DNA from: a virus | IMG/VR virus record: IMGVR_UViG_3300037587_000335 | Location: 1-33,934 of that record | Strand: one strand, 5' to 3' | DNA length: 33,934 bases | Part shown: positions 1 through 33,934 of the stretch, one piece after another | Numbering within the stretch: position 1 is the first letter of the stretch | Layout of the letters: each line of letters begins with the position of its first letter | Translations under genes and position numbers: made by a program | The notes under the pieces: model-generated | Told to the model about the DNA's origin: nothing | Database searches by the model: none | What the model saw: only the letters and a program-made list of their open reading frames with translations

Positions 1-1344
1 GATTTAACGATAGGAGCGGCTGACGCAGGGCTTGGTGATGTGTATTTTGATGCGTTCACAATAGTTCAATCTAATTTTGATCAGCTATTCCCGCTAGCAA
101 ATAACGCACTAAGCAAGACCGCATTAGCCGTTCAAACTGTTTTAGGTGAGGTTAACTTTACAGGTGGGTTAAAAGTCAATGGCGCGCTAGTTAAAGCCCC
201 ACTTCGTCAAGTTGTCATTAATACATTAGCTGAACTTCCGGCTCCTGTCGCGTCTGAAATAACGCTGGCAGCACAAACTGAATATGTGGCCGGCGACGAT
301 CTAAACATTGGCACAAATCGGCTAGTAATGAGTGCAGACACTGTATTTAGAGGGCTTGACGAAAATGTAATAACCGTAACATATACCGGCACCGGCAGCA
401 TGTTCACCGCCTCAGATGTGAGTTGCAGAATTAAAGGGCTAACAGCCAACTGTACGAGCGGAACACTATTAACGGCAATCAACACCGCAGGCAATGAAGG
501 TACGTCAAATGTAATACTAGACAACGTTGATGTTGATTGCGCCACGCTGGGAGCTATTACAAACCTTAACATACTAGGTATTTTCCGTTGTGCGTTTAAC
601 TCAATTTCAACAGATGGTTTCTCGTTTATTGGTACGCAGGGCAACGCGATCACAATCAACGACAGCACAATATTACAGCAGGCCGGAACATTCTTAAATT
701 TGGGCGTCGCTTCATTCTTGAGTTTTGACATTAGTAATTACTTAATGATCGGCTCAGGCGGCACAACCTTCCTGTCAGGCGCGGCAGCATCAGCAAACAT
801 TAGAGCGGGAGGCCTTGGTCGCGTTGTTCGTGGTCGCAACTTAGGGGCCGAAACGGTATTGTCTGGAATAACCTCACAAGATGCTTTGTGGGAATTCTTT
901 TTAAACGACTCGATACCTAACACTAGACCAGACGGCTTGTTATCAATGCAAGGCAACGCAGCAGCAACCGTAATCGCTGTTGCTGGCACTCCCGTGTTAG
1001 TTGCTGGCACTTGGGTGGTTGAGCGCGTTAGTCAGTTTACAGGGACTACAGGCGGTCGGTTAACATATAACGGCGGCAAAGATGTAACGGTGCCATTGAC
1101 TGCGTCACTAACGGTTGAGCCTGTATCCGGTGGAGCGACTGACGTTTCAGTACAGATAGCCATTAACGGTGTCGCTGTTGCAAACTCAAAACGAGTCGGC
1201 AACACATCAGCAGGCAACCCAACATCAATAACCATCCCTTGGCAGGAGCAGCTTTCAACGTCAGATTTCGTTGAAGTTTTCGTTGCTAATGAAGGTGGCA
1301 CGGTGAATATATTGGTATCTAGCGCAGTATTGAGGATCAACTAA
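1..1344 (+). CDS. Tail/virion protein, 5'-truncated by window edge
   Basis: The reading frame is open from base 1 with no stop, so the gene starts outside the window; the GTG at 40 is internal. At the start, residues around GLGDVYFDAFTIVQSNFDQL match the short N-terminal motif (GD-x-x-FDAF-x-x-V-x-x-NF) common in phage tail and decoration proteins. The middle is rich in short beta-strand, Thr/Asn/Gly repeats suggestive of a beta-helix. The last ~100 residues look like a jelly-roll trimerisation or receptor-binding domain. It is the first of a plus-strand virion operon, and its TAA overlaps the next ATG (TAATG). Role as tail fibre, needle or accessory protein is inferred from context only. Confidence 0.7.
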   Translation, partial: DLTIGAADAGLGDVYFDAFTIVQSNFDQLFPLANNALSKTALAVQTVLGEVNFTGGLKVNGALVKAPLRQVVINTLAELPAPVASEITLAAQTEYVAGDDLNIGTNRLVMSADTVFRGLDENVITVTYTGTGSMFTASDVSCRIKGLTANCTSGTLLTAINTAGNEGTSNVILDNVDVDCATLGAITNLNILGIFRCAFNSISTDGFSFIGTQGNAITINDSTILQQAGTFLNLGVASFLSFDISNYLMIGSGGTTFLSGAAASANIRAGGLGRVVRGRNLGAETVLSGITSQDALWEFFLNDSIPNTRPDGLLSMQGNAAATVIAVAGTPVLVAGTWVVERVSQFTGTTGGRLTYNGGKDVTVPLTASLTVEPVSGGATDVSVQIAINGVAVANSKRVGNTSAGNPTSITIPWQEQLSTSDFVEVFVANEGGTVNILVSSAVLRIN

Positions 1345-1676
1345 TGGCTAAAGATTCGGTATTGGTAGACGGTGTAACAGCAAGCCTAGCAAATACGCTT
1401 GAAACTATATTCACGGCAGTTGAGGATACCTTAATCAAAGCGGTGACAGCATCAAACCCGACAACGGTTAACGCCTCTTACCAGATGAATATCGTACCAG
1501 TTAGCGGCGACACTACAAAACCTGAAATCCCCTTCCAAGTGGTAATCAGGTTAGACGCTGACAATGGCGCCGATGTGGTCAATCACGTTATCCCAAAGGG
1601 TGGAACATTGCGCATATCAACAAGCGCGGCAGATTCAATAGCTTTTCGGGTGACCGGGCGCATATTGACGCCTTAG
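1344..1676 (+). CDS. Small virion-associated protein of unknown function
   Basis: A 110-residue protein whose ATG overlaps the preceding stop (TAATG), indicating translational coupling to the tail gene. It is predicted to be all-beta with alternating hydrophobic residues and has no cysteine, membrane segment or known motif. The phrase VIPKGGTLRISTSAADS resembles surface beta-sandwich proteins. I do not recognise a family; partnership with the upstream tail protein is inferred from coupling. Confidence 0.75.
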   Translation: MAKDSVLVDGVTASLANTLETIFTAVEDTLIKAVTASNPTTVNASYQMNIVPVSGDTTKPEIPFQVVIRLDADNGADVVNHVIPKGGTLRISTSAADSIAFRVTGRILTP

Positions 1677-1693
1677 CTAATTTACTTAAATTT

Positions 1694-1702
1694 TGATAGA
1701 AT
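1694..1702 (+). promoter_or_regulatory. Possible extended -10 promoter before the GNAT gene
   Basis: TGATAGAAT fits the extended -10 pattern TGnTATAAT with one change. It lies in the 40-bp gap before the acetyltransferase gene. No good -35 box is present. The ribosome site GAGG follows at 1708-1711. Confidence 0.35.
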
Positions 1703-1716
1703 TAACCGAGGTTTAA

Positions 1717-2151
1717 ATGATTAGACTTGCAACTAAAGAAGATATACCAGAAATGTTAAGAATGGGCGAGTCATTCTTTAATGCGTCCGGTTATGGTGAT
1801 TTAACAACTTTCAACAAAGAAGATACAGAAAGCTTATTTATTAAATTGATAGGTGAGGGGTGGCTTCTAACGGATGGAATCTCGACGATGTTAGGCTTTG
1901 TTGTGTTCCCTATGTTTATGAATAACAGCACGGTCGTTGCCCAAGAGTTATTTTGGTGGGTAGACGAGAGCGCGAGAGGCTCGCGAGTTGGCATTGAGAT
2001 ACTTAAAAAAGCAGAAGAATTAGCAAAAGAAAACGGCGCAACAGCAATGATGATGTTATCAATTAATGAGCTTAACGGTGATTCGGTTAATAAATTATAT
2101 GAGCGACTTGGTTATAGCCGTCGAGAGCAAACGTACATGAGGGTATTATAA
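1717..2151 (+). CDS. GNAT-family N-acetyltransferase
   Basis: A 144-residue GNAT-fold protein. The N-terminal strand (IRLATKEDIPEML) is typical, and the acetyl-CoA binding segment is at about residues 78-100 with the pyrophosphate-loop motif RGSRVG at 87-92 (pattern R/Q-x-x-G-x-G/A). The C-terminal part NKLYERLGYSRRE is the usual GNAT end (Y-E-k-x-G-F/Y). GNAT enzymes transfer an acetyl group to an amine. Such genes occur among head/tail genes of several podoviruses, where the substrate is unknown. It has its own 40-bp gap with GAGG ribosome site and is TAATG-coupled to the ejection-protein gene. Confidence 0.85.
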   Translation: MIRLATKEDIPEMLRMGESFFNASGYGDLTTFNKEDTESLFIKLIGEGWLLTDGISTMLGFVVFPMFMNNSTVVAQELFWWVDESARGSRVGIEILKKAEELAKENGATAMMMLSINELNGDSVNKLYERLGYSRREQTYMRVL

Positions 2152-3167
2152 TGGCAATAGGAACAGCGGCGGCTATCGTTGGCGGCTCTTTAATAAGCGG
2201 GGCGCTAGGCTCTAAGGCGGCAGGTAAAGCAGCCTCAGCTCAGCAAGCAGGCGCAGAGGCAGGCATAGCAGAGCAGCGCAGGCAGTTTGATTTGACTCAG
2301 GAGCAATTCGAGCCGTTCAGGCAGGCAGGTGTTAGCGCGCTGGAGCAGCAAAGAATACTGCTAGGGCTTGGGGGTACGGCCGCTGATGATCCAAACCAGG
2401 CTAGGCGTGGAGAGCTTCAATCGTTAATCAGTCAGGCGCAACAAGGGCAAGCAGCTGACGGCTCGCAACCAGTTCAAGACACAACAGATCCAGAATTTCA
2501 GCAATTTTTAAGGCAAAACCAAGGAAGAAAGGATTTTGCTGGCATAGATGGACCCGAGCTGCTCCGTCGTGAGTTTGAAAGCACTCAAGGTCGGGCGGCA
2601 AGAACTAGCGCCCAACCTCAACAGCAGCAACTACAGAGCCTACAGGCCGAGCTTGCCGCCTTACCTGCGCCGGTGGCAGCATTATCAAATCAGGAGCAAC
2701 AAGCCCAAGCATTCGCCGCGTTCTCCGAGTCTCCGGGGCAGAAATTCCTAAGAGAAAGAGGGCAGCGAAACCTAGTCAGAAACGCAGCAGCTATAGGCGG
2801 GTTAGGTGGCGGCAATGTTCGCGAGGCGCTAGTTCAGCAGGGGGTTGGATTCGCCCAGCAGGACTTTCAAAATCAGTTTAGTCGATTAGGGCAGTTAGCA
2901 GGTCAAGGCCAAGCAGCAACAACAAGTATCGGGCAGTTTGGATCTCAGGCTTCCGGAAATGTAGCCAACCTGCAACAAGTAGGGGCTTCTGCAAGGTCTT
3001 CCGGTATACTTGGGCAAAACCAAGCGCTACAGCAGGGCATCGGCGGCGCATTTACCGGACTTGCTCAAGGTGGGTTATTCGGCGGCAATCAATTTACTAA
3101 TAGATTCGGTGGCGCTGGTCAAAATCCAGTTGCACCACCACTAGCAACACCATTTGGGGGTAGATAA
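2151..3167 (+). CDS. Ejection / DNA-transfer protein (P22 gp7-like role)
   Basis: 338 residues. A Gly/Ala-rich hydrophobic N-terminus (about residues 1-25, AAIVGGSLISGALGSKAAGK) is followed by a Gln/Ala-rich helical region and a Gly/Gln-rich C-terminus. The N-terminal pattern, then FDLTQEQFEPFRQAG, is characteristic of podoviral internal virion proteins that are ejected with DNA to build a channel across the periplasm. Three consecutive genes of this style occur here, matching the gp7-gp20-gp16 group of P22. Assignment to gp7 specifically is by order and size, not clear similarity. Coupled at both ends (TAATG). Confidence 0.7.
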   Translation: MAIGTAAAIVGGSLISGALGSKAAGKAASAQQAGAEAGIAEQRRQFDLTQEQFEPFRQAGVSALEQQRILLGLGGTAADDPNQARRGELQSLISQAQQGQAADGSQPVQDTTDPEFQQFLRQNQGRKDFAGIDGPELLRREFESTQGRAARTSAQPQQQQLQSLQAELAALPAPVAALSNQEQQAQAFAAFSESPGQKFLRERGQRNLVRNAAAIGGLGGGNVREALVQQGVGFAQQDFQNQFSRLGQLAGQGQAATTSIGQFGSQASGNVANLQQVGASARSSGILGQNQALQQGIGGAFTGLAQGGLFGGNQFTNRFGGAGQNPVAPPLATPFGGR

Positions 3168-4348
3168 TGGCTATAGGACAATTTGGCGGATTAGTTGCGG
3201 ATATTCCCGGAGCGGTCCAACGCGGCTTGCAATTTCAACAGGCGGCACAGTTGCGACCCGGACAGCTTCAACAGCAGCAACTAGGCACACAGCGCGCTGA
3301 GCAGCAACTTGTAACCGGTGGGTTGCAGCAACAACAAATACAGCAAGGTATCGAAACGGAAGAGCAGAGAGCGAAAAGCCAAAACCTTTTTAACACTGTC
3401 GCTCGGTTGCGTATTTTACCTGACGCTCAAAAGGCTTCATTTATTCAGCAAAACATCGCAGATATTGAATCTCGCAATGGTGACTCAACAGAGAGCAGGC
3501 AAGCATTAGTATTAGCTCAGCAAGGAAAATTTGAAGAATTAAACACCAGCTTAGACAATTTATTTCAAGCTGGTGTTAGCACTGGGTTCTTGAAAACTGA
3601 GCCAAAAGCGCCAGGGTTCACGCTAGGCAATCAAAGATTCGACGCAAGTGGTAAAGTAATAGCGACTGGCGTGGCACCAAAGCCTAAACTAAGCTCTTTA
3701 CAGCAGAAGGTAGCAGCAGAGGGTTTAGATCCAAACACGCCAGCGGGTCAAGCGAGAGCAAGAGAGATAACCCAAGGCACAAGAACTGACCCATCATTAA
3801 AGCCAAGTGAACAACAGGTGTTAAACAAAGCCACCGAGGGACAGCTGACATCTTCGGTGTTCGCAAACAGAGTTAAAGAGTCAAACGAGATAATAAATAA
3901 CCTTGAAAATATCAAGGGCTTTGAGCCAGCCTCGATAACATCAGCTATCTTACAGCTATTTCCGGGGGGTAATATCGCGCTATCAGATGAGCAACAACAA
4001 TATGTACAGGCAAAGCGTGATATTATTACAGCCGTTTTGCGAAAGCAGTCAGGCGCGGTTATTGGTGAAAGTGAATTCGAAAATGAGGATAAAAAACTAT
4101 TTCCACAGGTCGGCGATAGTGCGGTAGTTAAGGAACAAAAAAGAAAAGCAAGAAATAGGGAGTTTGAAAGCTTAAAGGCGCAGTCAAAAGGTGTGTTTGG
4201 CGCTCAGTTTGGTCAAAAAACCGAGACCGACAGCAAGCCTCCCGCGTCAATTGCTAGGCCGACACCAACACCAACAGGGCCGGGCGCTCCCGCACAGCCT
4301 ACGGTTGATTTTTCTGGTCAATCCAACGATCAACTATTGGACTTTTAA
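3167..4348 (+). CDS. Ejection / DNA-transfer protein (P22 gp20-like role)
   Basis: 393 residues, strongly Gln-rich in the first 70 (many QQQ runs) and predicted mostly helical. It has a Pro-rich low-complexity tail (residues about 355-380). It follows the gp7-like gene with a one-base stop/start overlap and precedes a third internal-virion-like gene. A role in DNA ejection is inferred from position and composition. The segment AVLRKQSGAVIGESEFENE recalls a conserved stretch in phage injection proteins. Confidence 0.6.
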   Translation: MAIGQFGGLVADIPGAVQRGLQFQQAAQLRPGQLQQQQLGTQRAEQQLVTGGLQQQQIQQGIETEEQRAKSQNLFNTVARLRILPDAQKASFIQQNIADIESRNGDSTESRQALVLAQQGKFEELNTSLDNLFQAGVSTGFLKTEPKAPGFTLGNQRFDASGKVIATGVAPKPKLSSLQQKVAAEGLDPNTPAGQARAREITQGTRTDPSLKPSEQQVLNKATEGQLTSSVFANRVKESNEIINNLENIKGFEPASITSAILQLFPGGNIALSDEQQQYVQAKRDIITAVLRKQSGAVIGESEFENEDKKLFPQVGDSAVVKEQKRKARNREFESLKAQSKGVFGAQFGQKTETDSKPPASIARPTPTPTGPGAPAQPTVDFSGQSNDQLLDF

Positions 4349-4350
4349 TT

Positions 4351-6201
4351 ATGGCGACACCACAAGAAAACTTAGCTAGATTTCAAGAGATATCAAACAG
4401 GGGCTTGCAAGATCAGTTACCAGCAGATAAGCGAGCCATTTTCGATGAAGCATTGAATCGTGGACTGATCCAAGTCGAACAGGTAGAGCGGGGCGGCGGC
4501 TTGTCAGCAGTAGCCGAGCCATTAGCGACATTAGTTACAGGGGCAATAGCGGAGCCAATAGCGGGGTTAGCAGGCATAGCGCAAGCAATTAACCCATTCG
4601 CAGAACCTGGCGCTGGTGTTAAAGCTATCGAAGCCACAAGAGAGGCGCTAACTTTCCAACCAAGAACCGAAGCAGGCAAGGCGGGATTGCAGACGGTTGG
4701 CGAAGTATTGCAGCCGGTAGGAGAGGCAATTAAAGCAACTGAAGAAACTCTAGGCGATATTGGATTTGAGATTGCAGGTCCCGTCGGCGGAGCAATTGGT
4801 GCCACAATACCAACGGCAGTATTAACAGCATTCGGGATTAAAAAGAAAGCCGGCGGCGCACCAGCCATCACAGCGCAGCGAGCGAAAGAGATCCAGCAAG
4901 TAATCGTCTCAAGCCAGCGACAAGGCATTGACGTTTTAACTACTGATATTTTTCAGCCGCAGAGTATATTCTCTAGGCTATCAAGCCAATTTGCTGAACG
5001 AGTGCCACTGTTAGGTACTGGTGGAAAGAGAGCTAAACAGCAAACGCAACGCATTAGCGCACTGGAAGAGCTGGAAGCATCAACACCAAGGGTTGAGGCT
5101 GGTGATATAATTACAAGTCTCAACGAAAGCGCCAATAAAGTTAGAAAGGCCGCTGGTGAGCGCATCAATGCCGTTTCACAATCAATGGACGAGTTCGGAG
5201 TGGTAACAACAGAAAATGCAGTAGCCTCTATCGATTCAGCGCTAGAGCGAATAAGTAGACCAGGCAAGCTTAAAAACGATGTTCTAATTGATGAGTTAAA
5301 CAATCTCAAGCAGACACTAACAGAGGCAGACCAGAGTTTTAGCTCACTAAGAGAGTTTAGGACTGACGCAAGAGCTATAGCCGAAAAAGTTGATCCGTCC
5401 GGCCGGTCTCAATTAAGATCGTCCGACAAGGCGTTAATGGATCGGGTAACGAGAGGGCTAACTAAAGATTTGGATGGCTTTGTTTTATCCAACACCGACG
5501 CCAGAAACTTATCACGCTATAAAAAAGCTGATCAACTGTACGCGCAAGAAGCTGCGAAGCTAACAAAGTCCCGGCTAAAATCCGTTTTAGATAAGGGCGA
5601 TGTAAAGCCAGAGCTTGTTAACAACCTATTGTTTAGCTCGTCACCTTCAGAAGTTAAATTATTATTTAAAAACTTAGATTCTCAAGGGCGACAAAACGCT
5701 AGAATATCGCTAATGCGCAGAGCCTTAGATAACTCAACTAAGGCCGGCGAAATAAGCCCACAGCGTTTTACTTCGGAACTAGGCAAGCTTGAGAAAAACT
5801 TTGATGTTTTCTATCGAGGCGAAGCAAAGGCCGAAATTAACGGACTTAAAAGGCTGCTTGAAGCAACAAAGAGAGCTGCTGATGCTGGAGTAACAACTCC
5901 AACAGGTCAGGCCATACAAATACCTGCAGCTACAGCGGTGGCGGCTGGTGCAGGAATTGGCGACCCAAGGGCTATTGCTACATTGTTTCTAGCATCAACT
6001 GTTGGACTTACAGCAAGAGCTTACGAATCGGCAGGTATTAGGAATATGCTGATACGGCTAGGAAAAGCACCAAAGCGTAGCACGTTAGAAGCAGACCTAA
6101 AGAAGTCGATCCCTCTTTTGTTGGAACAAGCTTCTCAGGTAGTAACGCGAGAAGAACAAGTAGCGCAAAATCCATCTGTATCACCTTCGGTTGGTCAGTA
6201 A
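4351..6201 (+). CDS. Internal virion/ejection protein (P22 gp16-like role)
   Basis: 616 residues with hydrophobic Ala/Gly stretches near 55-80, 141-163 and 520-552, and long amphipathic coiled-coil helices between them (about 230-500). This fits a protein stored in the virion that enters the cell envelope with the DNA. It starts 2 bp after the previous stop with only a weak ribosome site, so translation is probably coupled. Its stop is followed by a 34-bp gap with AAGGAAC before the tailspike gene. Function inferred from order and architecture. Confidence 0.6.
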   Translation: MATPQENLARFQEISNRGLQDQLPADKRAIFDEALNRGLIQVEQVERGGGLSAVAEPLATLVTGAIAEPIAGLAGIAQAINPFAEPGAGVKAIEATREALTFQPRTEAGKAGLQTVGEVLQPVGEAIKATEETLGDIGFEIAGPVGGAIGATIPTAVLTAFGIKKKAGGAPAITAQRAKEIQQVIVSSQRQGIDVLTTDIFQPQSIFSRLSSQFAERVPLLGTGGKRAKQQTQRISALEELEASTPRVEAGDIITSLNESANKVRKAAGERINAVSQSMDEFGVVTTENAVASIDSALERISRPGKLKNDVLIDELNNLKQTLTEADQSFSSLREFRTDARAIAEKVDPSGRSQLRSSDKALMDRVTRGLTKDLDGFVLSNTDARNLSRYKKADQLYAQEAAKLTKSRLKSVLDKGDVKPELVNNLLFSSSPSEVKLLFKNLDSQGRQNARISLMRRALDNSTKAGEISPQRFTSELGKLEKNFDVFYRGEAKAEINGLKRLLEATKRAADAGVTTPTGQAIQIPAATAVAAGAGIGDPRAIATLFLASTVGLTARAYESAGIRNMLIRLGKAPKRSTLEADLKKSIPLLLEQASQVVTREEQVAQNPSVSPSVGQ

Positions 6202-6235
6202 TGTTAATTATATCAGAATTAAAGGAACCTAAATA

Positions 6236-8494
6236 ATGGCGAGCAGATTTTTAGCCCCAGTTTTCGACACAGGCCCAGGCTCTAAACCAGCATCAGGGGC
6301 CAAACTTAACTTCTTCGAAACCGGCACTAGCACACGAAAAGACACATTCACCACGGCCGCGGCAGGCATATCCAACGCGAACCCGGTTGTCGCAGACAGC
6401 AACGGCGTATTTCCTGATATCTTCATCAGCGGTACATATAAAGTTATTCTAACCACTAAGGACGATGTGCAAACTGGTTTTGGTGAAAAAGATCCGGTTA
6501 TTGAAACTGCTGACATTTCATCATCAACAATTCCATTCGACACATTAACCCTGGCAGCAGCAAGTAAAAGCATTTTTGATGGCGCAGTGTTAAACATAAA
6601 AGAGCGCACAGCAGGAAACGGCGGGGGGGCAACTTGGGACGCTGTAACAGGGCAAACGCCAAACGGCTTTGATATAGTTGCTCATGATACGTTATCACTA
6701 CAACTTAAACTTAGAATTAAAAACAACCAAGTCATATTGCTTCAGCTTGGATCGGTCGAAGACGCCAAAGGGGATGGCGTCGAATCAGGCACAACTGACG
6801 ATTTTTCAGTCATTCAATACGCGGCAACGCTTGGAATTGAAATAATTTTATCAAGAAAGTCAATGACTAGTGGATCCATTGCTAACACCTCTAAATGGTT
6901 TGGCGTGTTAGATGCTCAAATATCACAATTTATTGCCAAGCCTGGGACAAAAATAAATAATTTACTTAATAACACCAATACAACTGAGATTCAAATAAGA
7001 AGGGTTGGCTTCATTGGTAACAACCTTGGTGATGGCGGAGGTCAGGCGGGGGCAATTAGATTCTTAATGACCGGCGCGGCAACCGAAGATATGCGAAATT
7101 CAGTAGTTGAGCAGTGTTATTTTGAAAACTTCATCCATAACTATTGGATTTATTATTTCAATTTGTCATCGCTGACAATGAACAGTTGCAGGACGCACAG
7201 AAACCGGTTCATAAGCAAAACAGGTAACGACATTGACATTAACGATTTGGGCGTACCTGCAACATGCGTCGCTCATCAGGGGAATACTGCCGGGCTAGAT
7301 GCTACTCTAGGCAAAATCAGAAACATACAGGTAACAAGCAACATTGCCCAGTGTCAGCACATGAAACGCTTTTGTGACGTATGGGCGCAAGTGTCAAAGG
7401 GTTACATTGCACACAATGAGATCGTTGATTGCGGTAAAAACGGCGTCGATGACAAGGGTAATTACGGGATACTTTATTACACTAACCGAGAGATACAACA
7501 GCCACCACCGTTAATTTATGATATGGACCCGTCAAAAATAGACATCTATAACAACGAGATTGTTAGGCCGCGTGATGTTGGTATTTATGTGCAAGGTGGC
7601 ACTGAGTCGAATATCTATAACAATACGATATACGGTCAATTTAGCACAGCAGACGGAACGCTAGTTAAAGGGGGTATCGGCACTAACGGAGCGCACTTAG
7701 TTAATATTTATGGCAACACTTTGTTCGATAACTACAGCGACATAAACATGGCGACGATAAATTTTAAGCCTGATAGGGATATCATACTTAACGTTTATGA
7801 TAATAATTGTTTTTCCGAAAACGGCCAGACCATGCGGTTATTACTGAACTCAACAGTTGGCGTTGCATCTAATAAATCAACTACAAACTTTCATAACAAT
7901 AACGTGAGGGGTACGTTCCTGGTTCGTGTTGATTCAAACGACTTTAACCATGAGCTAAATATAAGCGGCGGCACTATTGCTAAGGCGGTTAATAACGGAA
8001 TAGACATATTCACCAGTTCAATTCCGACGCCTGCGGCAGATAAGCCTATAAGGTTTAATATTGATGGCGTTTCTATATCGGACTGCCCAACACACGGAAT
8101 ACTTGCAAATAATATCACCTATGCATCTATGGAAATAACAAACTGCAAATTAGATATGAGTACAATTGCAGGTACAGGGTTGCAAATAGCCGGAGCTACA
8201 GACGTAGATTGGAGTGGCAACCAGTTCTGGATAAGCAATGCTAATAACGGCACTTGCGTCAATCTAGCTGGCACTGAACATTCATCCAGAGGTAACACAT
8301 TCAAAGGCATCGCCGCAGGCAATAAGCATAACGGCACCTTTGTAGTTCCAACATGGGCATCAAGTGAGGGGCAGTTTGTGCAAGAGTTACGGCCAAACGA
8401 GTTAGGAACTGCATTGAGCAAATATACCTTACTCGGCTATAGCTACCAGAATGGCGGCCCTTGGCTAGAGCAAAGAATGCTAACGGGCAACTAA
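6236..8494 (+). CDS. Tailspike with parallel beta-helix
   Basis: 752 residues. Residues 1-75 are a phage tail head-binding type domain (GAKLNFFETGTSTRKDTFT, then ANPVVADSNGVFPDIFISG, giving the pattern G-x-L-x-F-x-x-x-G-T-x-x-x-K-x-T). Residues 179-199 carry the GDGV...TDDFSVIQYAA entry motif of pectate-lyase-like beta-helix proteins. About 300-700 shows repeated Asn-rich rungs such as IDIYNNEIVRPRDVGIYV and NIYNNTIYG. Such spikes bind and often cleave or deacetylate surface polysaccharide; catalytic residues cannot be assigned by eye. It starts at ATG with AAGGAAC 8 bases upstream and is the last gene before a bidirectional terminator. Confidence 0.85.
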   Translation: MASRFLAPVFDTGPGSKPASGAKLNFFETGTSTRKDTFTTAAAGISNANPVVADSNGVFPDIFISGTYKVILTTKDDVQTGFGEKDPVIETADISSSTIPFDTLTLAAASKSIFDGAVLNIKERTAGNGGGATWDAVTGQTPNGFDIVAHDTLSLQLKLRIKNNQVILLQLGSVEDAKGDGVESGTTDDFSVIQYAATLGIEIILSRKSMTSGSIANTSKWFGVLDAQISQFIAKPGTKINNLLNNTNTTEIQIRRVGFIGNNLGDGGGQAGAIRFLMTGAATEDMRNSVVEQCYFENFIHNYWIYYFNLSSLTMNSCRTHRNRFISKTGNDIDINDLGVPATCVAHQGNTAGLDATLGKIRNIQVTSNIAQCQHMKRFCDVWAQVSKGYIAHNEIVDCGKNGVDDKGNYGILYYTNREIQQPPPLIYDMDPSKIDIYNNEIVRPRDVGIYVQGGTESNIYNNTIYGQFSTADGTLVKGGIGTNGAHLVNIYGNTLFDNYSDINMATINFKPDRDIILNVYDNNCFSENGQTMRLLLNSTVGVASNKSTTNFHNNNVRGTFLVRVDSNDFNHELNISGGTIAKAVNNGIDIFTSSIPTPAADKPIRFNIDGVSISDCPTHGILANNITYASMEITNCKLDMSTIAGTGLQIAGATDVDWSGNQFWISNANNGTCVNLAGTEHSSRGNTFKGIAAGNKHNGTFVVPTWASSEGQFVQELRPNELGTALSKYTLLGYSYQNGGPWLEQRMLTGN

Positions 8495-8530
8495 AATAAA
8501 TGGGTAGCTTTAATCGGCTACCCGTTTTGT
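8493..8530. terminator. Bidirectional intrinsic terminator
   Basis: A perfect 7-bp stem (GGGTAGC at 8502-8508 with GCTACCC at 8517-8523) with an 8-base loop. Plus-strand side ends in GTTTTGTT; minus-strand side ends in TTTATTTT. It separates the convergent tailspike and leftward early operons. Confidence 0.85.
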
Positions 8531-8733
8531 TATGGCTTAGGAAGCGGTATCTCACCGTTGCTCTCGCACTCAAAACAATACCTAGTATAAGCATCGTCCA
8601 CTTCTTTATCTGCCAGCCAAATGCTTTGCCCCCAGAAATCGCTATGCGGTGGCTGTCCGGCAGTTCTTATTTTATCCATTAGGTTTTCCCTTTCTTTGAC
8701 GGCGCTTTCAAGGTCTTTAAGTTTTTTACTCAT
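8530..8733 (-). CDS. Small hypothetical protein, last gene of leftward operon
   Basis: 67 residues with a helical, charged N-terminus (KKLKDLESAVKERENLMDKI). This is followed by a short segment with two cysteines (YCFECES) and a C-terminal Pro-rich tail (IPLPKP). Preceded on the minus strand by TTAAGGACGCCAAAA before ATG, a usable ribosome site. Similar short proteins ending in a CxxC-type segment occur in many phages, but no function is known to me. It is the distal gene of the leftward transcript, running into the shared terminator. Confidence 0.6.
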   Translation of the reverse strand: MSKKLKDLESAVKERENLMDKIRTAGQPPHSDFWGQSIWLADKEVDDAYTRYCFECESNGEIPLPKP

Positions 8734-8769
8734 TTTTGGCGTCCTTAATTAAAATGGTCTTTCGCTATC

Positions 8770-8789
8770 GGGGTTGTTATTTCAACCCC
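8770..8789 (-). other. 7-bp hairpin over the resolvase stop codon
   Basis: GGGGTTG at 8783-8789 (minus sense) pairs with CAACCCC at 8770-8776, and the loop AAATAA contains the TAA stop of the RuvC-like gene. No U-tract follows on either strand, so it is not an intrinsic terminator; it may stabilise or process the mRNA. Confidence 0.5.
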
Positions 8790-9217
8790 AAAAAGCCAAA
8801 GTAAGCAGCTGATCTCGTATCTTCAGTGCTCCGGCCTGTCCAGCCTGTAACCCTTTCAAACTGCGCTTTATCTTTTTTCCACATCTTGGATATTTTATGC
8901 TTAACAATTTTTATTTTGTAATACTCAAAAAGCCTTTCTAGCTCAACCTGTGATTGCTGCACCATCCCAAGCCGCCTAGCTATTGACATGTTAACCTTTG
9001 CGTTACCGCCAGCTCTAAATACAGCATTGTTTGCGCAAACGTCCTCAATATTTACCTGTATATCACTAATTGATATGCCGTCAAGCGACCACCTAGCGAA
9101 TAAAAGATGGATAGCCATTAGCGGCATTGACTCTAACCCAGCTAGCTTGCCATCTTCATAAATGGCAACGCCATGCGCTTTGCTATCCGGATCGCACCCT
9201 ATAATTATTTTACTCAT
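8777..9217 (-). CDS. RuvC-like Holliday-junction resolvase
   Basis: 146 residues with an RNase H-like fold signature. The first strand IIIGCDPDSKAHGVAIY carries Asp9. The second acidic motif is VNIEDV with Glu58. A basic region (about 100-125, KIKIVKHKISKMWKKDK) follows. The C-terminal motif TEDTRSAAYFGF carries Asp133 (with Glu132). These fit the metal-binding acidic set of RuvC-family junction endonucleases. In phages such enzymes resolve branched DNA before packaging. The start overlaps the end of the YbcO-like gene by 8 bp. Confidence 0.8.
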   Translation of the reverse strand: MSKIIIGCDPDSKAHGVAIYEDGKLAGLESMPLMAIHLLFARWSLDGISISDIQVNIEDVCANNAVFRAGGNAKVNMSIARRLGMVQQSQVELERLFEYYKIKIVKHKISKMWKKDKAQFERVTGWTGRSTEDTRSAAYFGFLGLK

Positions 9218-9485
9218 ATCTTACTAACCCCTTATCAACGAGTTTCATTAAAGTCTCAAAGTGCCCGCGCTGCTGATCTTCGTAATCAACTTTACTAGCA
9301 TCAAGTAATACGTGGCATTCGTAACAAGCATAAACCCCGAAGATATCAGGCGATTTAAACCCCGTACCGCGATAGTTTGAGTTTAAATGCGCCAACACTA
9401 CCTTACCTTCTTCATCGTGCGAGCATTGAGGGCTTACGCGCAATGAGCAGCATTCGCCGTTAGCTGACTTGGTTATTTTGCTCAT
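9210..9485 (-). CDS. YbcO-like (DUF1364) putative nuclease
   Basis: 91 residues matching the DUF1364/YbcO pattern: an N-terminal Cys pair (ECCSLRVSPQC, Cys12, Cys13, Cys21), then VVLAHLNSNYRGTGFKSPD with His33, then YACYECHVLLD with Cys54, Cys57 and His58. In the family these residues form a zinc-bound HNH-like fold related to the Ref nuclease. It is usually found next to ninB/ruvC-type genes in lambdoid phages, as here. The ribosome site GGAAC lies 7 bases before ATG. Confidence 0.8.
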   Translation of the reverse strand: MSKITKSANGECCSLRVSPQCSHDEEGKVVLAHLNSNYRGTGFKSPDIFGVYACYECHVLLDASKVDYEDQQRGHFETLMKLVDKGLVRYE

Positions 9486-9487
9486 CG

Positions 9488-9670
9488 TTATTGTTCCTTT
9501 AAAATTGAATCGTTACATGAAGGACATTTGATGATAGGTACAAAATCATCACCATTCCACGCCGCATTTTCATCATTTATACAACCGTCACCATCCACTA
9601 AATCAGTAGGGAATTGGTTTTTGTCTGCATCAACAACAGTCCCGCAATTATCGCAACTTACTAAATTCAT
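9488..9670 (-). CDS. Small zinc-binding protein
   Basis: 60 residues with two CxxC knuckles, C6-x-x-C9 and C49-x-x-C52, which would hold one zinc ion. The middle is acidic (DLVDGDGCINDENAAWNGDD). Similar CxxC...AAWNGD...CPxC proteins are widespread in phage early operons without known function. GGAG precedes ATG at good spacing. It sits two bases upstream of the YbcO-like gene in the same leftward operon. Confidence 0.7.
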   Translation of the reverse strand: MNLVSCDNCGTVVDADKNQFPTDLVDGDGCINDENAAWNGDDFVPIIKCPSCNDSILKEQ

Positions 9671-9682
9671 CGTTATTCTCCA

Positions 9683-10120
9683 TTAAAAAAAGTTATAAAG
9701 TTTGTCAATTGTTGTCTGGTCTGCGTCATTAAATACATGCCTGATCGCCGCGTTAATCAAAGCACTGTATAGTTTCTCAAATTCATCTTGAGACATTTTG
9801 CCATAGCTAATTGATTTAGCTTCAACTCTAACTCTGCCGTCGATGCCTGAGTATGAATCATAAAACCCAGCGAGCACAGTTAAGTGATCCCGAAAAACTT
9901 CTGATTGTTTTTGCTCGCATTGAAACTCGTTATCGCCCTTCCAGAATTCAAAGCAAAAATTAAAAAACGCGAACACCTTCCGATGGAACGCGGCATTCCT
10001 AGTTAGTTTAATTTCAACTTCGTACATTTCACCAGTTTTAAATCTAACCAGCTTTTCAGCTTCAAGGTCAGAGGCAGGAACCATAACCCCGCCTGGTTGT
10101 TTGATAAAATTAACCTTCAT
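9683..10120 (-). CDS. DUF1367-family protein
   Basis: 145 residues from ATG at 10120. The motif RNAAFHRKVFAFFNFCFEFW (about residues 41-60) is the DUF1367 signature, and the C-terminus has the usual AIRHVFNDADQTT end. DUF1367 genes lie beside ninB/DUF1364/ruvC genes in many lambdoid phages; function unknown, probably recombination. A longer reading from GTG at 10138 is possible, but a GAGG lies 12 bases before the ATG and only weak sequence before the GTG. Confidence 0.75.
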   Translation of the reverse strand: MKVNFIKQPGGVMVPASDLEAEKLVRFKTGEMYEVEIKLTRNAAFHRKVFAFFNFCFEFWKGDNEFQCEQKQSEVFRDHLTVLAGFYDSYSGIDGRVRVEAKSISYGKMSQDEFEKLYSALINAAIRHVFNDADQTTIDKLYNFF

Positions 10121-10152
10121 GATATCATCAAGCCTCACTTGTTAGTTCTCTT

Positions 10153-10174
10153 TGCCCACCCTCACGGATGGGCA
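10153..10174 (-). other. 9-bp hairpin with GNRA tetraloop in intercistronic gap
   Basis: In the minus-strand RNA, 9 bp (one G-U) close a GUGA tetraloop of the GNRA type. There is no U-tract in that direction. On the plus strand the same stem is followed by TTTTTA, so it could also stop antisense transcription. Confidence 0.55.
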
Positions 10175-10177
10175 TTT

Positions 10178-10348
10178 TTAATCATCAGTAATTATATCTT
10201 CGTAAGTTATTTTAGTGTTGTGCCGCTGCATCCAGTTTGGAATGTTTTTATTAAGCCAATTCCAAGCGTCGCTATCAGTTTTGAATCCTTCATACCAACG
10301 AATGTACTTAGCTAGTTCGTCCATTTCTGCTTGCGACTTAAGCATCAT
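10178..10348 (-). CDS. Small hypothetical protein (56 aa)
   Basis: 56 residues beginning MMLKSQAEMDELAKYIRWYE and ending in EDIITDD. Trp- and Tyr-rich middle, predicted helical. Its ATG at 10348 overlaps the stop of the upstream gene (ATGA), and AAGGCCAGGAC lies just before it, strongly supporting a real gene despite its size. I do not recognise a family. Confidence 0.7.
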   Translation of the reverse strand: MMLKSQAEMDELAKYIRWYEGFKTDSDAWNWLNKNIPNWMQRHNTKITYEDIITDD

Positions 10349-10581
10349 CGTCCTGGCCTTTTATATTTACCGCGTCGATTCTTCTTGTGCGGTGGTGTGA
10401 ATGATTGTTGTTGGCGCATATCATAGGTGACGACATCATCAAGCAAGTCATGGCACCTAATCATTATCGGAGCGCAAGGATCGCCGACAATAATATCGCC
10501 GCTTTTTGACTCCTCAATAATGGCAAGCATCGCCTTTACTAACTCGCTACTACCATCGCCAATTACCAAAACTTTCTTCAT
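10345..10581 (-). CDS. Small hypothetical protein with basic C-terminal tail
   Basis: 78 residues. The N-terminal part is a short alpha/beta segment (KKVLVIGDGSSELVKAM). The last ~20 residues are strongly basic and contain SFTPPHKKNRR. The DNA coding this tail is repeated 1.5 kb away at 11859-11882, where it is read out of frame by another ORF. The ATG overlaps the stop of the next upstream gene. Function unknown; the tail could bind nucleic acid. Confidence 0.65.
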   Translation of the reverse strand: MKKVLVIGDGSSELVKAMLAIIEESKSGDIIVGDPCAPIMIRCHDLLDDVVTYDMRQQQSFTPPHKKNRRGKYKRPGR

Positions 10582-10763
10582 GATTCACCCCGCTTCTCTG
10601 CGTCATACTTAACTTTCGCCGCATCAGGACGGTGACAGCCAAGCATTTTATTGAAGCCGGTGATCATGCTTCCTTGCTGCTTGGCTAAGCTATTGAGCGA
10701 CTTTGATTTCTCGAATGGCTTGATTAGCGGCGCTAGTGGTAGAACGTTTAGGTTAAATAGCAT
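10578..10763 (-). CDS. Small hypothetical protein (61 aa)
   Basis: 61 residues starting MLFNLNVLPLAPLIKPFEKS. Cysteine/histidine pair GCHRP near residue 43. The start at 10763 is chosen because AGGAG lies 8 bases upstream and the ATG overlaps the upstream TAA (TAATG). A longer in-frame reading to 10940 would run back through a different gene. No family recognised. Confidence 0.65.
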   Translation of the reverse strand: MLFNLNVLPLAPLIKPFEKSKSLNSLAKQQGSMITGFNKMLGCHRPDAAKVKYDAEKRGES

Positions 10764-10882
10764 TATTTTTGCTCCTGAATGGCTGACGATGCTACAGAAA
10801 CAACAATAGCAGTGGCCGCGCATGAATATAAAAAGCCAGTGATAAGTACCGAAACTACTATTATCATTAGTAATTCTTTCAT
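10763..10882 (-). CDS. Small membrane or lipoprotein-like peptide (39 aa)
   Basis: 39 residues with one hydrophobic segment (MIIVVSVLITGFLYSC). The Cys at 21 is followed by a second hydrophobic run. LYSC resembles a lipobox but Tyr at -2 is unusual, so it may simply be a membrane peptide. Ribosome site GGAAG lies 8 bases before ATG. The start overlaps the upstream stop, and the stop overlaps the downstream start, so three genes are chained. Function unknown. Confidence 0.6.
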   Translation of the reverse strand: MKELLMIIVVSVLITGFLYSCAATAIVVSVASSAIQEQK

Positions 10883-11313
10883 TATTTTTGCTTCCGTAGT
10901 TTGTTGGCGTAACGCTTACTTGCACTTTGAATGGCGTCAAAAGTAGCTACAGACTCATAGTGTTTTTTATTTGGAGCGCCGCAATCACCTATAAACGAAA
11001 TTAAACAATCAACAGCATCAGCTTTAACGCTTGCTAGTGATTGCGCTGGTGTATTATTCATAGCGATAGTCAGCTCCTCGATTAAATGGTAAATGTCATC
11101 ATAATCACTGCTTAATGAAATACCTCTCATTATTTCAAATTTAGCCTTCAACCCGTTATTCTCATCCACCAGCCGGTTAAACTTAGCATCAGCCACCGCC
11201 AATATTTCTTGATTAACAATCTCGATATTGGTTATCTGATCGTCGTGCTCGGCTAGCTCGGCTTTAAGCTCTGCGATTTCTTTATTAGCTTTATTCAATT
11301 GCTCGATGTTCAT
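10882..11313 (-). CDS. Coiled-coil hypothetical protein
   Basis: 143 residues. Residues 1-65 are a heptad-rich coiled coil (NKANKEIAELKAELAEHDDQ). The C-terminal part has a helical FIGDCGAPNKKHYESVATFD segment and ends in a basic RYANKLRKQK. Similar small coiled-coil proteins occur in phage early operons, without known role. The start overlaps the previous gene by 4 bases (ATGA) and is preceded by GGAGTGAG. Confidence 0.7.
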   Translation of the reverse strand: MNIEQLNKANKEIAELKAELAEHDDQITNIEIVNQEILAVADAKFNRLVDENNGLKAKFEIMRGISLSSDYDDIYHLIEELTIAMNNTPAQSLASVKADAVDCLISFIGDCGAPNKKHYESVATFDAIQSASKRYANKLRKQK

Positions 11314-11717
11314 TTCATCTCACTCCATTGTCCGTTAATAAACTTATAATGCGGCTTTTTATCTAAGCCAAGGTAGTAGCGCATGTTTCGCCATTCGCTG
11401 CGATGCGTATAGTGTTTGTTTTTATTTAGTGGGTGATCTATATCGCTGGTATACATTGGTCGGTCGTATTCGTCCAGCCTAACCCAGTCGCAATCACTGT
11501 GAAACCATTGGGTTTCGGTAACAGCTAGTTTCTCTAAATCGTTTTGCGGGATGAATTTGTAGCAAGAAATCAAGTTGTTTATCTTTATAAATATACGAGA
11601 TTCAACAATTACATAGTCACCATTAACAGTTTCAATCTCAACTTTTTCGCCTATATTTCTGCTCGGTATGTCGTCCGAAGCACACTCCCAAACCTGCCCA
11701 ACTCTAACTTTAATCAT
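11310..11717 (-). CDS. Hypothetical protein with N-terminal beta barrel-like region
   Basis: 135 residues. It begins IKVRVGQVWEC and continues with several short strands (EKVEIETVNGDYVIVESRIF), a pattern seen in phage proteins of unknown function that start with 'VGQVW'. The C-terminal half is rich in Trp, Tyr and His. First gene after a 79-bp gap holding a candidate leftward extended -10 promoter. Ribosome site GGAG lies 8 bases before ATG. Confidence 0.7.
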   Translation of the reverse strand: MIKVRVGQVWECASDDIPSRNIGEKVEIETVNGDYVIVESRIFIKINNLISCYKFIPQNDLEKLAVTETQWFHSDCDWVRLDEYDRPMYTSDIDHPLNKNKHYTHRSEWRNMRYYLGLDKKPHYKFINGQWSEMK

Positions 11718-11747
11718 TTCTATTGCTCCACTTGTTATTTAGTTTAA

Positions 11748-11756
11748 TTTATATCA
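11748..11756 (-). promoter_or_regulatory. Candidate leftward extended -10 promoter
   Basis: Minus strand reads TGATATAAA, matching TGnTATAAT except the last base. No convincing -35. It lies 31 bases upstream of the ATG at 11717, in the only sizeable gap of this part of the operon. Confidence 0.4.
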
Positions 11757-11796
11757 CTTAATGATTTGCTGGTATTAGACCAACGTAGGGGTTGAC

Positions 11797-11982
11797 TTAG
11801 TTAATTTGACATATATCGCCACTAACGCCCTGACCGTTTGAATTTGCTGCGGCGAGCTTTCTTGTGCGGTGGCGTGAATGATTCAAACTGTCTTTGTCGA
11901 ATTTATGATTGAATGCTGGCAGTGCAAAAGTCGGTGAAACTAAAGCCAAACCTAGTACGCATATTAATTGTGATTTTTTCAT
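11797..11982 (-). CDS. Small putative secreted protein, possibly frameshifted
   Basis: 61 residues from ATG at 11982, which has AAGGGG upstream; the longer frame to 12021 runs into the previous gene. Residues 1-20 (MKKSQLICVLGLALVSPTFA) are a clear signal peptide with cleavage after AFA-type sequence. The mature part is basic. The second half is read across DNA that in another frame encodes SFTPPHKK-x-RR, the tail of the 78-aa protein at 10345-10581. The present C-terminus may therefore be the product of a frameshift. Function unknown. Confidence 0.55.
   Translation of the reverse strand: MKKSQLICVLGLALVSPTFALPAFNHKFDKDSLNHSRHRTRKLAAANSNGQGVSGDICQIN
11822..11902 (-). pseudogene. Out-of-frame copy of the SFTPPHKK basic tail
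   Basis: In the frame shifted by one base relative to the 61-aa ORF, 26 codons without a usual start read ...QFESFTPPHKKARR...KRSGR then TAG. This matches the C-terminus of the 78-aa gene product at 10345-10581 residue by residue (SFTPPHKK identical, RR-x-K-x-KR-x-GR pattern kept). The underlying 24 bases (11859-11882) differ from 10382-10405 at one position. A stop lies just upstream in this frame. Confidence 0.6.
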
Positions 11983-11992
11983 GTTATTCCCC

Positions 11993-12319
11993 TTAAATTT
12001 TCTTCGACCAAAGCCGGTCATCTGATTTATATTCGCGTTCTTTTTTAGGTCGGCTCTTAATCGGCGTTAGCAGCCTCTTTGCTGTTTTTGATGCAGCTAC
12101 CTCCCTAGCTGGTCGGTACTCGCTAGCTACCGCATCCAGGTACTCATTAGCTTCCCTTCTCCCCGAACACCCATCATTGAACTTGAGCAACTGCTCATAA
12201 TGATTAGTAACCTCTCGCCGCCTATCCTCTGGAATGGCCCGCATCTTTTTAAGGATCCAATTAATATCACTTACACCCTGACGGCTGAAATACATGATTG
12301 GTCTAGTTAGTTTGGTCAT
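11993..12319 (-). CDS. Hypothetical basic protein (108 aa)
   Basis: 108 residues, predicted helical and strongly basic (RRREVTNHYEQLL, SRPKKEREYKSDDRLWSKK). It may bind DNA or RNA, but no motif is recognised. The start overlaps the upstream gene by 17 bases and is preceded by AAGG 7 bases before ATG. Its position right after the replication genes suggests a role near replication, but this is only context. Confidence 0.65.
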   Translation of the reverse strand: MTKLTRPIMYFSRQGVSDINWILKKMRAIPEDRRREVTNHYEQLLKFNDGCSGRREANEYLDAVASEYRPAREVAASKTAKRLLTPIKSRPKKEREYKSDDRLWSKKI

Positions 12320-12680
12320 TTCTGAGCCTTACAGTCATATTTCTAATATGCACCGATTCATCTTTTAGCTTATTTTCAGCCCTATTTAAAACATCAATTA
12401 ACACGCTTGTTTTTATGCTCTTTTGGTTTTCGCATATTTCGTCAATTTCTGATAGCGCATCACACCTAACTAACCTTGCTGCAATTCCAATTAACCCGCT
12501 TATGGCTAAATCTTTTTCTGTTCTATGATTGCGCTGATAGAACTTTCCTTCTCTAAAGTCTTGCGCGTCTGTGGTTTCATCGCAGTACGGGTTGTATTTT
12601 TCGCCATTCTTAGCGGCCTCAGTGCCCGCTTTGAATGCTACACCCATTTTATTAATTTCTTCCTTCGTTAGTTCTCTCAT
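12303..12680 (-). CDS. Hypothetical protein downstream of the P-like gene
   Basis: 125 residues, mostly helical. N-terminal half has a conserved-looking stretch AFKAGTEAAKNGEKYNPYCD and YQRNHRTEKDLAISGL, the C-terminal half is a charged helix. It starts 3 bases beyond the loader gene's stop region, with GGGG nine bases before ATG. No family recognised. Confidence 0.65.
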   Translation of the reverse strand: MRELTKEEINKMGVAFKAGTEAAKNGEKYNPYCDETTDAQDFREGKFYQRNHRTEKDLAISGLIGIAARLVRCDALSEIDEICENQKSIKTSVLIDVLNRAENKLKDESVHIRNMTVRLRNDQTN

Positions 12681-12682
12681 AA

Positions 12683-13384
12683 TTATTTACCCCTGATTTC
12701 TAAGTGTCTTTTCTTCCAGTGACCGATTAACCGCTCACCTCGGCCTAACTTGATTTCAATTTCAGCATCTAGCCTGATGTTTCGCTGCTCGATCGTTTCG
12801 CGCTTAACAAACTCTTCGGGAGCCTCGACTCTCTTGGCAATGACTTCCGGCTCGATCAACTCCCCATTTTTAACGCGCTGAATATTTCTAGTGAGCACCT
12901 TTTTAAATAACGCCCTCGCCTTTTCTTCTGATAGCTGCTGCTTGCATCTAAAACCCACCTCTTGGCGTGTTTCGTATTCAGCCACCCCATTGCATGGCTT
13001 CTTGTCGATCATGCGGTTAAATGCTTCGTCAGTGTCTATTTCAGGGCCATCGCACCAGTTAATAAACTGTCCAACGCTAGGCCAAAACGGATTATCACCT
13101 TTTCGAGCTGCTGCTAGTCCCAAACTAACTTGGTGTTGATTAGAGATATTGTTTTCAATAAATGCTTTCGTCCAAGTCTTTTTGGCTGCGTTCCAAGCCT
13201 CCCGATTATCAAACGCTTGCTTCCAGGCTGGATAGCATGACTTGAGTTCGTTAAACAGGTCGTCGATAACTGACTTAGCATTTTCGGAAACTTGTTTTTT
13301 AACTAGCTCGTTTTGTTGATTAGCGATATGAGTTTGCTGCATGTTGGATTGCATATTTTGCATTACTGCTTTTAAATCTTTCAT
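12683..13384 (-). CDS. P: Replication protein P-like helicase loader
   Basis: 233 residues. The motif WPSVGQFINWC (residues 101-111), preceded by QVSLGLAAARKGDNPF, is the hallmark of lambda P-type replication proteins (Phage replication protein P family). The N-terminus is Gln-rich; the C-terminus is a charged helix. Lambda P carries host DnaB helicase to the O-bound origin; a similar role is expected here. Lambda P has the same length class (233 aa). It follows the O-like gene with 2 bases between and has GGGGATG upstream of ATG. Confidence 0.8.
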   Translation of the reverse strand: MKDLKAVMQNMQSNMQQTHIANQQNELVKKQVSENAKSVIDDLFNELKSCYPAWKQAFDNREAWNAAKKTWTKAFIENNISNQHQVSLGLAAARKGDNPFWPSVGQFINWCDGPEIDTDEAFNRMIDKKPCNGVAEYETRQEVGFRCKQQLSEEKARALFKKVLTRNIQRVKNGELIEPEVIAKRVEAPEEFVKRETIEQRNIRLDAEIEIKLGRGERLIGHWKKRHLEIRGK

Positions 13385-13386
13385 GG

Positions 13387-14076
13387 TTACATCCCCAAAT
13401 CTTTGTGCCAGTGATCATCGTCCCAGTTATCGGGATGGTGTGTTGGTAATAAACTCTGAATTTCATCATTCCAAGATTCGTTATTAAGCCAAGTGATCGG
13501 GTTTTTACGATACTGCTTGTCAGGTGTTGATTTGACATAAGCCGGTAGCTTTTCAAATATCAGATCGATTTGAGCCTTGGTTAACTTTTTAAACTTAGCT
13601 TCACATTTTTTAGAATCAACCTTTTTCGAGTAAAGATCCCAAAACTCACAAAAGCGGGTGTTAGGTTCTTTGATAGGATTAATGACAGGATTGGTTGTTA
13701 AGATCGTGCGACTCTCTGACACCCCTAGAGGTGACTCTCTGTCACCCTGCTCCGTCAGTCTGTCACCCTGCCCCGTCACAGCGTCACCCCGACAGTCTGT
13801 CACCCCAGTTAATTTAATGCACACTTCATCCTTCAAAACGTAAACTGAAGGGCGATTACTTCGACGGTCAACAACTAGCAAACCATCGCTTTCAAGTGAC
13901 TGTATTTGTCGCTGAAAAGTGCGCTCAGACACGCCGCAAGCAATAGCCATCTTACCGATTGAGTACCAGCTCTTGCCGTCATCGTCTGCGTTGTTAGCAA
14001 GCTGAAGTAATGCCAGTTTTTTAGGTGCTGTTTTAATTGGCATGTCCCACGCCCAAAAAGTCCACTTAGCGCTCAT
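13387..14076 (-). CDS. O: Replication initiator O-like protein with internal origin
   Basis: 229 residues from ATG at 14076, chosen because it overlaps the upstream TGA (ATGA) and has AGGAAAG five bases before it; an alternative TTG at 14103 has no ribosome site. Residues 38-80 form a winged helix-turn-helix (SIGKMAIACGVSERTFQRQI). Residues 91-122 are the low-complexity segment encoded by the iterons. The C-terminal domain (FWDLYSKKVDSKKCEAKFKK, WLNNESWNDE) is typical of phage replication proteins. As in lambda O, it should bind the iterons within its own gene and recruit the P-like loader encoded next. Confidence 0.8.
   Translation of the reverse strand: MSAKWTFWAWDMPIKTAPKKLALLQLANNADDDGKSWYSIGKMAIACGVSERTFQRQIQSLESDGLLVVDRRSNRPSVYVLKDEVCIKLTGVTDCRGDAVTGQGDRLTEQGDRESPLGVSESRTILTTNPVINPIKEPNTRFCEFWDLYSKKVDSKKCEAKFKKLTKAQIDLIFEKLPAYVKSTPDKQYRKNPITWLNNESWNDEIQSLLPTHHPDNWDDDHWHKDLGM
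13713..13806. repeat. Candidate replication origin: iterons within the O-like gene
   Basis: The plus strand holds TCTGTCACCC at 13738, 13759 and 13796. A variant sharing GTCACCC begins at 13780, and TCTGACACCC lies at 13715. Three of the starts are exactly 21 bases apart (13738, 13759, 13780), two helical turns. The flank at 13807-13818 is AT-rich. This is the arrangement of lambdoid origins, where the initiator binds repeats inside its own coding sequence. Confidence 0.75.
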
Positions 14077-14432
14077 AAAGACTTTCCTATTATTGATATG
14101 CAACCAACTAAGCGGCCACGCTCTTGCTTTAGTAATCCGATTTTTTCTTTCGCTCTATACGCCCCCTTGCAGTTTTCGCAACCATAATCAATGATCACAT
14201 CTTGGAACATAGTTGATAGCCCGTCTTCTCTATCAGTTTTTACCCATTCATAAGCGTTTATTAGGCAATTTTCAAATGGCTCATATTTGGTTTCCGTGCA
14301 TGTGATTCGCTCAAAGTCTTCATCTTCTGACCCGTGACACTTTTCTAGGTTTATTTCTCGCTGACCTTTTAAGTCTCTTATTTCATCGCCTATCTCGCCA
14401 ATTCTTTTTGCTAACTTTTCAAGTTTTGTCAT
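14073..14432 (-). CDS. Hypothetical protein with Cys pairs, upstream of O
   Basis: 119 residues. The N-terminal part is a coiled coil (LAKRIGEIGDEIRDLKGQRE). The middle holds dispersed cysteines and ends with YGCENCKGAYRAKEKIGLLKQERG, where CENC could be a metal knuckle, followed by a second helix. GAGG lies ten bases before ATG. Coupled to the O-like gene by ATGA overlap. Similar phage proteins with two helices around a Cys cluster are known to me only as hypothetical. Confidence 0.7.
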   Translation of the reverse strand: MTKLEKLAKRIGEIGDEIRDLKGQREINLEKCHGSEDEDFERITCTETKYEPFENCLINAYEWVKTDREDGLSTMFQDVIIDYGCENCKGAYRAKEKIGLLKQERGRLVGCISIIGKSL

Positions 14433-14461
14433 GTTATTATTACCTCGTTGCTTTTAGTTTG

Positions 14462-14485
14462 CCCCTGTTAGAGCAGGGGTTTTTT
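14462..14485 (+). terminator. Plus-strand intrinsic terminator inside the leftward operon
   Basis: Stem CCCCTG (14462-14467) with CAGGGG (14474-14479), loop TTAGAG, followed by TTTTTT. All genes nearby read leftward, so it would end an antisense transcript. The T-run overlaps the antitoxin stop codon. Confidence 0.7.
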
Positions 14486-14666
14486 ATGCGTCTAAATTGC
14501 CCATTGCTAGCATTGACTCTCGAAGCATTTCTTCGAGTTTTGACACTGTCATTAAAACCATATCAGGACGGCTTTTACTTTTTATGGTAACTCTACCGCT
14601 AGCTTGAACTTCGTTAAATACTTTAGAGCTGTTAGTTCTAAGCTCTGTTGGTGTAAATGTTACCAT
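14484..14666 (-). CDS. Phd/YefM-type antitoxin-like protein (no toxin beside it)
   Basis: 60 residues, shorter than full-length Phd/YefM (about 75-85). The order is typical: TPTELRTNSSKVFNEVQASGRV (DNA-binding N-terminal domain) and then TIKSKSRPDMVLMTVSKLEEML (the Phd 'vLmS-x-e-e' strand and helix). The family binds DNA through the N-terminus and a toxin through the C-terminus. The neighbours are a hypothetical protein and a DUF1508-like protein, neither a recognisable toxin. It has its own strong promoter with a palindrome between the boxes, which suggests autorepression. A role in neutralising a host toxin is possible but unproven. Confidence 0.75.
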   Translation of the reverse strand: MVTFTPTELRTNSSKVFNEVQASGRVTIKSKSRPDMVLMTVSKLEEMLRESMLAMGNLDA

Positions 14667-14695
14667 TGATTTGCCCTCTCTTTGAATGTCTAAAT

Positions 14696-14725
14696 ATAAT
14701 AATACGTAACGTACATTGTAGTCAA
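14696..14725 (-). promoter_or_regulatory. Leftward sigma-70 promoter for the antitoxin gene
   Basis: Minus strand: -35 TTGACT (14725-14720), 18-base spacer, -10 TATTAT (14701-14696). Five of six consensus bases match in each box. It lies 30 bases upstream of the antitoxin ATG, directly after the terminator at 14749-14775. Confidence 0.7.
14703..14713. promoter_or_regulatory. Palindromic operator candidate TACGTaACGTA
   Basis: A perfect 11-base palindrome in the promoter spacer of the antitoxin gene. Its half GTAACGTA recurs on the minus strand at 16683-16690 within the early leftward promoter. Phd/YefM antitoxins repress through palindromes overlapping their promoter, so binding by the local antitoxin is a reasonable guess. 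Confidence 0.45.
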
Positions 14726-14748
14726 GATGTATTTGTTAAGTTTCAGGC

Positions 14749-14775
14749 AAAAATAAAGCGCCTCGGTGGGCGCTT
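14749..14775 (-). terminator. Leftward intrinsic terminator
   Basis: Minus strand stem AAGCGCC (14775-14769) with GGCGCTT (14762-14756), 6-base loop, then TATTTTT. It ends the early transcript from 16.7 kb, unless antitermination allows read-through into the antitoxin and replication genes. Confidence 0.8.
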
Positions 14776-14784
14776 GGTGGGTGG

Positions 14785-14946
14785 TTATTTGTTTATATAG
14801 TTTGCCATTCTCTCGCCTGCGTTCCTTGCTCCGTTTCTAGTTTTGTATTTATTAGTTGACACCATCCCGTGAGACCCTATTGTTATTTTGTAATAGAAAT
14901 TAGGATCTATCCCAAATTGCATCACAGAAAATCTAGCTATCGGCAT
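14785..14946 (-). CDS. Small DUF1508/YegP-like protein (53 aa)
   Basis: 53 residues, too short for usual gene calling. The segment YKITIGSHGMVSTNKYKTRN followed by GARNAGERMANYI resembles the DUF1508 repeat of YegP (G-x-V-L-x-S-x-x-Y-x-S-x-x-G-A-x-N-x-I). AAAGGGG precedes ATG with a 9-base spacer. It is the last gene before the leftward terminator. DUF1508 function is not established; the similarity is by eye. Confidence 0.65.
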   Translation of the reverse strand: MPIARFSVMQFGIDPNFYYKITIGSHGMVSTNKYKTRNGARNAGERMANYINK

Positions 14947-14960
14947 TATTTGTTACCCCT

Positions 14961-15308
14961 TTATCGGTCATAGTTTAGTGGTGGTGGCGGTAGTGGTTGC
15001 CAGTGAGTTACAACGCTTCCAGCGTCAGAATGAAAGCGCCCGAGAGTAAAGCTAATATTCCATTGGTAGTTAGATTTTCCTAAGCTGTTTTGCTCATCTA
15101 GGTAGCACCAGTAACGCCCCATTTCATCTGGTAACTTATCTTTAACGCTTATCCATTTTGGGCGACTATCTTCGACCTTTCGCTTTAACACTTCGAGGTG
15201 CATTTTGTTAATTTCGCAATCGCCACTCTCATCAAATCCCATTTCTTGTATCACGACTTCTTGAGCGTGCTGCTTGTCTATCCATTTAATCAATGCGCTG
15301 TTCTTCAT
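14961..15308 (-). CDS. DUF551-domain protein
   Basis: 115 residues. C-terminal half carries the DUF551 pattern: WISVKDKLPDEMGRYWCYLD, then a variable part, then VVTHWQPLPPPP. DUF551 is a small domain common in phages of enterics and relatives, function unknown. N-terminal half is a helical, charged region. A second DUF551 gene lies at 20146-20529 on the other strand. The start overlaps the upstream gene by 4 bases (ATGA). Confidence 0.8.
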   Translation of the reverse strand: MKNSALIKWIDKQHAQEVVIQEMGFDESGDCEINKMHLEVLKRKVEDSRPKWISVKDKLPDEMGRYWCYLDEQNSLGKSNYQWNISFTLGRFHSDAGSVVTHWQPLPPPPLNYDR

Positions 15309-15724
15309 TTTATTTCTCCAATAGGTTTAATTGTGCCACGCTTCAGCGCCAACACCGAACCAAAGCCCTTGCGTCCGTCGCTGAATTCAACTGTTACATT
15401 GTTATAGCCGCCGTACATTGTGACGGTTACTTGGTTGTTAGAGTGCTTGTTGTCGAATTTGTCGCCCTTCTTAATCGACGGCTTCCCTTTCTTGCTTCTT
15501 AGGTCGATTGGCATGATTTGCTCCCACGGATTTTTGGTAAGTTTCGATACGAATTCTAAATTGTCAATTTTACTCAACTCCTCAACTCTAACGCTCATGC
15601 GGCTAGGTCGATCGTTATCTCTGTAATGATTAATCTTTTCAACTGCCAGCTTGATGGTTAGAAGGCGGCCGCTAAGTTTCTTGGCGTTGTTTTCTGCTAC
15701 TTCGATTGTTATTTGGTTTTGCAT
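15305..15724 (-). CDS. Hypothetical protein (139 aa)
   Basis: 139 residues. The N-terminal half is helical (AENNAKKLSGRLLTIKLAVE). The C-terminal half looks like a small beta barrel (NNQVTVTMYGGYNNVTVEFS followed by DGRKGFGSVLALKRG). This C-terminal pattern resembles phage proteins with a short SH3-like barrel, but I cannot name a family. Ribosome site GAGGAAG upstream of ATG; same leftward operon. Confidence 0.65.
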   Translation of the reverse strand: MQNQITIEVAENNAKKLSGRLLTIKLAVEKINHYRDNDRPSRMSVRVEELSKIDNLEFVSKLTKNPWEQIMPIDLRSKKGKPSIKKGDKFDNKHSNNQVTVTMYGGYNNVTVEFSDGRKGFGSVLALKRGTIKPIGEIK

Positions 15725-15725
15725 G

Positions 15726-15980
15726 TTATTCTTCCTCGCATTGCTGCATGGTGTAAGCGTGATGACCGCCGACGGTTACCGCGATTAAATCAACGATTCC
15801 ATTAGTTACCGTGGTCATAAAATAATCAGGATATGTTGCGGTTGATTTAATCTGCCACTCATCCTTTTTGTGGTTAACATTGCCAGGGCATGCACGCAAA
15901 GCCATTGTGTGCAGCATAACCAGTAGCGTGTAAGCCTCTGTTTTGTTGTCGCTGTCTGCTGTGATTGTTTCTATTTGCAT
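15726..15980 (-). CDS. Hypothetical protein (84 aa)
   Basis: 84 residues, probably a compact alpha/beta domain (TLLVMLHTMALRACPGNVNH, then YFMTTVTNGIVDLIAVTVGG). TAAGGGGTAACACC precedes ATG, a strong ribosome site. One base separates it from the next gene. No family recognised. Confidence 0.65.
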   Translation of the reverse strand: MQIETITADSDNKTEAYTLLVMLHTMALRACPGNVNHKKDEWQIKSTATYPDYFMTTVTNGIVDLIAVTVGGHHAYTMQQCEEE

Positions 15981-15984
15981 GGTG

Positions 15985-16191
15985 TTACCCCTTAATCATT
16001 GTGTTAATAAAGTCGTCTGCCGTTTTCTTAGCTGAAGACCAAGCTCGCCTGATTAGCGTCAATTCTTTGGCGGTGAATATATCCTCACCTATCCAATAAC
16101 AATCATGAATGCCAACTTCGGTTATGATTGCGTTTTTGAGTTGCCTTACTCCATCGTCGCAATTCACCTCATCGCCAACATAAAATATCAT
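15985..16191 (-). CDS. Hypothetical protein (68 aa)
   Basis: 68 residues starting MIFYVGDEVNCDDGVRQLKN. It looks like a small beta-barrel domain (GIHDCYWIGEDIFTAKELTLI) followed by a helix. The start at 16191 is chosen because it forms an ATGA overlap with the stop of the small membrane gene upstream; the longer frame to 16254 lies inside that gene. Function unknown. Confidence 0.65.
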   Translation of the reverse strand: MIFYVGDEVNCDDGVRQLKNAIITEVGIHDCYWIGEDIFTAKELTLIRRAWSSAKKTADDFINTMIKG

Positions 16192-16310
16192 GACAAAATC
16201 CCCGAAGTTATGAGCAGTGAGCCGATGATGCAGCAAAATATAATTGCGAAACAAATCGACTCTAACCAGATTGGCGTTTGTAAGCGGTGGATGCGTTTAA
16301 ATATCTTCAT
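16188..16310 (-). CDS. Small membrane protein (40 aa)
   Basis: 40 residues. A basic N-terminus (MKIFKRIHRL) is followed by one hydrophobic helix (ICFAIIFCCIIGSLLITSGI), giving an N-in single-pass topology. A perfect AAGGAG lies 7 bases upstream. It overlaps the upstream gene by 14 bases and the downstream gene by 4 (ATGA). Early phage membrane peptides often modify host envelope functions, but no role can be assigned here. Confidence 0.65.
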   Translation of the reverse strand: MKIFKRIHRLQTPIWLESICFAIIFCCIIGSLLITSGILS

Positions 16311-16503
16311 TTTCTAGCTCCTTCTTGTGCTCGCCATAAATAAACGCAGCAAAGGCGCCAACAGCCTCGGCAAGTTTTTTCTTTGTTAGGCTGTGGTCTA
16401 TTTCTGTTGCCACAAAAGTTCCATCTGAAAATTTAATGTAAATCACCGATGCTTCTTTATCGCCAATGGCTCGCGACTTCTCTACCTTTATGCTTTCAAT
16501 CAT
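16297..16503 (-). CDS. Hypothetical protein (68 aa)
   Basis: 68 residues. N-terminal strands (IESIKVEKSRAIGDKEASVI, KFSDGTFVATEI) are followed by an Ala-rich helix and an acidic tail (HKKELENEDI). It starts at an ATG that overlaps the stop of the first leftward gene (ATGA). Function unknown; second gene of the early leftward operon. Confidence 0.65.
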   Translation of the reverse strand: MIESIKVEKSRAIGDKEASVIYIKFSDGTFVATEIDHSLTKKKLAEAVGAFAAFIYGEHKKELENEDI

Positions 16504-16661
16504 TTGCTTGTTTCCTTCCGTAGCTCTCTATCAATTAATGAAGCGACTATTGCTATCGGTGATGACTGGTCGCCGCGCTTGCTTGCTATTTCTACCAACT
16601 GATTAAGCTGGCGTTGTGTTAGTGCGAATATTGGAACCTGGCTTGCTATGTTGAATTTCAT
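16500..16661 (-). CDS. Small DNA-binding-like protein, first gene of leftward early operon
   Basis: 53 residues. FALTQRQLNQLVEIASKRG, then IAIVASLIDRELRK, gives a strand-helix-helix layout like ribbon-helix-helix regulators, though without clear family match. Perfect AAGGAG six bases before ATG. As the first gene leftward of the control region and facing another RHH-like gene rightward, it may regulate the divergent promoters. Function inferred. Confidence 0.6.
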   Translation of the reverse strand: MKFNIASQVPIFALTQRQLNQLVEIASKRGDQSSPIAIVASLIDRELRKETSK

Positions 16662-16683
16662 TTGGCTCTCCTTGGTTTTAGAT

Positions 16684-16712
16684 ACGTTACTCTTAGCTAT
16701 CTATATAGTCAA
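16684..16712 (-). promoter_or_regulatory. Candidate early leftward promoter
   Basis: Minus strand: -35 TTGACT (16712-16707), 17-base spacer, weak -10 TAACGT (16689-16684). The GTAACGTA at 16690-16683 repeats a half of the palindrome at 14703-14713. It lies 23 bases before the first leftward gene. Confidence 0.45.
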
Positions 16713-16731
16713 TACATATTTATATTAAATA

Positions 16732-16750
16732 AAATACCGAAAAGTATTTA
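16732..16750. promoter_or_regulatory. Inverted repeat operator candidate in the divergent control region
   Basis: AAATAC (16732-16737) and GTATTT (16745-16750) are inverted repeats 7 bases apart. The right arm overlaps the rightward -35 box, so a bound protein would block that promoter. Confidence 0.45.
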
Positions 16751-16776
16751 CATGAGATTAGTTAAATGATTTAATA
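16748..16776 (+). promoter_or_regulatory. Early rightward sigma-70 promoter
   Basis: -35 TTTACA (16748-16753), 17-base spacer, -10 TTTAAT (16771-16776); each box has five of six consensus bases. It lies 30 bases before the first rightward gene. Confidence 0.65.
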
Positions 16777-16805
16777 GCTACATCAAACGAAACGGGAGAG
16801 GCAAA

Positions 16806-16988
16806 TTGAAGTCATTACATTTAAAAGTAAGCGAAGATACACACGAAAAGTTTTGCAAATTAGCCGGTGATAGAAAGCTAGGCTCGGTACAAGCTGAGAT
16901 ATTTACCAACGCAGTGAACGAGCTACACCGGAAGATGTTTAGCCCGGTAGTTATAAACGAAACAATGTTGAGCGGTAAAAATGAATAG
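16806..16988 (+). CDS. Ribbon-helix-helix-like regulator, first rightward gene
   Basis: 60 residues starting at TTG (no nearby ATG in frame), with GGGAGAGG just upstream. KSLHLKVSEDTHEKFCKLAG, then SVQAEIFTNAVNELHRK, fits an Arc/MetJ-like strand plus two helices: alternating hydrophobic strand KSLHLKV and the helix-helix with conserved hydrophobics. Such proteins are dimeric repressors. It lies immediately downstream of the early rightward promoter with an inverted repeat, so autorepression is plausible. Overlaps the next gene by 8 bases. Confidence 0.6.
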   Translation: MKSLHLKVSEDTHEKFCKLAGDRKLGSVQAEIFTNAVNELHRKMFSPVVINETMLSGKNE

Positions 16989-17253
16989 CCTGCTTTCTCG
17001 CAAGTGTTACGCAACTAACGAGCTGGCACTAGCCGGAGCAATCGCCCAAATGGCAGAGCATGAAGCGTTAGGTGATCAATCTAGCGTTGATGATTCAGCA
17101 GCACGGCATCAAGCAAGAGTGCAGGCTCGGTTTGATTCAAATCAAAGACACGGCGAGCTAATGCATAAGCTTAGAATCCAGAACAAAGAAGCGGTGAAAG
17201 TTAAAGAGCTTTCAAGTGACATCGTGTATCCAAAATCGAGGTTAAGCAAATGA
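16981..17253 (+). CDS. Hypothetical protein (90 aa)
   Basis: 90 residues, helical, with a charged middle (AARHQARVQARFDSNQRHGE) and a C-terminal KVKELSSDIVYPKSRLSK. Position between a regulator and recombination genes suggests an early role, but no motif is recognised. Ends in an ATGA overlap with the next small gene. Confidence 0.6.
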   Translation: MNSLLSRKCYATNELALAGAIAQMAEHEALGDQSSVDDSAARHQARVQARFDSNQRHGELMHKLRIQNKEAVKVKELSSDIVYPKSRLSK

Positions 17254-17357
17254 GCAAATCAGAGTTGGATTTTATGGAAGAATGCGCAAGTCGTGTTGGT
17301 ATGACTTTAGAGCAACTAACTGAAGCCGATCGGGCCTACTGGAATGGAGAAGACTAA
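17250..17357 (+). CDS. Very small acidic protein (35 aa)
   Basis: 35 residues: MSKSELDFMEECASRVGMTL followed by EQLTEADRAYWNGED. Helical and acidic, with a Trp near the end. It is ATGA-coupled to the upstream gene. Its end carries the GGAGAAG ribosome site of the ERF gene. No family recognised. Confidence 0.55.
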   Translation: MSKSELDFMEECASRVGMTLEQLTEADRAYWNGED

Positions 17358-17358
17358 T

Positions 17359-17931
17359 ATGGAAATGTCAGAAAAAACAGCAGATCTATTTACTGCGTTC
17401 GCATTGTTTCAAGGCGACTTGACTAATGCATCAAAAAGCAAAGCAGGGCACGGCTATAAATATGCTGACCTTGCTCAGTGTATCGAAACAGCAAGAGAGC
17501 CGCTTTTAAAGCAAAATCTGGCGGTCGCTCAATTTATCGGGCAATCGGACAAAGGCACAACGTTAACCACCATGCTGACTCACTCAAGCGGTCAATGGAT
17601 GCGCGATGAGTTCCTAATGGAGAAAGCTGTGCTTCAAGGTGGCGCTGGCAAAAATCCAGCTCAAGCAATGGGCGCCTCAATCACCTATATGCGCCGTTAT
17701 GCTTACACGGCTATCATTGGCATGACTCAAGAAGACGAGGACGCCTGCAACGTTAAAATACAAGCTAAGGCAACTAAACAACTAGCTCCCGAAATTGATT
17801 TAATCAACGAGGCAATTAAAAATAACGATGTTAGTTTTGTTCAAGAAAACTGGCAGGGATCAATAGCTAAAGTATGGGCCAGCTTAAACGGTCAACAAAT
17901 CGAATCACTAAACAATCTAATCAAAGGGTAA
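17359..17931 (+). CDS. erf: ERF-family single-strand annealing protein
   Basis: 190 residues from ATG at 17359, chosen because GGAG lies 9 bases upstream; ATG at 17344 overlaps the previous gene and has no such site. Family features are clear: ADLAQCIETAREPLLKQNLA near residues 35-55, then a beta part with TTLTTMLTHSSGQWM. The core motif QAMGASITYMRRYAYTAIIG (about 100-120) is the ERF signature (G-s-x-x-T-Y-a-r-R-Y-a-l). The family anneals complementary single strands in recombination, as P22 Erf does. An SSB gene follows directly. Confidence 0.9.
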   Translation: MEMSEKTADLFTAFALFQGDLTNASKSKAGHGYKYADLAQCIETAREPLLKQNLAVAQFIGQSDKGTTLTTMLTHSSGQWMRDEFLMEKAVLQGGAGKNPAQAMGASITYMRRYAYTAIIGMTQEDEDACNVKIQAKATKQLAPEIDLINEAIKNNDVSFVQENWQGSIAKVWASLNGQQIESLNNLIKG

Positions 17932-17936
17932 TAAAA

Positions 17937-18377
17937 ATGTCTAAAATCGCATTAGCACTAAAAATCAATGTATCAGCAATGGATACAGCTCGTTTGTTCA
18001 ATGGTCAAAAGGGTCAATACTTGGACTGTACAGTTTTTGTTGACCTTGACCAGTTAGATCAATATGGCAACTCTGGCATGATCACCCAAGACGTTAGCAA
18101 GGAAGAAAAGCAACAAGGCGTTAAAGGTAATATCTTAGGCAACGCTAAAATCTTCTGGACAGATACAGGCCGTATGCCCCAGGCGCAGCAGCAAGGTAGT
18201 TATAACGGGCAACAGCAACAACCACAACAACAAGGTGGCTATCAACAACAACCACCACAACGGCAGCAGCGCGCACCTCAGCAGCAGAATAACCAGCAAC
18301 AATATCTAGGTGGTGGGCAAACAGTGCCGCAGCAGCAGCAGGGTGACGATGACGGTTGGGGCGATATTCCTTATTAG
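17937..18377 (+). CDS. ssb: Single-stranded DNA-binding protein
   Basis: 146 residues from ATG at 17937 with AAAGGG upstream. The first ~80 residues are a small beta domain (LALKINVSAMDTARLFNGQK, YLDCTVFVDLDQLDQYGN). Residues 85-135 are a long Gln/Gly/Pro-rich linker. It ends DDDGWGDIPY, the acidic tip with aromatic end that bacterial SSB uses to contact partner proteins (usual end DDDIPF). The N-terminal domain is not the standard OB signature, so the call rests on the tail, linker and position after erf. Confidence 0.7.
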   Translation: MSKIALALKINVSAMDTARLFNGQKGQYLDCTVFVDLDQLDQYGNSGMITQDVSKEEKQQGVKGNILGNAKIFWTDTGRMPQAQQQGSYNGQQQQPQQQGGYQQQPPQRQQRAPQQQNNQQQYLGGGQTVPQQQQGDDDGWGDIPY

Positions 18378-18421
18378 CACAGCGAGGCATAGACTAAGGT
18401 CTAATTACCAATAACAATAAA

Positions 18422-18440
18422 AGCCTCTAATATGGAGGCT
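18422..18440. other. Intercistronic hairpin after ssb
   Basis: AGCCTC (18422-18427) pairs with GAGGCT (18435-18440) around a 7-base loop. No U-tract follows on the plus strand; on the minus strand TTTTATT follows, so it could stop antisense transcription. Confidence 0.5.
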
Positions 18441-18461
18441 AACAACTAACAGGTGAATAAC

Positions 18462-19430
18462 ATGAGCAATGAATTATTAGTAATCGAAAAACTTAATCTT
18501 GAACTGGTTCCGTTTTTTACAAAAGGCGATCGGCTTGATGAATTACTTGAGGCTATCAAGGTAGAGGTGATGGCACACGTTCCGGACGCATCAACTAACA
18601 AGGGCCGAACTCTAATAAAGAACAATATCACTGCAGCTAAAAAGTACCGAACTCACCTAGAATCATCAGGTAAGGCGCTGTCTGCAGAATATAAACTAAT
18701 CCCGTCAGCAATCGACGCGACCAGAAAAAAGGTTAACGAGTTTCTTTTGGGCGTGGAGGCTAACGCTCGCGAATCTCTTACTGAGTGGGAGCGCATCGAC
18801 AAGATCGAAAAGAAACAAATCTCTGATACTGCGGCGTACTTGATTAAATTCGATTCTGATTTAGAGGAAGGTTATCGAGATAACGAGCTGTTTGATTTTA
18901 AATTGGCTAAAGCCGAAGCGGATCGCCAAGCTGAAATCAAAGCCGCCGAAGATGCTGCAACGAAAAAAGCAGAAGATAAAGCAGCTGAAGAAATAGCACA
19001 AGCAGGGCGTGATAAAGTCAAAGCGGAGCAAGCCACCAAGGATGCCGAATGGCTAACCTACATCACTGGGGCTTACGAAATTAACGCAAAAATTGATTTT
19101 GATAGGCAGGCAGCGGTGAACAAAGAAAACGCAGCAAAACAAGTTAAGCTTAATGAATGGATTGAATACATTAGCGAGGCTTACGCTCATAACGATAAAT
19201 TAATTGCCACCAAAAACGCCCAAGCAGCCGAAGTTCAACGACAGAAGGATATAGCCGATCAACAAAAGCGAGACCAAGCAAATCGTGAGGCTGATAAAAA
19301 TCACAAAGGCAACGTAAATCGCACAGCTATGGAGGCGTTTATTCATGCAGGCCTAAGCCAGGAACAAGCAAAGAAGGCAGTAACAGCGATTGCCAAGAAC
19401 TTAATTCCAGCCGTAACCATTCGATACTAA
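18462..19430 (+). CDS. Coiled-coil protein of the recombination region
   Basis: 322 residues from ATG at 18462 (AGGTGA six bases upstream); the GTG at 18453 is unlikely. N-terminal globular helical part (about 1-115), then a long Ala/Glu/Lys-rich coiled coil (150-205). Two similar segments follow: EWLTYITGAYEINAKIDFDR and EWIEYISEAYAHNDKLIATK, an internal duplication. The C-terminus is basic. Genes like this sit beside erf/ssb or recT-type genes in many phages, but the function is unknown. Adjacent in the early rightward transcript. Confidence 0.65.
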   Translation: MSNELLVIEKLNLELVPFFTKGDRLDELLEAIKVEVMAHVPDASTNKGRTLIKNNITAAKKYRTHLESSGKALSAEYKLIPSAIDATRKKVNEFLLGVEANARESLTEWERIDKIEKKQISDTAAYLIKFDSDLEEGYRDNELFDFKLAKAEADRQAEIKAAEDAATKKAEDKAAEEIAQAGRDKVKAEQATKDAEWLTYITGAYEINAKIDFDRQAAVNKENAAKQVKLNEWIEYISEAYAHNDKLIATKNAQAAEVQRQKDIADQQKRDQANREADKNHKGNVNRTAMEAFIHAGLSQEQAKKAVTAIAKNLIPAVTIRY

Positions 19431-19442
19431 AAAGGAACTAAC

Positions 19443-19640
19443 ATGACACAACACGAAGAAAGCGTCATTAAGATGGCAGACTTAATAGCTCAAATTGAAG
19501 CTACAGGACATTATTTAACCAGCAATGAGGACTTAGCGATATTGAACTCGCTGGTAAAAATTCACTCTAATATGTCTGGCACTAAGCCAATGTATTACAC
19601 TCAGCAAAAGCCAGAGCAAGTAAAAGACTATGCTGATTAA
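19443..19640 (+). CDS. Hypothetical protein (65 aa)
   Basis: 65 residues, helical (VIKMADLIAQIEATGHYLTS). The C-terminus is polar. AAGGA six bases before ATG. It overlaps the next small membrane gene by 11 bases. Function unknown. Confidence 0.6.
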   Translation: MTQHEESVIKMADLIAQIEATGHYLTSNEDLAILNSLVKIHSNMSGTKPMYYTQQKPEQVKDYAD

Positions 19641-19767
19641 TATCGATACAGTTGCATACGCGCTAGCTCTAACAGTCGGCGCGTTAACTGTGTTGTTTAT
19701 AGGCGCTGTCACATGCGCTGCAATATCTATTTATATAATTAATAAACCTGGAGAAGATGATGCGTAA
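19630..19767 (+). CDS. Small membrane protein before the amidase (45 aa)
   Basis: 45 residues. A short N-terminus is followed by one or two hydrophobic stretches (ALALTVGALTVLFIGAVTCA, then AISIYIIN) and an acidic tail (KPGEDDA). It overlaps both neighbours, the end reaching 8 bases into the amidase start. No strong ribosome site, so it is likely translationally coupled. Position at the start of the lysis region suggests an anti-holin or other lysis accessory, but this is inference. Confidence 0.5.
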   Translation: MLINIDTVAYALALTVGALTVLFIGAVTCAAISIYIINKPGEDDA

Positions 19768-20149
19768 AATTAACAAAATCATAATCCATTGCTCTGCCAC
19801 CCCTAACGGGCGGTTTCACGATGTGCCTGATATAAGAAGATGGCACCAACAAAACGGCTGGGCAGATATTGGGTATCATTACGTAATCAGAACGGACGGT
19901 GTGACAGAGATAGGGCGCGAAGATAGCGTTGTTGGCGCTCACGCTTACGGCTATAACGAAAGCTCGATTGGTGTTTGCATGATTGGCAACGACAAGTACA
20001 ACGGCGTCCAGTGGCATCGATTACGCGAGTTGGTCGCGCAATTAGTTACTAAATACCCTGACGCTAAAGTTATCGGGCATAATGAAATATCACACAAATC
20101 ATGCCCTGGCTTTGACGTTCAAGAATGGTTTAAAGGGGAGTTTTCATGA
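19760..20149 (+). CDS. Endolysin: T7 lysozyme-like N-acetylmuramoyl-L-alanine amidase
   Basis: 129 residues from the second of two ATGs (GGAG six bases upstream). Amidase_2/PGRP fold: IIIHCSATPNGR with His10 as zinc ligand; DIGYHYVI with Tyr39; GHNEISHKSCPGF with His107, Lys113 and Cys115. The His-x7-Cys spacing equals T7 lysozyme His122/Cys130, and Tyr39 and Lys113 match its catalytic Tyr46 and Lys128. It cuts the lactyl-L-alanine amide bond of peptidoglycan. There is no signal peptide, so release should depend on the holin encoded 0.4 kb downstream. Confidence 0.9.
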   Translation: MRKINKIIIHCSATPNGRFHDVPDIRRWHQQNGWADIGYHYVIRTDGVTEIGREDSVVGAHAYGYNESSIGVCMIGNDKYNGVQWHRLRELVAQLVTKYPDAKVIGHNEISHKSCPGFDVQEWFKGEFS

Positions 20150-20529
20150 GAAAACTAACGCAAAAAGAGATTGATGACGCGCCTAACTGGGCGGTTTCTT
20201 ATAACGTTGAAGTCAATTCAGTTGGTACGGACTACATTGTGTATCATGAGCGGCATTATGGTTTTACACTGCCATTGTCACCTAAAACAACGAGCAAAGA
20301 GTTTAATGTTAATGGTGCGTGGGTGAGCGTTAAGGATAGATTGCCACCAAAAACAAAAAGCGCAACATGGAGCGATGATGACGTTCTTATTCTGTGTTTA
20401 TACTCTTACGAAATAGGAAGAACGCGGAATAACGTGTGGGTAGGCATGGATAATTCATACATAGAAAATGTTACCCACTGGCAACCATTGCCGGAACCAC
20501 CAAAGCCAACAGCGGAGGATTTATTATGA
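20146..20529 (+). CDS. DUF551-domain protein in the lysis region
   Basis: 127 residues. The C-terminal part carries DUF551: WVSVKDRLPPKTKSATWSDD, then VLILCLYSYEIG, then VTHWQPLPEPP. The N-terminal ~55 residues are unlike the other DUF551 gene at 14961-15308, so these are two domain contexts rather than a recent copy. ATGA overlap with the amidase and ATGA overlap with the holin show one translational unit. Confidence 0.8.
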   Translation: MRKLTQKEIDDAPNWAVSYNVEVNSVGTDYIVYHERHYGFTLPLSPKTTSKEFNVNGAWVSVKDRLPPKTKSATWSDDDVLILCLYSYEIGRTRNNVWVGMDNSYIENVTHWQPLPEPPKPTAEDLL

Positions 20530-20924
20530 GCTGGTTATCTAAGTTATTTTCTGTCGGCGCTACTGAGCCCATTAAAGCAGTGGGAAACTTGCTTGATGAT
20601 TTATTCACATCTGACGAGGAAGAATTAACCCTTGAAATCGTTAAGCAGCGACTAGCACAGAAACCCGCACTTGTTCAGGCTGAGATAATGAAGGTTCAAG
20701 CTCAACATCGAAGCACGTTTGTCGCAGGGGCTCGCCCGTTTTTAATGTGGGTGTGTGGATTCGGGTTTCTATTCGCATTTTTAATTAACCCTATCTTACA
20801 ATGGCTACTGCCTGATATGGGCTCGCCTGATTTGCCGCTAGATGTAATGATGGAATTAACTTTAGCAATGCTTGGCCTCGCTGGACTTAGGACGGCAGAA
20901 AAGATAGCAGGAGTTTCAAAATGA
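20526..20924 (+). CDS. Three-TM holin
   Basis: 132 residues. An amphipathic N-terminus with an acidic stretch (TSDEEELTLEIVKQRL) is followed by three closely spaced hydrophobic helices: PFLMWVCGFGFLFAFLINPI, LQWLLP-type and MMELTLAMLGLAGLRTAEKI. The motif RPFLMWVCGFGFLF matches the holin family of three-TM proteins found with amidases. It should form the inner-membrane hole that lets the amidase reach peptidoglycan. ATGA overlap at both ends. Confidence 0.8.
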   Translation: MSWLSKLFSVGATEPIKAVGNLLDDLFTSDEEELTLEIVKQRLAQKPALVQAEIMKVQAQHRSTFVAGARPFLMWVCGFGFLFAFLINPILQWLLPDMGSPDLPLDVMMELTLAMLGLAGLRTAEKIAGVSK

Positions 20925-21160
20925 GCGACAGAAATCCGCAAGTCACAACAAACCACAGTAAGTGGAACCGAGAAAACGGACTTAGAATAACCGTTAAAAC
21001 CCTACATGACGGATTTAAAACTGGCAGAATGTTCAGCGTAGAGCACGCAAGAGGCCTAGCAAGTAAATTAAATCAGGCGTGTGACGATGTTGAAAGTGAG
21101 CATGGGTCTGCTAAGCAGTTATATCTTGATATGGGTAGAAAATTAGGATTTATCGATTAA
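20921..21160 (+). CDS. Hypothetical protein after the holin (79 aa)
   Basis: 79 residues, charged, with HARGLASKLNQACDDVESEH and AKQLYLDMGRKLGFID. No membrane segment. It is coupled to the holin gene by ATGA overlap. No family recognised, though position suggests a lysis or early-late accessory. Confidence 0.6.
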   Translation: MSDRNPQVTTNHSKWNRENGLRITVKTLHDGFKTGRMFSVEHARGLASKLNQACDDVESEHGSAKQLYLDMGRKLGFID

Positions 21161-21174
21161 TAAGGAGAAATAAC

Positions 21175-21285
21175 ATGCTACCGACACGCAGCAGGCCAGA
21201 GCCATATTGTCACAAAAGCAACATGAAAGTTTTATGGGTTCTTGCTTTTTGTGTGGCGCTATCGTTATATGTTATTATGGGCTAA
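21175..21285 (+). CDS. Small membrane protein (36 aa)
   Basis: 36 residues. Basic N-terminus (MLPTRSRPEPYCHKSNMK), then one hydrophobic helix (VLWVLAFCVALSLYVIMG) to the very end. Ribosome site AAGGAG six bases before ATG is perfect. A longer ORF in another frame overlaps it but has no ribosome site. Likely a single-pass inner-membrane peptide; lysis role inferred from neighbours. Confidence 0.6.
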   Translation: MLPTRSRPEPYCHKSNMKVLWVLAFCVALSLYVIMG

Positions 21286-21314
21286 TTCATAATCAAACTC
21301 CCAAAGGAATAACA

Positions 21315-21437
21315 ATGGCAGGTAACGGCGGCGCTAAGATTAAAATGCCAAAAATCAAGAAACGACCAACCTCTAAAAAAAAAGTAGTAAAGACAAGCCC
21401 AAAGAAAAGAGGACAAAATAAAGGGAGAGCAGCATAA
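21315..21437 (+). CDS. Small strongly basic protein (40 aa)
   Basis: 40 residues, about one third Lys/Arg (KMPKIKKRPTSKKKVVKTSP). AAAGGA lies six bases before this ATG at 21315, so I start here rather than further upstream. Likely binds nucleic acid or packs into the virion, but this is only composition. Its stop overlaps the next start (TAATG). Confidence 0.6.
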   Translation: MAGNGGAKIKMPKIKKRPTSKKKVVKTSPKKRGQNKGRAA

Positions 21438-21898
21438 TGAAAGCATTCATCGTTTTTATAATTGGATTACTAAGTTGGTTATCTAGTTACATGGTAAATA
21501 TTGCTTATGATACAATGGTGTGGCAATGTCTAGTTAGCCTAGTGCTTGTGGATTTATTGTTCATATTCATTTTTAATTTTAGCGGTATGAACCATATAAA
21601 ACGCCGATGGGTTTTAAATTTATTGCTAATCTCGATAACAGTCACAGCTGGGTCGTCATTCCTAATTGCAGTTGCCCAAGCTGGCTTTATTTATTCAGAT
21701 TTCTTTTTACTGGTTGCGTTCGAAGAGTATTACCGATCATTTAGTTTGATTATATCGGCGCTTGTTCTAGTTGTTTTAGGCTCTCCACAGCGGATCATAG
21801 GGGCGTTTGATGCTAATTATTGGCCTAGGTCTCCTGGCGGTGTTCCTTATGACTGTTTTATGGATAGCCTTTATCATAGTGAGAGCGGCAAACAATGA
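21437..21898 (+). CDS. Four-TM membrane protein
   Basis: 153 residues. Hydrophobic helices at about 1-22, 28-50, 57-80 and 88-112 (for example FIVFIIGLLSWLSSYMV). A polar C-terminal 35 residues follow (FDANYWPRSPGGVPYDCFMD). The C-terminal coding region also holds, in another frame, a 42-codon ORF with a clear membrane helix. Its last bases overlap the next start (ATGA). Function unknown. Confidence 0.65.
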   Translation: MKAFIVFIIGLLSWLSSYMVNIAYDTMVWQCLVSLVLVDLLFIFIFNFSGMNHIKRRWVLNLLLISITVTAGSSFLIAVAQAGFIYSDFFLLVAFEEYYRSFSLIISALVLVVLGSPQRIIGAFDANYWPRSPGGVPYDCFMDSLYHSESGKQ

Positions 21899-21938
21899 CC
21901 ATGAGAGAAGCGGCCAAGATAATAACAGGCGAGGCTAG
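21810..21938 (+). CDS. Embedded small membrane ORF (42 aa), alternative frame
   Basis: 42 codons starting ATG with AGGGG seven bases upstream, overlapping the end of the 153-aa gene and the start of the 92-aa gene. Sequence: hydrophobic helix (LIIGLGLLAVFLMTVLWIAF) followed by a charged tail (VRAANNDHERSGQDNNRRG). This N-terminal anchor plus hydrophilic tail could be an inner-membrane lysis protein, spanin-like or anti-holin, but it lacks a coiled coil. Whether it is translated is uncertain. Confidence 0.4.
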   Translation: MLIIGLGLLAVFLMTVLWIAFIIVRAANNDHERSGQDNNRRG

Positions 21939-22173
21939 TTCAATACTTCAACCGTTAATTGATAAGATTGGCATGACGGCCATAGCGTCAACCGTAGGGC
22001 TAACAACAGCTCAAAAAACCGACGTAATACCAGAGACCACAATGTTTCTTTCGCACTGGGTAATGACCGATTACGCACTAGCGATATCAATGGTAACAGG
22101 TATATTATTTGGCATTGAAAAGGTTTTAACTATCGGCTTTAAACTTTGGGACCGATACAAAGGTAAAGAATAA
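21895..22173 (+). CDS. Small membrane protein, possible second holin
   Basis: 92 residues. N-terminal helix (AAKIITGEASSILQPLIDKI), weakly hydrophobic middle, then one clear membrane helix (YALAISMVTGILFGIEKVL) and a basic tail (WDRYKGKE). Resembles one-to-two-TM phage holins in layout. Last gene before the strong terminator at 22230. ATGA overlap with the upstream gene. Confidence 0.55.
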   Translation: MTMREAAKIITGEASSILQPLIDKIGMTAIASTVGLTTAQKTDVIPETTMFLSHWVMTDYALAISMVTGILFGIEKVLTIGFKLWDRYKGKE

Positions 22174-22229
22174 CCCCGACAAGGGAAGATAAACCTCTAA
22201 TCGATAAGGGGGTGATTATCTAAGTAACT

Positions 22230-22257
22230 AGACCCGATTAAAACCGGGTCTTTTTTT
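22230..22257 (+). terminator. Strong terminator after the lysis region
   Basis: AGACCCG (22230-22236) pairs with CGGGTCT (22245-22251) around an 8-base loop, followed by TTTTTTT. It ends the rightward transcript that carries recombination and lysis genes. Confidence 0.9.
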
Positions 22258-22267
22258 GTCTATAATA

Positions 22268-22276
22268 TGGTATAAT
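22268..22276 (+). promoter_or_regulatory. Extended -10 promoter
   Basis: TGGTATAAT is a perfect TGnTATAAT extended -10 just after the terminator; there is no good -35. It would drive the two genes at 22326-22837. Confidence 0.6.
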
Positions 22277-22325
22277 CAACTGGCTCAAACGAGCAAAAAA
22301 TAGAAACCGAAATAGGAATAATATA

Positions 22326-22622
22326 ATGTTTACACTAAAAATAGTTAATCACAATGAAGGCTACACAAGCATCCGTTCATGGGAAACCGTTGATATTATC
22401 AGAAAGGGCACTGAGACATTTAACGACCTAATCGAAGTTGAAAAAGAAAAATGGAATCATGACGGATTGGCCGAAGATCAAGTAATCGCCATGAGTGAGG
22501 CCATTGATACTTATTCGGCTGTATTACGAACCGTTGACGGTGAAAGCGAGTATTACCTATGCGAGCACCAAACGGCTTATATCATGGATAGAAACGGCTC
22601 AACGGTTGAGGTGGTAAAGTGA
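22326..22622 (+). CDS. Hypothetical protein (98 aa)
   Basis: 98 residues. N-terminal strand pair (FTLKIVNHNEGYTSIRSWET), then a helical region, ending in a beta part (YLCEHQTAYIMDRNGSTVEV). AGGA eight bases before ATG. First gene of a short two-gene unit between an extended -10 promoter and a bidirectional terminator. No family recognised. Confidence 0.65.
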   Translation: MFTLKIVNHNEGYTSIRSWETVDIIRKGTETFNDLIEVEKEKWNHDGLAEDQVIAMSEAIDTYSAVLRTVDGESEYYLCEHQTAYIMDRNGSTVEVVK

Positions 22623-22837
22623 ATAGATTCTTTGACATAATTACCCCTAGATGGATAACCGAGCGAGTGGTTCTAACTATTCACGACGACGGCAATTATC
22701 GTGTCGTGTGTAGAGAGGATGATCTCGAAGAGTTTAAATATGCCACTGGCTTTGGCGCTTGCGAATTTCGCGGCACATCAAGAGCATTTAACTTGTTCGG
22801 CTTTGCTCTATGCCCCAGTGTAATTTTAGACGAGTAA
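22619..22837 (+). CDS. Hypothetical protein (72 aa)
   Basis: 72 residues from GTG at 22619, which overlaps the previous stop (GTGA). Predicted alpha/beta (RFFDIITPRWITERVVLTIH, DDGNYRVVCREDDLEEF), with two cysteines late. Second gene of the two-gene unit. No family recognised. Confidence 0.6.
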   Translation: MNRFFDIITPRWITERVVLTIHDDGNYRVVCREDDLEEFKYATGFGACEFRGTSRAFNLFGFALCPSVILDE

Positions 22838-22854
22838 ATTATCTCCAACTATTC

Positions 22855-22883
22855 AAAAAGCCCACTTAATTGCTGGGCTTTTT
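22855..22883. terminator. Bidirectional intrinsic terminator
   Basis: A perfect 10-bp stem, AAAAAGCCCA with TGGGCTTTTT, around a 9-base loop. T-runs lie on both sides, so it works in both directions. Confidence 0.9.
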
Positions 22884-22898
22884 CTATTACGTGAAATG

Positions 22899-22907
22899 TG
22901 CTATTAT
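22899..22907 (+). promoter_or_regulatory. Candidate extended -10 promoter for a small RNA
   Basis: TGCTATTAT matches TGnTATAAT at all but one base. It sits between two terminators with no ORF after it. Confidence 0.4.
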
Positions 22908-22913
22908 TAACAA

Positions 22914-22973
22914 CTCAGATATCCACTGACCATTCGTTAAAGCATAACCTCAAGCGCTAACTTGGGGTTTTTT
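22914..22973 (+). ncRNA. Candidate ~60-nt small RNA
   Basis: An RNA started at the extended -10 box (TGCTATTAT) would begin near 22914 and end at the terminator 22946-22973. The only coding capacity in between is negligible. The first ~30 bases are unpaired and would be free to base-pair with a target. Existence is inferred from promoter plus terminator only. Confidence 0.35.
22946..22973 (+). terminator. Intrinsic terminator
   Basis: AACCTCAAG (22946-22954) pairs with CTTGGGGTT (22961-22969) with one G-U, around a 6-base loop, followed by TTTT. It lies 85 bp before the next gene, with no gene directly upstream. Confidence 0.8.
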
Positions 22974-23058
22974 ATTGCCCAATGAAATAATGTCAACATA
23001 AATGTATACACGCGCGGTTACATGTGGTTTAATGATTACCGAAGTCAAGGGGGGAAAT

Positions 23059-23235
23059 ATGCCACAACAGAGAATACACGAAGCAACAGCTCGAAAGCTT
23101 TCAAAGTTAAGTGAGTCAATAAACAAGGCTCGCATGGCTGAGGGGCTAAAGGCCAAAACAGTGCCAGATATCATTCACGACATTGTTGAAGAGTTCGAAT
23201 TTAAACGTAACGAAGAATTAACCAATAAAGAATAA
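23059..23235 (+). CDS. Small RHH-like protein (58 aa)
   Basis: 58 residues from ATG at 23059; AAGGGGGG lies four bases before it, while the longer frame to 23002 has none. HEATARKLSKLSESINKARM followed by TVPDIIHDIVEEFEFKR gives two helices after a short strand, like CopG-type proteins, though the match is weak. The 8-base palindrome TGTATACA at 23003-23010 lies upstream and could be its site. Function inferred. Confidence 0.55.
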   Translation: MPQQRIHEATARKLSKLSESINKARMAEGLKAKTVPDIIHDIVEEFEFKRNEELTNKE

Positions 23236-23250
23236 CAAACGGAGAACAAA

Positions 23251-23667
23251 ATGAATGAATATCAAATTGCTAGTATTGTTAGTGGCTTTATTGCTATTAG
23301 CTGGATCTTGGCTTACCTTCTTTGCTGGGCTGGTCAGTGGGCTTGGGCTTGGGTGGATGATTCGAAAGTGGGTCAAAGAAACTTAATTGTAAAGTACTTA
23401 GCCAATAAAAACGGCTTTGACGATTATGACAGCTCGTGTTTTGACTACAGGGGCGCACAGAAAGGTTTATCTGATGGTTTTGGGTCTTTTATTAGAGCTT
23501 ATCTATTTACCGTTATGTTGCCTTTTATATTGGTGATCACGATAAATTTTTATCCCGTAACTTTGGCGTTTCTATGCGTTGCCTTAATCGCTTGGGTTGC
23601 TAGATTCTCACGAAGACACAAGAAGTTATTCGACAAGCACGTTGTAGATAAGGACGCGCATAACTAA
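23251..23667 (+). CDS. Membrane protein, two TM regions
   Basis: 138 residues. Hydrophobic N-terminal helix with many Trp (ISWILAYLLCWAGQWAWAWV), a polar loop with FDYRGAQKGLSDGFG, then a long hydrophobic segment (YLFTVMLPFILVITINFYPV) and another (TLAFLCVALIAWVARF), ending in a basic tail. GGAG seven bases before ATG. Function unknown. Confidence 0.65.
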   Translation: MNEYQIASIVSGFIAISWILAYLLCWAGQWAWAWVDDSKVGQRNLIVKYLANKNGFDDYDSSCFDYRGAQKGLSDGFGSFIRAYLFTVMLPFILVITINFYPVTLAFLCVALIAWVARFSRRHKKLFDKHVVDKDAHN

Positions 23668-23677
23668 TAAATAACCC

Positions 23678-23697
23678 CACCGGCTCACGGGCCGGTG
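23678..23697. other. Intercistronic GC-rich hairpin
   Basis: CACCGGC (23678-23684) pairs with GCCGGTG (23691-23697) around TCACGG. No U-tract follows. It lies between the membrane-protein gene and the ribosome site of the next gene. Confidence 0.6.
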
Positions 23698-23715
23698 CAA
23701 ATAAGGAAAATGACG

Positions 23716-23982
23716 ATGAAAGAGAAATTCACGAAAGGCGATTGGTCTACGGATGATCACTTCATATTCAATAACGAAACTACAGTTTACGTTTGCGAGG
23801 TTCTGCCAGTTGACCTAGTAAGTAAGCGTAAGTGGGCCAGAAAGAGCGAGACCGAAGCTAACGCCCACCTAATAGCAGCAGCGCCTAAGATGTATCGAAT
23901 GCTTAACTCGTTAGCTAACGGTGAAGGATTGCAGCCTGGCGATACAATCGAGCGACTACTAGCCGAAGCTCGCGGAGAATAA
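23716..23982 (+). CDS. Phage protein with EANAHLIAAAP motif
   Basis: 88 residues from the ATG at 23716 (AAGGA eight bases upstream); an earlier ATG at 23710 is too close to the ribosome site. It has the widespread phage layout: KFTKGDWSTDDHF at the start, a short beta middle, and SETEANAHLIAAAPKMYRML near the end. This family is common in enteric phage early regions; function unknown. Confidence 0.75.
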   Translation: MKEKFTKGDWSTDDHFIFNNETTVYVCEVLPVDLVSKRKWARKSETEANAHLIAAAPKMYRMLNSLANGEGLQPGDTIERLLAEARGE

Positions 23983-24033
23983 ACACACGGGCTTTGATTA
24001 TGGTCCGTGGTACAAACTAATTAAGGAAATGTT

Positions 24034-24264
24034 ATGAACAATAAAAAACTGTACTACCCATCAAATGTAGATTTCAAAAAAGTGTTAGAGGATGGGCTCG
24101 AGCAAATAAACCCAAAAGTAGACGGGTTTGAATACATAGTTGGGGAAGTTCAAGGTGGGAAGGTTAAGGTGGTTTTCGAGCCTGACTCTGTTTGTTATGA
24201 CTCCATTGAAATTGACGGAGTTGATGGTTTTGGTTATTCATTGGTATGCGAGGTTTCAAAATAA
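24034..24264 (+). CDS. Hypothetical protein (76 aa)
   Basis: 76 residues, probably a small beta domain (FEYIVGEVQGGKVKVVFEPD, YDSIEIDGVDGFGYSLVCEV). AAGGA six bases before ATG. The last codons overlap the region just before the extended -10 promoter of the large non-coding block. No family recognised. Confidence 0.6.
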   Translation: MNNKKLYYPSNVDFKKVLEDGLEQINPKVDGFEYIVGEVQGGKVKVVFEPDSVCYDSIEIDGVDGFGYSLVCEVSK

Positions 24265-24273
24265 GTTAAGGTT

Positions 24274-24282
24274 TGATATAAT
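24274..24282 (+). promoter_or_regulatory. Perfect extended -10 promoter of the non-coding block
   Basis: TGATATAAT is a perfect TGnTATAAT. A partial -35 (TTTCAA, 24254-24259) lies 17 bases upstream. Transcription would start near 24289, with no ORF after it for ~770 bases. Confidence 0.65.
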
Positions 24283-24288
24283 TGTTTT

Positions 24289-24443
24289 ATCAATTAGTCG
24301 TTAAGATTAATTGTAGTGGCGTGATGACCACTTGAAAAGATAGGAAGATGAAGGGTATTCAAATATTGTAATTCTGGTGGGTTTTTTTCTCATCGTCTTA
24401 CGCCCCTCATCAACAGGGTTGCAATATTTAAGTACCCTTTTTT
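24289..24443 (+). ncRNA. Structured RNA ending in a 26-position helix and U-tract
   Basis: After a small hairpin (AGTGG 24315-24319 with CCACT 24328-24332), bases 24351-24376 pair with 24414-24439. Twenty-five of 26 positions pair, counting G-U, with a single C-A mismatch. TTTTTT follows at 24438-24443. The helix may be an intrinsic terminator of a ~155-nt RNA, or the first domain of a larger RNA. The loop 24377-24413 has no clear further pairing. Confidence 0.6.
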
Positions 24444-24535
24444 GTGTCTGTAGATGCCCTTTTGGTTACTGGGAACAGTCTAGCGAAGACTTAAACGCAC
24501 AAATCAGGATTAACTAACCTCCTGAGCAGACACAA
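24442..24535 (+). ncRNA. Cloverleaf-like RNA domain closed by a 9-bp helix
   Basis: TTGTGTCTG (24442-24450) pairs perfectly with CAGACACAA (24527-24535). Inside lie a weak arm (CCC 24457-24459 with GGG 24471-24473), an arm AGTCT/AGACT (24477-24491) with loop AGCGA, and an arm TCAGGA/TCCTGA (24504-24525). The layout is that of a tRNA cloverleaf, but it lacks the TTCGA loop and other tRNA-specific bases. Confidence 0.5.
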
Positions 24536-24598
24536 CCCTTTCAAGTAGTTAAAGCGTATATATGAGTGAGTTAAAGACGCAAATACTAGTCACTGCGT

Positions 24599-24712
24599 TG
24601 TGTTGTAGCTCAGGTTGGGAGAGCGGTTAGCTAGACTTTATTTTTGAAGCGATTAATTACCGTGGATTTATAGAGAGGCTGACAGGTCGTAGGTTCGAAC
24701 CCTACCAGCACC
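24599..24712 (+). tRNA. tRNA-like gene with a 48-nt anticodon loop
   Basis: The D arm is standard: T8 A9, GCTC (24608-24611), loop AGGTTGGGA, GAGC (24621-24624). The T arm is perfect: GTAGG, TTCGAAC, CCTAC (24689-24705), preceded by a normal variable loop AGGTC. The anticodon stem GTTAG (24626-24630) pairs with CTGAC (24679-24683). The acceptor GTGTTG (24600-24605) pairs with CAGCAC (24706-24711), one G-U; T1-C72 does not pair. No CCA is encoded. The anticodon loop 24631-24678 is 48 bases instead of 7, so the anticodon cannot be read. If 41 bases were removed the loop could be CTAGAGG. It may be an interrupted tRNA, a tRNA-derived domain of a larger RNA, or a decayed gene. Confidence 0.6.
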
Positions 24713-25030
24713 TAGCTCATTCTTATATACAGACTTATCACCGATTTAGACCACGATCTATTCCACGAAATTCGATAACCATGCAGGTTCAAAATGCAAT
24801 TAACACAAAGTCCAGGCTCTGACCCGCCATGTCAACTTGGCCCCATCATGAAACTCTATGAGTGTCAGCGTTATTTATAACGACCGAGTAATCGGGTTAG
24901 GGGATCAATTAGTACCTATGGATTGTTAGTTGGTCCATATTTAACTAGATACACGCTTTAGCCAGTAATGGTTAAGCCCTTTAGTTAACTAGCTGGTTAG
25001 TATCAGTTAGGGGAAAATGGCTTAACTATG
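24713..25030 (+). ncRNA. 3' part of the structured non-coding block
   Basis: No ORF is visible. Helices include TTATC/GATAA around 24730-24777 with inner hairpin TAGA/TCTA, TGCA/TGCA closing a GGTTCAAAA loop (24782-24798), TGAC/GTCA (24820-24834), CGTTA/TAACG near 24870, and CCGA-GTAA-TCGG near 24885 with a GNRA loop. TATGGA/TCCATA (24917-24939) follows. A long-range pair joins TAACT-GATAC (24942-24952, one bulged A) with GTATC-AGTTA (25000-25009), enclosing TAGCCA-GTAA-TGGTTA (24959-24974). Structure density and lack of coding support an RNA role; no terminator is evident before the next gene. Confidence 0.45.
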
Positions 25031-25056
25031 CTTAAAATTAATAATTGGAGAATAAA

Positions 25057-25275
25057 ATGAGTTTTTTAGAAAATGTTGTAGTTTGGTATTTCTTTGGCAG
25101 CTACGCAGTAATGGCAGTCATATTATTTACCACAAGAAGCACAACCAAAGAGTTATTTGATAGCGCAGTTCCACATGGTACGCCTGCCGCTTATGGATTT
25201 ACAATTGCAGCATTGTGGGCTGGAAGTCCTATCACGCTGATAGCCGCAACAAGAGTAAAAGTTAAATTCAAATAA
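25057..25275 (+). CDS. Small membrane protein (72 aa)
   Basis: 72 residues from ATG at 25057 with GGAG six bases upstream. Two hydrophobic helices: ENVVVWYFFGSYAVMAVILF and, after a polar loop, GFTIAALWAGSPITLIAATR, ending in a basic tail. First gene after the non-coding block, so it may be transcribed from the same promoter. Function unknown. Confidence 0.6.
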   Translation: MSFLENVVVWYFFGSYAVMAVILFTTRSTTKELFDSAVPHGTPAAYGFTIAALWAGSPITLIAATRVKVKFK

Positions 25276-25287
25276 AGAGGAATAACA

Positions 25288-25470
25288 ATGACCAACATAG
25301 TAGATATGGGTAAAGAACAGAAATTCCCAGTTAACGGCGAGCTAGTTAAAGAGCTAAATAAGGTGATTGATAGTTTTGTTGGTAGAATTTCATTAGCTGA
25401 AGCTGTAGGTGCGTTAGAACTAGTTAAGGTTGGCATAATCAATGATGCGTGCTCAAACGATGACGATTAA
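25288..25470 (+). CDS. Small hypothetical protein (60 aa)
   Basis: 60 residues. GELVKELNKVIDSFVGRISL and AEAVGALELVKVGIIND form two helices; the end is acidic (DDD). AAAGAGGA before ATG. Compact helical protein of unknown role, in a run of small rightward genes. Confidence 0.6.
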   Translation: MTNIVDMGKEQKFPVNGELVKELNKVIDSFVGRISLAEAVGALELVKVGIINDACSNDDD

Positions 25471-25497
25471 TAACAAATAAAACAAAAGGTAACTAAC

Positions 25498-26649
25498 ATG
25501 AACATTAAAAATTTAATACCAATCTCATACGTAAAGAAGATCACGCCGCTGATTGTGGGTGATGAATATTATGATTCGACGCTTGATAGAGTCAGGAAGG
25601 TTGACGGCTGGTTTCTTACTGAGCCGGACATTGATGATAATCGTTTCTTCGTCGTATCATTCGCAGACCGCCCAAACACAGGTAAGCAACCGGTGGGTGA
25701 TGATGTGGTTGTTGATGTGAGTTGGCCTAACAACGGAAGCGAGGGGGCTGAGTATCACGACTGGTCACTAGGGAATAAAGCTAACGTCGAAGAAACATGG
25801 AAACCTAACCACGCCTCCATGCTAAAACAATGGCAAGCAGAGCAAGAATTCAAAGAAGTCGAAAGCGGCTTGAGCGATGGAGTTGACTGGATCCACGGCT
25901 CAGAATATTACAAACCATCAACTAAAGAGTTTTTCAGAATGCCGGCAGCTGGCGATCCTGCAACGGGTGGCTATGCGGAATATTACTCACATCAAGCTCA
26001 AGACTGGAAAATTAACGCATCGGTCCCAGCAAGCAACCTAAGCCGCAGCTATTTTATTAAGCGCGTTGAATGGCCGTCATGTGATAGCCAAGAGAACATG
26101 GGGTCAGGTGTTGAACCATCATCTGATTATGAAAATTCAGACGCTCACAGAATTAGAGGTATAGGCGATATTTTGCATAATATGTCATGCTCAATGACTG
26201 ATGACAACGAGCGGTCAGTGTTTGGTGATTGCGCTTCGTTCTGTTGGGATATGGGCGGCAAACTAAGTAACAGCACATTAAACGATAAGCCAACATTCAC
26301 TAAAGCAATGGCTGATACTGGGGAGTTTCCGGCGGTTGGTGCTACCGTGGTGTTTTATTGCAGTAACCCTGGCGCTGTGAATATGACGGAAAGAGCGGTA
26401 AGTAATCACTTGAGCGAAATGGAGGTCGTATCAATACAAGGAGGCTTATTAGTTTTATTTAATAAATCAAATGCATTCACTATTGCATGTAACGACCAAT
26501 GGATTAGGCCAATCCAGACAGCCGAACAAAAGCTATACACTGCTATTTATGACGCGGTATATGACGATGACATTAGCGACGACCTAAACCAGGAGTTAGC
26601 AATTGAGCTAATGAATCACCCTAAATTCACAATCACATTAAAGGGGTAA
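25498..26649 (+). CDS. Large mosaic hypothetical protein (383 aa)
   Basis: 383 residues, acidic and Trp/Asn-rich. Several short modules look alike (YYDSTLDRVRKVDGWFLTEP near 20-40, and DWIHGSEYYKPSTKEFFRMP near 130-150). Residues about 260-290 (NDKPTFTKAMADTGEFPAVG) match the 'K-P-x-F-T-x-A-M-x-x-x-G-E-x-P-x-V-G' module seen in phage early proteins of varied composition. The last part has TIACNDQWIRPI. Modules of this kind are recombined between phages; function unknown. Confidence 0.65.
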   Translation: MNIKNLIPISYVKKITPLIVGDEYYDSTLDRVRKVDGWFLTEPDIDDNRFFVVSFADRPNTGKQPVGDDVVVDVSWPNNGSEGAEYHDWSLGNKANVEETWKPNHASMLKQWQAEQEFKEVESGLSDGVDWIHGSEYYKPSTKEFFRMPAAGDPATGGYAEYYSHQAQDWKINASVPASNLSRSYFIKRVEWPSCDSQENMGSGVEPSSDYENSDAHRIRGIGDILHNMSCSMTDDNERSVFGDCASFCWDMGGKLSNSTLNDKPTFTKAMADTGEFPAVGATVVFYCSNPGAVNMTERAVSNHLSEMEVVSIQGGLLVLFNKSNAFTIACNDQWIRPIQTAEQKLYTAIYDAVYDDDISDDLNQELAIELMNHPKFTITLKG

Positions 26650-26652
26650 ATA

Positions 26653-26946
26653 ATGGACGCATTAACTTTATGTAGAAAAATGGCTGATATTAACGGATGG
26701 TCAGGCGTTGACACTATAAAGAACGTTGAAGCACTAGCGGCTGTTGTAGATGGCAAAGGCGGAGTAATTGGTAAGGCTTTGCTATTTGACCTTATGTTTA
26801 AGCATGAGATTGATTTATCATTCAGTGATGGACTCGTATTAGTTAAGCGTAAAAACGTTGGCTGGGGTGTCACTGCGATGAAAGTAAGCAAGGCTGATGC
26901 GCCACGCGCAATACTTGAATGCATCATCAAGGCTAATGAGCTGTAG
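26653..26946 (+). CDS. Hypothetical protein (97 aa)
   Basis: 97 residues, alpha/beta, starting MDALTLCRKMADINGW and containing LLFDLMFKHEIDLSFSDGLV and WGVTAMKVSKADAPRAILEC. AAAGGGG six bases before ATG. Its end overlaps the zinc-ribbon gene by 11 bases. No family recognised. Confidence 0.6.
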   Translation: MDALTLCRKMADINGWSGVDTIKNVEALAAVVDGKGGVIGKALLFDLMFKHEIDLSFSDGLVLVKRKNVGWGVTAMKVSKADAPRAILECIIKANEL

Positions 26947-27148
26947 TAAGATAGTGTTTGCTTCCCGAAAAGAGGCAAACACGTTTATCCGAACGAGCCA
27001 GCAGCGTAAGGGTAAGAAGGCTATGCACAAATGCAGGCCATATAGATGCCCGAAGTGTGATGAATGGCATTTAACAAGCCAGACGCCGAAGGAATCACGA
27101 AGCCGCAAGAACGCATTGCGGAATGATCTTAAATTGAAAGGGGAATGA
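26936..27148 (+). CDS. Small zinc-ribbon protein (70 aa)
   Basis: 70 residues from ATG at 26936. The motif KCRPYRCPKCDEWHLTSQ carries Cys-x4-Cys-x2-Cys-x3-His and is the common phage zinc-ribbon signature 'YRCPxCxxWHLT'. N- and C-termini are strongly basic, consistent with nucleic-acid binding. Overlaps the upstream gene by 11 bases, so is probably coupled. Confidence 0.75.
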   Translation: MSCSKIVFASRKEANTFIRTSQQRKGKKAMHKCRPYRCPKCDEWHLTSQTPKESRSRKNALRNDLKLKGE

Positions 27149-27150
27149 TT

Positions 27151-27456
27151 ATGAGCGATGAAATGAAATTGCTAAGAGCTTTTATTGAAGCTAGCGGGTA
27201 TGAGATAAAAGAAGATGTAAAAATTAAAACTCACGAAATTAGTTATATGCAGCTCCACGGCATGACGCAGGAAGAAAAAAACAAATGGACAAGTGGAAGT
27301 GCCGGCGGAATGGTGAGTAGAAAAGTCAGAACAACGGATTACAAAGTAACAAAGAAAGAAGACGTGAAATACACAGTTGACAACTCGCCCGGACTGCTAG
27401 GGTCAAGATTAAGTGAAAGCCCTCCACCTGCAAGCTTTGGTAAGCAAGGGGAATAA
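27151..27456 (+). CDS. Hypothetical protein (101 aa)
   Basis: 101 residues from ATG at 27151, chosen because AAGGGG is then seven bases upstream. N-terminal helix with an 'ISYMQLHGMTQEEKNKW' stretch, basic middle, and a Pro-rich tail (LSESPPPASFGKQ). No family recognised. Confidence 0.6.
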   Translation: MSDEMKLLRAFIEASGYEIKEDVKIKTHEISYMQLHGMTQEEKNKWTSGSAGGMVSRKVRTTDYKVTKKEDVKYTVDNSPGLLGSRLSESPPPASFGKQGE

Positions 27457-27458
27457 TC

Positions 27459-27890
27459 ATGAGCACACACGAATCATACGCATGTAAAAGACTAAGCGAG
27501 CAAATTAAATTCTTTGGCGCAAAGCCTAAGCGGTTTGTAAGTATTTACGCTAAGAAGCCACGCATTAGAATTAAGAGCCTGACAACAAAAAAGTTAGACT
27601 TCGAAGCTGGCGACGAACAAAAGCGACTAGTGAGAGAGGGTAGGGAAGCGTTATTGCGCAATCTTGCTGGTATAGGCGGTATTGGCGGCGCGGGCCTAGC
27701 ATCGCAGCAAGCCGCAATGTCACAGCAAGCCGCAATGCTTCAGTCAATGAGTCTACAAAGGCAGGGGTTTTTGCAGGCTCAATCTATGCGGGCTAATATT
27801 GGAGTATCTAATGCTGGGCTAGCCAATTCTAGAAACTCATTGGCTAGCGGATTGGGCGCGGGATATGCTGGCACAGGCATATATTGGTAG
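27459..27890 (+). CDS. Hypothetical protein with Gly/Ala-rich C-terminus
   Basis: 143 residues. Basic N-terminal half (KPRIRIKSLTTKKLDFEAGD, EQKRLVREGREALLRN) and a Gly/Ala/Gln-rich C-terminal half (GIGGIGGAGLASQQAAMSQQ). A 15-base repeat (CAGCAAGCCGCAATG) occurs twice 18 bases apart at 27705 and 27723. The C-terminal style resembles the ejection-type proteins of the tail region, so it may be a minor virion protein. AGGGGA before ATG. Ends just before a terminator. Confidence 0.55.
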   Translation: MSTHESYACKRLSEQIKFFGAKPKRFVSIYAKKPRIRIKSLTTKKLDFEAGDEQKRLVREGREALLRNLAGIGGIGGAGLASQQAAMSQQAAMLQSMSLQRQGFLQAQSMRANIGVSNAGLANSRNSLASGLGAGYAGTGIYW

Positions 27891-27910
27891 CCACCTTCGG
27901 GTGGTTTTTT
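27891..27910 (+). terminator. Intrinsic terminator with UUCG tetraloop
   Basis: CCACC (27891-27895) pairs with GGTGG (27900-27904) around TTCG, followed by TTTTTT. It separates the small-gene region from the packaging operon. Confidence 0.9.
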
Positions 27911-27926
27911 CGTATCTATTCAAGTG

Positions 27927-27935
27927 TGGTACAAT
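27927..27935 (+). promoter_or_regulatory. Extended -10 promoter of the packaging/head operon
   Basis: TGGTACAAT matches TGnTATAAT with one change, directly after a terminator and 25 bases before the first head-operon gene. No good -35. Confidence 0.55.
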
Positions 27936-27959
27936 AATGATTTACGGAGAAAGCAATTC

Positions 27960-28271
27960 ATGAGCTTAAATTTTAACGAAGTAGGCGAGATTATCCGCGT
28001 TAACGTGGGCAAGGACATTAGTTTGTCAACGCCAACATTAATATTGCGTCCCGAAGTAGGCCAAGAGAAAGAGATAACAACAGGCGTTACTATTCCAAAT
28101 GTGCAAGTTGTTACTGACGCTGAAACATTCGAGCCTAACGAGTATATCGAATACACGACTATCGACGGTGATCTAGATTACGTTGGGCGATGGAAGAAGA
28201 AAGCTAAATTAGAGTTTTCGGCGTCAAATATTGAGCAAACTGATTTTGTTAAATTTAGAGTGCTTTCATAA
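27960..28271 (+). CDS. Small virion-operon protein (103 aa)
   Basis: 103 residues from ATG at 27960 (GGAGAAAG upstream). Sequence begins FNEVGEIIRVNVGKDISLST, then LILRPEVGQEKEITTGV, an all-beta Ig-like layout. This start-of-operon protein with 'RVN-x-G-x-D-x-S' is frequent in podoviral head operons; function unknown. Its TAA overlaps the terminase small subunit start. Confidence 0.65.
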   Translation: MSLNFNEVGEIIRVNVGKDISLSTPTLILRPEVGQEKEITTGVTIPNVQVVTDAETFEPNEYIEYTTIDGDLDYVGRWKKKAKLEFSASNIEQTDFVKFRVLS

Positions 28272-28672
28272 TGGCAGGGCAACCCATGAAATATAAAACA
28301 GTTGAAGCCTTACAAGAGGCTATTGATAACTACTTTGAAGTGGATGCTTTCGTTACTGATGGTGAAGGAAACAAGAGCTACCTACCTACAATGTCAGGGC
28401 TTGCGCTTTCTTTAGATGTGGACAGAAGAACAGTTGTTAACTACTCCCACAACGCAGAATACTTTCCCACAATAAGAAAGGCTAAGGCCAAAATAGAAGC
28501 TTTCATTGAAACTAGGTTGTACGGCAATAACGTTACAGGCTGTATATTTAACCTTAAAAACAACTTCGATTGGAAAGATAAACAGGAGATCGAAACCAAG
28601 GACACAACCAACGAAGTGAGCGACGAGGACTTGAACGCTAAGATCCTTGAGTTGATGAAAAAGCTTAAATAA
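28271..28672 (+). CDS. terS: Terminase small subunit
   Basis: 133 residues. LPTMSGLALSLDVDRRTVVN (about residues 38-57) is the DNA-binding helix-turn-helix region. IFNLKNNFDWKDKQEIETKD (about 96-115) is the typical small-terminase motif (x-F-x-L-K-N-x-F-x-W-K-D-k). It recognises packaging DNA and hands it to the large subunit. TAATG overlaps link it to genes on both sides. Confidence 0.85.
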   Translation: MAGQPMKYKTVEALQEAIDNYFEVDAFVTDGEGNKSYLPTMSGLALSLDVDRRTVVNYSHNAEYFPTIRKAKAKIEAFIETRLYGNNVTGCIFNLKNNFDWKDKQEIETKDTTNEVSDEDLNAKILELMKKLK

Positions 28673-30105
28673 TGCTTGAGACAATGAGCCGAGCCGACAA
28701 GGTTAACCTGGTTGCTATGCTAACCGAAAAGGCAATGCGTGCAGAAAAGTATCGATACAAGACCATGTTCGGCGGCTTGTACGGATGGCAGCGCGAGTTT
28801 ATTAAGCACACTAACGAATACATGGCCGTTTGCTTATGTGCCGCTAACCGTATTGGTAAGACTTACACTGGGACATACATTGATGCCATTCACTTGATGG
28901 GTGAGTATCCTGATGATTGGGATGGTCATAAGTTCGACGGCAGTATGCTTATGTGGTTACTTGGCTACTCAGGCGAGAAAACCCGCGACCTATTACAGCA
29001 AGAGCTGTTTGGTAGATTACAGCAAGGCAAGTTATCGGGCGGGTTAATACCGCCTGAACTGATTGTCGATTACAAGTCAATGAGTGGCACGCCTGGCGCA
29101 TTGCGTGAGGTCAGAGTGAAGCGGAAGGACGGCAGCATAGGGACGTGTCAATTCTGGTCATACTCTCAAGGGCAGCATGCATTGATGGGTGATAGTGTCG
29201 ATTGGTATCACATCGATGAAGAACCCAAGGATCAATCTATTTACCCGCAGGTGTTAACTCGTACAGCTACCGGTGATAATGGTCGAGGTGGTCGAGGTAT
29301 ATTAACCTTTACGCCTGAGAACGGCAGGACTGATCTCGTTATTAAATTTATGGATAACCCAGGTAAGTCTCAATACTTCATGCAAAAAGGCTGGGATGAT
29401 GCGCCTCACTTGTCCGACAATGTAAAAGAAAGCCTCCTAGATTCATTTCCGCCACACCAGCGAGATATGAGAACCAAAGGCACGCCAATGCTAGGTCATG
29501 GTCGTATCTATGATTTGAGTGAGGATTTCATTACCTGTGATGCATTCGATATACCTAAACACTGGTATGTTATTAACGGCATGGACTTTGGTTGGGATCA
29601 TCCTCAATCACACATACAATTAGTATGGGATAGGGACCAAGATATATTTTATGTGACCAAGGCACAGAAGATGCGCCAAACATCACCTAGTGAGGCATGG
29701 GGCAGCGTTAAGATATGGGCTGCTGGCATTCCTACCTCTTGGCCTCACGATGGGTTACAAACCGAGAAGGGCAGCGGTAAGCAGCAAAAGGAATACTACG
29801 AAGAAGCAGGCTTTGAAATGCTTTACGAGAAAGCTACCTGGGAAGAAGGCGGCAACAGCGTAGAGGCTGGACTCTTTGAAATACGCGACTTAATGCGCAA
29901 AGGTAAGTTTAAAATATTCGCTGGTTTGCGTGACGTATTCGACGAGGTGAACCAATACCACCGCGACGATAAAGGCAAGATAGTAAAGACCCGTGATGAC
30001 TTGCTCGATGCCATTCGTTACGCCTATATGATGCGCCGTGAGTCTATCCCGTTTGGTGATATACTAGGCTCAACTCAAGATCTAACATTTGACACGGAAT
30101 GGTAA
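28672..30105 (+). CDS. terL: Terminase large subunit
   Basis: 477 residues. ATPase domain: Walker A AANRIGKT (residues 57-64), Walker B YHIDEE with Asp182-Glu183, coupling motif LTFTP near 211. Nuclease domain: MDFGWDHP with Asp305, and DDLLDAIRYAYM with Asp446. These fit the RNase H-like nuclease of large terminases. Together with TerS it drives ATP-dependent headful DNA packaging through the portal. No frameshift or missing residue seen. Confidence 0.95.
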   Translation: MLETMSRADKVNLVAMLTEKAMRAEKYRYKTMFGGLYGWQREFIKHTNEYMAVCLCAANRIGKTYTGTYIDAIHLMGEYPDDWDGHKFDGSMLMWLLGYSGEKTRDLLQQELFGRLQQGKLSGGLIPPELIVDYKSMSGTPGALREVRVKRKDGSIGTCQFWSYSQGQHALMGDSVDWYHIDEEPKDQSIYPQVLTRTATGDNGRGGRGILTFTPENGRTDLVIKFMDNPGKSQYFMQKGWDDAPHLSDNVKESLLDSFPPHQRDMRTKGTPMLGHGRIYDLSEDFITCDAFDIPKHWYVINGMDFGWDHPQSHIQLVWDRDQDIFYVTKAQKMRQTSPSEAWGSVKIWAAGIPTSWPHDGLQTEKGSGKQQKEYYEEAGFEMLYEKATWEEGGNSVEAGLFEIRDLMRKGKFKIFAGLRDVFDEVNQYHRDDKGKIVKTRDDLLDAIRYAYMMRRESIPFGDILGSTQDLTFDTEW

Positions 30106-30108
30106 ACA

Positions 30109-32283
30109 ATGGCAACTAATAAAGAGAACGAAAAGGTTCACACGCTAGCGATTAAGCGATTCGACCGCATCGAAAGAAAAGGGCGTGATCAGCGCAAGCT
30201 AGCAATTGAAGATATTAAATTTGCCCAAACAGAAGATGGGCAATGGGACGAGGGCGCAATTGAAAAGCGCAAAGGTCGCCCACGGTTCACAATCAATCGA
30301 GTGGCTGGCGCTATTGATCAGCTCATTGGCGATCAGCGGCAGAACCGAACCGATATTAAAATCAGACCGGTAAGTGGTGGCGCGACTGAAGACGTTGCCA
30401 AGGTAATGACCGGCTTAATCCGTAATATTGAATCGACCAGCAAAGCTAGTAACGCTTATGACACGGCATTCGATGAAGTGGTTAACGGCGGGTTTGGTGG
30501 GTGGCGTATTACTACCGAGTTCAATGACGATGACGCGTTTGATCAAGACATTAAGATTAAACCATTAAACACAGCAACTACCTCACTATGGTTTGACGAT
30601 GCAGCTCTTGAATATGACAAGCGTGATGCTCTATTCGCATTTGTCACAGTTGATATGCCGAAGGAGGAACACAAGCGGCGATTCCCTAAGTCGGAGGTTA
30701 GCGAGTGGTCACAAGAGAAATATAACACTTCAGTTTGTGCCGGCTGGGCAAATGCGGACACGGTCCGCGTCGCAGAGTATTGGGTTAAGACTCCCGTAAC
30801 ATTTGAAATAGCATTACTGTCTGATGGTCGAGTGATCAATCAAGACGAAGAAAAAGATGTGCTTGACGAGTTGGCAGCGAAGGGGGTTACGGTTAAAAAG
30901 ACTCGCACAGTCAAGAGTCATAAAGTTGAAATGTACTTGCTCGATGGTGCCGGAGTATTGGAAGGCCCGAAGGCGTGGGCCGGTAAATTCATTCCATTAA
31001 TACCTATGTTTGGGCGACAATCACATATTGAAGGTCGGACATATACCCGAGGGCTTGTGCGCTTTGCTAAAGACCCTTGCAGAATTTACAACTACGAAAC
31101 ATCCGCAATTGTTGAAACTAACGCGTTAACGCCTAAAGATCCGATTTGGTACACGCCAGTACAAGTTAAGAATCACGAAGCTAAATACCGAAACTTTGCT
31201 AATAGCAATAGCCCGTTTATGCCTTACAATCCCGACCCAAAAGCGCCAGGCGCACCACAACGAGGCGGAGCGCCGGCCGTTCAGCAGGGATCACTACAAA
31301 TACTCCAGCAAGCAGGTATGGATATATATCATGTTACTGGTATGCAGCCGCCATCATTAGGCGCAAACCCTGAGCTTAAGAGCGGAAAAGCAATACAGGC
31401 TCAAGAGCGCTTGGGTGATCGAGGGTCGTATATTTTTAGCGACAACTTATCCAAATCGATTGAATACACTGGCGAGATATTGCTTGATTTAATTCCTCGC
31501 ATTTATGACACTGCGCGACAAGTGCGGATCATGCAGCAAGACGGCGAGACGGAGAATGTCGAGATCAACACGGTTAACCAGGAAATATTAGACGAACAAA
31601 CCGGTGAGGCCGTTTTGGTTAATGACCTCTCTATGGGTAAGTATGATTCAGTGACAGAAACAGGGCCAGCATTCGCAACTCAACGGCTGGAGTCAGCGCA
31701 ACAAATCATTGACCTAATTGGAACATCACCACAGTTTGAAGCGTTAGCAATGGACTTGGTTGCCAAGGACTTGCCAATACTTGAATCGAAAGAGCTAGTG
31801 AAGCGAGTTAGAAAGCAGATGATTCAGCAAGGCATCGTTGAGCCAACCGAGGAAGAAACCAAAGAGCTAGGACTTGATCAGCCTCAACAGCCTGACCCAC
31901 AGCAAACAGCCATCACTGAGAACATTCAGATTCAGACTGAGAAGCTAATCAGCGACATTGAGAATCAAGACGCCAAGACGCTCGAAACAACGGTTAAAAC
32001 TCAACAGGCAACACTTGATAGCTATAAGACATTAATCGACGCTTACAAGTCTCAGATTGAAGCTGGAATAGGGCTAAGCCAAGTCGATCATAACATCAGA
32101 GTTAAGCAGCAAGATATTATTGTCGAGGGTCAGCAAGCCATCGACGAGGGACCAAACTCAGAGCAGACGGCTAGCATTGTGAATGATGCAGTGGCGGCAG
32201 AGCAGCAAGCTGAAGCGGAAGGAGCAAGACGGCTAACGGTCCAGCAACCAAGCGCTAGTGCTGGGCAGGATATAGTTTCTTAA
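30109..32283 (+). CDS. P22-type portal protein
   Basis: 724 residues, almost the same length as P22 gp1 (725). N-terminal part KRFDRIERKGRDQRKLAIED and GQWDEGAIEKRKGRPRFTIN is typical of P22-like portals. A long C-terminal helical region (about 560-720) is Gln/Ala-rich, as expected for the barrel. Twelve copies form the ring that docks terminase and later the tail. It starts 3 bases after TerL; the stop TAA is doubled with TAG. A promoter follows. Confidence 0.9.
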   Translation: MATNKENEKVHTLAIKRFDRIERKGRDQRKLAIEDIKFAQTEDGQWDEGAIEKRKGRPRFTINRVAGAIDQLIGDQRQNRTDIKIRPVSGGATEDVAKVMTGLIRNIESTSKASNAYDTAFDEVVNGGFGGWRITTEFNDDDAFDQDIKIKPLNTATTSLWFDDAALEYDKRDALFAFVTVDMPKEEHKRRFPKSEVSEWSQEKYNTSVCAGWANADTVRVAEYWVKTPVTFEIALLSDGRVINQDEEKDVLDELAAKGVTVKKTRTVKSHKVEMYLLDGAGVLEGPKAWAGKFIPLIPMFGRQSHIEGRTYTRGLVRFAKDPCRIYNYETSAIVETNALTPKDPIWYTPVQVKNHEAKYRNFANSNSPFMPYNPDPKAPGAPQRGGAPAVQQGSLQILQQAGMDIYHVTGMQPPSLGANPELKSGKAIQAQERLGDRGSYIFSDNLSKSIEYTGEILLDLIPRIYDTARQVRIMQQDGETENVEINTVNQEILDEQTGEAVLVNDLSMGKYDSVTETGPAFATQRLESAQQIIDLIGTSPQFEALAMDLVAKDLPILESKELVKRVRKQMIQQGIVEPTEEETKELGLDQPQQPDPQQTAITENIQIQTEKLISDIENQDAKTLETTVKTQQATLDSYKTLIDAYKSQIEAGIGLSQVDHNIRVKQQDIIVEGQQAIDEGPNSEQTASIVNDAVAAEQQAEAEGARRLTVQQPSASAGQDIVS

Positions 32284-32292
32284 TAGCCTAAT

Positions 32293-32321
32293 TTGTTAAA
32301 TGGCGGGTTAGATAGTATAAT
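32293..32321 (+). promoter_or_regulatory. Sigma-70 promoter before scaffold and coat
   Basis: -35 TTGTTA (32293-32298), 17-base spacer, -10 TATAAT (32316-32321). It lies in the 100-bp gap between portal and scaffold genes and could boost coat production. Confidence 0.6.
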
Positions 32322-32383
32322 CCGTTATATGGTTTACGTCAGACCACAATTGACGGCTAAAATTACCCATTAAGGGGTCACGC

Positions 32384-33169
32384 GTGACAACAGAAACAGA
32401 AAAAACTGCACAGGTAGATCCACTAGACGCATTTGTCCAAGAAGCCATTGATCAGGGCTCAGTACAAGAGCAAGTAGAAACGCCGCAAGTCGAATCAGTC
32501 CCGACACCAGAAGCAAAAACAGACGAGCCAGTAAGTGAGGCGGAACCGTCAGACGGATTCCAGAAGAAAGTTAACAAGCTAACTTCTAGAGTCTACGACC
32601 AAACCCGCCGCGCAGATGCCTTGCAAAAGAAGTTGGATGAGCTTAATAACACACCTAGCCAAGAGCAGGTTAAAGCACCAACACTTGAAGATCATGATTA
32701 TGACGATGAAGCTTTTAGCAGGGCCAATATCTCATATCAAGTCCAACAAGAACTAGCAAAGCAAAGCGTCACGGCGCTACAAGCGGCAGACCAGGTTAAA
32801 GCCCAGCAATCGCAAGCGGAGTTTAGCGAGCGAATTACAGCTTTAGGCAAGGAAGACTTTAGCGATAAAGCTAACGCCGTCCCTGAGTTGCCAATGGGTG
32901 TAGCCGATGCGTTAATGAGTTTGGATAATGGAGCGGAGTTGATTTATCACTTAGGCTCACATTTAGATCAAGCTGATGCATTAGCAAATATGTCACCAAT
33001 GGCGGCAATGGTCGAAATTGGCCGAATGTCTGTTGGAATGAGCAAGAAACCCGAAATTAAACCCAGTGCAGCGCCCGATCCTATCGAGCCGATTCAAGCT
33101 GGAAGTGCGTTATCATCGGAAGTAGGTGATGATATGAGCATGGAAGATTGGATGGCTAAGTACGGTTAA
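32384..33169 (+). CDS. Scaffold protein
   Basis: 261 residues from GTG at 32384, preceded by AAGGGG. Acidic, Gln/Glu-rich and helical (VDPLDAFVQEAIDQGSVQEQ; KKVNKLTSRVYDQTRRADAL). P22 gp8 is 303 residues and of the same character and position between portal and coat. It should assemble with coat protein into the procapsid and leave before packaging. Assignment is by position and composition. Confidence 0.8.
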   Translation: MTTETEKTAQVDPLDAFVQEAIDQGSVQEQVETPQVESVPTPEAKTDEPVSEAEPSDGFQKKVNKLTSRVYDQTRRADALQKKLDELNNTPSQEQVKAPTLEDHDYDDEAFSRANISYQVQQELAKQSVTALQAADQVKAQQSQAEFSERITALGKEDFSDKANAVPELPMGVADALMSLDNGAELIYHLGSHLDQADALANMSPMAAMVEIGRMSVGMSKKPEIKPSAAPDPIEPIQAGSALSSEVGDDMSMEDWMAKYG

Positions 33170-33188
33170 GGCATAAAGGAAAAATATC

Positions 33189-33934
33189 ATGTCAAATGCA
33201 TTAATTACAACGAGTGTCATCACTCGATTCGCAGTAAAAGAGTTTTTGAACTCTTTACAAATTGCAGCTAAAGTTGACCGTCAGCTAGACAGTCAATTCC
33301 GTAAAGTGGGCGCATCAATTGATGTTCGTCGACCTGTTATGTTTACATCGTCTGACGGTGCCACATTGGGCGCAGCAGAAGATATTGAAGAAGTTGCGGC
33401 CACAGTAACGTTAGATCAGCGCAAGCATGTTCACTTTGCTATCACCTCGCAAGATCTAACGTTGAAGATTGAAGATTTCAACACTCGCTACATTCAACCA
33501 GCAATGGCGGAACTGGCGCAACAAGTTGAGTCATCTCTCGCAGATTCTTATAAGCAAATTGGTAACTTTGTTGGCACACCAGGCACGGCCCCTTCGACTT
33601 TCTTAGAGGTTGGTGCAGCAGCCAAAGTATTAACCAAGCTTGGCACACCAATGAACGTTCGTTGGAATGCCTTTTATGATGAAGACGCATCACTAGCACT
33701 AGCTGACGGCCTTAAGGGTGTATTCCCTACCGAGATTTCTAAAAAAGCCATTGAAGAGGCAGCAATTGGTCGTTACAGCAAATTCATGTTGTTTGAAAAC
33801 CAATCTCTTAAACTTCACACTGTTGGTGTCGCAACTGGCACACCGTTAGTAAATGGAGCAGCTCAAAACACGACTTACGCAGCAAGCGGCCCAGCTTGGT
33901 CACAAGCTCTTATCACTGACGGCTGGACTAATGA
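33189..33934 (+). CDS. P22-type major coat protein, 3'-truncated by window edge
   Basis: Open from ATG at 33189 (AAGGA upstream) to the last base, 248 codons; the P22 coat is 430 residues, so about 40% is missing. The start SNALITTSVITRFAVKEFLN, then QLDSQFRKVGASIDVRRPVM, and later MNVRWNAFYDEDASLALADG are typical of the P22 coat family, which has the HK97 fold. It is the last gene of the head operon in view. Confidence 0.9.
   Translation, partial: MSNALITTSVITRFAVKEFLNSLQIAAKVDRQLDSQFRKVGASIDVRRPVMFTSSDGATLGAAEDIEEVAATVTLDQRKHVHFAITSQDLTLKIEDFNTRYIQPAMAELAQQVESSLADSYKQIGNFVGTPGTAPSTFLEVGAAAKVLTKLGTPMNVRWNAFYDEDASLALADGLKGVFPTEISKKAIEEAAIGRYSKFMLFENQSLKLHTVGVATGTPLVNGAAQNTTYAASGPAWSQALITDGWTN

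What the first reader, a model, noticed from the sequence alone, without database searches (positions are those of the whole stretch)
24265..25056. Large structured non-coding RNA block (~770 nt)
A 792-bp stretch with no ORF on either strand starts with a perfect extended -10 promoter. It contains a 26-position helix, a 9-bp-closed junction, a tRNA-like domain and several long-range helices with GNRA loops. Phages of other groups carry large RNAs of this size near tRNAs (GOLLD, ROOL), and this could be one of them or an undescribed class. I cannot test sequence identity to those.
Basis: partly seen in the sequence, partly recalled or inferred. Interest (0 to 1): 0.85.

Follow-up and report, generated by a model that had tools for sequence, protein, structure and literature searches.

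The report
Undescribed modular late-operon phage RNA
A roughly 750-nucleotide gene-free stretch in a marine P22-like phage encodes a folded RNA that is absent from the public RNA-family library, recurs in at least three dozen related phage sequences, is held together by two hairpin loops that pair with each other, and carries transfer-RNA-like inserts, at the head of the genes for packaging and building the virus particle.

Summary
24265-25044 has no ORF of 50 aa or more, carries a perfect extended -10 (24274-24282), and its 5' part folds far better than shuffled sequence (z -3.9). It is not GOLLD, ROOL or any other Rfam family except a degenerate tRNA match. Homologues were found in more than 20 annotated Vibrio and Pseudoalteromonas phage records and more than a dozen IMG/VR contigs. 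All share a ~130-nt 5' domain just downstream of a -10 box: hairpin P1; a long stem P2 ending in U6; in most members a P3 helix pseudoknotted with P2; and hairpin P4, whose loop pairs with the P1 loop (window UGAUGA/UCAUCA). The loop-loop pairing appears in about 20 complementary versions (0 of 20,000 permutations reach the observed value). P1, P2 and P3 covary strongly. Downstream is a slot holding real tRNAs, pseudo-tRNAs or nothing, then a 250-300-nt 3' domain in several exchangeable types. The RNA lies between lysis genes and terminase/structural genes. I conclude it is a new family of modular phage RNA. Most likely it acts in cis at the head of the late operon as an attenuator/antiterminator (mechanism ~45%). 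A free-standing GOLLD/ROOL-like particle RNA is the main rival.

The parts
24274..24282 (+). extended -10 promoter element TGnTATAAT (-35-like TTCAAA at 24255-24260); inferred transcript start near 24289
   Evidence: -10 box in the same place in nearly all homologues
24291..24313 (+). P0: optional 5' hairpin CAATTAGTC/GATTAATTG; other hairpins occur here in L008, L010, L037, L021, L055
24316..24331 (+). P1 hairpin GUGG/CCAC; loop bases 24322-24327 (UGAUGA) are the 5' half of the loop-loop pairing
   Evidence: P1 100% paired in 28 sequences, 2 of 4 pairs with two-sided changes
24342..24351 (+). P3 5' strand (pairs with 24390-24399, crossing P2: pseudoknot)
24352..24371 (+). P2 5' strand (pairs with 24419-24438)
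   Evidence: 13 of 16 pairs with two-sided changes
24372..24389 (+). loop with conserved GGYGGGYUUUUU motif
24390..24399 (+). P3 3' strand
24404..24418 (+). P4 hairpin CCCU/AGGG; 24407-24412 (UCAUCA) pairs with the P1 loop
24419..24438 (+). P2 3' strand
24438..24443 (+). U6 tract directly after P2 (intrinsic-terminator-like, but with a ~50-nt loop)
   Evidence: sequence; present in most members, absent in L310
24444..24533 (+). slot 1: cloverleaf-shaped pseudo-tRNA (7-bp acceptor-like stem GUGUCUG/CAGACAC, arms of 3, 5 and 5 bp, no anticodon or T-loop consensus); real tRNAs occupy this place in other phages
   Evidence: homologue in L288 with 3 compensated pairs
24556..24730 (+). holder helix GUAUAUAUGAGUGAGUUA (24556-24573) / UAGCUCAUUCUUAUAUAC (24713-24730), also in L263 around different contents
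24599..24713 (+). second tRNA-like module (good D and T arms, enlarged anticodon arm with 46 nt in place of the loop)
   Evidence: Rfam tRNA, 33.6 bits; ARAGORN negative
24731..25039 (+). 3' domain, type A; nested helices at 24812-24840 (CCAGG/CUUGG around UGAC/GUCA) are compensated in relatives; ends GGGGAAAAUGG...AAAAUU just before the next gene's Shine-Dalgarno
25057..25275 (+). first gene after the RNA (ATG 25057; TTG 25045 also in frame), no known family
27889..27910 (+). intrinsic terminator between the RNA and the terminase genes
28271..32283 (+). terminase small and large subunits and P22-like portal: the late operon downstream

Best explanation
24289-25040 is one member of an undescribed family of modular structured RNAs at the head of the late (packaging and structural) operon of marine gammaproteobacterial phages. 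Transcription starts at the -10 box. The first ~150 nt fold co-transcriptionally into the 5' domain: P1 forms; P3 forms; the P4 loop then pairs with the P1 loop; and P2 with its U6 tract is completed last. Because P2's apical part competes with P4 and its base is pseudoknotted with P3, I infer that this domain is a cis-acting transcription switch: an attenuator whose P1-P4 loop-loop/P3 state lets or makes RNA polymerase pass the P2-U6 terminator and probably later ones, in the manner of HK022 put, or of a Q-controlled late leader. Read-through RNA carries tRNA or pseudo-tRNA cargo in a tolerated slot between the domains (real tRNAs would be cut out by host tRNA nucleases) and a separately folding 3' domain ending just before the first late gene. 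Shown: the conserved structure, its covariation, the modularity and the gene order. Inferred: transcription, the switch and the processing.
For: Family and structure: model R1 finds 25 loci at E<=2e-10 and 9 more. Complementarity of the P1 loop and the P4 region, which the model does not contain, averages 6.6 Watson-Crick pairs in 38 members against 4.6 (sd 0.18) when partners are permuted, 0 of 20,000. Covariation score 0.534 against at most 0.098 slid for P1/P2/P4 and 0.429 against at most 0.162 for the unmodelled P3. Cis role: a -10 box lies 11-38 nt before P1, so the domain is at or near the RNA 5' end, and P2 abuts a U-tract. The RNA sits between lysis and terminase/capsid genes in many phage types. 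In the window it ends within tens of nt of the next start codon with no terminator. Vibrio phage BT-1011 keeps promoter and 5' domain but has lost tRNAs and 3' domain. Intrinsic terminators lie between the RNA and the terminase in the window and L014, and within 3.5 kb downstream in L015, L269, L284, L288 and others (9 found against 1.4 expected over 28 loci). P22-like relatives without the RNA have promoter-like and terminator-like elements there (L211, L199). put is a cis RNA just downstream of a phage promoter that makes polymerase terminator-resistant (PMC9378689).
Against: No transcript, termination or read-through data exist here. P2 is not a classical terminator (loop of ~50 nt), and L310 keeps P2 without the U-tract. 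A pure attenuator does not explain a conserved, structured 3' domain or pseudo-tRNAs. A late-antiterminator protein might act at this promoter instead. Only some phages have a downstream terminator that needs read-through. The sub-class L306-L308, L311-L313 and L019 keeps P1, the loop-loop pairing and P2 but replaces P3, so P3 cannot be essential to any switch.
Confidence: 0.45

Rival explanations
1. A free-standing large ornate RNA like GOLLD or ROOL: transcribed late as one abundant ~750-nt molecule that folds, perhaps with several copies, into a particle or scaffold working in trans; tRNAs are cargo.
For: Length 450-750 nt, complex fold, embedded or adjacent tRNAs, phage-borne, located near late genes. 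GOLLD and ROOL are described as near tRNA islands, of unknown function, with tRNAs sometimes inside the GOLLD linker (PMC12286853). The 3' domain is conserved beyond what a leader needs. Loop-loop pairings could also act between molecules.
Against: No Rfam similarity to GOLLD, ROOL or OLE. The constant part is the promoter-proximal 130 nt; the 3' domain is exchangeable and lost in BT-1011. No terminator follows the RNA in the window and the next start codon is within tens of nt.
Confidence: 0.33
2. A protein-controlled late leader of the lambda pR'-tR' kind: a Q-like phage protein loads at the promoter and overrides the P2-U6 terminator; the RNA fold mainly makes that terminator and a stable small RNA.
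For: Same position as promoter-terminator elements in P22-like relatives; conserved TTTGCA/inverted-repeat sequences just upstream of the -10 in Vibrio phages; Q binds late promoters and overrides terminators (PMC6606751); a zinc-binding DnaJ-type protein lies upstream in L021.
Against: No Q family hit among the window proteins searched (not all ORFs tested). An ordinary terminator needs no covarying loop-loop pairing or pseudoknot.
Confidence: 0.15
3. Mainly a tRNA/pseudo-tRNA landing site: the structure insulates or processes tRNAs and the rest is decaying tRNA-array debris.
For: Slot 1 holds real tRNAs in L014-L016, L009, L034, and by eye L263, L269 and L284, and degenerate cloverleaves in the window, L288 and L002.
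Against: Members L306-L308, L310 and L313 have no tRNA yet keep the 5' and 3' domains; slot 1 pseudo-tRNA pairs are compensated between window and L288; debris would not covary.
Confidence: 0.05

Closest known systems
GOLLD RNA
   Same: large, structured, phage/prophage-borne, often near tRNAs, tRNAs sometimes inside a linker; one part constant, the other variable
   Different: no sequence/structure match at E up to 5; in GOLLD the 3' part is constant and the 5' part variable (PMC12286853), here the reverse; oligomerisation unknown here
ROOL RNA
   Same: similar size, phage genomes, pseudoknots, tRNA neighbourhood
   Different: no Rfam match; here the constant element is a 130-nt promoter-proximal domain with a P1-P4 loop-loop pairing
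HK022 put RNA
   Same: cis RNA immediately downstream of a phage promoter, stem-loops that interact, upstream of operons interrupted by terminators
   Different: put is ~70 nt, acts on early promoters, two stem-loops (PMC9378689); here ~130 nt, late operon, loop-loop pairing plus P2xP3 pseudoknot plus U-tract; antitermination not tested
lambda-type late leader pR'-tR' with Q
   Same: promoter, short leader, terminator-like stem with U-tract, then late genes
   Different: leader RNA itself conserved and covarying; no Q homologue found among proteins searched; long structured 3' domain
ICP1 ~800-nt ncRNA (between gp139 and gp140)
   Same: abundant Vibrio-phage ncRNA of similar length near lysis genes (PMC7567579)
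   Different: model R1 does not match it (best 5.1 bits, E 1.8); no tRNAs in ICP1

Membership tests
GOLLD / ROOL / OLE (Rfam) | match to the family covariance model | tested here: not met
   cmscan of window and of L002-L004: only tRNA; none at E<=5 in the window block
GOLLD / ROOL / OLE (Rfam) | phage-borne, associated with tRNAs | tested here: met
   tRNAs or pseudo-tRNAs in slot 1 of many members
GOLLD / ROOL / OLE (Rfam) | homo-oligomeric RNA particle | not testable with these tools
   needs native gel or cryo-EM
HK022 put RNA | stem-loop RNA directly downstream of a phage promoter | tested here: met
   -10 box 11-38 nt before P1
HK022 put RNA | ~70-nt two-stem put consensus | tested here: not met
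   different length and architecture; put description; no sequence alignment to put was made
HK022 put RNA | makes RNA polymerase terminator-resistant | not testable with these tools
   needs in vitro transcription
lambda-type Q late leader | promoter followed by terminator-like element before late genes | tested here: met
   24274-24443 and late genes from 28271
lambda-type Q late leader | Q-family protein encoded | tested here: inconclusive
   no Q family among 30 window proteins searched; remaining small ORFs not searched
tRNA | complete cloverleaf with anticodon loop, detectable by tRNA finder | tested here: not met
   24599-24713 reaches Rfam tRNA (33.6 bits) but has 46 nt in place of the anticodon loop; ARAGORN none
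tmRNA | tmRNA gene model | tested here: not met
   ARAGORN and Rfam negative

The most novel reading that the evidence does not exclude
A new class of protein-independent RNA antiterminator: a P1-P4 loop-loop pairing plus pseudoknot that converts RNA polymerase at the late promoter, merged with an exchangeable, possibly particle-forming 3' RNA and a tRNA cargo bay, so that one transcript both switches on the late operon and delivers structured RNA.
Probability: 0.25. Interest if true: 0.88.

Novelty: new variant of a known kind. Interest (0 to 1): 0.72.

Why it matters
It adds a family of large phage RNAs, absent from Rfam 15, with more than 20 annotated phage records as entry points, several of them isolates on laboratory-grown Vibrio and Pseudoalteromonas. 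The many rewired but complementary loop pairs give a ready-made set of compensatory variants. If the 5' domain controls late transcription, it would be a rare RNA-based late switch; if not, the family offers a simpler, modular comparison for the long-standing question of what GOLLD- and ROOL-like RNAs with embedded tRNAs do.

Tried and rejected
GOLLD, ROOL, OLE and other Rfam families: rejected by cmscan at gathering and at E<=5. Real tRNA array or tmRNA in the window: rejected. Homology to the ICP1 800-nt RNA: rejected. Terminase-based search of 80 P22-like loci: only L195 carries a recognisable 5' domain. Covariation of the 3' domain with RNAalifold on 6-7 sequences: only local helices supported, because alignments across types are unreliable. 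DNA-level search of slot 1 in phages and of the holder-helix region in plasmids: no match. Literature searches found no description of this family, but the library holds open-licence papers only.

Full report
WHAT WAS CLAIMED AND WHETHER IT IS THERE. The window is a lambdoid/P22-like phage: replication O/P-like, NinB and RusA-like genes on the minus strand, Erf-like annealing protein, amidase and holin on the plus strand, then P22-like terminase, portal and scaffold. Between ORF 24034-24264 and the next gene (ATG at 25057) no ORF of 50 aa or more exists on either strand, apart from the edge of an overlapping frame ending at 24304. TGATATAAT, a perfect extended -10, lies at 24274-24282. Rfam gives one match, a tRNA of 33.6 bits at 24599-24713 with 46 nt in place of the anticodon loop; ARAGORN sees no tRNA. 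Nothing else appears at E up to 5 apart from a chance miRNA match. The energy of the whole block is only mildly low and the antisense strand is as low, but 24288-24446 alone is very stable (z -3.91, 0 of 200 shuffles).

HOMOLOGUES. A sensitive blastn found three phages sharing 45-89 nt (Vibrio 242E40-1, Pseudoalteromonas HS2, Vibrio 1.242.O), in ORF-free gaps, two of them with a tRNA or tRNA-like annotation beside it. Using these as queries gave many Vibrio and Pseudoalteromonas phages, and DNA patterns from the conserved core gave IMG/VR contigs. A covariance model of the first ~130 nt (P1, P2, P4 only; R1) matches 25 loci at E<=2e-10, sixteen of which built it, nine more at E<=1e-17, eight more distant ones at E 2e-8 to 1e-3, and L195, a P22-like contig found through its terminase (E 0.004). 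L019 was added by eye. ICP1's 800-nt RNA does not match.

STRUCTURE OF THE 5' DOMAIN. In window coordinates: P1 24316-24331; P3 24342-24351 with 24390-24399; P2 24352-24371 with 24419-24438; P4 24404-24418; U6 24438-24443. The P1 loop UGAUGA is complementary to the P4 loop UCAUCA. In relatives the same two loops read UGGAAG/CUUCCA, UGAGAG/CUCUCA, UUGGUAG/CUACCAA, UUGAAAGA/UCUUUCAA, UGAAGA/UCUUCA, UAGAGA/UCUCUA, GUGGUG/CACCAC, UGAUAC/GUAUCA, UUUGGCGA/UCGCCAAA, GUGAGAUG/CAUCUCAC, GUCGAGU/ACUCGAC and others. Over 38 members the longest Watson-Crick run averages 6.6 against 4.6 (sd 0.18) with permuted partners, never reached in 20,000 permutations. On a 28-sequence model alignment, P1/P2/P4 pairs are 94.9% standard with 15 of 24 pairs changed on both sides, covariation score 0.534 against at most 0.098 for slid registers. 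That alignment was fitted to these helices, so it leans towards them. P3 and the loop-loop pairing were not in the model: P3 has two-sided changes in 6 of 6 pairs and scores 0.429 against at most 0.162; the loop-loop pairing scores 0.395 against 0.348 at -1 and at most 0.262 elsewhere, the -1 value reflecting that about 10 rows align one column off. P4 itself does not covary in this alignment. In the window P3 has one mismatch and is among the weaker examples. P2 and P3 cross, so the domain is a pseudoknot, or the two helices alternate; P2's apical extension also competes with the 3' side of P4 (inference). A sub-class (L306-L308, L311-L313, L019) keeps P1, the loop-loop pairing and P2-U-tract but has a local hairpin instead of P3 (read by eye).

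MODULES DOWNSTREAM. Directly after the U-tract is a slot. It holds real tRNAs in some phages: Trp+Arg+Gly in Seahorse, Met+Arg in vB_VaM_H2, Trp+Arg in 1.085.O, Val in L009, Gly in L034, and a His-like tRNA (anticodon GTG, read by eye) in L263. It holds nothing in L306-L308, L310 and L313, and cloverleaf-shaped pseudo-tRNAs elsewhere. The window's version (24444-24533) recurs in L288 with three compensated pairs (two sequences only). The window has a second tRNA-like module (24599-24713) inside a holder helix 24556-24573/24713-24730 that L263 also has around different contents. Then follows a 250-300-nt 3' domain of several sequence types that are combined mosaically (L309 and L310 share the start but not the end). 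The window's type is shared with L018, L020, L309, L312 and probably L059; its nested helices at 24812-24840 are compensated between window and relatives. The energy of this part alone is unremarkable (z -1.3), so the 3' domain's fold is supported only locally.

CONTEXT AND LIKELY FUNCTION. In annotated relatives the RNA lies after lysis or NinX/NinG-region genes and before terminase, portal or capsid genes, often with a different small cargo gene immediately after it: HNH nuclease, DNA methylase, calcineurin-like phosphatase. The -10 box is 11-38 nt before P1 in nearly all, so P1 is at or near the 5' end. In the window no terminator closes the RNA and the next start codon follows within tens of nt. 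BT-1011 has kept promoter and 5' domain but lost the slot and 3' domain, with the next ORF directly attached. P22-like relatives without the RNA have promoter-like and terminator-like elements at this position (both scans are weak consensus matches). Intrinsic terminators stand between the RNA and the terminase in the window and L014, and downstream in several others. These facts favour a cis role of the 5' domain in late transcription, comparable with put RNA or with Q-controlled late leaders. They do not exclude a free RNA working in trans, and they leave the 3' domain unexplained. I put the cis switch at about 0.45, the GOLLD/ROOL-like free RNA at 0.33 and the Q-type leader at 0.15; that a conserved structured RNA exists here I put at about 0.97.

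LIMITS. No transcript data were available. Prophage copies were not found, but the genome searches were insensitive or used a pattern that fits only part of the family. 'Undescribed' means absent from Rfam 15 and from the open-licence papers searched.

Noticed in passing
L022 (Vibrio phage vB_VpP_BT-1011) 2973-3130: Natural deletion: promoter and 5' domain kept, tRNAs and 3' domain gone, next ORF begins ~20 nt into a truncated tRNA-Met. Useful natural variant (or assembly/annotation issue).
   Followed up: partly
L017 3131-3244 and L020 3153-3266: Minus-strand 'hypothetical protein' CDS annotated in BS5 and Pq0 across the RNA; probably spurious.
   Followed up: no
L260 2710-3930: P22-like contig with a 1.2-kb ORF-free gap and five tRNA calls (two with abnormal anticodons, repeated flanks) ~3 kb upstream of its terminase, same relative place as the window RNA.
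   Followed up: partly
immediately 3' of the RNA in L008, L018, L306-L309: The first gene after the RNA differs from phage to phage (calcineurin phosphatase, HNH nuclease, DNA methylase and others): a cargo hot spot headed by the RNA.
   Followed up: no
upstream of the -10 in L002, L018, L019, L306-L308, L313 and in L014, L015: Conserved TTTGCA plus inverted repeat (CCCCACTTTGCATTTGTGTGGAGTGGG or CCCACCTTTGCAATGGTAGTAAGGGTGGG) just before the -10: possible operator or activator site.
   Followed up: no
window 22230-22282: Strong intrinsic terminator (22230-22251) followed at once by a promoter-like site and a second TGGTATAAT (22268-22276).
   Followed up: no
L322 20098-21108 (ICP1, minus strand): The abundant ICP1 ncRNA region (terminator-like GC stem plus T-run near its end) is not related to this family by model R1.
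   Followed up: yes
L002 6076-6178 (annotated tRNA-Und) and window 24599-24713: Two different phages carry tRNA-like modules with enlarged anticodon arms in this RNA.
   Followed up: partly
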